In this document: positions 1 through 64,000 of the stretch, piece after piece | Layout of the letters: the number at the start of each line of letters is the position of its first letter | How positions within the stretch are numbered: position 1 is the first letter of the stretch | Assembly: GCA_030062745.1 (NCBI GenBank) | Contig: CP099848.1 | Location: forward strand, 10,623,501-10,687,500 | Direction of reading: 5' to 3' | DNA length: 64,000 nt | DNA from: Capitulum mitella | Taxonomy: Eukaryota > Arthropoda > Thecostraca > Pollicipedomorpha > Pollicipedidae | Translations under genes and position numbers: made by a program | Notes under the pieces: generated by a model | Told to the model about the DNA's origin: nothing | Seen by the model: the letters and a program-made list of their open reading frames with translations, nothing else | Database searches by the model: none

Positions 1-1745
1 CTGAGACACATAGAAGGGCCCTTGAAGTTCCCAAAGAGCCCCTGAGACCACAATAGGACCCCACACGGCAGAGTGCCCCTGGGACCCTCAGTAGGGTCAC
101 AGGGCCCCTTAGACGGATGGAATGAGGACTGAGTCCCTAGGACGGCATATGGTCCCCTTGGAATGTCACAGGGCCTCGAATGGGTTTCACGGGCCTGTGT
201 CAAAAGCTGAAAGTTCCTGATGCAGCCAGAGGGCCTCCGGGAGGGTTAATGAAGCCATACGGCAGGATGGTCTCTAAGATGGATAGAAAGGCTCTTGAAG
301 CTCTCCAGGGACCCCTGAGACCGCAAGAGGGGCCCCAACACGGCAAACGGTCCATGAGACCGCTAAAATTATCATAGAGGCGCCTGAGACGGAAAGAACT
401 TAAGAGGGTGCCTGGCACGGCATACAGAAACCCTGGCCAGCCGGAGAGGTTCCCTGAACGGAGATTCATTGATGACCTTCTCAACCTCAAGAGGGGTCCC
501 GAATGGACTACACTTTTTTTTTAAAATCGGAGGGGTTTTTGATGCAATCAGGGGGCTCCGGGAAGATCAGGCGGGTCCCGAGGCGGCAAGATGGGTCCCT
601 ATACGGCAGAGGGCCCCTGAGATCGCCAAAAAAGTCGGAGGGCCCCTTTGAGGCAAAGACGACAAGAGCGCCTCTAAGACGTTATGGGGTGCGCTGGACG
701 GCCAGAGGGCCCCGAGTGAGTTAGGCGGGCTCCTGGCACGAAAAAGGTTCCTTGGACACTGTCAGTGAGGCCTCTGATGTTCCAACAAAGGCCCCTAATA
801 CGGTTAGAGGGGCCCGAAGACTGCCAGATATAATCCATGTATCAGAGGAAGAACCCTAGTACAGCCATGGAGACCACCAGGGACATTCAGAGGGCCCATG
901 ACATTGCACAAGGGGCCCTGAAATCGTCAAAAGGCCCTTTATAACTGCAAGAGGGCCCACTAAAAATGCGAAAATGCTTCCCAGGGACAAGAGGGGAACC
1001 TAGGACAAAAGGAGATCGATTGAGACTGCTAGAGAGGGGCCTTTGAGGCTGCCAGCCAGCAGTCTCTAGCAGTAGGAACCCCTGGGACGACGAGAGAGGC
1101 TCCTGAAACCACTAAACCTTAAAATGTTTAGACAGATCCTTAAATGGCCAAAGAACCTAAACGTTTGCCAGAGGCGCCTCTGTCACGGCAAAGAGAAACT
1201 TACAGAGGTTCCCTTACTACTGCTTGAGGGGCTCCTTAAAGGGTAAAAAATGCCCCAGGGACGATAAGAGGGAATCAGAGATGGCTAAGTGTCCCTGAAA
1301 CCGTCAGACCAGAGGGACCCCTAAAACTACGAAACCCTGGGACGTCCGGACAGTTCCTGAAATGCCCAAAGGACGTAAGGGATTGCCGGAGGTGCCTCTG
1401 TCATGGCAGAGAGACTTACTGAGGCCCCCTGCTACTGCCCAAGGGGTTCCTTAAGGGGCAAAAAAAATGTCTCAGGGACGACAGGAGGAAATACGAAATG
1501 GCTTAAGTGTCCCAGAAACTGTCAGATGGGTCCATGAAACTGCCCGAGGTGCCCCTGAAGCTGCTATAGGAGCGCCTAAGACGTCCCAAGGAGCACGTGA
1601 AACTGTAAAAGGAACCTGAGGTCACCAGAGGGCCCTGACACGGCAGACGGCCTGAGACCACCAAAAGTGCCCCTGCAAGTGCAAAAGGGAACCTAACGTA
1701 CGCTGACAAAAAAAGCCTCCAGAAACTACCAGGGGACAGAGAGGT
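1..1745. repeat. GC-rich degenerate minisatellite
   Basis: The whole stretch is built from a loose unit of about 30 bp around the core AGAGGGCCCCTGAGAC, recurring dozens of times with many substitutions and small indels. The motif is present at the first base, so the array extends left of the window. A higher-order duplication is visible: the segment starting near 1117 recurs near 1335, and 'gaggcgcctctg' at 1171 recurs as 'gaggtgcctctg' at 1389, giving a 218-bp period over about two copies. Reading frames that cross it are by-products of the repeat and are not annotated as genes. Confidence 0.8.
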
Positions 1746-1901
1746 TCCTTCATCAGATACGACATGTCAGATATAGGGAGGGACACAGCCCCCTAAAATC
1801 CCGCCTTTTGTCATACTTCTGCCATTTTGTCCGGGAACAAAACGTAAAATTTTCTCAGATAAGGTGACGCTCTTGAATTGTTCGGTTACGTTCGGTTGTA
1901 G

Positions 1902-1920
1902 TAAATAAATAAATAAATAA
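1902..1920. repeat. (AAAT)n microsatellite
   Basis: Nineteen bases of TAAA/AAAT repeated about 4.5 times. It sits in otherwise unassigned sequence between the minisatellite and a hAT-like end. Confidence 0.9.
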
Positions 1921-1999
1921 CGCCAAATTATGGCCAAATGTTTCCCTCTGGACCCGAGCAGATTAATGTTTTTTTCATATCTGAAGAGCAAAAAATAAG

Positions 2000-2070
2000 G
2001 GGGCCGGCCGGGAGGGGGACCCGCGCTCACCATTCGCCCCCTCCCCTGGCGAGATCCTGGATCCGCACTG
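2000..2070. mobile_element. Probable hAT MITE end (one terminus only)
   Basis: Reading inward from 2070 on the minus strand gives CAGTGCGGATCCAGGATC followed by a CCCCTCC/GGGGAGG-rich block. This resembles the termini of the better-defined element at 18160-18420, which starts CACTGGCGGATCC and ends with the complement of CAAGGACGGATCC. I could not find the partner end or a target duplication, so this may be a truncated copy. Confidence 0.3.
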
Positions 2071-2283
2071 CTACCCATTTAATTTTATGTTCAGCTTCAG
2101 CATCAGCTTCCTCTCATCATTACTGGTCTTTCAGCCGGAAACGATGTACTTTGCTAGAAATATCACCCCTTGGCTAAAGAGTCTTCCTCGCGGCCGCTGT
2201 TTTTAGAAAAAGGTGCGTTTTACCGCCGGAAAATAACCTGAATTTGCCGAACCTTCTCCAGTTCTCTCAGCTTCCCAACCACG

Positions 2284-2403
2284 CTGCGTTGGATCCACAG
2301 TCACCTTGATATCGCGGGAAACGAGGTCGCAGACGCGGCTGCGAATCGTTCCACGCTGACTGCATGCACGTTGCATACGTACATTGCCATTGCCGGACAG
2401 ATA
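2284..2403 (+). pseudogene. Non-LTR retrotransposon RNase H domain fragment
   Basis: The plus-strand frame starting at 2284 reads LRWIHSHLDIAGNEVADAAA and then NRSTLTACTL. This matches the C-terminal signature of retrotransposon RNase H domains (W-[IV]-x-S-H-x-x-I-x-G-N-E-x-A-D), including the catalytic Asp of the 'NExAD' motif and the conserved His before it. RNase H removes RNA from RNA:DNA hybrids during target-primed reverse transcription in I-like elements. The frame is cut at 2403 by a TA-flanked Tigger-type insertion and resumes after 3221. Upstream, the same frame has a stop at 2239-2241, and I see no reverse transcriptase, so only the 3' end of the element survives. Confidence 0.75.
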
Positions 2404-3219
2404 CAGTGCGGACCTCCGCTGTTCGCGGCTTCGTCATTCGCGGGTTCGCGAATTCGCGGATTTGCTGGAGAAGTCAACAAAAACAATCACAGGAAGATAT
2501 CTCCTGGATTTTTCGAAGCGTAAGTTGTCCCTTCCGGCTCATAGTCCTCTTATTACATGTCTCTGCTGAAAAATGCTGTTCCGTATGACGTTACGCTGTG
2601 CAGTTGTTTTAGGTACGTGATGTGCGGCAAAGAAACATGCATTCCACGATATAAACAAGTCATCCGCTCTTTCCTCGCATGAGAGCTTACCTATGTTTGG
2701 CTCAAAGGGTAACGTCCCTTTCTATGCTCCTACCCGTCTCGTTTCTCCCCATTCCTGTTGGCGTGCCAAAGGCCGGGCCCATTCATGGGCCTATAGGCCT
2801 ATGTTTGAGCCCGTAGAAATATTACAGTACACAATAATTTTTACGCACGCAGAAAAGCGTCGTATACCACAATTGTTATGTTCCATTATTATCCTATACG
2901 ATTATTTTTCTGCGTGTATGATCGGCTCTCGTCAGGTAGGGGAAAGGGTGACTCAAGGCCAGTTCACACGAGTAGTTTTGCCTGCTGCGGCGACGGGGCG
3001 ACTGTGTCATGCAACGTCAGTTTTTCAGGATGAATTATGATGCACAACACTTCATAACTGTGCTTTAAAACGCATTTACTGGTCTCGTAGAAGGTGTGTA
3101 GGCAATGGAAGTAAGTTAAACGCCAAAAAACGGAGGACAAGTTCGGTCTATTCGTGGATTCGCCTTATTCACGGGGGGGGGGGGCAATACGTAACCCCGC
3201 GAATACTGGGAGTCCACTG
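2404..3219. mobile_element. Tigger/pogo-type MITE inside the retrotransposon
   Basis: The left end reads CAGTGCGGACCTCCGCTG followed by TTCGCGG. The right end on the opposite strand reads CAGTGGACTCCCAGTATTCG followed by CGGGG. Both ends are preceded or followed by TA (2402-2403 and 3220-3221), the target duplication of the Tc1-mariner/pogo group. The 816-bp interior has no credible coding frame and includes a run of about 12 G near 3173-3184. On both sides the sequence belongs to one non-LTR retrotransposon in the same frame, which supports these boundaries. The copy is non-autonomous and would depend on a pogo-group transposase in trans. Confidence 0.75.
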
Positions 3220-3240
3220 TATATGCTTTCCATGATATCT

Positions 3241-3783
3241 GCTTTTCTGCGTAAAAAAAAGTAGCTCAACTGGGATACACTGATCTCCAGCAACCTGAGA
3301 GCAGTCAAGCCCCGAGTTGGAAGTGTCGCGCTTGCTGAAGGCGAAACGCGCGGAAAGTTATTCTGTACCGTTTACGTGTTGGACACACACACATTGTACA
3401 GTTGTTTGTTGTGTGGGGACGACTCCAAGAGCCCGCCGTGTTCTCACTGTGTCGAACCGCTAACCGTGCGTCACGTGTTGACCTCCTGTCAGGGCTCAGT
3501 GACGGAGCAGTTGCGCCGTCCCCCCTTCCCACCTGTGCTGGATTTGCTGGGAGATGAGTCTCGTTTGATAGAGATGGCGCAGTTGTTTCGGTTTCTGTCG
3601 GATTCGGTTTTTGTGCGGTGTATGCACTTGACTAGGAGTATCCCTTTTATTCTGTGTACGCATTATTTTCATGTTGCTATCGTGACGTGCAGCTGCTTTG
3701 CGTTGTTCGTGCAACATTGCGATGTTTTACAATACGGGGGCTTGAAGGTCTTCTGGTGGATTTTGACCTCGCGAGTACGCTGA
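3241..3783 (+). pseudogene. Non-LTR retrotransposon ORF2 C-terminus (zinc-knuckle tail)
   Basis: The frame beginning at 3241 is open apart from a TAG at 3262-3264 and runs to a stop at 3781-3783. It encodes NLRAVKPRVGSVALAEGET near 3292, the linker usually found between RNase H and the tail. This is followed by a Cys-His motif, CSHCVEPLTVRHVLTSC (C-x2-C-x7-H-x4-C), near 3436-3486. That arrangement, with 'LTVxHxLxxC', is typical of the C-terminus of I-like/RNase H-bearing LINEs of arthropods and other invertebrates. The tail is thought to bind nucleic acid. It is the continuation of the RNase H fragment ending at 2403, separated by the inserted MITE. No poly(A) or simple-repeat tail was identified. 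Confidence 0.7.
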
Positions 3784-3884
3784 CGGCGTCCGTTCGGCGC
3801 TCCGGGCGACCGTTGAGCCACTTGCAACATCGTGCAACAAGGGCCAAATCGATGCGCGAGGCCGCCGGAACGCGTCTCAGACCC

Positions 3885-3911
3885 GAGATCGAGATCGAGA
3901 TCGAGATCGAG
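3885..3911. repeat. (GAGATC)n tandem repeat
   Basis: Four to five copies of the hexamer GAGATC in tandem, just downstream of the retrotransposon tail. It may be the degraded 3' tail repeat of that LINE, but this is not established. Confidence 0.8.
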
Positions 3912-4237
3912 GTGCGATCGGGTCCCCCGACAGTACTGCGTCTACCAGACGCAGCTCTGGCCGTTCCCGCCTCCGTCTCAGAGGAGTCGTCTTCCGTGCC
4001 TTCAGGCGACGCCTGCCGTTGGTCTGCGTATGGTCAGCTAGTGACAAGTACCAGACTTTGTGGCCTGTAGGCGTGCAAACGCCGGTCAGTCATGGCCGCA
4101 GTCCATGGTCACGTCAATGGTTTATCCAACGGTGTATGAGCGGGCAAATCGGGGGGCGGCCGAATGGACTGACGAATGGATCCGCCTCCCCCTCAGACGT
4201 CCGGTCACTGGCGGATCTATCACTGGGCCGCCGCTAA

Positions 4238-4630
4238 CAGACGGGAGTGGATGCCGTCCTCGTCTGATCGCACGCCGAAAACACAAACTGTGGTGAGTTT
4301 TTTTTTTCGACGGCTTGCGCCACAGGTAGTGACCGAATGTCGGATCGGACCTTACGATTCGAGCGATCCACTGACCGAGAACGGTCAAACCATGCGACTT
4401 ACTACCCTGAATTCATACTAATTCGCGGTAGAAGGGCTGAACTGGGTTATGTAAAGTTCCCATTAGCAGACGGGAGCGGATGCTGTCTTCGTCTGATCGC
4501 ATGCCCAAAAACAAGCCGCGGTGGAATTTTTGGTCGTAGGCCGCTTCCGCCGGAGGCCGTGACCGCCTGCCGGATCGGACCTCACGACTCGAGCGATCCA
4601 CTGACCGAGGACGGTTAAACCGAGCGACGT
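4238..4630. repeat. Direct duplication of about 160 bp
   Basis: Two copies of one segment occur at about 4238-4400 and 4467-4630, offset by 229 bp. Each starts CAGACGGGAG, passes through 'cgtctgatcgca', then 'cggatcggacct' and 'gagcgatccactgaccga', and ends near 'cgactt/cgacgt'. The copies differ by substitutions and small indels, so the duplication is not recent. No coding frame is conserved between them. Confidence 0.8.
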
Positions 4631-5290
4631 ACGAACCCCGACTTTGACTTCTGCTCGTCCAGCCACGCCGACCAAAAATCTTGTTACGGCTACGAATCTG
4701 AACGATCTGAACCGGATCAAAGTCAGACATCAGCCTAGCAGTCAGCTGAGCCCTAAACCAACATTGTCTCAGCCATTCTCCGCGCGCTTCTCTGTTGTCA
4801 ACGGGCTCTGAGGTCTACACCCTTCGTCCGTTCAAAAATATTCGACAGAATGAAATATTTATATCGCATTCCCCTACCCTTTATTGCTAGTCAAAGTACG
4901 ACACGCCCTACATACCAAAAAATAAACGTCATGATCGGCCGCCGCCAGTCTATCCGACGCCCACGCGCTCCCTCAACCCTCACCGGAAGAGGGGCGGGGT
5001 GGATCCATCTCCCAGGCGGTGTTTCTGGGACCACGACAATACGGCGAACGAAGGCGCCGTGAAATCTGGCATAGCTGACGATGCATCTGTCGCACATGTT
5101 TTGAAAAAGAAGAGTAACTCCGGGTTATCTCAGGTCACGCTGAAGGCTTGCAGAGTGATTTTGCGCCAAATGCCGCTTTTTTACTGTTTTGGGACAATGG
5201 GTGTGCATAAACAGCAGATGACGGACATGAAATCGTTTCAGAATGGAGATCTTCACGCGAACCAGTCACTTTAGGTAGGCAAATGACCTT
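4631..5290. other. No gene recognised
   Basis: Mixed-composition sequence with only short open frames that match nothing I recognise. It lies between the 4.2-4.6 kb duplication and the TTAA element. Confidence 0.6.
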
Positions 5291-6520
5291 TTAACCCGCG
5301 CACGACCGTCGGTCGGTTACGATCATGCCCGACTGGGGGGGGGGGGCAGTTAGCCGCCCCCTCTAACTCACGAACGGTTGATCGCACGACAAAAATAAAC
5401 ACACCATTGGAAAGCTTGTGACGAGTAGAGCTCGAAACTGGTCTCATTTTTAGTTTTAGATAATATGTAAGCAATTTACGCCCTATATATATGTTTTCTC
5501 ATAGCCGACTGCATGAGACCGAGAAATGGCCTCAATCTCAAGGGCTGTGAGTAATAACGCATAGGGAAACGCACCACCGCACAAGTAAAGGTCCGCAAAT
5601 GACGATACACATCTAATTTCTCGGATTTGTTCAATATATACGCCGAAACGTTGAGTTAAAGACACGGCAATTTTCGCGCCGGCTGTCGGCGTGCGCCGCA
5701 GCCATACGCAGTCAGAAATTAACGGGAACTAATTGTAACGTTCCTTTCTTTTCGCAAAAAAGCCTATCCGTGTACATTTTATTGATCTAAGTGGTTCTTG
5801 TGATGGATTCTCATGCTTAAATTTTGGAAAAATTCATTAGTTACCATTCTACACAATTGGCGAAGCTTTATTCGCAAGAGCCTGTTTATTTAAAAAATAT
5901 GCCATTTCTTGAGACTTTTTGAGGTTCCTGGTATTACTTACGTCTGTGCAAGCTAGTTCTGCCATTCTCTATCCATTCTGAGTAATTCATCGCCGATTTT
6001 GACGGTGGTACATTTTGGCTCACAACAGTTATTCGTGACCTAACCTCAGGTCAATGGCTGGAAGTCATTGATACTTTGCCCAACGACGGTAACTAGATGT
6101 CTGCTTCACTTTACGCTAAAACTGTTTCTAAATATTCCGTCAATTTCCGAAAAAAACGACGACATATCTTAAAAATGGGCTTGACCTTAGGTCAATGACC
6201 CGGAAAACTCCGAAAAAATTGAGATAGCAGATTTGTTGCGTCTATCAAGATCACTAATCCCTGAAAGTATTATTGTGATATCTTTTTTTGCGAAAAAGTT
6301 AGAGGGCGCTAAACTTTTTCGGACATAGGTCCGTTTGACCTGACTTAGGTCAAGCACCTGACCCGATCTGAGATCAAAACTTTGACGCAAGGTGTAAAAA
6401 TGATGAAGCAAAAGATACACAACGTTCCGTGGTTCTGTATCTGTTGGTTCTCTCGCAATCCCAGGAAAATCTCAGGGGGGCGGTCAACTGCCCCCCCCCC
6501 CACAGTCGTGGGCGGGTTAA
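5291..6520. mobile_element. piggyBac-like non-autonomous element, family A, copy 1
   Basis: The element begins TTAACCCGCGCACGACCGTC and ends GTCGTGGGCGGGTTAA, so TTAA is present at both boundaries with CCC...GGG termini. That is the target and end signature of piggyBac-type transposons. Just inside each end is a G-tract hairpin (a run of G followed by a 'tcaactgcccccc'-type complement). At about 1230 bp it carries no transposase and only short broken frames. A second copy of the same family lies at 35654-36890 and aligns along its entire length, which independently fixes both boundaries. Confidence 0.8.
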
Positions 6521-6789
6521 GGTCAAACGAAGCCAACAACCTGAAATGACCTTTTAGCCTGAAGAACGTTTCTATCCTAATTTTTGGTGCTGAGTATGAT
6601 AAAGGAGACAATTTTAGGTTTATCTGGTCCAAAATGCGTCGTTTTTAGCTGAGGAAAATCGCCTGATAGTTCCCAAGCATAAAGTCTGGCCTGACCTAGA
6701 CGCCACTGGTTGATCTGACGGGATACCGTTGAATTCCTTGGGCAGACAGCTATCAATTGCTCTTTGACCGGTGCTAGCTCAATAAGGAC

Positions 6790-6878
6790 TTAAAGGTGAG
6801 GAGGGGATACTGTCACTTCCCCTCCCCTCCATTCGTCATCGGTGCGAATGAAAATCCGGCCCGTCCGGCGAGGGTTAA
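6790..6878. mobile_element. TTAA-type element terminus, family C
   Basis: The terminus reads GTCCGGCGAGGGTTAA, preceded by 'gaatgaaaatcc' and a CCCCTCCCCTCC block. Its reverse complement begins TTAACCCTCGCCGGACG and continues into a GATTTTCAT segment and a G-rich block. It closely resembles the start of another element at 56159, which again begins TTAACCCTCGCCGGACG. Only one end is clear here; the partner end may be the TTAA shared with the element finishing at 6520. Confidence 0.5.
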
Positions 6879-8848
6879 CCTAAAATATGGCCTATCCAGA
6901 TGCGCATCGCAATGCAACGACCACTGTCAGCCATAAATACGCGTAAGCGCCGCCATAAGCGCGCATTAATACTCCGTCGGCATGCCATCATAATAGCTGA
7001 TGGCTCGAACATAATAAGGCCCTTCACTTGGGCGCCCATTAAAAAAAAAACTCTTGTGAGACATTAGCCTCATTTACTACTCGGGATCCCAGCACGACCG
7101 GGTCCTCTGGGCAGAAGGTGGAGGAAAGTCAGATGGAAATGGAATGGGATGGAAAGTCTCATGGAAAATCTCAACAAGGGATTTTCAACAACAAATCAAA
7201 TGGAGCAATTGACAAATGGAAAATCAACAACAAGATCAACAACAACTCAACAAGAGTCAGAGAAAACCGGTGAGCTTACTTGCGCTGCAACGACCGTAGG
7301 CTGAACTGTCTTGGAGGCCTGTGTCTCTTGATGTCTTTACGGCTCCCTGCAGTCAGTAATCTTCAGAGGGCCCGGGGGTACTGGCCCCCTGCTCCCCCCG
7401 GTCAAAAAAAGCGCTGGCTGAATCTACTGTGGCCAGACTCAGCCAAGCTCACCGACGCTACGCGAAGTGCGAAGCAACGGACTGCTCCCTGGCAGAACCG
7501 TCCGCTTACACGCTTACACAAGTCTGTTCTGTCTGCACCGTGCCGCCGCTTTTCAGGGCTCTTTGTACTTGGCCCCTCCCTTCGCTTTAACTCCGGCTTC
7601 CAGGGTATCTGGACCGCAACAATGGCGAACTGGTACATCCCGTCGTCTTGGAATTGGCCGGAACGCCCTGTTCCATTTTTTTCTGGGTCGCGTTCACATA
7701 ATTTGCCGGTTCGTGGTAGTCAGATTGGTTCGCTGTGATGCTACCCTTTCAAAAAAGTGGTTGAAAACATCAATGCTGATTCATCACTATGGTTTGCGAT
7801 ATATTATATGCTTTGTTTTCAAGCGTGCTCCTTCGATTTGGTTGATTTTAGATGCTTGTTAATGGATTATAGGAGGTGAATGTGCTTAATTGATGATTGT
7901 GATCGATAAGTAACAAGAGGAGCGATGCAAGAGTAAACTACCGAGCAAAAATGACCGAAAAAGGTCGCAATAGGAAACTGCACACATTCTCTCCTGGATA
8001 ATTTTTCCTCACATCCTTCTCTTTCATAGTCTTCTGCGTCATTATTTGATGGAAATCTCCTTCATAATCGAACAACTATGAAATGATGTTGGTTATTTTG
8101 TCGGTCCCTATCTGTTGATGTCGGAGTGACAGAAATTGAAGAGTTTAGGCGCAGGAGGATCAGTCACTTAGAAGAAATCAAAATGCCAGAGAAAACTTGA
8201 TTTTATTAGATGTTCATTAACTAGAGAGAAGTGGCTGACGCCGACGCCCGCATGACACTGCCCCTGCTCCTCAGGCCGGTACAACGCGTCCACGTCTGGG
8301 GACCACTCAGAAGGAGATAGTAATCAATAGGACAGGAAACAAATGCGCAGCGAGGGTTCGACGCGACGACGGAGGCGAAACAGAGCGGCATCGAAACGTC
8401 GAAAATACAGAAAGAAAAGATACGACAGTTTTGCTCGAATCACTATCAAAACATCATTACTAAAAACCTGACAAACGGAAGACGTATGTATTTCATTAGC
8501 GTACTGCCCAATTCATAAAGGGAAAATGATGTTGCAAGTAGCAACGAAATAGGCCTCGCTCATCATGCACCCTCAAAAGGCGTCTTACTGATTCTAGTGA
8601 ATGCGTATGTATTTTCCCCTTTGAAGTGTCAGAACTCGAAAACACCACATTTAGGATCGGTTTCTGTGCATTTTGAAGGCGTGGAAAGGACAAATATGTG
8701 ATCAGTTACATGCAAAAAGCTGCAAGATTATAACTTCCATCACACAGGTAATCTTACATCCCAATCCAAAATAAAATGTGAATTTTCTACCTTTCACCGA
8801 AAACAATGGAGGATCAGCTATCTACTTCCATATATTTACAGTACTTAC
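6879..8848. other. No gene recognised
   Basis: The stretch includes an A-rich block at about 7120-7260, with repeated 'tggaaaatc' and 'aacaacaa' motifs. A GC-richer block follows at 7280-7740, where a 78-codon ATG frame on the minus strand (7402-7638) matches nothing I know. A longer plus-strand frame across the same block lacks an ATG. The remainder is ordinary AT-richer sequence with no splice-bounded exon that I could support. Confidence 0.5.
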
Positions 8849-8977
8849 CAGCAACTGTAAACTGTCTTGGAACTGATGGAAGGGTATGATGTGATGCAAC
8901 GGAGGCTTCTTCCTTTTCTGAGGTTCCTTCTGGTGGAGTCTTTTCTTTATCACTTGACGAAGAAAGCCTTACCAGCC
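8849..8977 (-). CDS. Candidate internal exon of an unidentified host gene
   Basis: On the minus strand a 129-bp open segment is bounded by a plausible acceptor (cgttcgtatttttag, just above 8977) and a consensus donor (GCTG then GTAAGTACTG, just below 8849). It encodes Ser- and Glu/Lys-rich, probably disordered sequence: VRLSSSSDKEKTPPEGTSEK, then EEASVASHHTLPSVPRQFTV. The exon has the same phase on both sides (one base of a split codon at each boundary), as expected of an inserted or skippable exon. I do not recognise the protein, and no neighbouring exon was identified. It could be a chance open frame, but the strong donor and the absence of recognisable repeat sequence here favour a real exon. 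Confidence 0.35.
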
Positions 8978-9026
8978 CTAAAAATACGAACGATATTAAC
9001 TGTGGGGACAAAAAAGTAATATGCAT

Positions 9027-10909
9027 GTTTTGTGGGAAACATTTCTCAGGTATGTCCAGTTTGATAACCTTCTGACTCGGCCAGTCTCTAACGCTTCTCG
9101 TCCACTAGCAATGTCGATGCTGTCTTCGGTTTGCCGCGCCTTCCCTCTTAGTTTCAACAAGTGTCTGATAAACAGGAAACCACGTCACGTGCATGCCAAG
9201 ATTTAGATTATACAAGGAACAGAAAGCATTGCGGCATTTCAATGCCACGTACATTATTTCACTGGTGTAAATTACACCGTCCATAGCAAAAAGTCGCTTG
9301 CACTACCAAAGATAGTTAACCATAAAGTACAGTCAAAATAATAGTACAGGAGAGCTGCGCGACAGACATGCTGCCCATCCCCCCTTTGAATGCGGGGTCG
9401 GCCGCCCTGGCCGGCGCTGGGCCGGTCCGTGCCGTCGCCCGGCGGGCATAGGGCACCTTGAACGGCGTGGCGCCCGTCCGGATTGGTCGAGACGTCACGG
9501 GTCACGTGAGACGTACAGTCGAGGTCAGGTCACGGGGTCATGGGGAGGGGATGGCGGAAACTGGGTTCGGGAGGCGCGGGCGCAATGTAGCGGGAGTCGC
9601 TGTACCATATCGAAATGCAATAGAGCTGCATATGATGTGTCAAGGTGTCAATAACAAGACCACGCTTACAATACCATAGCAGCGACTAAAAACGTCGGTA
9701 CCAAAATACCATAAAATCTTCACCTGTTGCAAACAAAGAAGTGGCCGGACCGTCAGCACACATTCTCGTCCAGTTCCTGGTGCTCCTACTCTTGTTCCTT
9801 GCAGACACCGCCTCAACAACGACTCACCGACTTTTCGGCAGCGGCGGGACCGGACCTTTGTGCGCCAGCCGGTGCCGGCCCGGCGTCCCCTCCTTCCGTT
9901 CCCCGGCGGCCGGCCGTCTAGTCGTCGCCCCTGAGACAACCCCTCAGACTTGACCTGACAGATTTTCTGAAAAGGCGGCGGCCGAGACGTCCGTCTGGCG
10001 GCTCAGGCGACGGTCGGTCTCCCCCTCGCCGCTCGCCGGCCCGGGGCCTCGTTCAAACAGCGCCACCCCTCGGCCACGCCGCCTCACGCGAGGGAAGCCG
10101 CGGCCGGCTGGGAGATCACCGAGGACGCCACCGAATACCTCTATCCCGCTACTTCAAGGTGCGGCCGAGGCAGCACAGGGCTTCTGAAATTTATGTCTGT
10201 CTGTGTTTGAACCTATGTTTATTTTCGCTAGTTACATATCAGCAGGTATATCGTTCCTATTCTACCGCGAAATAAACAAAATTTTTAATACCTTGCGCGC
10301 GTAGCAGACGTATATACCATCCATTATTCTACCTTTGATATTTTCCGTACGTACCCTGCTCTAAGCGATGCTAGGTATCGTGCATTTTCTGTTTCCTGTT
10401 CTGTATCATCTTGTCCATCTGATCCATCTGCTCCATCTCGTGAAGTTCATCTGATCCTTTTTTTTTGGCACCTCTTCACCCCAACGTGAACCATTGGTGG
10501 ACAATTTTGGGCGCTGAATTCAAAATCAGCGTCGAAAACGCCCCTGAAGCAAGTTGAAGCAGAAACGGGTGTACCAAGGTCAATAAAGTTCATTTCAGGT
10601 CAGTAGCCTGAGAAGACTCAGAAGAGATCAGAAGTATCGGAATGTTTGATAAGTCACCCCTGACATTGTGCTGTACCATTTTGGGCTTGAATTAGCCATT
10701 GAACAAGAAATTGGTGACGTTTCAATGTTAGGTCTCTGTATAGGCAACGGGTACGGGCGAATACATTTTTGGTCATCTCTCCGTGACTTGACCTGACATC
10801 GACTTGAAACTTCGTATACCGGTAGAAGTGAAGCGGTCTTTTACCCGGTTCTTAGGACGCCGGGCTAGCATTGTCAAAACTTGGTAGAGATATTGCATCA
10901 CAAAGAGTA
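9027..10909. other. No gene recognised; two GC-rich blocks
   Basis: Blocks at about 9360-9600 and 9740-10170 are rich in C, G and CpG and could be promoter-like or derived from a repeat. A plus-strand frame near 9741-9953 reads as a hydrophobic, leader-like stretch but has no ATG. From 10200 to 10900 the sequence is AT-richer, with AGGTCA-type half-sites and no gene. Confidence 0.45.
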
Positions 10910-11467
10910 TAGGGGAGGGTGGGGTGGGTTGTATCAGTTTTTACTCCGGGTTTATTAATTTCGTAACTACTTGGGATGGCCTCGTGATTTCCATACCATC
11001 TGGCAGCTGCATTCTTCGACTTCCTTGTGCCAAGGAATTTTTTGATAATCTTTACTACTTTGTCTCCTACTGCCTGGCGAATGGACCCTTTCACTTGATA
11101 CAACTTACCCCATCGGTTGGGTGAGTTGTATCATATGGTGAGGTAATTTGTATCAGTGTGTCACGTTTCGGAGACTGTGCTTGCTACCGGTAATGAACAT
11201 GAAGACAACCTTCAACGAGTTTAAAATATGATTATAAGCTTGCATTTTATTACACCAAACTATGGTCAATGCAATACGAAATTCATGGCAAAGGAAAACG
11301 CAAACGAAACATCAACCGTCCAGGTGTAAAAGTGACCCGTTTGGAACAAAGAAGCCAACACAAGGTGCCGAAACGTACAAATTCTTGACTAGACACCAGC
11401 AGACTTTAGCCAGGGCTACAGTTCTCACGATCAAAAGCTCACTTGATCTTTTACCTACTTGACACCG

Positions 11468-13267
11468 CTAGTAGGTAAAGTCCGAATCACCCGACTCACA
11501 GTTGTGACACATGTATACAACGCCATCTGAGTTAGTACACTGCGTGTGCGCCCAGCATTTGCACTCCTGACACCTGATCCATTTTTCTCCTGGCCGACTG
11601 TTTCCCCACGGTTCACTACAAACCAAGCAGAATGCCTCTTCGTCCTCGGAGTCGCCATCGGAGAAGTCTAGTTTCTTCTTGCCCTTTGGCCTCGACTTTT
11701 TGGCCTGACCTTTACCGCGCCCCTTTTTTGCTTTAGCCTTCGCTTTATTTCTTGACATTTGTCTTTCTCTTGCCGCTCTTTGTTCCTCCTCCAGCATCTG
11801 TTTCACCGGTGTGTCTGTGAGTACCCTTGACTTCCTCTTCTTTCGTCCTCCCTTGTTCTTTCTAGAAGAAAGCCGACACCCTAGGATTGGACGCACGTCT
11901 TTTGGCGAAAAGCTGGTATCATAGCTCGAACCCGCCTGCTGCTGCGGAGTGGAGCTTGAGCCCGCCTGCTGCTGCGGAGTGGAGCTTGAGCGCGCCTGCT
12001 GCTGCGGAGTGGAGCTCGGGCCCGCCTGCTCCTGCAGCGGGCGGTCGGTCACCAAAGACGGACTGAAGTCAGCGTCAGTGAACACGTCAGGGTTGTACAG
12101 CATGATGCCCGTGACCTGGAACCCGCTGACTATGTTCTTCTCTGTGCACGCCAGAGGCCATATGTCCCTCAGAATACCTGGGATGTCGTGGACGGTCATT
12201 GTCCGGCCGCGGTTGTTCCGCATCCAGTTGGACTGTGCTGATCCTGCGTACGTCTTCAGGGGACCGAACACGCTTCGGTCGAGCGGTTGCAGCTGATGGG
12301 AGCAATGGGGAGGGAACGACAACATTACGATCCCGTTCTCCTTAGCGTACTCCACTCCCTCGATCCCAGGGTGGCTCTCGTGGTTGTCAAGAAGTAGCAG
12401 CACAGGTCGCTGAGGAGAACACTTCGTGTGCTTGACGAAGTGCACGAGGAAGGTCTTGAAGTTCTCAGCAGTCATCCAGCCAGATGGATAGGACACCCCA
12501 AGGTATCCCGGCGGGCCATCCTTCACGAAATGCTCCTTGTATCGCGCTCTGGGGAAGATCAGCATGGGGGGAACTTTGTTTCCATATGCGTTGACAGCTG
12601 CACAGACGGTTACAAGTTCTCCCCTTTCCGCTGACGTCATTGATCCGACTTGCCTTGTTCCGGTTGGTGCCACAACTTGTGGAGGCTTTTGCACTGTTGT
12701 CAGTCCTGTTTCATCGACGTTCCAAATATCTTCTCTTTCAAATTTGTACCTGTCCATCACCTCACCGAGCTTCCTAAAAAACTCTCCCACGTTCCACTTG
12801 TTGAAACCACTCGCTCGGCTCAAACTTGTGGCCTCAGTTACTCGAATGGACAGCCGCCGTCTCTTTCGGAAGGATCTGAACCACTCCATTCCCGCCATCT
12901 TGTTCTCGATCCATGATTTCGGTACTGTGATGTCGTGACGCATCGCACATTCGTATGCCAAAGTTCGAACTTCTCGCGGTGTTAGACCGAAGAAGACTTC
13001 TGATGCTTCTCTAATATACGCTTCCAAAAGTTCTTCCTGCTCGTCCGTAAACACTCTGGATCCTGAGTTTTGGTACCCCATGTTCGGATCTATACCCGCC
13101 TTCTTTTTCCTCACAAAACGATTCAGAGTTTGGTAGTTTACTCCGTGTTCCTTTGCTGCACTGCGGATGGAGACTCCACCTTTGATTACTGCGTTACGAG
13201 CCCGCAGCAGGATATCCTTGGGGCTGTTCTTGCGCCTATCTGTTTTCCGGATGTAGTTCCGCGGCAT
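11468..13267 (-). CDS. pogo-superfamily DDE transposase with C-terminal PHD finger
   Basis: This single uninterrupted frame of 599 residues starts at ATG 13267 (MPRNYIRKTDRRK). Residues 14-55 look like a Psq-type helix-turn-helix. Residues 71-140 look like a CENP-B-type DNA-binding region. Residues 180-340 are the DDE catalytic core, with D185 in NVDETG, D294 in LLLDNHESH and D330 in QPLDRSVF, giving DD35D spacing as in the pogo/jerky group. Residues 412-447 are a tandem 10-residue SSSTPQQQAG repeat, 465-535 are highly basic, and 547-590 form a Cys4-His-Cys3 PHD finger (C547, C550, C566, C569, H574, C577, C587, C590). The enzyme should bind the element ends, cut and paste at TA. The PHD finger suggests binding to histone tails, perhaps guiding integration, but that is inference. 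All catalytic residues are present. A decayed relative lies at 23797-24844. Confidence 0.9.
   Translation of the reverse strand: MPRNYIRKTDRRKNSPKDILLRARNAVIKGGVSIRSAAKEHGVNYQTLNRFVRKKKAGIDPNMGYQNSGSRVFTDEQEELLEAYIREASEVFFGLTPREVRTLAYECAMRHDITVPKSWIENKMAGMEWFRSFRKRRRLSIRVTEATSLSRASGFNKWNVGEFFRKLGEVMDRYKFEREDIWNVDETGLTTVQKPPQVVAPTGTRQVGSMTSAERGELVTVCAAVNAYGNKVPPMLIFPRARYKEHFVKDGPPGYLGVSYPSGWMTAENFKTFLVHFVKHTKCSPQRPVLLLLDNHESHPGIEGVEYAKENGIVMLSFPPHCSHQLQPLDRSVFGPLKTYAGSAQSNWMRNNRGRTMTVHDIPGILRDIWPLACTEKNIVSGFQVTGIMLYNPDVFTDADFSPSLVTDRPLQEQAGPSSTPQQQARSSSTPQQQAGSSSTPQQQAGSSYDTSFSPKDVRPILGCRLSSRKNKGGRKKRKSRVLTDTPVKQMLEEEQRAARERQMSRNKAKAKAKKGRGKGQAKKSRPKGKKKLDFSDGDSEDEEAFCLVCSEPWGNSRPGEKWIRCQECKCWAHTQCTNSDGVVYMCHNCESGDSDFTY
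11931..12036. repeat. 30-bp coding minisatellite in the transposase gene
   Basis: Three near-identical 30-bp units plus a partial unit encode the 10-residue repeat SSSTPQQQAG in the linker between the catalytic core and the PHD finger. The unit length preserves the frame, so copy-number change would be tolerated by the protein. Confidence 0.9.
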
Positions 13268-13360
13268 TTCGGCTGTTCAATCTGAAAACGAAGCCCAAAC
13301 GTATTAGTTATGGACTTACTAAATAATCCCCTCACAATAGTTGCGGGCAGACTTGTGCCA

Positions 13361-13565
13361 AGATCAGAAAAAGGGATCCAAGATCCAACAAGATCCCTCG
13401 ACAATAATAAAGGGAAGATCCTAGATCCCTTAAGATCCTTGAACAAAATTTTAGAAAAGATCAAAGATACAAAAAGATTAGGGATTCATTCTAAAAAAAA
13501 AGATCCAGGATCCCAGACGATCCCGCGACAAAATTCAGAAAAAGACCCAAGATCCCAAAAGTTCT
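13361..13565. repeat. GATCC-rich tandem array, 42-43-bp unit
   Basis: Units start near 13373, 13416, 13458, 13501 and 13543, spaced 43, 42, 43 and 42 bp. The unit resembles AGATCCTAGATCCCTTAAG followed by an AC/AAAATT spacer. The array lies about 100 bp upstream of the transposase start codon, inside the pogo element. It could act as a promoter-proximal or transposase-binding array; nothing proves this. Confidence 0.8.
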
Positions 13566-14644
13566 GGAATCTAGATCTTAGGGATCCAGTCCTGGATGCT
13601 TTTTTCGGGATCTTGGCACATGTCTGGTTACGGGAAGGGTTGTATCAGGGTGAATTGCATGGGCGTCGAATGTGGGAGGCGGTGGGCGGGAAGGTGTGTC
13701 CCTCTAATTTGTGTAACACAGGTGGGGATGTGGCCACACATTTTCGGCACTTGTTCGATTTTAATTTTTGCTTTTGCTTTCATTCCATGAGCGCGGCCTG
13801 TCATTCCTCCTGATGCCGCACGTTTTCAGCACAAATATTTTTAACTAATTTTTCGTTGTATCTAATGTGATAAGACTGTGTGTTTTTGGCACACACAAAA
13901 AATCTGTGGCGACACCCCTAATGAGTTGTATCTACATTGGGGTGAGTTGTATCACTGTTACAACATACCCCACCTGGCCTGATACAACATGTACCACCCC
14001 TCCATATTGGAAAAAACGTCGTCCTGCTCAACAACCAGTGGCTAGCCGAGGGTAATCCTTTCCACGCACGTAGCCTTGGAATCTACCCTTACCACTGCTA
14101 CAGCGATCCTTCCAATTCGTGTACATCTGAACGACAAAAACACATATTTCCTTACGACGAAATTTTAAAGAATGACACCCCGAAAACACAATTTCTGCAC
14201 TCACCGCGAGACGCGCCAAGCCAGTCAGACGACAGTACAAAGAAAGATGGCGGACCGCATGCCACGCCATCCGGTCGTGTCGGGAGCACCATCTCTTGGA
14301 TACGTTTGGCACAAGTCGCTCTGATACAACGTGTCCATGATACAACTCTCCCCATTCTCCCCTATAGCTGGTTGCAGGAGTGGTTGATATGCGCAGTGCC
14401 CAACCCGTTAACGAACCAGTCCCGGAGAATGACAGGTACAAATGGAATCCGACTGCGCCGTGTTGAGCGAAACATCTGCGCGAAACTTCCAGTATATGAT
14501 AATGCCTGAAAAGTGCGCAAAATACACTGCATCAATATCTAAAAATTCCGCGCGCATTCGGCACGCGAATTTTTGAAAAAAAACAGTAAATATGGATGCC
14601 TTTGGAGAATACGATGATGAAATGGGGTAATAATATGTATAGTA

Positions 14645-17411
14645 CAGTCATCCCTCGCTACTTCGCGGTTCATTTATCGCGACCTCAGTACATCGCGGAT
14701 TGTTCAAAAATATTCATCAAAAACTCAAAGTTGAGGAATTATGGCGCGAAAGTTGCCCGCACGCCAGCAGAAGGCAGGGAGTGCCCACACAATTCAAAAT
14801 CCACGTCTCTGATTGGCTGGCTAGCATCCCGCCATTTGATATCTCTCCCGACTCAGGAATCTCGCAAGCTGATTGGCCTAGACGTTTCCCCCACCTTCGC
14901 TTTCATACCCAGCGAAGATGAACGCGCTCATTCAAATCAATGTTTGAGTGATGCTTAGTCTCGAGGTGTGCTAATTTTTGTTGTTCTCTTGTGTCTCTTT
15001 GTGCAAAATAGTGTTTGTGACGCCCTTGAAAATGGCTCCTAAACGTCCTCCACACTCTAAATCCTCTAGTGAACCCAAGAAGAAGAGGAAAATGATGACA
15101 GTGAACGAGAAAGTTAATTTATTGGAGAAGCTTAAGGCAGGCCATAGCTATGCGTCTGTTGCACGCCATTACGGATTGAACGAATCGAAGGTTCGCTACA
15201 TAAAAAAAGATGAAGTGAATATCCGTAAAACTGCCTCGATATCGTTCTCCAAGGACACTAAGCGAGTTGTGACTTCTCGTAATAAGCGAAATGTGGAAAT
15301 GGAGAATGCCTAATCAGTGTGGATATCGGACTGTCGGGAAAAGAAGGTTAGTCTCGATACCAATATGATTCGGACTAAAGCCAAAGCCCTGTATGATACC
15401 CTCGTTCCTGAAGGAGAGTTCAACAAAGACGACGACGGTGATGACGACGACGAAAATGAACCTCAGCCTAGCACCAGTGCCTCGAGTGATCCTACCCCAC
15501 GAGAAAAACGTAGTTTTGTTGCCAGCAAGGGCTGGTTCGAGAAATTTAAGAGGAGATTTGGTCTTCGAAGCGTTCCTTTGTATGAGGAGGCCTCCTCGGC
15601 AGACCAAGAGGCAGCTCTTCGTTACGTCGAGGAAGAGTTTCCGAAGACAATTGATGAGGGTGGTTATCTCCCGGAGCAGGTCTTTAACATGGATGAGACT
15701 GGCCTCTTCTGGAAGAGGATGCCGTCCCGGACGTTCCTTTACAAGGACGAATTGAAGAGGCCAGGGTTCAAGGCCCACAAAGATCGAGTGACTCTCCTCA
15801 TGTGTGGGAATGCTGCGGGCTTCATGCTCAAGCCCGGCTTAATTTACAAGTCCCTGAATCCTCGGGCTTTGAAAAACAAAAACAAAGCCATGCTGCCCGT
15901 CTACTGGATGCACAACAAAAAGGCATGGATAACAAAAGCCCTCACTCTCGACTGGTTTGTAAACTGCTTTATCCCGCAGGTGAAGCTGTACCTCGCTGAA
16001 AAGGGGCTGCCCTTTAAGGTTGTCCTCTTCATGGACTGTGCAGGACATGCAACTAGTCTCCATTATGACGGGGTCCAAGTGGAGTTCCTGCCCCCCAACA
16101 CCACTTCCCTTATACAACCCATGGATCAGGGGGTCATTCGTGCCTTCAAGGCCCTTTACACGAGGTCAACGATGGAGGGCCTCATCTCCTCCATCGACGA
16201 AGACAACGTGGCCTTCAGCCTGAAGAATTATTGGCGGGAATACAACATTGCAACGTGCCTGGTCAACATTCAGAATGCTCTTAATGAGATGAAAGAGCAG
16301 ACACTGATTGCAAGTTGGAGGAAATTGTGGCCAAAAAAACGTTACCCATGCTTACGTCGGATTTACGCCTGACGAAGTTCACCACTCCGCCGTAGATAAG
16401 GCTGTGAGGCTGGCTCGGTTGGTAGCCACTGAAGGGTTCTCCGACATGACGACGGAAGAAGTGAACACACTGATCGAGTGCCACTCGAACCCCCTAACCG
16501 ACGAGGAACTCGTCGAAATGACAAGATCGGCAAGTGAGGAAGAAGAGGAGGTAGCTGACGACGGTGACGACAACGAAGCTGAAGAACGTGGCTTTACCTT
16601 GGAAAACCTGCAAGAGCTCTGCAACATAGCACGGACTCTGCAACAAAGGGCCCAAGAAATCGACGACAATATGGTCAGAGCCGTAGAATTCAGTAACCGT
16701 ATTGACGGTGTAATGGCGTTGTACAAGGGCATCTTTGCTCAGAAGAAAAAACAACGGTCACAACTCCCCATCACGATGGTCCTTGTGCGCCGAAAACGTT
16801 TTGCCGAAGCTCTTTCTGCTGCCTCTACGCCGCCTCCTGCAGCTACCCCAGCTCTATCCGAAGCTGCCCGCGACGATCCAGCGCCCCTAGCACCTGAAGA
16901 TGAGGCGTCATCTGAGGAGCAGTAAAGTTCTCATTAACCTGTGCAGTAAATCATCTTCATCTTCTTCACCTCCATTGTACTGCACAGGTGTTTCATCGAC
17001 ATTTATAAAGATCAAGCAAAGAGAAGCTATTGTCAGAGGCGAGTTACGTGCCTTGTTATAAAAGAAAAGTTGTTATAAGAATAAAAGAGTTCTAAAAATA
17101 TATTTACAGTATGTACACTTTAGTTACATCTACGTATGTTACACACACACACGTATCATATTTATATTATTTTTACATCATTTTATGTATGTTATTTATT
17201 CTATTAATATTTTATTTACATGTTTGAAACTATTCTTTAATGTTCCAATGGTAACATATGCACTTATATGGTTTCATATACACTTATTGATATTATTCAT
17301 ACACAAAAAATGTACGTATGTTAAAAGTGAGAGGGTGACACTACTTCGCGGATTTTCACCTTTCGCGGAGGGGTTTAGAACGCATTATCCGCGAATAACG
17401 AGGGATTACTG
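14645..17411. mobile_element. Tigger-type DNA transposon, decayed
   Basis: The left end reads CAGTCATCCCTCGCTACTTC followed by GCGG. The right end on the opposite strand reads CAGTAATCCCTCGTTATTCG followed by CGGA. Both ends are flanked by TA (14643-14644 and 17412-17413). The CAG...CCTCG...CGCGG terminus is characteristic of Tigger elements of the pogo group. The element is 2767 bp and carries one plus-strand transposase gene with two lesions. AT-rich sequence with (AC)n near 17141-17151 occupies the 3' non-coding part. It sits only about 280 bp to the right of the PHD-pogo element but is a different family, judging by its termini and protein. Confidence 0.9.
15032..16925 (+). pseudogene. 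Tigger (TIGD1-like) transposase, one stop and one frameshift
   Basis: The frame begins at ATG 15032 (MAPKRPPHSKSSSEPKKKRK) with a basic tail and an N-terminal helix-turn-helix (KVNLLEKLKAGHSYASVARH). An in-frame TAA at 15311-15313 interrupts it inside the CENP-B-type domain, and the same frame then continues to 16372. The catalytic aspartates are visible in NMDETG, FMDCAGHA and LIQPMDQGVI. The second motif seems to have lost one residue relative to the usual DN-A-[GP]-GH form, leaving DD29D. A seven-A run at 16333-16339 shifts the frame by one base. The next frame carries the conserved tail GFTPDEVHHSAVDKAVRLAR and an acidic, Ala/Pro-rich end. With only two inactivating lesions it is a fairly young pseudogene. 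A suppressed stop or an assembly error in the A-run cannot be excluded. Confidence 0.85.
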
Positions 17412-18159
17412 TATACACATCTAAGGCATGCCAGTTATACACTGGAAAGTAAAGTCGGAGTCACGGAGCAGCTTTCAGGGCATCATGGACGCCCGGACGC
17501 GGCTGCGCACACTCCATCCGATCACAATTCTGATCGGCTTGCCACCTTCCGGTCACGTCTTGACGCGCCCCGGCCATTTCCTGGCTGACGGGTGGCCGGT
17601 CGGCATCCACGCGCAGCTGATACTGCAGTCGCCCCGCGGAGAAAGCCCAAGGTTCCTAGGAAAGTCTGTCGGTCGTCTGGCGTCTGGCGCCTCTTAGATC
17701 CGGGTTTGTTTATCGCAACTCGCTGTACACAACACAATACAGCGACTTCAGTTTATTATGTGTATCAGCTACGCCCTGGCAAAAAAAGCGTGGGGGGGGG
17801 GGGCGGCAACTCACCCACTGGCATCGCCTAAACTGGATTCTCCCCGCGCGAGCGGCGGCGGTATTCAGTAGTTCGCGGTAGACGGCCAGCCGCCGCGTCG
17901 GCCTCGGAACGGATACACGCTTAACCCGTAACCGAGTGGGGTTATTCCCCCTCCTCTTAAATTTCCAGTGCCTGTTAGCTGTGCTGCTTGAGACATCGCG
18001 GAATCGGAAATATTTATGTGCGTTGGATTCCGCCCAGGTTACAGGCAACACCCGGCCGCCATGTCGGACAGTTAGCGGTTGCTCAAGTTGGCTGGCGAGC
18101 GGTCAGATTTGATTTAATAAAGGAGCCATAAATCCAAGAAAAACGTTGGTAGGTACATG
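17412..18159. other. No gene recognised
   Basis: The stretch contains a run of about 12 G near 17792-17803 and CpG-rich sequence. Short frames here resemble nothing known. A context reading GGCCGCCATG occurs near 18054-18063 but is followed within a few codons by a stop. Confidence 0.5.
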
Positions 18160-18420
18160 CACTGGCGGATCCGGGGGAGGCATCGAGGTCATGGCCTCCC
18201 TTTTTCTTTGGGAAAGGTGATCAACATGTCTTCCCCCTTCGGATTAAAAAGGGAATATTTGTTGGTTTTCGATTTTTTAAATACATCCCGATTTTCGAAA
18301 AAAAAACAAAAATAAAATGGCCGAAATCTGCGAAGAAATAAACGTTTACGGGTAGGTTGTGCTAAACCTAAAGAGATTTGCCTCCTCCCATCCTTATCGC
18401 ATAGGCTGGATCCGTCCTTG
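18160..18420. mobile_element. hAT MITE, 261 bp
   Basis: The element starts CACTGGCGGATCCGGGGG and ends GGATCCGTCCTTG, whose complement is CAAGGACGGATCC, giving short inverted ends. It is flanked by a perfect 8-bp duplication, GGTACATG, at 18152-18159 and 18421-18428. An 8-bp duplication with CA...TG ends is the hAT signature. It has no coding capacity. Confidence 0.8.
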
Positions 18421-18428
18421 GGTACATG

Positions 18429-21400
18429 CAATATCAGCAAAACAACAAAATAAAATGCACATCGTATTGTACAGGAATAAACAGGAAACGAAGTGGTGTT
18501 GGTAACTTGTCATTTGGATGGTCATGTATTCAACAGTACTGTGATAATACGTCTGTTACAACTGAGATCCAACGGAGCCATAACGGATTCAAAGGATCAT
18601 CATTATTTTTCGACTTATCACGATCACAATTATTATCGTTTAATTCTGCATGTCCCTGCACTCATAGGCTCCTTTGCGCCATTTTGATTACGGAGCAGGG
18701 TATATTTTCAGGGCGTATTTTCGAATCACTGCAGGGATTTCGGCCAGTCAAACTATGGGTAACATAAAAACAAAATTTGGGTATGTTGCCGACCTCGTTT
18801 TGTCTGACCCTATAGGAGCTCGGTTTTGACGGGCTGGTGTGGCGAGACTAGCTGTCGCACGTGGCTGAAACTTGGTTCTCGCAGAGGTTTCATAGCACAA
18901 AGCATTTAGTTCGATTTTCACGTTTCGAGGTCAGCGGCATGCGGTGGGGGTCACTCATAGTGGTTACATGTATTTTTGGCGAGATCCGACATATTTTCGA
19001 AAAATTTAGGAGCGCGCCGTTTCCGGGCGCTCGACCTCGGAAACCAAGGGCCGCACCGACACAAAACTGGGTGCATTCGACAAAGAATCGATTGGATCAT
19101 TGCGTCACACGTCAGAGGCTGAGCCGGGACCGGCACGTGGCGTATCCAGACCGCGGGAACACGAAAAAATGCCGTTTTCTCGTTAAAAGGTTTGGTTTGT
19201 CATTAAAAAGTTTCCAAACGGGGCCATGATTTCGGAAATCGTTAAAAAAATATGGACCTGAGGACAGATGACCAACCACAACAAGGTGCCGGCAGAAAAT
19301 CCTTTACCGGATTTTCATTTTTTTTACCGGATTTCTTTACCGGATTTTCATTTCATCCTCGGTCAGGGTAGCCGCGGTGCGTGCTCATAGTCGTTTGCAC
19401 TGCAATTCCGAACGCAAATGTTTCAATATCTGACACGAAATTGGTACCAACGGAAAGGTTGTTCTTTTGCTGTACCGATTATGCAAAACACTACTCAGCT
19501 GTATCGCTGCCGTTCCGGCCATGCGACGCCCCGGGAACCGAGACAGGAGGCGATTTCGCCCATTTTCAAGTAACCTCGAGAACATTGCCAGATGTCGACA
19601 CGATGTCCTTCCCGTCGCTTCACCTCGCCAACCGTGGGTGTCACCGAGACAAAACCTCATCCGTTCGACAGAAAATCAATTGGAGAACAGTATCACGTAA
19701 AGCACCGTTCGCGGGGATCAGCGCGTGACGCGTGCTAGCCACAGGAACTCTAAAAAGGTTGTTTTGTAAGTTGTACCAAATAAGGCACGGCTTAAGTGAA
19801 CCTTCACGTGCAACGACTCGGCGATTCTGTAGCCCCACGTCACAAGGAACCGATTGCAGATCATTACAGAGGGCCGACCTCGTCCGCAAAACGGGGTAGC
19901 CGCAGCAAGTACTCAGAGTGGGGGTATTTTCGATTTTTGGGTTCCTTGTGTTAACAATGTGATTGCGATGGCATGGATGGTGAGATTGTTGGCAAAATGA
20001 ACAATGACCGAACATTACCGAACAAACTTTACTCTCGTTCGGCTTTTCATTGAAATTAAGCGATTCTGGAGGACTTTTTCGTGTTTGGCCTGACCTGTGA
20101 CGTCATCAGTGACCCCAAAGTCCAAAAATGTATATGTCACAGGATACAAGGTTCGGCGCTGTCGATTGACATTTGAATCAGCCGAATCAGACTATCAGTT
20201 CTCGTCGAGACAGGCAGGGTATAGGCAGGGAACGGTAAACGCCCCCCACCCCGTCAGTGGAAGGTAATGAAATACCCCAATCAGTGGCGGGCTAAGAGCA
20301 AGAGAAGCCCGTTTTCGATCATCAATAAAGCAAAACAAAAAGAAAGCAACGAAAAACGAAGAGCAAAAAAACAAACAAACGCAAAACACGACACGCAGAC
20401 ATTTGTCTTAAAGACACGCAGAACACGCACACGCAGACATTTGTCTTGTTCCTAGAAGCTTAATTTCACATTCTAAGTGCCACCTGGCCCACGATCATGC
20501 AAGGTCAGGGTCCTGTGACTCTGACCCTCATACTCAGAGTACTACGAGCACACTGAGGACCTCCATCTGATGCCCCTGGATGACCCTACAAGTTTTTATC
20601 CTTATTGCACATTTCCACGGCATATCACACAAGATTGCAAAGACCGATATCTCCCCACCGGTCATCCACAACGTCAAGCAGACTCCACCAGTTTACTTTT
20701 TACGCTGAATCCTGCATAAAATCAGTCACTAAACGTCAAACTATGAAAGGTATTGCAATGTTGCGAAAAACCGCTGTGTTGGATCTACGTTCAGTCTGCT
20801 GGAAGCAAATTCCAGTTCCTGTCCGGCCGTATCCAAAAAATAAGTGCTTCCAGTTCCTTTTCTAAAACGTGTTCTTACTGTAACTGGAAAATGAAAAATG
20901 CATATTTGACCAATGATGACGTCGCATGAGGTTACAGTAGCTCTGTACTGAACTCTCCGGTCATGATGATATACAGTACAAGCCACATCCACCATACACT
21001 GGAAAAGCACCGACAATACCGTGACGAAACAATATTGCACGTCATATCACAAAACGTGGTCCTCTTGATGACGTCATTTAGATGTAACCCAAGATGACCT
21101 CGTTTCCAAAGATTTGTCAGTGTGTGTAGAAGCAATGTAAGAAAATACACTGAAAATTCCGGGACGGTGTGTTTATTCGTTTGAGAGATATCTAAGAAAT
21201 GCGCCGGGGGGGACGTTAAACGTCCCCCGTCAATGACTGGATTTAATTAAACATTGTATGACTCCATACTGCTCTGCTTGACCTTGACACGACCTCCAGT
21301 TTTGGGATCTCCAGCACTCTACAGGCCTTCACTCAGAAGTCGTAGGATCGCGGCCGTCTCAGGGCAAATCTTTACGGTCTCGGCCGAGGTGGAATATTCT

Positions 21401-21539
21401 GGAAAGTAGCTTTCCGCGTGTGTGCGCCGCGGTGTGCGTGCCGCTGTTTGATTGGCTGGTGGTTTACGACCGAGGAGAGTTCATGGACGACTCGGGGCGA
21501 CAGGTCAGTACAGGCAGAGACTTTGTAAGATAAAGGACG
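18429..21539. other. No gene recognised; diffuse direct repeats
   Basis: A divergent direct repeat links about 18940-19110 with about 19375-19690; for example 'cattcgacaaagaatcgattgga' near 19074 matches 'cgttcgacagaaaatcaattgga' near 19662. Short ACCGGATTTTC repeats lie at 19310-19350, and 'acgcagacatttgtctt' is duplicated at 20395-20450. A 9-bp-arm hairpin (GGGGGACGT...ACGTCCCCC) lies near 21206-21226. No exon could be supported. Confidence 0.45.
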
Positions 21540-21757
21540 CTCCTGTCCGCTTCGCCCTTGCCTCTCCTGTCGCGAGTTGATCACAACGACTTGCGCCACG
21601 GTCCCAGGGCCATTCCCTGGGCCTCCTTTTTTCCTACGTGCTTGATCATGACGAGCACGCTCCCTTTCTCCCCTGTGCTTGATTATAACGAGAACGCTCC
21701 TCTTTCTCTCCCGTGCTTGATTAGAACGGGCCTCCTGTCTCCCCTGCCCGATTGATC
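21540..21757. repeat. Minisatellite with a unit of about 38 bp
   Basis: Repeated units of the form GTGCTTGATCATGACGAGCA followed by a CTCC/CTTTCTCCC block occur three to four times and degrade toward the left. The array ends exactly where the TTAA element begins. A 168-codon minus-strand frame across the array and the element edge is treated as spurious. Confidence 0.6.
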
Positions 21758-22967
21758 TTAACCCTATTCCCGGAGGGCTAGACGGTATGGGCGATTCCCG
21801 GCAGAGGGGGACGGATTCGGCCCGCCCTGAGATCTCGAGAACTACACATCCGATTTCACTGCAACAAACGGCAATCAACTGGCCATGACGTGGACTACAT
21901 TTTTTAAAAAGAAATTATCAAAATTTTGAAAAGCGTGGATACAGGGGGAAAAATGTCAAAATGGGGGGTACTTTTGGACTTCTTATAACTCCGTTGTTTA
22001 TGGACCGATTTCGATGAAACTGGCATGAATCGAGAGATTATGAATAGGACTTTTACCATTGGTACACACATCTGAAATTTTGAGAAAATTCATGGGCGTT
22101 CACAGGATTTAAAAAATAGGACGATTAATTTTCTAACAAATGAATGAACAAAAAAGGCGAAAACACTTTTTTGGCTTCTGCTAGTCATGTTATGCTAAAG
22201 AAGTACAAATCGCATTACAACGTTTGTATAATGTTAGCGTAGGCGGTGCCAGCAACATGAAAAAGGGGGAACTGTCATGGTCGCACGTTCTTCAGATCAA
22301 CTTGTGACCTTTGACCTTGTATGACCTCCAAGTGACCTTGGGGTCACTTGGAATGATCTCGTGTGCATTTAATATTATCTGTAAACGTTTTCAACCACTT
22401 GAATTCACTTTATTTCAAAAATTTCATTTTACGGCTATTGCGATATACGGTACGCGCACTGACATTTTAGGTCATAGCTCCGTGACCCGACCTGATATTA
22501 AGCTGAAACTTGATACACAAGTAGAGGACACCTTTTTACGGCATATATATCCCGGGTTTGGCATTTGAAAAGACAGCGCAGAATTATTGCGAAAAAACAA
22601 ATTTTGATTTTTGACCTTGACCTGACCTTTTAAAGTGACTTCAGACGAACAAAATTATATCTGCACATTGCCCAACTATTTAGCTATTCGTCCATATAAG
22701 GTTTTAAGTTCTATCTTAAACATGCTGTTTTTGGCAGACATTTTCCTTTTCCCCTCAACATGATCAAAATGGCCTGAGGTGCCTCCCAAAAACGTTGCCT
22801 GGCTCCGCCCCCGAGCAAAAGATAATTTTGAAATTGTGTGACGGCACGTAGAAAGAATAGCTAGGAAAAGTGACCAAGTTTCGTGAAGCTGCGTTAAAAA
22901 GCCTGGAATTGGCAAGCAAAAAACCCGAGGGGGGCGAATTCAGCCCCCCTGCCGGGAATAGGGTTAA
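21758..22967. mobile_element. piggyBac-like non-autonomous element, family B, copy 1
   Basis: It begins TTAACCCTATTCCCGGAGGG and ends TGCCGGGAATAGGGTTAA, with TTAA at each boundary. A G/C hairpin (GGGGGGCGAATTCAGCCCCCC) sits just inside the right end. The 1210-bp interior has no transposase. It contains closely spaced AGGTCA-type half-sites near 22306-22350, including TGACCTTTGACCTT. Four other copies (33517-34729, 42939-44206, 62395-63587, 63743 onward) align along it and confirm both ends. Confidence 0.85.
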
Positions 22968-23279
22968 CGATCGGGTATCTAGAAACCTTTTCCTTCAGTC
23001 ACTTGGACTCTGCGGCTGCCGCCCTTGCCCTCGATCACGTCGCCTGGTGATTTGTAAATGCCTCAGTGACGGAATGATGCAGTCGTACGTGTTGGCATTG
23101 GTGGTTATTTTGCACGTGGTTATTGAGCCGTTTATATCTGGCCGTTTAATATGCGCTGCTGAATAGACTACGCCAAGAACTTACTCTGTGACGTGGGAGG
23201 TACGAACGGATCGTTGGGAACCCCACGGGATAGGTTTTCAACTCCATAATAGGTATATAGGTTCGGTCAGATATAGATG

Positions 23280-23680
23280 CAGATAGACGAACACAAGCAA
23301 GGTTACGCCGAGACGTACATATATTGGTAGACAGAGACAGAAAAATACACGGAGCAGACAGAAATGAAAGTGGCTTTGGGAAGAAAAGAAAGACTGAGTG
23401 AATGTGGGCAAAAATGAGGGACACCCAGGAGACCGGCAGAGATTGACAGAGGTCGACGGACTGATGGAGATCGACCGATACCTGGGATGGGGAGCGATGG
23501 AGATCAGTGCAGACCAGAAAGAAACCAGCGGAGATCGGCTGAGACTGACAGATCGACATCAAAAAAAAGATTTAGAGAGACCGAAAGAGCAGTAGACTGA
23601 TGGAGACCAGAGGAGACCAACAAAGACTAATCGAGATCGAGTTAGATCAAAGGATTCTAACCGAAAGTGATGGAGATCCA
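23280..23680. repeat. Purine-rich imperfect GAGATCGAC-type array
   Basis: About 400 bp with strong purine bias on the plus strand. It repeats short motifs such as GGAGATCGAC, GGAGACCAG and GACAGAGG with no fixed period. It looks like a decayed simple-sequence tract. Confidence 0.55.
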
Positions 23681-23796
23681 GGGGTACCTAGGAAGACTTA
23701 CTGACACCGACGAGGATAAGAGCGCGAGAGGTCTTCACGGAGACTGGGGCTGTAAAAACTGAAGGAAATGGAACATATTTACATAAAAACATTTTG

Positions 23797-24682
23797 CTAC
23801 TCTCCAACCTGGGAAAGGGGAAGCAGAACACTACATGGCTGAGGCTGCTTCGTACCCAAAGGCGCAGCACGAAGCGAATTTGATTGATATAGCTGTGATG
23901 GGCTGAATTCAGCATCGGTGAACACATTCGGATTGAACGGCACAATGCCGTTGACCGAGAACCCCATCGTTACATTCGACGGAGTGCTCGCTTGTGACGA
24001 GGCATCTCGCAGGATGCTGGGAAGGTTGTGGATGGTCATCGTACGTCCTCGGTTGTTTCTTAGCCAGCTCGTCTGGGCCGTACAAACGTAGAAACGTAGG
24101 TCTGCATTGGGCCAAACACACTTCTGTTGAGTGGCTGGAGTTTGTGTGAGTAGTAGGGCGGAACAGAGAGCGTTACTACATCGTTCTCTTTGGCGTAGTT
24201 CAGAGACCCGATCCCCAGGTGGCTCTCATGGTGATCCAGGAGAAGAAGCAGCGGTCGCCCTGCAGAACACGAAGTGTTTGCCACGAAGTGCGTCAGGAAA
24301 TGTCTGAAATATTCAGCGGTCATCCATCCAGACGGGTAAGCCGCCCCGGTGCATCCTGTTGGCCCATCACGCACGAAATGCTTCTTGTGTCGTGCTCGAG
24401 GCAATATCAGCATCGGCGGCACGGTGTTGCCGCAGGCGTTCGCAGCTACGCAGACGGTGACAAGCTCTCCCCTTTCAGCGGAAGTCATGGAGCCGACCTG
24501 TTTTGTTCCTCTGGGCGCGACGACTTGGGGAGGTTGTTAGACCGCTGTGCTCCAGTTTCGTCGACGTTCCACACGTCTGCTTTTCGGAACCTGTACCTGT
24601 CCATCACCTCGCCAAGCTCTTTCAAGACCTCAGCAACGTTTGATCGACTAAAGCTGCTAGTGCGGCCCAAACTCGTGGCCAA
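23797..24682 (-). pseudogene. Second PHD-pogo transposase copy, disrupted
   Basis: Minus-strand frames are clearly homologous to the intact enzyme at 11468-13267. Segment 24485-24682 carries the first catalytic motif in DVWNVDETG. Segment 24060-24488 carries MTSAERGELVTVC and the second motif, LLLLLDHHESH. In the third motif the catalytic Asp is replaced by Asn (LQPLNRSVFGP). Segment 23797-24039 matches the region after the core (GFSVNGIVPFNPNVFTDAEF). The frame is broken after NVDETG and again near 24060. The basic linker and C-terminus are missing from this strand, and a PHD segment lies in the opposite orientation next to it. The copy is dead; no terminal repeats like those at 10910 and 14364 were found around it. 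Confidence 0.8.
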
Positions 24683-24844
24683 CCAATCTGTGTCGAGCCC
24701 TGGTCAAATAGCATGCCGGGGGCAAAGTGGGTCCGCTGTGAAGGTTGCAGACATTGGGTCCATGAGGAGTGTGCGAGCATGGATGGCTTTATGTACATTT
24801 GTCCGAACTGTGATTCCGATCCTTGCCACTTAGAAGTGTCGTGA
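24683..24844 (+). pseudogene. PHD finger of pogo copy 2, in opposite orientation
   Basis: The plus-strand frame starting at 24683 reads PICVEPWSNSMPGAKWVRC and then EGCRHWVHEECASMDGFMYI and CPNCDSD, ending in TGA at 24842-24844. This aligns to residues 547-595 of the intact transposase (CSEPWGNSRPGEKWIRCQEC). It keeps the C-x2-C...H-x2-C...C-x2-C pattern, although the first Cys pair is damaged. It abuts the ATSLGRTSSFSRS segment of the minus-strand copy at about 24682. It occupies the place where the transposase should have residues of about 113-145, as if the C-terminal exon-like segment had been inverted into the N-terminal half. Confidence 0.75.
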
Positions 24845-25432
24845 CGCACGCGCATTTCGTACATCTCGATGGACATAACAATCAGTAGGCGTGCGCCGGA
24901 AAATGAGACGGGGAGAGTATCGAGAACCCTCGTTTCCTGCAGGATGCACGGTGACAGCCAGAATTGCCACGAGCAGCCTCCCCCCCCGGGAGAAGTGGAG
25001 ATGGACCTCTTCAGGCCCACCGCCCCATCCAGGGGACGGAGACGCGGCGGCGGCCGTCCTCCGTGTTTTGGGAAGTGTGTTTGGAATGCGATAATCCTGC
25101 AGCACTCGCAAAGGGGAAGCGCACAGTGGCTCTCAGATCGGGGAAGAGGCTCTAGCTTTAGCCGTTTTAGCCAGACATCTGTTGGCGAAGCAAAGAGCTT
25201 GCAGCACACCATATCCACCACCACTTGTCAGTACGGGGATAAGGAAACACCGCAGGGGCTGGCAAAAGACGAACACCATCTATGAATTTTATTTGTAACT
25301 TGATAGGATCCCCGTTGGAGTGAGCGTCATCTATCCAGTTCTAAAATTATACAGTAGCGCCGCCAAGCAAACAATCATCTTACATGAGACTATTACACTA
25401 CGTTTTTCCGTAACACCAGTTGTACTTCGCTG
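24845..25432. other. No gene recognised; possible further pogo remnant
   Basis: On the minus strand near 24845-24910 a short match (YEMRVRHD versus YECAMRHD in the intact enzyme) may be the next N-terminal piece of copy 2. Beyond that, a CpG-rich block (24960-25080) and unrecognised frames follow. No start codon or helix-turn-helix of the transposase was found. Confidence 0.35.
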
Positions 25433-25594
25433 CACGGGCGCAGCCAAGGGGGAGCCCGAGGGCCCGGACCCCTCCGTAGGCCCGCATTTTTGCGAAAACT
25501 ATTGCATATCGTCTTACCGGCAAGCGGTTTTATGTGATTTCAGTTCACATTGAGCTCCCCCCCCCCCCCTAAGAAAATCCTGGCTGCGCCCTTG
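25433..25594. mobile_element. hAT MITE, 162 bp, G/C-tract ends
   Basis: The element starts CACGGGCGCAGCCAAGGGGG, and its right end read on the opposite strand starts CAAGGGCGCAGCCAGGATTT. The flanking duplication CTTCGCTG is perfect at 25425-25432 and 25595-25602. The GGGCGCAGCC terminus recurs at 26217. Non-coding. Confidence 0.85.
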
Positions 25595-25929
25595 CTTCGC
25601 TGTCTAGTACTAATACATTTCATCATACTTTCCTTTCGGCTGCATTGTTGATGCTTAAGCATTGCCGACGAATTAAAGCGCAACCATGTTGAGCAGTTTC
25701 CCCAAATCATCATGCATAAATAAAAGAACAAGGCATTCGTGGACCGTCTTACTAAAATCTCAGCGTGATCCCTTCATGTAATAATTCACTAGCTATAGCA
25801 GGTAATGAAATTGTGCAGTTGAAGCTTCGTATGTGCCCATTCGTTGCCCATGACCTATGAGAACTCATCGATGTCGACAATATGCCACACGTGAGGCTCG
25901 TGTGGGTATGTTGGCTGCGTAATTCACAA

Positions 25930-26120
25930 GGCCGCGCTATCCATGGGCAAAACCGAGTAGTCCTCGGTCCAGTCCAAGTAAATACCGTGCTCGGTCATGC
26001 CACAGAAGGACTCGGGTTAGCCCATACTGGCAGTACTCGGGCAAACCCGCTTTTGACCGAGTTGTCGCTCAGCGCCGGTTTGCCCAAGCATATGTCCATG
26101 CCCAAGCAGAACTCAGTTTA
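25930..26120. repeat. Degenerate repeat rich in CTCGG and GCCCA
   Basis: Motifs such as ACCGAG, CTCGGT and CTCGGGCAAACCC alternate with GCCCAAGCA over about 190 bp, suggesting a decayed short tandem repeat. No clear period could be fixed by eye. Confidence 0.4.
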
Positions 26121-26216
26121 GCACATGTCACCCAAATATAAAGTGGGCTCAGCCCAGCCAAATGCTGGTTGGGTCATGGAATTATGTCCAGGCATGTATG
26201 TCCTTTCAGATGCCTT

Positions 26217-26532
26217 CAGGGGCGCAGCCGGGATTTTCTTCAAGGGGTGGGGGGGGGGGGGGGCGGAGCTTACGCATGCAGCCAGAATTTTCCTCACGGG
26301 GGAAACATATGTTAAATTTTATCATAGACCACTGTCATATGACAAAGTATATACGAAAAAGCAACACTTTGACGTATCTGACTTTATATTTAGCCCGCAG
26401 GAATGCATATAATGTTTGTTTGTGCAATATATAAAATCATTATTCGTTATTCGTGCGAGATCGCTATATACCTAATGTAGACGCTCGAGGGGGGGGGGGG
26501 CATGGCCCCTATGTCCCCTGACTACGTCCCTG
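26217..26532. mobile_element. hAT-like MITE, GGGCGCAGCC family
   Basis: The left end reads CAGGGGCGCAGCCGGGATTT. The right end on the opposite strand reads CAGGGACGTAGTCAGGGG. The interior (TTAAATTTTATCATAGACCA, and GAATGCATATAATGTTTGTT further on) matches the reverse complement of the element at 28588-28854, so the two are copies of one family in opposite orientation. Two long G runs lie just inside the ends. The 8-bp flanks do not match, so the exact boundaries are less certain. Confidence 0.65.
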
Positions 26533-27685
26533 CCGAAGCTCAATGTGAAATGAAATCATACGAAAACTGCCTGCTGAGAAGACGATGTGTAACGGTTTTC
26601 GCAAGAAATGCGGGTCTAAGGGGGGGGGGGAAGCAGTCCTCCCATTGACTGCGCTAGGGAATGTGTTCCTTTCCCTGCAAACCTGCGAACCATTCCTTTT
26701 GAATATGCCCCGAAACCTTTCCAGACGATTCTAAAAATGCCGGCGGTGGCATCATCGAGCACCCATAACAAAATTCCGAAAAAATCCCCATTCAATTAGC
26801 ATGCTGAGCATCCCTGTTCTGGAGAAAAGGCTCGATGACTACTACGTAATAACGCACATATCTTGCTGACTGCTGATTAGAAAGAAAACGTGACGTCATG
26901 AAGCTTGTTGTTCCGTAGAATTGGGTAGAACTCACGGATAACGCTGACAAAAGACTAGACGCTAAGTAGAATTCAGAGTTTATAGTGAAATAGAACACAG
27001 GTTGCTCCTTTCAATCCAATATCCCAAATGCGCGCGAGATACCGTGGAAAGTCTGCGTGTATGCGAAGGAAGACTTTGAACAAGTGCAAATTCTTTGTGT
27101 TTTCGGGGATTTCGGGAACCATGGGACTGCGGAGTTTACGTGATAAGTAATGGTGTTCGGTGGCATCCATGATTGCGGGGTAAGTACAAGTGCTTCTTTG
27201 ACATCGTTTTGATGGATTTGGACAGGGCTTGAGCACGTGATAATTCTGACAATTTACTGTTAAACAGTGAGTCCGGGATATTGCTGGCACACGTCATAAC
27301 GCAGCTTCTGGGTTGTATGTTTGGTCTGTCATTGGAGGAAAAGGTGGTATAACTTGTCACTGGTAATCTTTGTCCACATCATTATCAAGTTGTTTAATTG
27401 TAAGCATTTTGTCTGGTTTTCTTTTACCATCACAATCCATTTTTATTACCAGCTTCTGTGCTGGATGTCATAGATGCAAAGCTGATGGTCATGCTGTGGC
27501 TGGGGCAGCAAATTATGGGGGGGGGATGGAGCAACTCTCCCCATCCCTGGTTGAAATTTAACATCAGTCCCAAGGCATTGTACTGAAAGAAACATATAAA
27601 AAATTGGCTTGCCCCCATCTCTGGAGAGGGTCCACTACCACTGGCCACGAGCATATGATCAGGAAGGAGGCAGGTTGGCCATGAC
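26533..27685. other. No gene recognised
   Basis: This stretch contains another run of about 10 G near 26621 and AT-rich unassigned sequence. No splice-bounded or repeat-family feature could be supported. Confidence 0.45.
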
Positions 27686-27800
27686 CAAGGCTGGAAACAC
27701 ATTTTTTTGGTGTTGAAGAACACTGAAAAATATGTGCTCTGAAAACATTTTATGCTCCAATAGTTTGATATGACACATTCCTCAAAATGCTGCATGACAA

Positions 27801-28180
27801 TGGTAATCCTTTTAGAAGCGTGCGCCATAAACCAAGCACACTGGATGACACATATACGGCGCGCGTGGCAAAAGGAAACGTCAGCTGTTGCGAGAAACAA
27901 CAACATTATGCACTGGAGCTCCAGGGTCGTGGATCACCTACTATTCGCTAACCTAACCTAACCTAACCTTACCTAACCTAACCTAACCTAACCTAACCTA
28001 ACCTAACCTAACCTAACCTACTGTGTAAAACAAGAGCGAATAGTAGGTGATCTACGACCTGGAGCTCCAGTGCATAATGTTGTTGTTCCTCGCAACAGCT
28101 AACGTCTCCTTTTGCCACGCGCGCCGTATATGTGTCATCCAGTGTGCTTGGTTTATGGCGTGCGCTTCTAAAGGATTGCC
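27801..28180. mobile_element. Palindromic MITE with telomere-like loop
   Basis: The left arm (27801-27948) and right arm (28036-28180) are almost perfect inverted copies of about 145-148 bp; for example CACTGGAGCTCCAGGGTCGT at 27911 pairs with the complement of ACGACCTGGAGCTCCAGTG. The element is flanked by the perfect 8-bp duplication CATGACAA (27793-27800 and 28181-28188). The 87-bp loop is mostly CCTAA repeats. It has no coding capacity. The 8-bp duplication suggests mobilisation by a hAT-type enzyme. Confidence 0.85.
27949..28020. repeat. (CCTAA)n, telomere-like pentamer array
   Basis: About 14 copies of the pentamer, with one ACCTT variant near 27968. TTAGG/CCTAA is the ancestral arthropod telomere repeat. 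Here it fills the loop of a palindromic MITE and is therefore interstitial, not a chromosome end. Confidence 0.95.
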
Positions 28181-28587
28181 CATGACAACCATGATAGAAA
28201 TTCCTAACCATGGAAGCAAATGACTGTATCTCCATTCAGTAAGAAACAGCTATGATGTCATAACTAACTTACACCAAGAATGCCAGCTTAAGCCAGTATT
28301 AAGCCAGCCAGTAAGTTTTTGCAAAATTTTGTGTTCCAAAGCAAAAATTATTCCTTGACACCAAGAACAAAAATGCAATTTCCAACCCTGGCCATGACCC
28401 CCACTGCAGAAAATTCATCATTAGCCTTATGAGTAAATTATCTTTGGCTGCCACTTTTTCCATGTGTTTCTGCCCCCTTCATATAGAGATGTAGTTAGCT
28501 TCAGAATCATGTTTATTGCCATTATTGGGGAGTGGAGAATGGGCCTGCATTTTATCTGCTTTTAAGTCATGCAGTCAGTATGCAGAT

Positions 28588-28854
28588 CAGTGTTGTAGCC
28601 AAGGGGACCAAGGGGGCCATGCCCCCTCCTGAGCCAGCAGTCTTCACTAGATATATAATGATTTCACACAATTACAGAATAGTGATCATGTGTATGTTGC
28701 AAAAACAAACATTATATCTGTTCCTCTGGGTTAAATATGAGGGTAATTGTGCAGAATTGCTGCTTTTCCATATAAAATTTGTCCTATGGCAGTGGCATAT
28801 GAAAACATTTGACATTGGGCCCCTCCCCTGCAGGAAATCCTGGTTATGTGCCTG
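28588..28854. mobile_element. hAT-like MITE, second copy of the 26217 family (inverted)
   Basis: It starts CAGTGTTGTAGCCAAGGGG, and the opposite-strand end reads CAGGCACATAACCAGGATTT. Its interior is the reverse complement of 26217-26532 with substitutions. The flanking 8-mers ATGCAGAT (28580-28587) and GTACAGAT (28855-28862) agree at 6 of 8 positions, consistent with a decayed hAT duplication. Confidence 0.65.
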
Positions 28855-30734
28855 GTACAGATTCATTCAGAATGGCCTGGTTCCATGAATGCAGTGTACA
28901 GTTATCAAAAACTTGACCCATTGCTCCTTTGTATGCCTGTTCAAATTTCAGACATCCTTTGAATTAAAGATATTTGGATGTCCCTTGTATTAGGTTTTGT
29001 TTTCTGAGAATTTGTTTCAAGTCATTAGTTGAAATTGTGATTGGTCACAACACTACATAGCTAAGTCCAAAATTTGCCAGCTATGCCATTTGTTGTTTTA
29101 TTACTGTTATAGGGGCAGAGGGTGAGAGTTGGATGGATGGCTGTCTCCCTGTCCTCTCCCCTCCTACTTCGTGCATCCCTTTGAAGGATTGCTGTGTGTT
29201 GCCGACATGTGTATTTCAAATGACTTATGTTGTGGTGGAGTGAAATATTATGTTTACCTGGCACCACTAAGCATTTGGATATCACCTCATGATCTATTTG
29301 CTACTGACTTTCTCCATCCTATGTCTATTCAAACTGTAATTCATACTGGATACCAGAAGGAATTTCAGCAAATAACAGGTGGCTGATATTGAGCAAGATA
29401 TCTGATCCGGTGACAGAGCTCACAGAGGAATGTTTTGCCACATATTAGAAATCAGAGTAATGCTGTGCAAAATATGTATTCATCTAGGTGTTCTGCTTTA
29501 TTGGTTACACAGTGGCCCATAATTATTGGATTCAGCACAGTCAGCTACAAGCTTTTCCTGAACCCCATGTAATTTAGTCTGGCCTTGTCATATTTGCAGT
29601 TTTGTATGAATAAGATGTGATTCTGATTACCTAAATTTAGGTATTTTGTATTGTCAGATTGTCCTTAAACTGAATAATTTGTCATGACTGAAAAAAACTT
29701 GCTGTTAATTGCATTTTTGTAATCATTTTGTACAAATAGTCTCATTTGGTGCAAATATGAACAGTTAAAATTTTGGTACCATTTAGAAAATTTAGAAAAG
29801 TAAAATGCTATACTCAGATTTGGAATGATACCATTGAAGATGATTATGTGTTGATAATTGCTATTGTTCCTAGGTTGCTGGATTTGTGTTTGCTTGTTTG
29901 TTGTGAGTTAGGACACTCAGGTCTTGGACTCAAGCATCTGTGTCTTTAGTCAAATCTTGCATCTCTGTCTCATCAAGTGTCAGTCAGTTGCTGCTAGGTT
30001 AGGGTATAAAGGCTCTCCAGAACTCAGTCAGTAGTCCATACTCAGTCAGTAGTCCTACCAGAAAATGTATGAGATGACCCAGTCCAAAATCAGAATTGCT
30101 ATTTCTTCTATCTTGAATGTTTGTGGTTTGTTTCTGACCAAAGGCAGTGAGCTTCAAATTTGGTATCACTTGATCAGTAACTGCATGCATTTTTAGTTGA
30201 ATCTAGATGCTAAATATCAGACTTTAAAACAATGAACTTGTTGGCATGAATTGGGTCAAGGCCAAGGCCAAGGAGGATATTGACATGATCTCAAGTAGAC
30301 TACCTTTTTTGTCTCCTGTGTGGTCTGTGTTTTGTGCCATCTTAAGTTCAGATTCAGGAAAACACTACCTTGGGGCGAATTCAGAAGTGATGTGACATTT
30401 GCTTTGCCATGCTGGAGGGACCCGAACGAAATATCGCACTTCATGCTTCAAGGTATGAATAACTTGAGTGCCAAGATTGGCTTATGCTTTATCATTGATA
30501 TACAAACTAGTACCATTGCTTTACAACGCCTGGTGTGTACAATGATGGAGATACAGTGAAGAATATTGGAGGTAAATCATTTCCCCTAAGTTTTGCTATT
30601 TCGCACGTGCTCTGTCTGCAGGTGACGTCAAAATCTCGGAAATCGGTTGGACGCCTTTTAGTGCATTACACAAATCTGCGTGTTTGAGTTAAGATTTAAG
30701 CAAGAAAGCCTGAATCGCGATTCGAGGACAAACT
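28855..30734. other. No gene recognised; AT-rich, low-repeat stretch
   Basis: This is the least repetitive stretch of the window: AT-rich, few CpG and no detectable repeat partners within the window. It may be ordinary intron or intergenic sequence of a host gene. Only short open frames occur, and none carries recognisable motifs. Confidence 0.45.
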
Positions 30735-31133
30735 GTCGAATGGCCGAATATCGCATGCCAAAATATCGAAAGCCAAATATCGACGACTAATCATCGAAAC
30801 GTGTAAATATCGACTTAAGTAAATATCGAGATGCTAAATTATCGCATAACAGAGTATCAACCGGATAAATATGGACTTGCCCAAATATCGAAACGGTAGG
30901 CTATCGCATGACACAATATTAACATTATAAATATCGACAAGTTTAATTATCGAGTGCCATATTGTCGATTGACGTAATATCGATGTGATAAATATCGACA
31001 AGCTTAAATGTCGAAATGCCAAGTTGTCGAATGACAGAACATCGACAGGATAGATATCGACATAGCTAAATATGGAATGGCGATGTATCGGAACGTGAAA
31101 TTATCGTACGTCAAAATATCGAATCAGCCAATG
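30735..31133. repeat. FB1 left array, 62-bp four-unit higher-order repeat
   Basis: From about 30793 the units follow a 16+16+15+15 pattern that repeats at least five times. Slot 1 is like TCGACTTAAGTAAATA, slot 2 like TCGAAATGCCAAGTTG, slot 3 like TCGAATGACAGAACA and slot 4 like TCGACAGGATAGATA. The first few units (30735-30793) are irregular, at 14-16 bp. Confidence 0.85.
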
Positions 31134-33251
31134 ATTGAATGACGTAACGCAGCGAAGTGTGCCGCAGATGCAGTGAGGGGCGTGCAACAAGACATGCAGC
31201 GGACAGCGTGCCATGTGTGCGACATTGTATACACCTTGCTGTGGTGTTGCATGGGACGTGACCGATGGGAAAAATGGCCTTACGAACACATCTAGTACGT
31301 TCCCTGAGCTCTACGACGTCATGTCGTATCGCGGCATAATCGTGAAATATATCTATAGATTCCACTGACGAAGTTTTGAAGACTTACGGGACTAGTAGTG
31401 GCCATTCCTTAGGGCTGCATGGGCTCCTTCCCAGTGGTTACAAATAAATTGGTAGAGAAAAGTTCAGATTCTTATTCGAATTTTTTATTTCCCACAATTT
31501 TAAAATTAGGTTAATTTATTCCTTTTACCTCTTTATTTCATATATTCTTTTATTTAAATTAATTTGGTTAAAAAAGCAAAAAATCAGATTAAATTTAGAA
31601 GCGTCTGTCCCTCCCAGACTTCTGCGGAACGACCTGCAGAGGATGATGTTGTTCAGACCTACGTTTTATATAGTGGCAAGGGCTTGGAAAGTGGATAGGC
31701 AGGACGGGCAGTGGCTCAAATGTTGAGGATAGATCGACATCAGCCTTACGCTACATGGAAAGCAGTGAGGTGAAACGGCGTTCTTTCCTCACCTAACTTC
31801 TGAGAAGTTGCCGCGTCCTTCTTTAGGGGATCGTTCATTGTTCAGACATGTGCACTGTCACAGGACAAGATGCTCTTCATCAGGCTAAGGGATTTGGACG
31901 TGGAGGTAAGGTGATTATTTCTCCACCGGGCGTCAGCACTGTCCGTGGTTGATTGTGCATGATACGGTTGAGAGCTAGCGTCTGAGTCGGTGCCTTTCCG
32001 CCACCGCCTGCATTCGTTACTGAGCACTCAATTGAAACCAACCACCTGGTTGCCGTACCCAACGCAAAAATGTAATAGATTGGTACCAGGGCTTCATTCT
32101 AGCGAGGGTGGCGGAGGATTGCGTTCTCGTAGCCACCTAGAATGGAGCTGTATACTGATCGAAGAGGAATGGTAAAGACGACGGTTCGTAGAGAAATCCT
32201 ATTGGCACGTTTCGCATCGTCGCAAAATGGACACATTCAGAACACATTCAACACGTTCCGCATGTTCAAAACATAATGGAGCTAACTTCTATCATTTCCG
32301 GCCATCGCCGTCGACAAGAAACGGCCAGTAATGGCATAATAGCTTGCAATGGTTGAAAAGCGCTTTCTGTACCTGGTGGTTGTAATGACGCAGGAACGAT
32401 CGGACTGGGCTAGGTCGCCATGCCCACTGCAGCGGAAAGCTACACTTATGTTTTGTTCCTTACGATATGAAAAACGTTAACGTCTGCACGAAGTAGTGTG
32501 ATGCGCGGCATGCCATAAGCACGACACAGCAGAGGCACGTAGCCGGAATTTCACCAAGGGAGGGACCAAAGTTTGCCAGACGGATCCCGCAACCGAAGGA
32601 GCCCCACGCGTTCGCTGTGGGGTCCCCAAATTCTCTTTTCCTATCCGATTTAGTCCACTCTGTTTTACAGTTACCCCATTGCAGACTAGCATGGGCCTCT
32701 GGACCGGCCCAGTGGCGTTAGACGGTTCTGGAAACCTAATAATAAGGAGTTTTCACAAAGTGCGAATTTTGGCGCACTTCGGGCGTACCCCCGCCCTTAA
32801 ATCCTCGAGAGGAAGACTACCCCGCCTCCGTCGTCCCGTCCCCTCCCCTTGGCCACGCTCTTGACACCGCACCTACCGCAGATAAGCTCTTTAGCCTGCT
32901 GGCCAGCGACACATCCAGATGGGAGGAGCGCAGCAGCAGCCACATCTCTCTTTCCGAGGTACGGTGTAGGCGTCATGAAACCTAAGACCCAGGTATTTTT
33001 TGCCAGTGCAAGACGCCCGAAGAGCTTCCACACCTGAGCACTTGCACAGCGTAGATGCCTTAGAGGCAAATTTCTTCTAACCACTCTCTAACCTTGACGC
33101 CTCCCGGGGTTCAGTTTTGCTAATCCGGACAGGCATGCTGTGGACCCCAGTTTGAGGGTGAACCCAGCCGTGGTAAGATTTCCCTGGCAAAGCACGATGT
33201 AGCCAGCATTATCTTGCGATATTTACCTGTGCAAAGAGATGCAAAAAGGCA
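31134..33251. other. FB1 core, no recognised gene
   Basis: The core starts with an unassigned GC-balanced segment and an AT-rich stretch at about 31440-31600. A short inverted pair lies at about 32090-32145 (CATTCTAGCGAGGGTGGCGG versus CGTAGCCACCTAGAATG), and a GC-rich segment at 32690-33110. Short minus-strand frames near 32477-32692 and 32797-33084 have no recognisable motif. Confidence 0.5.
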
Positions 33252-33450
33252 CATTGGTCGATTCGATATTTTATCCTTCGATATTTAGGCATGCCGATAT
33301 TTATCCTGCTGACGTCCTTCCATTCGGTAATTTGGCATTTCCATATTCCGGCATTATTATATAGTCGATATTTACGTGTTTTGATAGTTTGCGATGTTAA
33401 GCTTTCGATATTTTCTCATTCGATATTTGGTGAAGCGATATTTTGTTTTG
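33252..33450. repeat. FB1 right array (inverted)
   Basis: Read on the minus strand, the units include TGGAAATGCCAAATTA (slot 2), CCGAATGGAAGGACG (slot 3), TCAGCAGGATAAATA (slot 4) and TCGGCATGCCTAAATA (slot 1), in the same order as the left array. It is shorter and more decayed than the left array. Confidence 0.8.
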
Positions 33451-33516
33451 TAACCGTGAATCACGGTTGTAGATAACAAAAGATATGACATGTATGTGTG
33501 CAAGTGACGTAGCCCG

Positions 33517-34729
33517 TTAACCCTATTCCTGGAGGGCTAGATGTCATGGTCGATTCCCGGCAGGGGGTGGATTCGGCCCCCCCCTGAGATCTCGAGAACT
33601 ACTCGTCCGATTTCATCGCAACAAACGCAGTCGACTTGCCGTGACGTGAACTACATTTTTACAAAAATAAATTTTCAAAATTTTGAAAAGTGCGGATACA
33701 GGGTGGGCAAAAATGTCAAAATGAGGGGTACTTTTGGACTTCTTATAATTCCGTTGTTTATCGACCGATTTCAATGAAACTGGCATGAATCGAGAGATTA
33801 TGGATAGGTCTTTTACCATGAGTGCACAAATTTGATATTTTGAGAAAATTCATGGGCGTTCACAGGGTTTCAAAAATAGGAGGATTATTTTTCTCACAAC
33901 TGAATGAACAAAAGAGGCAAAAACACTTTTTTGGCTTCTGCTAATCATGTTATGCTAAAGAGGTACAAATCTCAGTACAATGTTTGTATAATGTTAGCAT
34001 AGGCGGTGCCAGGGACATGGAAAAGGGGAAACTGTCATGGTCATACGTTCTTCAGATCAACTTGTGACCTTTGACCTTAAATGACCTCCAGTGACCTTGG
34101 GGTCACTTGGAATGATGTCGTGCGCATTTAACATTATCTGTAAACAATTTTAATCATTTGAATTCAATCTGTTTCGAAAATTTCATTTTATGGCTATTGC
34201 GATATAGGGTACGCCCAATGACATTTTAGGTCATAGCTCCGTGACCCGACCTGATATCAAGCTGAAACTTGATACACAAGTACAGGGCACGTTTTTACGT
34301 CAGATGTATGTTCCGGGTTTAGCATTTGAAAAAAAACGGCGCCGAAATTATTGAAAAAAAATTGACTTTTGACCTTGACCTCACCTTGTAAAGTGACCTC
34401 GGATAAACAATGTTACATTTGCGCATTGCCCAACTATTTAGGTATACATCCATATAAAGTTTTAAGTTCTATCTTAAAAACTTTGTTTTATGCAGGCATT
34501 TTCCTTTTACCCTCAACATGGGCAAAAACGGCCTGAGGTGCCTCCCAAAAACGTTGCCTGGCTCCGCCCCTGTGTAAAATAGAATTTTGAAATTTTGTCA
34601 CGGCGCGTAGAAAGAGTAGCTAGGAAAAGTGACCAAGATTCATGAAGCTGCGTTAAGAAGCCTGGAATTGGCAAGCAAAAAACCCGAGGGGGGGGTGGAT
34701 TCAGCCCTCCCTGCCGGGAATAGGGTTAA
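33517..34729. mobile_element. piggyBac-like element, family B, copy 2
   Basis: It begins TTAACCCTATTCCTGGAGGG and ends TGCCGGGAATAGGGTTAA, with TTAA at both edges and the same orientation as the copy at 21758. It is full length (1213 bp), and interior identity to copy 1 is obvious throughout, including the AGGTCA-type half-site cluster near 34065-34105. Non-coding. It sits 66 bp from the right array of FB1. Confidence 0.9.
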
Positions 34730-35653
34730 ACGAAATATTGGAAAGTCATAAGTTTTCTACGAAGCTGTCCTTCGTAACGCAGATGTTCTGTTTACATTGG
34801 CGGCTGCGAAAAGAAGATTTGGAAAACTGTTGCAGAACATATTCTCATTAAGTTTTTTGATCTTTTTTATCGTAAGGTAAATTCTGCCATTTATATTTTG
34901 CTTTAACGTTCGGGGTCCATACTGGCCTTTGTATACTACACATTCTTCCAAATTTGCATGTCATAGGTGCTAAAACTAATTTTTCGTCCTCTTGAAAAAT
35001 GAGCCTCATGTATCAGCGTTCGGTCTCCAACGAAGCGTGTTGTTGTCATGGTTACGGAAGAACCAACCATCCATCGTCTCTAGCAATTTTCAGTTCGTGG
35101 TGATTGTTCTGCGTCGACAAGATATTGGTTGTCATGTGAAACTGTTCTTGTTTATGTTATATATTAGCTGAAAGGTAAGCCCTGATTAGACGGAAACTAG
35201 CCCATGGTTTGGACTTTTGTACGTAGACCCTGCTGTCATCGCCAAGATCTGGTAAGATAAAATAAATTGTATAGCATCAGACCGTTCATTGTAAGGTTTA
35301 ATACCGTCATCGTGAAAAGAACGTTATGCTATACATTAAAGCTCTGTCCGATCACGTCCAGATATTGCAATTGCCGTGAAAAGTTGTTTGGAATTCACCT
35401 TTACGCCATTCATTTAGCATGGAGGGGTGCCCAAAGCATATTCGGATTACGTCGCAATGTTGCGCTGCCAGATCACTGAGTGGCCCTTGATCCGAATGCA
35501 AATATGAATTGAGAATGTACTTGGAATAAGTGCCGCAAAAACTTGTAATATAGTTGTTTTTAAAGAAAACTAATTTTCATGCCAGAAGTCCATGATGTGA
35601 CACGCTAGAATCTTGGGGACATTGATTCTGTTGAAATTTGAACGGGCTGCAAT
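34730..35653. other. No gene recognised
   Basis: AT-rich unassigned sequence between two TTAA elements. A 70-codon plus frame near 35267-35479 has no recognisable motif. Confidence 0.45.
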
Positions 35654-36890
35654 TTAACCCGCGCACAACCGTCGGTCCGTTTCGAACATGGCCGACTGGG
35701 GGGGGGGCAGTTGACTGCCCCCCTCTAACTCACGAACGGTTGGTCGCACGATAAAAATAAGAACACCGTTGGAAAGCTTGTGACGAGTAGAGCTCGAAAC
35801 TAGTCTCATTTTTAGTTTTAGATAATATGTACGCCAATTTACGCCCTATATATGTTTTCTCATAGCCGACTGCATGAGACCGAGAAATGGCCTGAATCTC
35901 AGGGGGCTGTGACTAATAACGCATAGGTAAAGGCACCAGCGCACAAGTAAAGGTCCGAGGATGCCAATACACGTCTAATTTCCCCAGATTTGTTCAATAT
36001 ATACGCCGAAACGTTAAGTTAAAGACACGACAATTCTCCCGCCCACTGTCGGTGTGCGCCGCTGCCGTATGCGGTACCAAATTGACGGGAACTAATTTTA
36101 GCGTTCCGTTATTTTCGCTAAAAAAGACGATCTGTGTCAGTTTTATTGATGTTTGTGGTTCTTGTGACGGTTTCTCATGCTTAAATTTTGGGAAAATTGA
36201 TTAGTTACCAGGCTACAAAATTGGCGGAGCTTTATTCGCGATAGCCTATTTATTTCCAAAATATGCTACTTCTTTTCAAACTTTTTGAGGTTCGTGGTAT
36301 TATTTACGTCTGTGCAAGCTAGTTCTGCCATTTTCTACCCATTCTGAGTAGTTCATCGTCGATTTTGACGGTGGTACATTTTGGCTCACTACAGTTATTC
36401 GTGACCTGACCTCAGGTCAATGGTTGGAAGTCATTGATACTTTGCCCAGTGACGGTGACTAGATGTCTGCTTGACACCACACTAAAAATGCTATGAAATA
36501 TTCCGTCGATTTCCGAGAAAACGGCGACATGTCTTAAAAATGGGCTTGACCTTAGGTCGATGACCCGGAAAATTCCGAAAAATCTGAGATAGCAGATTTG
36601 TTGCATCTATCACGGTCACTAATCCCTGAAAGTATTTTTGAGATATCTTGTTTTGCGGAAAAGTTAGAGGGCGCTAAACTTTTTTTGACATAGGTCTATT
36701 GGACCTGACTTAGGTCAGGCACCGGACCTGACCTGGGGTCAAAATTTGACACAATAATTGGACTTTGTAGAATTGATGGAGCAAAAGGTACACAAAGTTT
36801 CGTGACTCTGTGTTTGTTGGTTCTCTCGCAATCCCAGAAAAACCTCAGGGGGGGGGGGCAGTCAGCTCCCCCCAGTTGGGGACGGGTTAA
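35654..36890. mobile_element. piggyBac-like element, family A, copy 2
   Basis: It begins TTAACCCGCGCACAACCGTC and ends GGGGACGGGTTAA. It aligns over its full length with the copy at 5291-6520, including the G-tract hairpins near each end and shared landmarks such as 'ggaaagcttgtgacgagtag'. It is 1237 bp, in the same orientation as copy 1, and non-coding. Confidence 0.9.
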
Positions 36891-37710
36891 TTCTGTTTCC
36901 GAATGCTTTCAGCTTTCCAGCTAGGCAGTCGTGATTGTGATTCATGACAAAAGTGTGATTCCACAGTCAGTTCAGAAGGGAACCTGATACACTCACTCAT
37001 CTAGTGCCCAGTCCCATACCATGACGACTTCGTCATGAAGTCTGCTTCATGATTTGTGCTGACAGATTGGCTTCCAGGTTGCACTGTGATTAGGGATGCA
37101 CCGGATCGGGATTTTTGTAATCCAGCCGGATACCGGATATGCCGGATCGGGGTGCCGGATATCCGGCCGGATATCGGCCGGATACCGGATATTATGTTTA
37201 CATGTTTTTATTTACTATTTCTATTGAAATAATGAAACCAAAAAGAATGGATAGAAAATGAAAATATGGGAAACTGAAAAAAATAGTAAAAATATGCCCA
37301 CAGCTTGTGAGTCGATATCTTCAAGGCCAAATGGAGTGGAAAAGGTCAATTTTGGACACTATCGGCCTGTACAGGCCATTCCGTACAACTTTTCAATCGA
37401 AATGGGGTGTTTGTTGGACCGTTAAAACGTGGAATACGATAGCTTCCATTCATTTGGCGTCTTGACTGGGGATTTTGGGTCGAGGTCGTGTCATGTCAGT
37501 GACCTGTGACGTCATTTTTTCATCTTTTACAGATCAGATTTCGAACAACACGGGACAGTTTGAGAGTAAATGAGGGTGTGACATGTATCTTCTGGCGTAT
37601 TTTCAGTGAAGGCAGCCAACATCGGTACATCTGGTCATTTCCAGCGTTTATATTTCTGTATGTATGTATAGCTATGTATGCATATACATGTCAGTATCAA
37701 TATGCCAAGA

Positions 37711-38130
37711 CGTGTTTTAGAAGGGTCTTTGAATGCGTATTTCACACAAATCGATGTATTGCAGAACAAATCTGGACCAAGTCACAAAAACCTGCCCTTG
37801 ACCTTTGATGACCTTGACCTGAAATGACTCTGGCATATATATATGCGTCTGCATGTGCGCACACGTGTCTTTATTAGGGTCTTTGAATGCATAATTCATA
37901 CAAATCGATATGTCGCAGAACAGATCTGAGCAAGGTTACAAGATATTTGACCTTGGACGACCTTGACCTTCGCTGACCTTGGAATATTTTAGCGTATCAG
38001 TGTGCGCACACGTGTTTTTATTAGGGCCTTCGAATGCATATTTCATACAAACTGACATCTTGCAAAGCAAATCTGGATCAGGTCACAAACCTTGACCTTT
38101 GATGCCCGTAACCTTTATTGACCCTGGCTG
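37711..38130. repeat. Tandem repeat of about 150 bp, three units
   Basis: Units start near 37711, 37864 and 38011. Each begins CGTGTTTTTATTAGGGTCTT or similar, passes 'tttgaatgcatatttcatacaaat' and a 'gcaaatctggatcaggtcacaa' block, and ends in clustered GACCTTGACCT motifs. The same unit family occurs in inverted orientation at about 52860-53310. Confidence 0.85.
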
Positions 38131-38687
38131 TGGCCTTTGCACGTCCATCACTTATGCCCGAATGACATCGCCTGACTGTGTTCAAACAGCAGTCTTCAGT
38201 AGAACGCCAGTTCTTTCACAATGTTCCCATTTGTCAGCAACAACCGTCGTTTTCGTGATGTTTGCCTGACTTCAAATGCTTGAAACTTCAAAATTTCCAG
38301 CCGATTTCCAATTTTTCTACGCCATTCGACGAGTTGTTCAATTGCCATAAATGTCACAAAGTAACAGCAACCAGCTCAGATGCGTTCTCGAGATATTCAA
38401 GAAGAGCAGGTGGGCGGCACAAAAAGACCCCCATTCCAGTGCGCGTGTTAAAAGACAGCTACAGCTGATTCGAGCTGTAAAAACAACGGGTGTCATAACG
38501 CGTTCCGGCTGGAAGGTTTGGAATCTCCAGAACGTACGTGACAAAAAATATTGGTGTCAAACAAGGTTTGGTACCGAAAGAGCAAGAGGTCACCCCAGGT
38601 CACCCAAAAACAAGAGGTCGCCCAAAAGACCCGCATCCGGAAACTGTCCCGCGGATCACATGAAATCGGAAAGAACGGGGCATTGTC

Positions 38688-39266
38688 ATGGACGACGAAA
38701 GCTACTTCACCTACCACGAAAGGTATATGTCAGGAAACCTTGGGTACTCTGTTAAGCACGTCCAGCAGAAGTCCAGCAAAAGTACAACTGAGGCCAGAGA
38801 GCAAGTTTCCCCGCAATCTTTTCGTGTGGCTCGCCATCTCTCTCAGGGGTGTGACAAAGCCGGCTATCATGCCGGGTATGGGTAATGTTGATGGTAACAT
38901 GTACCGTGAGAAGTGCGTAGGAGATGTGCTCATCCCATATTTGGATGAGTACTGTTTCGAGAGGGACATGCTGGTCTGGCCAGACTTGGCCAGCGCTCAT
39001 TATGCGAGGAAAACGCTCAAGTGGCTGGAAGAGGCCAGAGTGCCGTATGTAGTGCGTGACAGCAGTCCCCCTGTGTGCACCAGGTGTGTCCTACTGAGGA
39101 CATCTGGGGCATCATTAAGCAGAGGATGTATCAGGGAGACTGGTACGTAACATCCAAAGTCGCCCTAAAGCGCTGGATGAGCCAGGTGATCGCTGCTCTG
39201 GACCTAGGGATACCGCGTAAAATGCTGGTGCGCGTACCCAGGCGCGTGCGTGTTGCCGACAGATGA
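38688..39266 (+). pseudogene. Tc1/mariner-superfamily transposase fossil
   Basis: The piece starting at 38688 reads MDDESYFTYHERYMSGN, which matches the first catalytic Asp region. A frame change then leads to FPRNLFVWLAISLRGVTKPA and DMLVWPDLASAHYARKTLKW (second Asp in WPDLASAHYA). A second frame change near 39080 leads to CPTEDIWGIIKQRMYQGDWY, the third acidic region, and a C-terminal LGIPRKMLVRVPRRVRVADR. These motifs are typical of the branch of Tc1/mariner transposases with WPDxAxxHYA. The N-terminal paired-type helix-turn-helix was not recognised; it should lie before 38680. At least two frameshifts make it inactive. Confidence 0.75.
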
Positions 39267-39826
39267 GAGGTGATGATCCATTAAGCAAGAACTGACCGCA
39301 ACGGTTATGACTACATTTCTGCAAAGTTTAATGTTCATACAGTAATAAATGTGCTTACGGTATGACTATAAATACTGTCGCATTTTCCAGTGCCCACAAT
39401 TTATATTTTTTCTTAATGCATTTGTGTCAGAATTTGAGAAAGATAACAAACATTTCGAAAAAAGGAAATCATAAGATGGACTGCTGACCGCATGCTGGCC
39501 ATTGTTTCACAGTTTTGAACTTGAGTCCCATTCTTGCAAGATATGTCCGAACCCTCCCGGACCAATACAGAAAAGAATTGGTTCCAAGGTCTCCAGACCG
39601 ACTTGGAACTGCCAGTAACATCGACAATCTAACACAACAAGCCACGTTTCCCCTGAAACGGTTTTGGACGCAGACATTAGAGCAACGTCTTGATTGTACA
39701 CCGGGAGGTTAAATATCCGGCAGTATCCGGCCGGATCACAAAAATATCCGGCCGGATACCGGATACCGGGTAATCTCTAATATCCGGCCGGATATCCGGC
39801 CGGACCGGAAATCCGATGCATCCCTA

Positions 39827-42800
39827 ACTGTGATGGCCTTATCATTGTAAAAGGTTGAAAAAAAAACTTGCTGGACCAGTTCAGGCAGAGTATTTTTGGC
39901 TGACTTCCTCGGTCTACGTCCGTCCAGCTTATCTTCTCTTGCCGGCCACTTCTGGCTGTTTATCTGTGACCGACCGTCGTGACGGACTTTTTTAGGACTT
40001 CAACATCAGACAGTAGTCTTCGACGTCGAGAGAAAAATCTAACAGTGGAATTACTCTGTCAGGAATAACATGAATGATAGCTTTTTTTGAGCGTTTGGCT
40101 CAAATCGTATGCATTGTGGACGGGAAGAAACATAGTTTTGTCTCCTATGCACGGCGCAAACCATCGTATTCTGTGGGGGAATATAAAAAATCATTTTCAT
40201 ATGGCTTAACTGTGTCCCTTACGCGGACATCGTGCCCCTTTTGACTTGCTGCTTCATTATGTTGTAAGCGAGAACCGTGAAACTTGATTTTTTTTTGTAT
40301 TGGAGAAGCGTGAGTTTTGCAACAGTAGCGAAGGAGATTTTACGAGGTGTTTGTCGAAGGACATTTTTGGTGATTTGCATAGCTTCTCTCGCCCATGCGC
40401 AGCTGTTGAATGTTATGAGAAAAATGCCAAGTTCTACGTTGTAACTGTTGATGGTATGCTTTTTTCATCATGCTCGCATTTTAGTGGCAGGGAGATTCAT
40501 TGCATTTAAAGATGTCCAAAGCACGCTTTTAGAAAATGGCTAGAAAGCTTTACAACGGACAGGAGACGCAAGGAGTTGCGATTTAGGGCTGCATGCGGAT
40601 CGTCATGACATAGAACTTATGGTGCAGAGTTGCAGATTGAAGAAAAGGAAAATGGGCACTCGATTGACGTTGCAAAAAACTTGCAAGTATTCTATAGCAT
40701 TGACGTCAGCTGACACTCCCACATACAAGTGGTTATTCAGTGTCATTAGCAAGCCGCCACTGGCAAGGGAGTGTGAACTGTGCATTGCTCCGCGTTCAGA
40801 CGATGTCTCTCTACATGTTAGCATGTTAGTTCCTTGGCGTCAGAGGCTGATCCTAGGTAACTCCATCGGAATGTTTGGTACAATTTGCGCCATCATTTCT
40901 TGAAAGTGATTAGACCTGCTGTTACGTTTTCTGGGAAACATTTTTTTGCGTCTGTTAAATAAAACTGGATAAGCAAGTCAAACATTGGTTTCAGAAACAG
41001 GATGTCCTTAACTCAACATGATTGCGGCTGTCGCCTGAATAATCAGAAGGAAAACTTTGGGTGAAGTACAAATTTGTATGTGTTCCGTCCATTCCATCAG
41101 TTTCTTTGTTCGGACACGAAGATTTTCGCTGATGTACTGTGCGACCTTTTGAGCTTTCCACAAAATTACATATGGACTAATGTACAACTTCGTTAAAGGC
41201 GGGTCTTCCATGCCTCGTTGCTGGAATCGTGCATAAGAGCATCAATATACATCCTTATCAAAAATCATGCGAAGCCTAAAACAGGGCTGAAATCACCATA
41301 TATACCCTAACAACCGCCAAATGACTGTAATTCTTCTTTCCAACTTCCACACTTGCAAACCAGGCAAATTACATTTATATTGACGTGCTCCGTATTTCGC
41401 AGATTCCCCATTCACTTCCATGCTAACCCGCGACGGATTTATCCCCGGTGACGTCACGTTTTATCACACCGTTGCTAGGATACGAAACTGATTGCTCCTG
41501 AGTGAATCCTCTAGACGGGGCCTCATGAGCGTAAAATGTGTTTAGTGCTGCAATAAAGCGCATACCGTGCGGAAAAGCTGGTTTTGAACCCTCCAGGCTC
41601 TCCAGCCTCTGAAGCAATCTTCGCTAAGCGGGGGGCTCATGAGAATTCCCAAGTCGAATCCGAAGTCAGGATTTTGGTTCATGTATCATTTAGTTTAACC
41701 AGTGTGGCATTTCTTATACTTCATTCCTCAGCCTACGTGGTCTTGAAATAATTGCGCATTTCTGTCATGGTTATGTTTACATCCATCGCAAGCAAGACCA
41801 ATTTCTTATGACAGCTGCCCGGCTAATGTATAGTACGTGGCCAGGACGTAGTGATTGTGTTGTGAAAATGGTATGTATTGCTTGCTTGAATGACGGGTTA
41901 TCGGCATTGGATACCCATTATCACATTGCCTTTCAACCAAGACTGCTGTAATTAGTATGATTTGAAATATCATATATTTTATGCCAGTTTAGTAGCATTC
42001 CTTTACCGTTATGCTCTCCGAAGGCAAATTAAATAGCATATTAATTAGACGCTTGGTGTGGTCATTTTTATGCATGTTTTACGGTTTCAGATACTGACTG
42101 CAAGTAAGACCGTGAGCCTGGGATACTTTCGCATTGCACTGTTCAGATAATGAATATACACATGTTCTTTGTAATTACTTCAGTCTTTAGTTTGGTTTCC
42201 GATTGGTTTCCACCCACGATTGGTTTCCACGATTGGTTTCCACCTTCTTCCTTGAGTAAGGTAATTGAGGCCACATTTTTGATATGCTAAAAATTTGAGT
42301 ATGTATGAATAGTTAAGTTGTTCATTAGTCCCAAAAAAAAAACATAAAAAGGTGGTTATTTATGTCGACTTTGCCTTTGGAATATCGCCTGCCATTTTGT
42401 GCCATCTTTTGCCACCCCTGTTGTAGCAGTCTGTTTATAACCGGTTAAAAGTGGTGGCAGAAAATATTTCATGCTGGCTGCTATTCCGCAGCAACTGTTT
42501 TAATAAGATCGACAACACTCTTGGACGCCCACAGATGAACGAGTATAGTTTTGTTACATGCGATCATCAGGCCTTGCTCAAACGTTCTGCCCCTCATGCA
42601 CCTTCTCTTTGGCGCAAGAAGCATACCGGCTATCCTAGAGCCGCTCCTGAGCAGCCGATAGGGGCAAGCAGGTATTGAACCGGAGGAGCATCCTGCGGAT
42701 TATCGGAAAATTCTTTGGCTTGGAAACGTCAGCGCTCTTACTGTGAAGGTGTACACATGCTGCTTTCATTCTTTGATTTCGGCCTCAGCCGAACTCATGC

Positions 42801-42938
42801 CAGGGATGGTCATCGTAATCAAAGAACAAAGTGCCGCCATCGATCGAGTTTTGTCCTTGGCCATGCCGGCCTTCTGCCTCTCGGATGACGACAGACGCAT
42901 CCTGGAGTACTCGCCTCAAGTTCCTCTGTCCTTGCCGT
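39827..42938. other. No established gene; two weak exon-like frames
   Basis: At 40309-40453 a frame encoding CNSSEGDFTRCLSKDIFGDL is preceded by a T-rich acceptor-like run and followed by GTATGC. At 40619-40903 an ATG frame of 94 codons (MVQSCRLKKRKMGTRLTLQK...) is open. Neither resembles a known family, and their splice phases do not join, so neither is called as a gene. A short tandem repeat of GATTGGTTTCCAC lies at 42187-42245. Confidence 0.35.
42187..42245. repeat. GATTGGTTTCCAC tandem repeat
   Basis: About four imperfect copies of the 13-bp motif GATTGGTTTCCAC, spaced 13-20 bp apart. Confidence 0.8.
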
Positions 42939-44206
42939 TTAACCCTATTCCCGGAGGGCTAGACGGTATGGTTGATTCCCGGCAGGGGGGCGGATTCGGC
43001 CTCCCTGAGATCTCGAGAACCACATATCCGATTTCATCGCAACAAACGGCAATCGATTGGCCATGACGTTAACTACAATTTTTAAAAATAAATTTTCAAA
43101 AGTTTCGAAAGGTGTGGATACAGGGGGGCCAACAAAAACTTCAGAATCAGGGGTACTTTTGGACTTCTTATAACTCCGTTTATGGACCGATTTCGATGAA
43201 ACTGGCATGAATGGAGAGATTATGGATAGGACTTTTACCAGTGGTACACACATCTAAAATTTTGGGAAAATTCATGGGCGTTCACAGGGTTTCAAAAATA
43301 AGGTTAGTTTTCCAACAACTGAATGAACAAAAGAGGCAAAAACACTTTTGGTTTCTGCCAGTCATGTTATGCTAAAGAAGTACAAATCGCATTACAACGT
43401 TTGTGTAATATTAGCATAGGCGGTGCCAGGGACATGAAAAAGGGGGAACTGTCATGATCACACGTTCTTCAGATCAACTTGTGACCTTTCACCTTAAATG
43501 ACCTCCAGTGACCTGTAAGTCACTTGGAATGATCTCGTGTGCATTTAAATTATCCGTAAATGTTTTCAATCATTTAAATTCACTACATTTCAAAAATTTC
43601 ATTTTATGGCTATTGCGATATAGGGTACGCGCATTGACATTTTAGGTCATAGCTCCGTGACCCGACCTGATGTCAAGCTGAAACTTGATACACAAGTACA
43701 GGCCACCTTTTTACGTCATATGTATGTTCCGGGTTTGGCATTTGAAAAAGAAAACGGAGCCGAAATTATTGCAGTAAAACCAAGTGTTAACTTTTCTACA
43801 GTTCTCAACTAACCTTGACCTGACCTTGTAAAATGGCCTCAGACGAACAAAATTATATCTGCACACTGCCCAACTATTAAGCTATACATCCGTATAAAGT
43901 TTTAAGTTCTATCGTAAAAACGCTGTTTTATGCAGACATTTTCCTTTTACCCTCAATATTTCCAAAAATGGCCTGAGGTGCCTCCCAAAAACGTTGCCTG
44001 GCTCCGCCCCTGAGCAAAATAAAATTTTGAAATTGTGTCACGGCAGGTAGAAAGAATAGCTAGGAAAAGTCAGCAGGTTTCGTGAAGCTGCATTAAAAAG
44101 CCTGGAATTGGCAAGCAAAAAACCCGAGGGGGGCGAACCCTAACCCTTAACCCTATTCCCGGCAGGGGGGGGGGCGAATTCAGCCCCCTGCCGGGAATAG
44201 GCTTAA
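42939..44206. mobile_element. piggyBac-like element, family B, copy 3, with doubled right end
   Basis: It begins TTAACCCTATTCCCGGAGGG and ends CTGCCGGGAATAGGCTTAA, in the same orientation as copies 1 and 2. Near the right end, the 'aacccgaggggggcgaa' segment (about 44121) is followed by a short extra piece containing TTAACCCTATTCCCGGCAG (44148-44165). A second hairpin and the true end come after it. The internal piece looks like the terminal repeat of another copy inserted or recombined into this end. Apart from this it matches the other copies throughout. Confidence 0.85.
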
Positions 44207-44493
44207 GGCGTCATTTTGTGAACTGGCTGTCTCGTAACGGCCAAAATGGCCAATCTAACCATTTCGTCATGCAGATCCAAGCTCAGGGAGTTAGCAGATC
44301 GCTCTCCAATTTGTCAGTGATACGTGCAGCCAGCGGGCCACAGTACTGCAACTCCATAATTTTTCTACTTTTCAGTTGCTGGTCGAGAACGAAAAATGTT
44401 GGCAAAAGGTCTCCACAAAGAATCCGTTCCACTTTGCAACTTTTCAAGAGCTGTAGCAACCGGAACTAATCATTGTATGTAGTCATTCGAAAC

Positions 44494-44830
44494 CAGGGTT
44501 GGAAAAGTTGCTCTTTTTTGGCGTTGAAGGCCACCAGCAAATTTATGCTTAAGAACATTTAATGTTCCAAAAGTTTGATCTTGTGCCTTCGTCAGAAAGT
44601 TACATTATAACCATGATGACAAAGTTCTGACTTTACAAACAAATAACCCTGTTTCCATTCAGTAAGAAACAGGTATGATATCATGCCTACTTTTGGTAGG
44701 TATGACATCAGGCCTGGCCGACAAATACCAGGAACGCCAACGTAAACCAGTATTACTCCTTGCGAAATGTTGTATTCCAGAACAAAAATTGTCTCTGACA
44801 TCAAGAACGAAAACGAAATTTCCAACCTTG
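44494..44830. mobile_element. hAT MITE, simple copy of the 27686 family
   Basis: It starts CAGGGTTGGAAAAGTTGCTC and ends TTTCCAACCTTG. The flanks TTCGAAAC (44486-44493) and TTCGATAA (44831-44838) agree at 6 of 8 positions, consistent with a decayed hAT duplication. It lacks the nested palindromic element seen in the 27.7-kb copy and serves as the empty-site reference for it. Confidence 0.75.
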
Positions 44831-45423
44831 TTCGATAACGTCCACTCCGGTTGCTTCAGGTGAGGCTCTCCTAGCTTTTTGGCTACTTTTTGAACACTTT
44901 CCTCCCCACATGACCACAGAGAACGAAGAGAATCGAACAGCGAGTTCTAGCGAGTGGCGACTGGCGTTTGGATGCAGCTTTGCTCTTATCCGCAAACACT
45001 TCCGGTGCTCTCGGCGACCTACTTTGTTCCACATCCCGTAGCACTTTCCGATGGCCTGATGCGTCATTGATCTGACTGAGCTTTTTGACATTTTCGTTAC
45101 GCCAGTGGAACCCACCAAACTCAGTATGACTCGCACACCGCGTGTGGAGGGGCAGGACATAACCTATGCTCCTGGAGCTGCATTATCTGCCGCTTCTGAT
45201 ATATCTCTAGTTTACGGCCTGCGCCATGGACACCTCGTCATCCGAGCTTGAGCTGTCCTCAGAGGATCTCGTACCGAACTCCTTGAATGCTTTAACAGAG
45301 TTACTACCGTTACCGGTCTCCGTGACGACCACCTCGCCATTGATTCGGAAGTCCTCGTTTATGCAGAAGTTTACCGTATGACAGTTTACCGTGTGTTGCC
45401 CCGACTTGTCCGAGCATTCGTCT

Positions 45424-45693
45424 TTAGATTCTAGGCTCTTTGTGATTGAGTCTCCTAATGAGCTCGGTAAATTCTGGCTGGTCCGCTGTCGCCGATGGGT
45501 GCTTTCCCGTCACAGAAAATCTTAGGATTAAGTTATCTATGTCTTCCTGGTTAACTCTTCCAGTTTTGGTTCCTCGATCGTCATTTGTTTGGGCACACCA
45601 GGCTCGTTTGAATTCTGACGTTTTACCGCACCGACCGTCAACGAACTGCATGTCTCGTATTCCGCTATCTGCTTTGTCAGAAACGAAAGACAC
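45424..45693 (-). pseudogene. Possible hAT transposase N-terminal fragment
   Basis: The minus-strand frame ends VNQEDIDNLILRFSVTGKHP, then SATADQPEFTELIRRLNHK. This resembles the segment after the BED finger in hAT transposases (a hydrophobic 'xxLxxFIxxxxxPxSxVxxPxFxxLxxxLxP' pattern). The upstream part lacks a convincing BED zinc finger, and the frame stops right after this motif. If the reading is correct, it is a short relic of an autonomous hAT element. The assignment rests on one motif only. Confidence 0.4.
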
Positions 45694-48600
45694 ATCCTTT
45701 CGTCAGATAAGAGTATGGAATTATCTAATACAATTCGACTAACGTCGTATTTTGATCTGATATCCCTGTTAGGTAATACGTCAAGATAACACGTCCCCCT
45801 ACCCCAAGATAGATAAACCCAGATTCAGGTATCATGCATATGGCTAGTAAGTAGTAACGTGCTAAAATGGCCCGCGGGAAACACACATTCATAATGTTTT
45901 GATCATCCCCAGGCGCAACTGCAGTATTTTTTTCTACTGTTACTGCGAACGAAAGATCGCGAAACCCCCTCACATATTGGTCGGTAACTTAGTTACAGCG
46001 ACTCAAAACAGTGGCCAGCGACAAGCATGGTACTTAGACATGTGTCAGCTTCCAGTATAACCTATCAGGATAGCCGTCGACCCCTCATGTCAAGTTTATG
46101 CATTGGCTCGCGAATAATGAATCTGACCTTGCTGGTTTAGCGGTCTTGAACTGCACATGTAGAGCTGAAAAAGCAAAAAATCGCCACGGTGCAAAGGTCA
46201 GTCGATGCTGTACGTCCAAGGAATCCAATTTTACCTTGGTTGACTCCTTCACGTCAACCAGTGACTTTTCAGGTAAGGTTAACGTTTATGCTTGAGAGCA
46301 ACGGGGAACAAACGTCGGTTTTTAGCAAACAAAAACGACACGTCTGGGGCCCCAAAAAATCCTGATATCGTCTTCTGTGTCGGATTCAGCGCCAGAAAAT
46401 GATATAAGAACGTTCTAGGGTCAAAAATGGTAATCTCAGATCACTGACCTCATTTGTCCTGGAAAATAACATTGATCGGTGGAAGGTGCGTGACCTTTTT
46501 GCTTGTGGACCGTCATTTTACAACGATGTCACGCCCACTGGTTGCCATTTCCGCATAATTGCTGCCCTAAAGGAGCAGAAAACAACATGCCACGGGAGGA
46601 AGCTTTCAGTAATGACATCTTAATCAGGAAATCATAGTTCAGTGACCTTAGGTTACGCAGTCTGTTAAAAAAAAAAACGCGCAATGGAACTACCGTCAGT
46701 TACGGCGAATTTCACAACGATGGCGTCCACCATATTCTCGTGGTTTGGGAAAAACTAGCTGGGGTATGAAATTCACTGCCTTTGCCGGCGAAATGAAGGC
46801 ACCGTGTGCATTTACCTGGAAGGGGTAGACGTACATAAACATCTTGAAATTTTTTTGGGGGCATTTCATATGCTACCAATATTAAGGAAAGGCCAGCGTT
46901 GGCAAAATAGGGGGGGGGGGGGCGTCGAGGGTTTGGCAGGATGTGACTGCGGTGAGATGGACTGTAACAAAGTTCACGTCATGGCTATAGATTTCCCGTA
47001 TTCGGAAGCCCTCATATTCAGTGTTTTCGAAATAGGGGTTTTCCTTCAAAAGTCTTTGGCGTCTGAAGACTGTCCAATTTTACCAGATGCCTGCAACTCT
47101 AGTTCCCAGAGTTGGCAACGAGGGGAATCAGACGAAACGTCTGAAAACCCATTAACACCTCAGGTACATCAATCATGCTGCAGTACCGCCAGGTGAATTA
47201 TATTCGTCATGTTAAACGATACTTCCCTTTTCAACCTTAAAATAGGTTGCATCCACGGAAACTTCCGAGCTCTTGCATGGGCGTTACAGCATTCAACCCT
47301 CTGAATTCCGTACGTTCTCACGTCCGTTCATTGGTTAAAACCTAGTCTTTCCAGAAAATTCGGATTGCAAAAGGCCTCCTTATTGGTTGTATATATCATA
47401 ATTCAGTTTCATCATTTTCGTTCGTAGGACAGTAGATAAGCAGGGCCGGTTTTTGCTCCGTATCAGTCTATCTGTCTGTCTATCGGCTCATCATGTGGTG
47501 GACCTCGTGACGCTTGTGACGTTGTGAAGTGCTAGTGCTGTGAGTGGTGATTGTTTGACGTCAGGAATATAAGTGGTGAAATTGGTCTGACGAGTGAACG
47601 AAGAACTCACTGGCAAGGCGAACTTGCAAAAAGAGAAGTACTGAAGAAGGGAATAATTGGCACAAACGAGGTCGTCAGTAATCAAACTGTCATGTCTTGC
47701 AGAAAACTCTGCTACATGGACAGAGCAGTGGGTCAAATAATATGCAAAAGAGCTGTCACTTTTGGGGATTTTGAAAGCCCGCCGCGACCTGCAACCGAAA
47801 GCTGAAAGGGCGCAAAGCAGTTTCTGAAAAAAATGAACATTAGTCCACAGTAAAAACTATATGTGCATAATTTTGAGGTCCAAATAACAGCTGCGGATGC
47901 TTCAGGTCGATCCCGGATGTCTTCACGGAGGTACAGGTCAAATTGCCAATTTTCAGTATAACCACAGCAGTTTGCTTGTATATATGTTTTTGAAAGCCCA
48001 CAAAAGCCCACGGAATTACGTAATGTTGCTCGCAAAGCCCACAAAAAGACACCTGGTTTTTTGTACCGCGCTTGGTGGGCCGGCGGGCTCAAAAGTGGCA
48101 GGTCTAGCATGTAACAAGTGCGATTGCGCTACATGTGATGTTGGTTGCCGATGCCGTCCCGGAAGGGGGGGGGGGTGCGGTCCAAGAGGCTTGCCGCCCC
48201 TCTCGTTCGGTCATAATGACGACGCACCTTGGGCCATGCCACCTGTTTTATATGGGTTCTCGCTATGCGGTACCGATCGTTAAACAGACTTTTTGCATCG
48301 TGCCGTTTAAAAACAACCCTTAAGATCAGGTTGCCTTCCCGAAATCTTGATTTCTTCCGCCCGTACCCCCGCCCCTTTTTACGACATTGGACACTGGTGT
48401 CACGTACAGTCCCAAGGTATGCCAGGGACTCGTAGGACTAACCTTCAGGTGGAGAGAAAGTTGGAAGCATCAGCCATTGATCCACCGGTCGTTTTTGAGC
48501 AATTTCCGCACAGCGCTTTTGCACTGTTTGGCGTCCGTTTGTTTTCTGACATTACTGGAAAAAAAACACTTGTCCGTCTCAGAATCTTTGCCACTTTGTC

Positions 48601-49011
48601 GTCCTCCAGGCTCGACGTTCCCTCGATATCGTGACTGCGAACGTTAACCGTGGGAACAGCACCACAACGCAAGGCCACGCGGAGACGGTGAAGTCTGCTC
48701 TCGGTAAACAACGCGAATCTGATTTCTTCTGCAGCGCAGAGGGAAGCTAGCGTCCATTGGCCAGAATGTGTTTAATGTTTCATTTTTTTAAGTAGAGCCC
48801 AGAAGAAGAAAAAACATTTCATTGATTTCAAATACAAAATAGTCCGGAAATTGCAATCTCAGTGGAAAATAAAATAGACGCTAGTCATTGCGCTTCTGCA
48901 GTGATTTTAGGATCAAAATAGAAATTTCATAAATTTGCTTTTCTGTTGTCTCTGAATCACTGCGACAGCATTGATACAAACTAATTTCCATCCGTCATGA
49001 CTTTCTTCCTT
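45694..49011. other. No gene recognised
   Basis: Unassigned sequence with long G runs near 46911-46922 and 48167-48176. An 84-codon plus frame at 47551-47805 has no ATG start. A minus frame at 47733-48110 has no recognisable motif. 'gtgggctttgcgagcaac/gtgggctttcaaaaac' is a small internal duplication near 47993-48048. Confidence 0.4.
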
Positions 49012-51910
49012 GTCATGCAGGTAGAAATGGATCGTGCTTCTTCTTGTCATGCAAGTAGAAATGTATCGTGCACCTTCCCACAATCAGGGGCTCCAAGCCC
49101 AACAAGCTGCACGCTCACGTCCCTAAATCCTGCTTGCCCTGGATAGCGTTTGTGACTTTGCAGCCGACCATAAGATTTGGCACCTCCAGGATCAACGTTT
49201 GCCAAACCAAAAACCTCAATGGCAGAGAGGTGCACCTCAGGACGTGCGTCCCGCATACACCAGGCTGAAGCTATTGGCATGCAAAGCAGCCACATATATC
49301 GACTGCCACACCTCACGTGTCCCTGCACGCCAGTTTTCGGCATGACAGAGGTGGCGGTTTTGCGTCATGCAAGTAGAAATGAATCGTGCACCTTCCTACA
49401 AAATGAAGATCCCAAGTCCCACAGGTTGCGTGGATGGCATCTTGCCACTGATGCCCGAAGTCTTGCTTGTTCTTGATGGCGTTTGTGACTTTGCAGCCCA
49501 CCACAAAATTTAGCGCGCCCAGCGTCAACGTTTCCCAAACAAAAAGCCTGAATGGCAAACGGGTACACGTCAGCATGCGCGTTCCGCACACACGAGGCTG
49601 AAGCTGTGGGCATGCAAAACAGCCACGCATATCGAATATCATGTTTCACTTGCTCCTGTTCGCCATCCCACCGGTGGAAGCTTTGCGGAAGTGAAGGAGG
49701 GGTGTTAATTACTTACGCGCTTCACAACTTCACGCAAGCTGCATCCCCGTTTCGGCCTGAATCCATCGAAATTGGTTGCCCAGCTGCCCATCCCCCTTTC
49801 CAAGTCATCATCGCATCAAACGACGCCCATTGAGTACCAGCAGTGGCCCATAAGAAAAAAATGTAAAGGAGGCGCACGCGCGCTCCAAGTGACGCTTTGA
49901 ACCCTGCCCAGGATATCTGGTAACGTTGGATAGGTATGGTGTTGGTCTGTCTACCCATAAAATTTCAACCGCCTAGATCACTGTTGACAGCACTCGGTGG
50001 TCCCTGAGTGGAAAATGAAACACGTGCTTGTAGGTCGTCACGTGGATTGCACGTGGGTGCCGACCACAAAAGTGAGAATCCGTAAGTAGGACCCATGTTG
50101 TCACCAAGTCTTCAGTGCATAGGACCCGCAGTTTAACCCGTGCCCGCGATTAACTGAATTCTGCAGAGGTCCGGCTCGCGACACAAGTGTCACTGGTTCG
50201 TGGCAAGTGTCACTTGCTACGAATCGTTTCGAAACCTACACCATAATCTGTTCGCCGAGTCGTCGCACACAGTGTGTCGCGATCGGCTGGCGCATTCGGG
50301 CGCTGGACGCTCCGAAACGTGAACACACACAAATACCTCGATCTATTCTTTTCCGAACGACCGCCATGTATGAAATCTCAAAGCACATGCAAAGCACGCT
50401 TTTACTGCTCTCGATTTGGAACCGTCGGGTGTGCCGTCTCGGCGGACATTGTGACGTGTGGCACGTGCCGTCGAGGCAGGGGAGCATGGATGGGGACGGG
50501 GACCATTGACACAGAATTGGAAAGGAGTCCGCGACACGGGACCAGGGGTGCGAACAGGAACCGTGTCAGGGGACCAAGACCGGACTAAAACAGCGGATTA
50601 GGGACAGGATAGAGAATAGATTAGGGCTCGGCAACAGGGCATCAGGATAGGGACCAGGGACGGATCAAGGGACAGTGGAGACAGAATTGGACCAGGATAG
50701 ACTATCAAGACCATTACTCAGAGTGTGCCGGAACAGGGAATCACGACGGGGCCGAAACAGACTTCGACAGGGCCCCGAAGCAGATTAGAGAATAAAATGT
50801 CTCCGCAGTTAGAGGAGCCTCAGGAAACCACGCACGCCCTCTGCCAAAGAATTCCACAGAGGACCCTAGAAAGAACAAATAACAAAGTCCAGGTGTTTTG
50901 CACAACATGCTACCCAACGGTATGGCAGCCCTGTGACGTCATCAGGGTAAAAAGGATTCCTTCCCAGGCCGCCGTTTACAGACCGATTTTCAAAATTCCT
51001 TTTTTGAATAAATCCGCAAGGGCGTGGTCTTCAAATGCCGCGGGCACGCGGTAGTACCGCGCTAATTTAGTTAATTACGTGGTCAGGGCAAACGGCGGGT
51101 ACTGTTTATTGAGGGCTTGGTGACAGCATGGACCCCACAAACGGATGCGTGCTGTTACGATCGACTCCTAGGCGTTTGTTACGATATGGATTCGGGGACC
51201 TACGAGTACCGTCAGCAGTGACCTAGGCGGCTGAAATTTGGTGGGTACGTAGACCATTCGTTACCACATGGGTATGGTGTAGCGGGTCACGTGCAGTGTG
51301 CGTGCGCCTCGTTTGCATATCTGCGTTTCTTATGGGTCATTGCCGGAATATAAACGGCGCAGTTTGGTGCAGTGGTGGCTTGGAAAGGCGGAAGAGCAGC
51401 TGGATGAACAATTTTGGTGGATTCAGGCCGAAACGGGGTGCAGCTTGCACGTGAAGCGTGCGGCGCGTAATTGATTAACACCCCTCCGTCATTACCAGAA
51501 AACCTCTACCGCTGGAGTGCTGAAAATTGCCTGGCAGGAGCACGTGAAACGTGGCATTCGATAAATGTGGCTTTGCATGTCAGTATAGCTTCGTCTTCAT
51601 TGTGCGAGACGAACGTGCTGTGGTGTACCTCTTTGCCGTTCAGGTCTTTGGTTTGGGAACCGTTGATGCTGGAGCTTCCAAATTTTGTGGTGGGCTGCCA
51701 AGTCACAAATGCATCCAGAAAAGCAAGATTTAGGACATCAGTGGCGAGATGCTACCCACGTGAGCATGCACCTTGTTGGATTTGGGATCCTCTGTTTATG
51801 ATGAGGAAGCTATTTAGTAAGCGTAAACAGTCTTCATGTATTTCGTGTACAAAGGCTATAACCAGCAGGGTAGTAGGTCCAGTCTGCATCTTGCAGACTG
51901 TGCACCTGTG
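49012..51910. repeat. Large inverted repeat with internal duplication
   Basis: The left arm (about 49012-50010) contains two tandem copies of a unit of about 325 bp (49040-49363 and 49364-49700) starting at 'catgcaagtagaaatg'. It also contains a further segment that includes 'ccccgtttcggcctgaatcca' (about 49747) and 'tttcaaccgcctagatcactg' (about 49964). The right arm (about 51180-51800) contains single inverted copies of these pieces: 'tggattcaggccgaaacgggg' at 51419, 'cagtgacctaggcggctgaaatt' at 51217, and the 325-bp unit at about 51500-51800. A core of about 1.1 kb separates the arms. Its size and palindromic layout suggest an old transposon or an inverted duplication. No target duplication was found. 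Confidence 0.75.
50495..50790. repeat. Degenerate GGGACCAGGGACAG-type minisatellite
   Basis: About 300 bp with recurring 'gggacc', 'cgggaccagggg', 'gggacaggatag' and 'gacaggg' motifs, in the core of the 49-52 kb inverted repeat. No exact period is evident. Confidence 0.5.
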
Positions 51911-52559
51911 ACTTTTTTATGGATCCTTTACTGGACGCGAGCAGTGCGGTTTACTGGGTGATCCATCCCAGACAAATGTTGCTCGCCAGCGGTCGTGGCC
52001 GATAGATTGGGGCCTAACGGCTTTGGATCAGAAAGCACGAGTTTGATCCCCCCTGGCTGCGGGATGTTTTCATAACTCATAGTGCTTCGTTGTTATGCAG
52101 TTTTTTCACTGTGCATGTGTGCCGTGACGTGAATGGTAATATGGTGTGCAGGTTTTTTTTTTTTACTTATGATTGGGGGCAAGGCTAGTACTAAGCGTGT
52201 GCACAGATCTGCGTGCCATACATAGCCTCGATTTTGGCCCCGAACCAACCTTGTAACGCGTTAGTCTACCACAAGTTTTATTTGAAGATTTGAATAGGGC
52301 CGTCCTCGCGTCAACGGCCATGTATGTGGTCGTAAAAGATCGCCTCAGACTTGTGTTTAGTTCTGCACGCGAATCGACGGGCCATATACTTGTCAAGTGG
52401 AGAACAGGGTTGCGGCCGAGGGGGCATGGGATTCGCCCCCATGTGGCGTTTAACGTCTTTTTAACGTCTCTTTTTTCACGCATGAAACTTAAAGAAATTC
52501 TGGATTCGAAAATAAAGTGGCCGAAATCCGAGGAATCATAATACGCGCACTGGAAGGGG

Positions 52560-53316
52560 GTCTTTTTGTGCTTCCTCATCTGCTTTTCTTGAATATCTCG
52601 AGAACGGATCGGAGCTGGTTGCTGTTATTTTGTGATATTTATGGCAATTGATTAACTCGTTGAATGACGAAGAAAAATCGGAAATCGGCCGGAACTTTTT
52701 TAAGTTTCATGCATTTGAAGTCAGGCAAACATAACCAAAACGACGGCTGTCGCTGATAAATGGGAACTTTGTGAAAGAATTAGCGCCCTACCTAAGATTA
52801 CCTTTTGAACACAATCACGCGACGTCATTTGGGCACAAGTGATGGACGTACCGGGACCAAAGTCAGGGTCAGTAAGGGTCAAGGTCATCAAATGCCAAGG
52901 CCAAACAGCTTATGACCTGATCCAGATTTGCTTTGCAACATGTCGGTTGGTATGAAATATGCATTGAAAGACCCTAATAACAACACGTGTGCGCACACTG
53001 ATACGCTAACATATACCAGAGTCAGTAAAGGCCAAGGTCATTTAAGGTCAAGGTCAAATATCTTGTGGCCTGGTCCAGATTTGCTTTGCGACATGTCGAT
53101 TTGTATGAAATATGCCTTCAAGAGACCTTAATAAAAAGACGTTTGCGCACATGGATGCGCTTACGTATATACTAGGGTCATTTCAGGTCAAGGTCATTAA
53201 AGGCCAAGGGCTACTATTTTGTGCCTAACTAGCAAATCTGGTCCAGATGTACTTTGCAATGTGCCGTTTGTATGAAATCTGCATTCAAAGACTTTTAAAA
53301 CACGTCTGGCACATTG

Positions 53317-53378
<62 letters not shown>

Positions 53379-53730
53379 GTACATAAATATAAACGCTGGA
53401 AGTGACCAAATGTATCGATGTTGGCTACGTTTGCTGAAAATACGCCAAAAGATACGTGTTGCGTCCTCATTTGCACTGAAGCTGCCTCGTGTTGCTCGAA
53501 ATCTGATCTGCAAAAGATGAAAAAAATGACGCCATAGGTCAATGATCTGACATGACGTCGACCCAAAATCTTCAGTCAAGACGTCAAATGAATGGAAATT
53601 GTTGCATTCCACGTTGTAACGGCCAAACAAACACCCTTTTCCCGTTTCGTTCGAACAGTTGTACGGAATGACCTGTACGAGCCGAGAAAGTGCCAAAAGT
53701 TGACCTTTTCCACCCTATCCTTGAAGATAT
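52560..53730. repeat. Inverted relative of the 37310-38455 segment
   Basis: Read on the minus strand, this segment aligns with the interior of the hAT-type element at 37091. Landmarks include 'ccgtacaac' and 'tcatttg-cgtcttgac' near 53590-53660. The 150-bp tandem units occur at 52860-53310, and 'cgagatattcaagaa' with 'tgcgcgt' near 52557-52600. The match ends abruptly near 52557 in 'ccagtgcgcgt', the same place where the other copy enters unrelated sequence. This shared edge may be the true end of an older mobile unit. Confidence 0.75.
53324..53377. repeat. (TA)n microsatellite
   Basis: 54 bp of uninterrupted TA dinucleotides, placed at the edge of the tandem-repeat segment. Frames of alternating Tyr-Ile across it are artefacts. 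Confidence 0.98.
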
Positions 53731-54070
53731 TGATCTAGGGTCATGAAAATCGCACACAATGTACATCATTATAGTCCAACCCTGTCCATAAAATTTCATG
53801 TCTCTAGCTCTTTCCGTTGCCGAGATTGGAGGGGGGCACTTTTGTACCCTCTTCCAGTGCACGTTAGCACGAAAGCCCCTTTCAATTCGCGTGTTAAGTC
53901 TTGAGGGGGCTGGATTTATCTTGGTCCTCTCCTTGGCAACATCCTGGCTACACCTGTACCAGGGCGCGGCGAAACAGCTTCGGCGCTCAAAACTCGCGCC
54001 GTAATGGCGGCCGACATACCGCCGGCAGCAGACAACGTGGGTGAAGCGGCTGCTGCGTCGCTCTGCGGCG

Positions 54071-54446
54071 ACAGACAAATGTCCGACCACGGTAAACGGA
54101 CAAATGTACGTAAGGCAGATGCACGTATGAGTAATTTACGTCAGCAGATGAGCGTTCGGAAACGTATGTAAGCGCAGAAATACGTATGGTAAGTGGACGT
54201 ATGCGCACGTATACGTAAGAGCAAATGTATTACAGCGCAAATTTCCGTATGTGCAAATGTGTGTAAGATTAAATGTACGTACTAATGTGCGTACGGCCCT
54301 TGTACGCATGCGCAAATGCACGTATGACAAATGAACATATGCACAAATGCACGTAAACGCAAATGTACATATCGCAAACTTACGTCTGCGCAAATGTACG
54401 TATCGCAAACGTACGTATGCGCAAATATACGTTTGCATGAAGTACT
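54071..54446. repeat. FB2 left array, 16+15-bp dimeric units
   Basis: In the regular inner part, 16-bp and 15-bp units mostly alternate, for example GTCTGCGCAAATGTAC then GTATCGCAAACGTAC, and GTAAACGCAAATGTAC then ATATCGCAAACTTAC, giving a 31-bp dimer. The outer part (54071-54240) is more decayed. Confidence 0.8.
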
Positions 54447-55511
54447 GAAACGTAAACTGCGCACTGGGAAGAAAAAGAAAGCACACAATCTTAGAAATAG
54501 CTTTTGAGATATCCAGACATTGCCTCGTTAACGGCTGGCTGGGCAGAAGTCTATATATTCTTCGAAAACTGGCAAATCGCCTCACGCCATCTTCCCTTCC
54601 CATGCACGGTGCGGGTCGTCGCGTAATGATATGAAACTTTCTCAGCGAGTGCATTGGTCGCTGTGAAGGTCTGATGTAAATGGCGTAATTTGGTGGTAAG
54701 ATGCCAATAAAACGGTGCCATATACCATGTTAACCGGCATCGCGTGGGATTTTCCGCCACCCACGACAAGCTGGAAGGGGCGAGGGGAAGTTAATCGACC
54801 CCGAATGCTATTTCTGGAACTAAGATTCTGGCGTAAATGGTACTAACGACAATCGAAATGGTGGTCTCTCATTTCAGGGTACGAAAATTGACCTCTTGTT
54901 TTAACCCGTGGCACGACAGTTCACGAAAATGCCAAAGGGCGTGCTGGAAAATGTGCGATGCGTTTAGTAAATGCTAGCGAGTGCATCTTTTCAGTGATAA
55001 CTTTTAAATCGTTATCAAGCGAAAGATCACAAAGAAAGACAAAGAACAAGTCTTGCGTATCTAGTGTGGTGACATAAATAGGTACAGTATAAGCTGTCCT
55101 TGAATAGCCTGGGAGAGTTTTTAGACTTCCGGTTGTGAAGTCATTGCTGCGTGTGCGTGGTGGTGATAATGAGTCGCGAACCTTGATGTCGGACTCCTGG
55201 CCGCTTATTCCTGCCCAGATTCAGCCTGCCCCAATTTCCTTGTGCTGTTTCATTTTACGGCCACATGCACATCGCGCGACACGATCCTTACGCATCGTAT
55301 CGCTGATAGTTTGACGATCATTGATGCTGGTGGCAATTTGTAAAACAGGTTATTTCAGCCCACGTTCGCTGATTCATTGCCAACGCTTTTGCTGCATTGG
55401 TACTGTGGCTTACACTGCTTATCGCCATGACCCGACGAGGCTGAACATGGAACACCCCCCTGACTCCATGGTGTCAGGACGGGCTGTCATACGGTCCCCT
55501 CGTCTGGCCGG
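54447..55511. other. FB2 core, no recognised gene
   Basis: About 1.07 kb with only short open frames and no catalytic motif that I can see. A TTAACCCGTGGCACGAC string at about 54901 resembles the start of family A TTAA elements, but no partner end was found. Confidence 0.45.
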
Positions 55512-55729
55512 TTCATTTGCGCATTTGTATACTTCGGAACGTATATTTGCATAAACGTACAAATGCGCACACGTACATTTGCATCCGGGCATATGCCGGA
55601 CATACCTTTGCACTAACGTACCTTTTCGTGTATGTACATATGCAGTGCGTACATTTTTCCCGGCGTACATTTGCGCTTACGTACTTTTGCCGTACATGCA
55701 TTTGCGCTCACGTGCATTTTCGCTAATGC
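55512..55729. repeat. FB2 right array (inverted)
   Basis: Units such as GTACATTTGCGCTTAC, GTACATATGCAGTGC and GTACAAATGCGCACAC are the complement of the left-array units. The array is shorter and less regular than the left one. Confidence 0.8.
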
Positions 55730-55784
55730 CGTGCAATATCTTGATGCATATTTGCCACGGAATCCTGGCCGGCCTGCCACGACC

Positions 55785-55990
55785 GATGGCGGCGCGTCGC
55801 GTTGCAAATTATCGCGCCCGGATCGCAGCGCTGCAGCGTCAGCAGTCTCCCGAACCCGACTCACCAGCTGAGCGCGCGCTGCAGCGGCCGACGAGCAGCG
55901 CCGCTGCTCCGCCCCGACCGCGCCCCGCGTCTCCGCAGCCCGGTCAGCGCCGAGGCCGCGCTAAACACAGACTTGTGCGCGATTCCATCG
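55785..55990. other. CpG-rich block with a short ATG frame
   Basis: A CpG-dense block contains an ATG near 55785 that opens a frame reading MAARRVANYRARIAALQRQQ followed by Pro/Ala/Arg-rich sequence, open to 56178. It could be a 5' exon of an unknown gene, or simply GC-rich repeat sequence. The following 100 bp repeats GGAATCGAAACCGACTCC-like motifs, which reappear near 57394 (ATCGATTCCGGAATCGAC), as in the subterminal parts of some hAT elements. Confidence 0.3.
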
Positions 55991-56158
55991 GAATCAGAAT
56001 CGACTCCGGAATCGGCCCCGTTCCGGCCTGGGTCGGAATCGAAACCGACTCCACTGATAAATGCGTGAATCAGAGTCGAGTTGAATCACACGGTTATCTA
56101 CAGAATCACCTTTGGAATAGATTCCAATGGCAAAGTCGAGCTCCAGAGAAGCAGTCGA

Positions 56159-56240
56159 TTAACCCTCGCCGGACGTAAGGATTTTCATCGACGTCCCCGA
56201 CGAGAGGAGGGAGGGGTGGCTGCCACCCCTTGCTAACTTT
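56159..56240. mobile_element. TTAA-type element terminus, family C, second instance
   Basis: It begins TTAACCCTCGCCGGACG, then 'aaggattttcatcg', then a GAGGAGGGAGGGGTGGCTGCCACCCC hairpin-like block. It matches the reverse complement of the terminus ending at 6878. The other end was not located. Confidence 0.5.
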
Positions 56241-58162
56241 GCTCCTAATTGAGATAGAGAAAAGTCAACGATAGCGTGTCTCCTTGTGGTTCTAATAACA
56301 TATGAGTTGACCAGTTCAGGGCACTGGAAATGAGAAGGTGAGTATCACGCCACCGTTTGCCGTCTCCGCCGTCATCATCATAGTTCTTCAGTGCGATGGC
56401 CTACAAGCCACGTTTCCGTCGTGACTATTAAAATTGGTGAGCGCTTGTATTAAGTGACGGTTCTCGTTTCTTCGGGTCAAGTTCAATTCGGCGAGAGGTC
56501 AGATGGCATTACCGTCTTTTATGACGCAGCTGGTGTTAGAAACTATGATTTGCTTCCACACAGTGATGTTTTGGTTATCGAGTCGGGTAAATATGGTTGC
56601 CGGTAATGGAGTTAACGTCAGAATTGCTTCCGGACCGGTTCAAATACATTTTGAGGTCAAATAAGGTCGGTAGCCTCACTTGACATCAGAAAGGCCTCTG
56701 ACCTCTGAAGCCCCGGTATGTCGTCAAGCATATGCTCGAACAGTTGAATCAGAATACAACCCCATATCTTCTTGATTTCCGGAGAAAGAAACCCAAACGT
56801 AGGTCAGATCTAGAAAATGAACTTGTTAGGTCTCGAGAATGACGTAACTCGGTGACCTGACATGATCTGATATTTTTGTGGGGGGGGGGGGACGATGAGG
56901 AGAGGATGTGAAGTCGCTATAGCAAGTTCCCGGCTCTTGACACAGGCCGTTCGCCGGCGGTCTAAAAAAACTCGGGTGAGGGGGACCAGCCACCATCCCC
57001 TATGTTCGGCAAGGGCTTACCCTGAAAAAACACCGTTTTTTCCTCCAGACATGGCATTTCGGCCTCTTGACAACTAAACAGGAAAGACGTCTAGGTATAC
57101 CAGGCTTCCTCATATGGAAATGCTTTTGATAAAAGCCCATGTAGTGTTCTGTTACAGTGTGTTCGTTTCTTTTGTTTTCCTTCTAGCTGTTAGTGATGGC
57201 GTGAAACCAAAACAACCAAATGCTTTGTACATGGAACATCCGTATGTATTTTTGCAAAAATGTGCTGATATTTGCATCTTGATTGATAAAATGTTGTGAA
57301 CATGAATGCACGTGGTGATAAAATGGTTTATTATTGCATTTTGTGGCATATTTTGTATATACGGATATAACATTTTTGAAATACCGTAGTTTAATCGATT
57401 CCGGAATCGACTTATTTCGTTTTGCCTCGTAATTAGACTCAACGCGGTTTTTGAAAACTGCGTTGAGTGAGAATCGGAATTGGTTCATGAAGACAAGTCA
57501 GATTTAGGAGTGATTTCCCCTGAAGTGGAATCAAGCACATTTCTCTACACCAGTTATGTTTTTCTGCTGTGTTGTTCCTTTGCAAAACAGTGTGACTATG
57601 TTAAGTGTTTTGGGGCAGAACCGGGACGCTTTATCCAAGTGCAGGTCGTTGAAGACTGGGAAATAAGTGCACATGTGCAGGATGTTTTAAAAAATGTGTT
57701 ACAAGGCTAATGGTCCGCAGTTTGTTTATTTCTTTGCCTACACTCTTTGTTGTTTCAGGTTATGATGGCAGTGTTATAGTGTACATAGTAGGTGAGATAT
57801 GGTACTCCAGCTCTATTGTGGTCTTTGCACTGGATCACAAGACAGGAGTGCACTTGCGGTATGCGACCAGATCCTGTGTGGAAGCGCGACTACGGCACGG
57901 TTGTGACCTGTCCGTCCCCGTGATGCACCCTAGACATCCGTATTCACACTCGTTAACCCTAGACATGCAGGGACTTTCTTCATGACGTCAAAGTGGTTTA
58001 TAAAGCGAAAAATTGGCTTGTTATTGGACACATTGCGAGTGCCGACATCAGATTCATGACATTACACTGATGGCATTTTCAAGTAGAATTTTGCCACATG
58101 CCACGATTCCACTGATTTCACTTTCTGATCCACTGTGAAGACCATCGTAAAACTTGATTTAT
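56241..58162. other. No gene recognised
   Basis: A run of 13 G lies at about 56879-56891. An ATG frame at 57114-57299 begins with a hydrophobic, signal-like segment (AHVVFCYSVFVSFVFLLAVS), but the protein is short and unrecognised. A frame at 57710-57985 is preceded by an acceptor-like 'ctttgttgtttcag' at about 57747-57760. Neither is strong enough to call. Confidence 0.4.
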
Positions 58163-59511
58163 ATATGAGTCATTCCACGTCAAAGCGCACAAGGATTGAC
58201 CCGACCCCTCTCGTTTTTGATGCTCATAGTGACTATAGGAAAATGGCCACCCATAAATTTTTAGCCTTGGGTGGCCTCTGGTAGCTACAGATTATTCAAG
58301 CTCACCGATTTTTGCAGAAATTGCATGATTCAAATGCCCATAACTCGTTGATATATTGCCTCATAAAGGTGCGGTTTGCACCATTTAAAAGGGAAATGTT
58401 CCAGCTTTCATGCGAAAATTTATTTTGACACTATTTGACATTATTTGACATGACATTTGACATATTTGACACTCGGGATGACATTTGACGTGACTTAGCC
58501 GAGCATCGGGGCCTTCTGCAGGTCAGCCTAGACCACTGACCTTGATTGACCGTAGATAATTTGCTGACCTCGGATCATTGGTATCTTTTTAAGTCACAGG
58601 TCCCGAATTCCATGTATATTATACATACGTGTATATATACATGACGTGTACATAGCGGAGTTTGTACACGTCAAAAATTCCACGTCAGCTAGAAGGCGTT
58701 TATTTTTTTATCCTGACGTTCTCCCCTGAATGTTCGAATAGTTACAGACCAAATGACGTCGTATGGAAGGAAATAGAAGTGATCATTGGGATATGTGCCG
58801 AAAAATCGGAAAATTAGCTTTCATCCAGGCCTTGGAATGGATATAAATGACATGATGCATGCAAAATGGGTATGAAATTTGAAATCAGCGCCCCAAAAAT
58901 TCATCAGTGATCTAAGGTCAAAATAGGTAACTCAAGGTCAACCGATGTCATTGGCCTCTGTTGACCTTCCACAGGCCCCGATGCAGAACTAGGATTATCT
59001 TAGTTGGCTTTGAGGCCTGAGAACGCGCGACAGAATCAGTTTCGTGGAAATGTGAACTCAAAGCACCTGAAAAAGTTTGAATTTACCCGACATGTTTTAT
59101 GCCACACTTACTGCAGATACTTGGGGACACATTGTGTTTCCTTTTATGAGGATGACGGTGGGCAAACTTGGCTTAAATCGAAATTGTTCCATGTGACCTA
59201 GTCAGGTCAAAGGTCATACCGAGGTCACCGAACGAAATGATTTATTTATGGAAGCTGGAACATTACTCTTTCCAATGGTGCTAATCGCACGCTTTTGTGG
59301 CAGTCCATCACCTAGTTATGGGCATTCGAATCATGCAGTGTCGGTAAAAATCGTTGACGTTTCGTGAGATGAAAGTTTTTCCTCAGAGGTCACCGAGGCC
59401 TAAAGATGTATGGGTGGCCATTTTTCGGTAGGTACTATAACTACCCAATTTCATCAAAAGTGAAAGGAATCGGGTCAGTTCTTGTTCGTTTTGACGAGGA
59501 ACGACCCATAT
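58163..59511. mobile_element. Element with inverted repeats of about 280 bp
   Basis: The left arm (about 58163-58440) begins ATATGAGTCATTCCACGTCA. The right arm (about 59225-59511) read on the minus strand begins ATATGGGTCGTTCCTCGTCA. They match along their length with substitutions; both contain 'aaaatggccacccata', 'tgcccataact' and 'atgttccagctt'. The interior of about 780 bp has no coding frame. It contains repeated 'tttgacatatttgac' and AGGTCA-like motifs. The target duplication is not clear, though both ends sit in TATAT/CATAT sequence. Confidence 0.75.
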
Positions 59512-60118
59512 GTCACATATTATGAATACCTAGTTCTACTACCGTAACCTGAAACAGGGGAGAGATAATTGATATAATTAAGCAGATGAACAAATAATGA
59601 AATTGTTGACCATCAGCACTGTGCCACTTCCGATAGGTACCTCAAAATTACAGCTGTATAATAGTTAGGTCAGAATACATGTCTACACATTTCAGGCATT
59701 TTTTTATTCTTGAAATTCAGTTCTTGATTTATGAGTTACATGAAATTGATGACTTCCTTGAAAATCCCATTCTTGAAAGCATGAATATGCCGAGTTTTGT
59801 GCCGGTAAAGATAAACGCCTTGTAAGGTCCATGTTCGCCAACGCGATAAGGACTGATAAGAAAGAGCTTGGTTGCACTGGTGCAGCTTGGCTAGTGCACC
59901 AAGAGATGTCACTAATTTTGATCAACAATACAAATGTACGCGCTATCAAAACATTAATATTGCAGCGACTGTATCTTCTGATCCGTACATCACGATGGAC
60001 GAGCCGACGTGGATGTCATCAGCAGGCGTAATTTCTTCGGGCATTTAGCCATCGTTGTAGCGAGGGTTTGGCAGAAACATCGTGGTCTAGATTAAATGAA
60101 GTCTGGCACTTTGAAAGG
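59512..60118. other. No gene recognised
   Basis: AT-rich unassigned sequence with no repeat partners seen in the window and only short frames. Confidence 0.45.
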
Positions 60119-60292
60119 ACGGTCGATTAGGGGTGCCACTTAAAGAATTTTATGTTTTCAGTTGTGTTTTGGGTTTTGAGTTCCATTGGCGGCGGAGGCG
60201 GTGGGACGGTCGATTAGAGGTGCAGCTTAAAGAGTTTTATAGTTTTCGTTCTGTTTTGGGATTTTAGTCTCATCTGCGACGGAGGCGGTGTC
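60119..60292. repeat. Tandem duplication, 87-bp unit
   Basis: ACGGTCGATTAGGGGTGCCA at 60119 recurs as ACGGTCGATTAGAGGTGCAG at 60206. Both copies end in a GGCGGAGGCGGTG block. The second copy runs straight into the CpG-rich block at about 60290. Confidence 0.9.
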
Positions 60293-60560
60293 AGTGCGAT
60301 GCTTAGGCGTCAATTGGCGCCTCAAAGTGCCGGTTTCGGAGCGGCGACGGGCGGCCGCGGACGGCCTGCGGCCAACCGGAGCGTCGAGCTGCCGGGTTCC
60401 CAGCGCGGACGGGCGGGGCCGGTCGCCGCCGGCCCGCACCGGTGCGTCCGCTGCGGCCGGGCAGTGGTGCCGGTGCTAGCGGACCCGAGCGCCTGCCGTG
60501 GTGAGCCGAACACGGCCCCGTGGTCCGCCCTGACGACAACGTGGTCGCTTGAGTCGGGGC
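60290..60560. promoter_or_regulatory. CpG-rich block, candidate promoter or first exon
   Basis: The most CpG-dense stretch on the right side of the window. An ATG at 60299 (MLRRQLAPQSAGFGAATGGR) opens a frame that includes HRCVRCGRAVVPVL. A donor-like GTGAGC follows the 'cgcctgccgtg' sequence at about 60501. It lies 1.2-1.4 kb upstream of a splice-bounded ATG exon at 61711, so it could be the 5' end of the same gene. No TATA or initiator element is evident. This is inference from composition and position. Confidence 0.3.
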
Positions 60561-61710
60561 AGGTGTCGGTGCCGTTTTTATTTCGAGCAGGTGTGGATGG
60601 GGCGGTAGTGACGAAGGCAATCAGTGTTGGTGTGTTCTTTGCGTTTTCATCTCTTGGCTGGCGTATCATTCGGCAGCTTATGCTGCGTAGAGCTCGTGTC
60701 CCTTTTCGTCCTTGTCCAGTTCCACCCATATATTTACTATCTAACCACTAACTGTCAGGACATTTTCTTTCGTCTGTTGGGTCCGTAAACAATCGCCTTG
60801 AGCACTGCATTGTCAGCATCTTTCAATACTTTTGTCAAAAATCATTGTGCATGCAGTGTACATAAACATATAATGGGTTAGATGCATTACCGTGAATAGT
60901 TTTATGCGCCCTTCGCTTAAAAACTTTGTAAGCTTTTGAATGCCCGACGAGCTTCATTTTCGGGTCTGTTCTATATGTACTAGTGTTGCTGACGTGACTC
61001 TGTTGAACACTAAACTAAACAAAAATATAGGTTGAAGCTTGGATGTGAACTCACAGTCACCGTTGAAAAAACACCCCGGTTGTAATCGACCTCAGTTCGA
61101 TCCTCGGTCGTTCAGAGATTGAAGTCTCACGCCAAACAAAGTGCTGCTGCCAGTGCAGCTCTAACAACAGGATAATTGAGGATGAAGCATAGATATTTAA
61201 ATGGCCGTTTCTGCTTCGGCACAGAAACTGCATGTACATACATTTTATGTGACCGTGGAATCTGCGAAATGTGAGAGCTGATGCCAAAAAAAGTCACTGT
61301 CGCGGTGTGCTATCGGAAGGTCCATTTTCGGCACCGTGGATGCCGCGGTTTGTTGCCTTTGTGCTTCTGGGAACCGTAGCCTTGCTCGGCGCTGATTTGT
61401 GTCGGGATCCGTAACGCCTGACAGAAACTCGTGGGCAGATGTGCTGCGCCGTCCAAACCTAACTTTTGCCTTGTCTCGGCCTGAGACCCTCCCAGGATCT
61501 TAAATTTATGTGTGATGGGAAGCTCCCGACGAAAGCGGATGCTGTTTGTCTTCGGCACGATAAATGCATAAACGACTGGAAGGGAATGCAGATTCGTAGT
61601 TTTAACCCGGAAGACTCTGGCTGTCTGTTAGTCAGTCTGTCACATGTCAGTTAGTCGTCTGGGCGTTCTGCGATTCTCACTGCTGATGTTGATCTGCTCT
61701 CGTTTTTCAG

Positions 61711-61759
61711 ACAATGGATAGTCTTGGAAGCTTGGTGGGAAACGCCTCTCCTACATCTG
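61711..61759 (+). CDS. Candidate first coding exon of an unidentified host gene
   Basis: The 49-bp segment follows a strong acceptor (gatctgctctcgtttttcag, ending at 61710) and precedes a good donor (GTAAGC at 61760). It contains an ATG three bases in and encodes MDSLGSLVGNASPTS plus one base of a split codon. A polypyrimidine tract, AG, short 5' leader, ATG and GTAAG together are what a first coding exon looks like. I do not recognise the peptide, and the next exon was not found in the remaining sequence, which is mostly TTAA elements. The CpG-rich block at 60290 could be its upstream leader exon. Confidence 0.35.
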
Positions 61760-61821
61760 GTAAGCGGTTTAGGTGGTTACCCGTTTCATCATTCGGACTG
61801 GTGGGTGTTTTGTCTTGTCTT

Positions 61822-61846
61822 GTCTTGCGCTTTTGAAGCGCAAGAC
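61822..61846. repeat. Perfect hairpin with 11-bp stem
   Basis: GTCTTGCGCTT, loop TTG, then AAGCGCAAGAC. It directly follows a short TCTTG repeat. Its function is unknown. Confidence 0.85.
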
Positions 61847-62394
61847 ATTGCGAGCAAAACGCAGTGGCGGAATTTAACGCTGATAGCCATAATCACTTGA
61901 CGCGGAAGGGGCTTTGACAGCGTTCTTCTGGAGCGTGTGTTGTGATTTCATTGCATTGCGATCAAGTAAAATGAATGCTCTCAATACGCATTCAAACAAT
62001 GATTTTGTGGCATGCTTTACGTGCTCCAAACGAACATTTCTTTTCTTGAACGTAGAAAGTAATGACATTCATGTACCTCTTCCGATGGCACCTAAAGATA
62101 ATTGCGCCAGGCCCGGTCGTGACCCACGCAACAATGTATCGTGCTGGTTTTGGCCGGTTTTAATACATGTGTGACGTTAGCGTGTTAGCCCGGTATTTCC
62201 TTGAACACGTCGAAAACAGTCTGTCACTGTGCTATGACAGATGGGTCCGGTAAATGTGTTGGTCCAAGAATGTTAGGTTTCGGGTAGAATCGGCTAAGCG
62301 CCAGGCATTTGCGCTTACCGAAGGTACCATTCCAGTAGGGCTGGAGCAAGCGCCAGGATGCTGGTCATGCTGTGAAAATGCGCAAACAAGACGT

Positions 62395-63587
62395 TTAACC
62401 CTATTCCCGGCAGGGGGGCTGAATCAGCCCCCTCGGGATTTTTGTTTGCCAGTCCAGGGTTTTTGACGCAGTTTCACGAAACGTAGTCACTTTTGCTAGC
62501 TATTCTTTCTTCATATTGTAACAAAATTTCGTAATTCTGTTTTGCTCAGCGGCGGAGCCAGGCAACGTTTTTGGGGGCACCTCAGGCCATTTTTGGCCTG
62601 GTTGAGGGTAAAAGGAAAATGGCTGCCAAAAATAGCGTTTTTTGAGATGGAGCATAAAGCTTTACATGGATGTTTAGGTAAATAGGTGGGCAACAATCTG
62701 AGTTCACTCCTTAAAGTCAATTTAAGGTCAGAAGTCAAAATTTGATTTTATAGTAATAATTTTTGCGCTGTTTCTTTCAAATGCCAAACCAAGAAAACAT
62801 ATCACGTAGGTGGGTGCCCTCTACTTGTGTACCAAATTTCAGCTTGATGTCAGGTCGGGTCACGGAGCTATGACCAAAAATGCCAGTGCGCGCACCCGAA
62901 ATCACAACAGCCGTAAAATGGAATTTTAGAAATAGAGTGAATGCATATGATTGGGAACGTTTTCAAATAGACTAAAATGCGCACAAGATCATTCCAAGTG
63001 ACTCTAAGGTCATTGGAGGTAATTTAAAGCCAAAGGTCGTAAGTTGGCCTGAAGAACTTGTGGCCGTAACATTATCCATTTTTCATGTCCCTGGCACTGC
63101 CTAGGCTAGCATTATGCAAACATTGTAATACGATTTGTACTTCTTAAGTATAACATGACTATTAGAAGGTGAAGAAGTGTTTTTAACTTTCTTTTTAATT
63201 CCGTTTTTGAAAAAAAAACTAATCCTCGTATGTGCAAAGCCCTGTTAACGTCTATGAATTTTATCAAAATTTCATATTTAAGGGCAGATGGTAAAAGTCC
63301 CATCTAATAATCTCTTGATTCATGCCAATTTCATCAAAATCAGTCCAAAGACAACATAGTTATTACAAGCCGGGAAATATCCCCCATTTTGACTTTTGCC
63401 CCCTGTATCCACCCCTTTCGGAATTTTGAAAACTTCTTTTCATAAAAATGTACTTTACGTCATGGCAAATCGATTGCTCTTTGTTTCGATGAAATCGAAT
63501 GTGTAGTTCTCGAGACCCCGGGGGGCCGAGTCCCCCCCTTCCATCAGGAATCGACCATACCGTCTAGCTCTCCGGGAATAACGTTAA
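62395..63587. mobile_element. piggyBac-like element, family B, copy 4 (reverse orientation)
   Basis: It begins TTAACCCTATTCCCGGCAGG and ends CTCTCCGGGAATAACGTTAA. Compared with copies 1-3 it is inverted and more diverged, especially across the middle. It is 1193 bp, with TTAA at both edges and no coding capacity. Confidence 0.85.
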
Positions 63588-63742
63588 ATGTACATGTTAC
63601 TCTCGTGTTTCAACTCTTGGCACCTTCGTTGGTAATGAACTTCTGACGTGAATTGGGCCAAGAGAGGATTTTAAAAGAGGACTTGCTGATTTCAGTATCG
63701 AAAAGCTTTTCTCCAATGGGATACTCGATGTTATATATCACC

Positions 63743-64000
63743 TTAACCTTGTTCGTGGCAGGGGGGGGGGCTGAATCGGCCCCCCTCGGGTTTTTTGCTT
63801 GCCAATTCCAGGCTTTTTAACGCAGCTTCACGAAACTTGGTGACTTTTCCGAGCTATCCTTTCTACGTGCCGTGACAAAATTTCATAATTCTATTTTGCT
63901 CAGGGGCGGAACCAGGCAACGTTTTTGGGGGGAACCTCAGGTCATTTTTGGCCATGTTGAGGGTAAAAGGAAAATGCCTGCCAAAAACAGAGTTTATAAG
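63743..64000. mobile_element. piggyBac-like element, family B, copy 5 (cut by window edge)
   Basis: It starts at TTAACCTTGTTCGTGGCAGG and continues with the G-tract hairpin and the 'cccccctcgggttttttgcttgcc' block, in the same orientation as copy 4. The rest lies beyond the window. It begins only 155 bp after copy 4 ends. Confidence 0.8.

Follow-up and report, generated by a model that had tools for sequence, protein, structure and literature searches.

The window, a 64,000-nucleotide stretch of the Capitulum mitella genome (C10:10623501-10687500), contains a foldback-like element (element 1), which belongs to this structural class by its unequal inverted tandem-repeat termini around a variable core. 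Its terminal array is organised in four slots that together form a 62-bp unit, and the order of these slots recurs in other copies of the family. We regard element 1 as probably a non-autonomous foldback DNA transposon of the Mutator type, old and internally deleted, whose arrays would be transposase-binding ends with multiple sites. The asymmetric termini, the probable 9-bp target duplication, the sister family and the ancestral slot order described below go beyond the initial annotation of this DNA.

The left array consists of units of about 15.5 bp. Its strongest period is 62 bp, with a self-match of 51%, compared with a maximum of 39% in 2,000 first-order Markov nulls (periods 5-99). Tandem Repeats Finder, proposed as a check in the initial annotation, returned the same 62-bp period with 5.4 copies. 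The ATATCGA cores are spaced by 16, 16, 15 and 15 bp starting at position 30807; cycles 1, 2 and 4 of the five labelled follow this pattern exactly, cycle 3 reads 16,15,15,15 and cycle 5 reads 16,15,16,15. The outermost spacings are irregular (15,15,14,14, followed by 16). With unit starts picked by hand from motif matches, and three weak out-of-step ones omitted (30959, 31062 and 31077), units of the same slot were more alike than other units (identity 0.63 versus 0.53; 0/5000 label shuffles), and the likeness persisted when only spacer bases were used (2/5000 shuffles). Unit identity was highest at lags of four and eight units. The period and the slot test together uphold the earlier claim of four slots of 16, 16, 15 and 15 bp that cycle at least five times, three of the five labelled cycles being exact. 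The array units carry CGATA on the reverse strand.

The two arms are co-linear in inverted orientation. A lenient alignment scored 70 against a null maximum of 20 (300 nulls), and a strict one 91 against 32 for the null and 17 for the same-strand control; the alignment takes in both the spacers and the repeated motif. The right array is the shorter of the two and is damaged, holding a 10-nt and a 9-nt remnant, and its outermost spacings are irregular (15,15,14,10), the series 15,15,14 being common to both arms. The circular order that best fits this array (W1_R) is A-B-C-D (ABCD), which, with the co-linear alignment, bears out the proposal that the right array is inverted and keeps the slot order of the left. 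The inner ends of the arms, also said to match, are 75% identical over 48 nt (score 24; maximum of 200 nulls, 14). Since these innermost 48 nt match, most of the difference in arm length must correspond to cycles lost or gained in between.

An element was indeed found where the initial annotation had placed one (30735..33450), and its end motifs set the left limit 16 bases and the right limit 5 bases farther out (Table 1). At its right end AAA stands where most other copies have GGA. The core of about 2.1 kb was described as having no recognisable enzyme, and this held: its longest open frame, the only window frame of element 1 scanned, has 120 aa and no Pfam match. There was no Rfam match at gathering scores, nor any match in viral contigs scanned for one exact tandem pattern.

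Table 1. Features of element 1 and of the second foldback element, in window coordinates.
Feature	Position	Strand	Basis
Element 1 (2737 bp)	30719-33455		boundaries from end motifs
Probable left target-site duplication CTGAATCGC	30710..30718	.	7/9 match to 33456-33464, boundary by end motif
Left terminal domain GATTCGA-GGA-CAAA, L-type end	30719..30732	+	end alignment with other copies
Left array: outer irregular units, five A16 B16 C15 D15 cycles (62 bp), one last unit	30733..31134	+	
Non-coding core	31135..33250	.	homologous cores in other copies
Right array, inverted, slot order as left, fewer cycles	33251..33441	-	
Right terminal domain, R-type end, GGTTACAAAACAAA when read inwards	33442..33455	-	end alignment
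Probable right target-site duplication GTGAATCAC	33456..33464	.	match to 30710..30718
Second foldback element (W2), other family	54091 to about 55763	-	inverted arrays of 15/16-bp GTACGTATGCGCAAAT-type units

Copies were sought in the genome (477 Mb, 16 contigs). The right array as query gave 21 matches, and the 11 places outside the window that it matched were all read as 8-kb loci. More than 500 bp of homologous core was present in seven of them (L009, L010, L012, L013, L014, L015 and L017), with shorter stretches in L011 (~155 bp), L019 (~130 bp) and L016 (~90 bp) and none in the 8-kb locus L018. Over the longer stretches, core identity among copies is about 67-73%. The core alone as query gave 30 matches, the window included. 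Two arrays with a core between them are found in the window, in L024, L022 and L023, and in L020 and L021, a pair counted as one insertion because their flanks agree at 96% and 99%. No match was found among the flanks of the window copy, L024, L022, L020 and L062, as separate insertions would give. Near window positions 32411-32535, about 1.5 kb present in L020, L021 and L022 is missing from the window copy; this extra part is homologous, at least partly, among L020, L022, L023, L055 and L056. Because it is common to other copies, the window copy is internally deleted.

These copies with a homologous core support the initial reading of a single foldback-like element whose inverted termini are internally repetitive. 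Neither of the two patterns named as contrary to that reading was observed, be it arrays that occur independently or cores that are unrelated in all copies; solo arrays nonetheless occur. One (L018) is a fragment, and in six others (L016, L019 and L057-L060) a left end of element 1 lies within a larger repeat family, with homologous sequence on both sides. These six were not counted as insertions, and the fragments L011 and L018 and the short stretches (L001-L008 and L025-L054) were also set aside. Two loci about 53 kb apart, L010 (C5 ~1983095-1984391) and L055 (~2037794-2039026), carry right and left core-family parts in the same orientation; either a large insertion has divided one element or both are truncated copies, and the halves were not counted as complete. 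L056 shows one array within the stretch read.

The four-slot order is not peculiar to the window. Tandem Repeats Finder consensuses from L009, L010, both arms of L014 and the left arm of L015, that is, closely similar 62-bp units in five arrays at four other loci, rotate clearly onto the window's unit; the rotation is weak for L015_R (41 versus 39 for another phase) and L012_R (33 versus 29). Among the six circular orders, ABCD was the best in 10/10 family arrays tested, with 78-85% identity, a test that is partly circular for the arrays that supplied the unit. The ten include W1_R and L017_R, which gave no consensus and supplied none of the unit. It was not best in L062, L063 or W2; L013_R, L020_L and five other arrays stood outside the test. 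The strongest period was 62 bp in 7/12 family arrays (W1_L, L009_R, L010_R, L014_R, L014_L, L015_R and L015_L) and in 1/5 arrays inside the larger repeat. Over 15 arrays with 225 spacings, 24 were of 14 bp, 76 of 15 bp and 75 of 16 bp. As the slot order is common to the copies, the four-slot unit must be older than the dispersal of the family, and its ragged appearance reflects decay. A local, recent origin of the four slots is ruled out, the order being found in other copies too.

The outer ends of the copies fall into two types in an alignment of 15 ends from 12 loci. R-type ends, approximately GGTTACC-GGA-CAAAATATCG, are present in L014, L015, L010, L011, L018, L009 and L017, and in the window with AAA for GGA; the alignment does not show the R-type motif at the right ends of L012 and L013. 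L-type ends, approximately GATTCTA-GGA-CAAAATATCG, are present in the window, L022, L016 and L019, and by eye in L014. Asymmetric short ends with GGA before the array are present here, save at these right ends of the window copy, L012 and L013. The array directly adjoins the end motif in the aligned ends, outside which the flanks look unrelated except in L012/L013 and L016/L019. With up to three mismatches, the R-type motif GGTTACCGGACAAAATATCG has 158 matches in the genome versus 30 for a reversed-pattern control, and the L-type motif GATTCTAGGACAAAATATCG has 90 versus 16, at least 11 sites being in both lists. Exact matches to GRTTACCGGACAAAA number 49 versus 4 in the control. At C2:38031621-38039384, two ends in inverted orientation enclose 7.8 kb. 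A variant ending in AATTTCC (GATTACCGGACAAAATTTCC) has 100 matches versus 2 with up to two mismatches, 26 of them exact, and probably marks a younger family with other units.

The sequences flanking these ends point to a probable 9-bp target duplication, now decayed, as support rather than proof. The 9-mers next to eight end pairs were compared with boundaries fixed by the end motif. They matched at 7/9 positions in the window copy, 7/9 in L062 and 6/9 in L022, and at 4, 3, 3, 3 and 1 positions in the other five pairs, which show no duplication at the exact boundary; one end is poorly placed in each of the low-scoring pairs W2, L020 and L021. Of 1568 displaced controls, none reached 7 and seven reached at least 6; of 56 cross-element controls, none reached 7 and one reached 6. 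In L024, 7/9 is obtained by eye if one boundary is shifted by one base. Shifting both boundaries of the window copy by 1 gives 8/9, a candidate already seen before the boundary was fixed and not significant in a free search (37/200 shuffles), nor was any other duplication significant in that copy with the boundaries left free. No pair has a perfect duplication, and the copies are old. For an 8-bp duplication of the hAT type in element 1, the best 8-mer pair was at chance level (110/200 shuffles), a result in which decay could hide a true one; the control, a hAT-like element of the window, gave 8/8 (0/200 shuffles). That element (37083-39834) has the termini TAGGGATGCA, is flanked by a perfect 8-bp duplication (ACTGTGAT) and carries subterminal clusters of the motif CCGGATATCCGG.

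No transposase was found in the family. Thirty open pieces from ten loci (L009, L010, L012, L015, L021-L024, L055 and L056), representing nine copies because L015 and L022 are one, gave no transposase Pfam match, some of these pieces possibly falling outside elements. In one of them, an unrelated match to LIME1 fell below threshold (16 bits versus a cut-off of 27). A coding core was therefore rejected, there being no transposase in the core or in the open pieces of other copies. The genome holds six MULE matches and one FLYWCH match, none of them within 10 kb of the end motifs among the matches listed (for the R-type, 100 of 158). A link to the MULE at C9:16146426 was considered and dropped: its surroundings have three weak end-motif matches versus 1.44 expected (38/200 shuffles had as many), and the 5.5 kb read there contain no 15-16-bp arrays.

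The window contains a second foldback element (W2), with a core of about 1.07 kb and array periods of 16 and 31. Its left end, GGTAAACGGACAAATGTACG, is R-type with six mismatches to the motif; its right end matches the L-type with an indel by eye only, the script giving nine mismatches. Its flanks show no duplication (3/9). The W2 family has 75 genome matches (269 first-look candidates, 40 scored), with array, core and array in order at two other loci (C5:11667027 and C6:30492151) and a single array with core at several more. Homology between the units of element 1 and W2 was rejected, their alignment being at noise level (12 versus a null mean of 12.3); the two elements share the spacing and, more weakly, the end motif. 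R- and L-type termini also start families with other units, apparently W2 among them. Paired ends further led to L062 (938 bp) and L063 (969 bp), which have inverted ATATCGA-motif arrays without the four-slot order and centres that match each other and show no match to the core of element 1. Each has a central 23-bp tandem array (367-518 in L062, 562-758 in L063), inverted between the two; the unit of this array includes CGGTTTACCG, which is similar to the terminal motif GGTTACCGG.

Several other repeats were noted in the window. At 27800-28183, a 126-nt inverted repeat (92%) surrounds 14.6 copies of CTAAC; the other strand reads TTAGG, the arthropod telomere repeat, and the stretch is an interstitial telomere-like block in a small palindromic structure. 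A long inverted-repeat element with arms of about 480 bp and a core of about 1.4 kb occupies 49429-51760. A repeat with a sharp start (33517-34200) has three more window copies, at 21758, 42939 and 62905-63587 (77-88%). On the minus strand, an open frame of 602 codons at 11468-13276 matches HTH_psq and DDE_1 and, weakly and below threshold, PHD; these predicted domains suggest a transposase of the pogo/Tigger type. At 37710-38089 and 52864-53223, 15 kb apart, lie tandem arrays of about 150 bp whose units, judged by eye, seem related in opposite orientation.

If element 1 is indeed of the Mutator type, a transposase made elsewhere would cut at the short end motif, and the array would recruit several transposase molecules. 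With sites 15.5 bp apart, or about 1.5 helical turns, successive sites would lie on opposite faces of the DNA and be realigned every 31 bp. The four slots may go back to a duplication, earlier than the spread of the family, in which four diverged units were copied together as a single 62-bp unit; the number of cycles would then have changed in whole 62-bp steps, by unequal exchange or slippage, separately in each arm. The window copy would be a dead derivative formerly mobilised in trans. A clean motif or duplication is missing at several ends, which slightly lowers our confidence in the Mutator-type assignment.

Other minisatellites are present in the window, and two unrelated ones could face each other by chance. 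The co-linear arms, the shared outer spacings 15,15,14, the inner-end match and homologous copies that keep both core and slot order contradict this, and we give it practically no credence. A different doubt concerns the role of the array and is compatible with a Mutator assignment: the arrays might be mainly host-bound sites or recombination substrates, the transposase needing the short ends only and the array hitch-hiking. CGATA, present in the units, is a motif known for insect insulator proteins, and similar ends occur in families with different units. Against such a passive role, the array adjoins the end motif in the aligned ends, and diverged copies retain the slot order in both arms, which common descent alone could explain; we hold the passive role rather unlikely.

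Alternatively, the element might owe its movement to a different transposase superfamily, either P/THAP, as in Galileo, or hAT with its clusters of subterminal motifs, and have come to a similar anatomy by convergence. The foldback form is known from unrelated transposases (PMC3169594, PMC4079207), the hAT-like element of the window shows both a perfect 8-bp duplication and subterminal motif clusters, and no MULE lies near the ends among the matches listed. The ends of element 1 are, however, unlike those of that hAT-like element, a 9-bp duplication suits Mutator better, and the layout resembles the nematode element Tm1 in several points. On balance an origin from another superfamily seems unlikely, and the Mutator type remains our preferred assignment.

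Tandem units of about 15 bp are known in the outer terminal domain of the sea urchin TU elements, which make an 8-bp duplication. Closer to element 1 is Tm1 of Meloidogyne, a Mutator/Foldback element of the Phantom type that has 9-bp duplications, asymmetric 7-bp ends (CGGTTAA and CCTACCC), GGA, repeats of 13-15 bp, mostly 14 bp, and, in one class, a MULE transposase of the Phantom type (PMC3169594). Both have a 9-bp duplication (a probable one here), 7-bp asymmetric ends that lie beyond the inverted part (one of them CGGTTAA in Tm1, versus CGGTTAC in the window), GGA next to the end motif (in most copies here), short-unit arrays of unequal number between the ends, most copies without transposase, and a unit containing TATCG. 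On the other hand, the Tm1 units are mostly of 14 bp versus 15-16 bp here, the CCTACCC end does not match GATTCTA, a MULE transposase is known in Tm1 and was not found here, and the accessible part of the description gives no four-slot order (PMC3169594). Because its units are not mostly of 14 bp, element 1 was not filed as a member of Tm1.

Likeness to other foldback systems is more partial, as far as the accessible portions of their descriptions go. Drosophila FB also has a 9-bp duplication and inverted blocks of diverged short repeats, unequal in number between the ends, but each block has five repeats of 27-31 bp versus four of 15-16 bp here, and end sequences of 467-479 bp lie outside the blocks (PMC7642927). 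Tetris and Galileo likewise have long, internally repetitive termini and non-coding copies (PMC4079207, PMC3688188); the Tetris repeats, however, are of about 220 bp (PMC4079207), and Galileo, which has several THAP-domain sites in the tandem repeats of its foldback-like TIR, uses a P-type transposase (PMC3688188). Rehavkus shares the 9-bp duplication, long termini and a minisatellite part, but its minisatellite is described only before the 3' terminus and its transposase has a PHD finger (PMC6446971); neither was seen here, for the transposase in the open pieces scanned. A four-slot terminal array of this kind was not seen in the open literature searched, most subscription papers being outside its scope. 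As far as seen, then, the foldback kind is known, and the four-slot unit, with the set of array families that have similar ends, is a variant of it.

The great length and internal repetition of foldback termini have long lacked an explanation. The present genome appears to contain several families of arrays that have a similar terminal motif and a 15-16-bp spacing but differ in unit sequence, which makes it testable whether a transposase reads spacing or sequence; the four-slot order has survived heavy decay in the ten arrays tested. The likeness to Tm1 points to the Mutator superfamily from the anatomy of the ends alone. More tentatively, and with less confidence than in the assignment itself, these ends may preserve an ancient Mutator-foldback end code, (C)GGTTA plus two bases, GGA and an array with 15-16-bp sites, shared with nematode Tm1 (~14 bp), in which, within this genome, the unit sequence was replaced between families while the spacing and the short end were kept. 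If so, transposon ends would be recognised more through the spacing and multiplicity of their sites than through the sequence of the units, and the 62-bp unit would be one stable solution.
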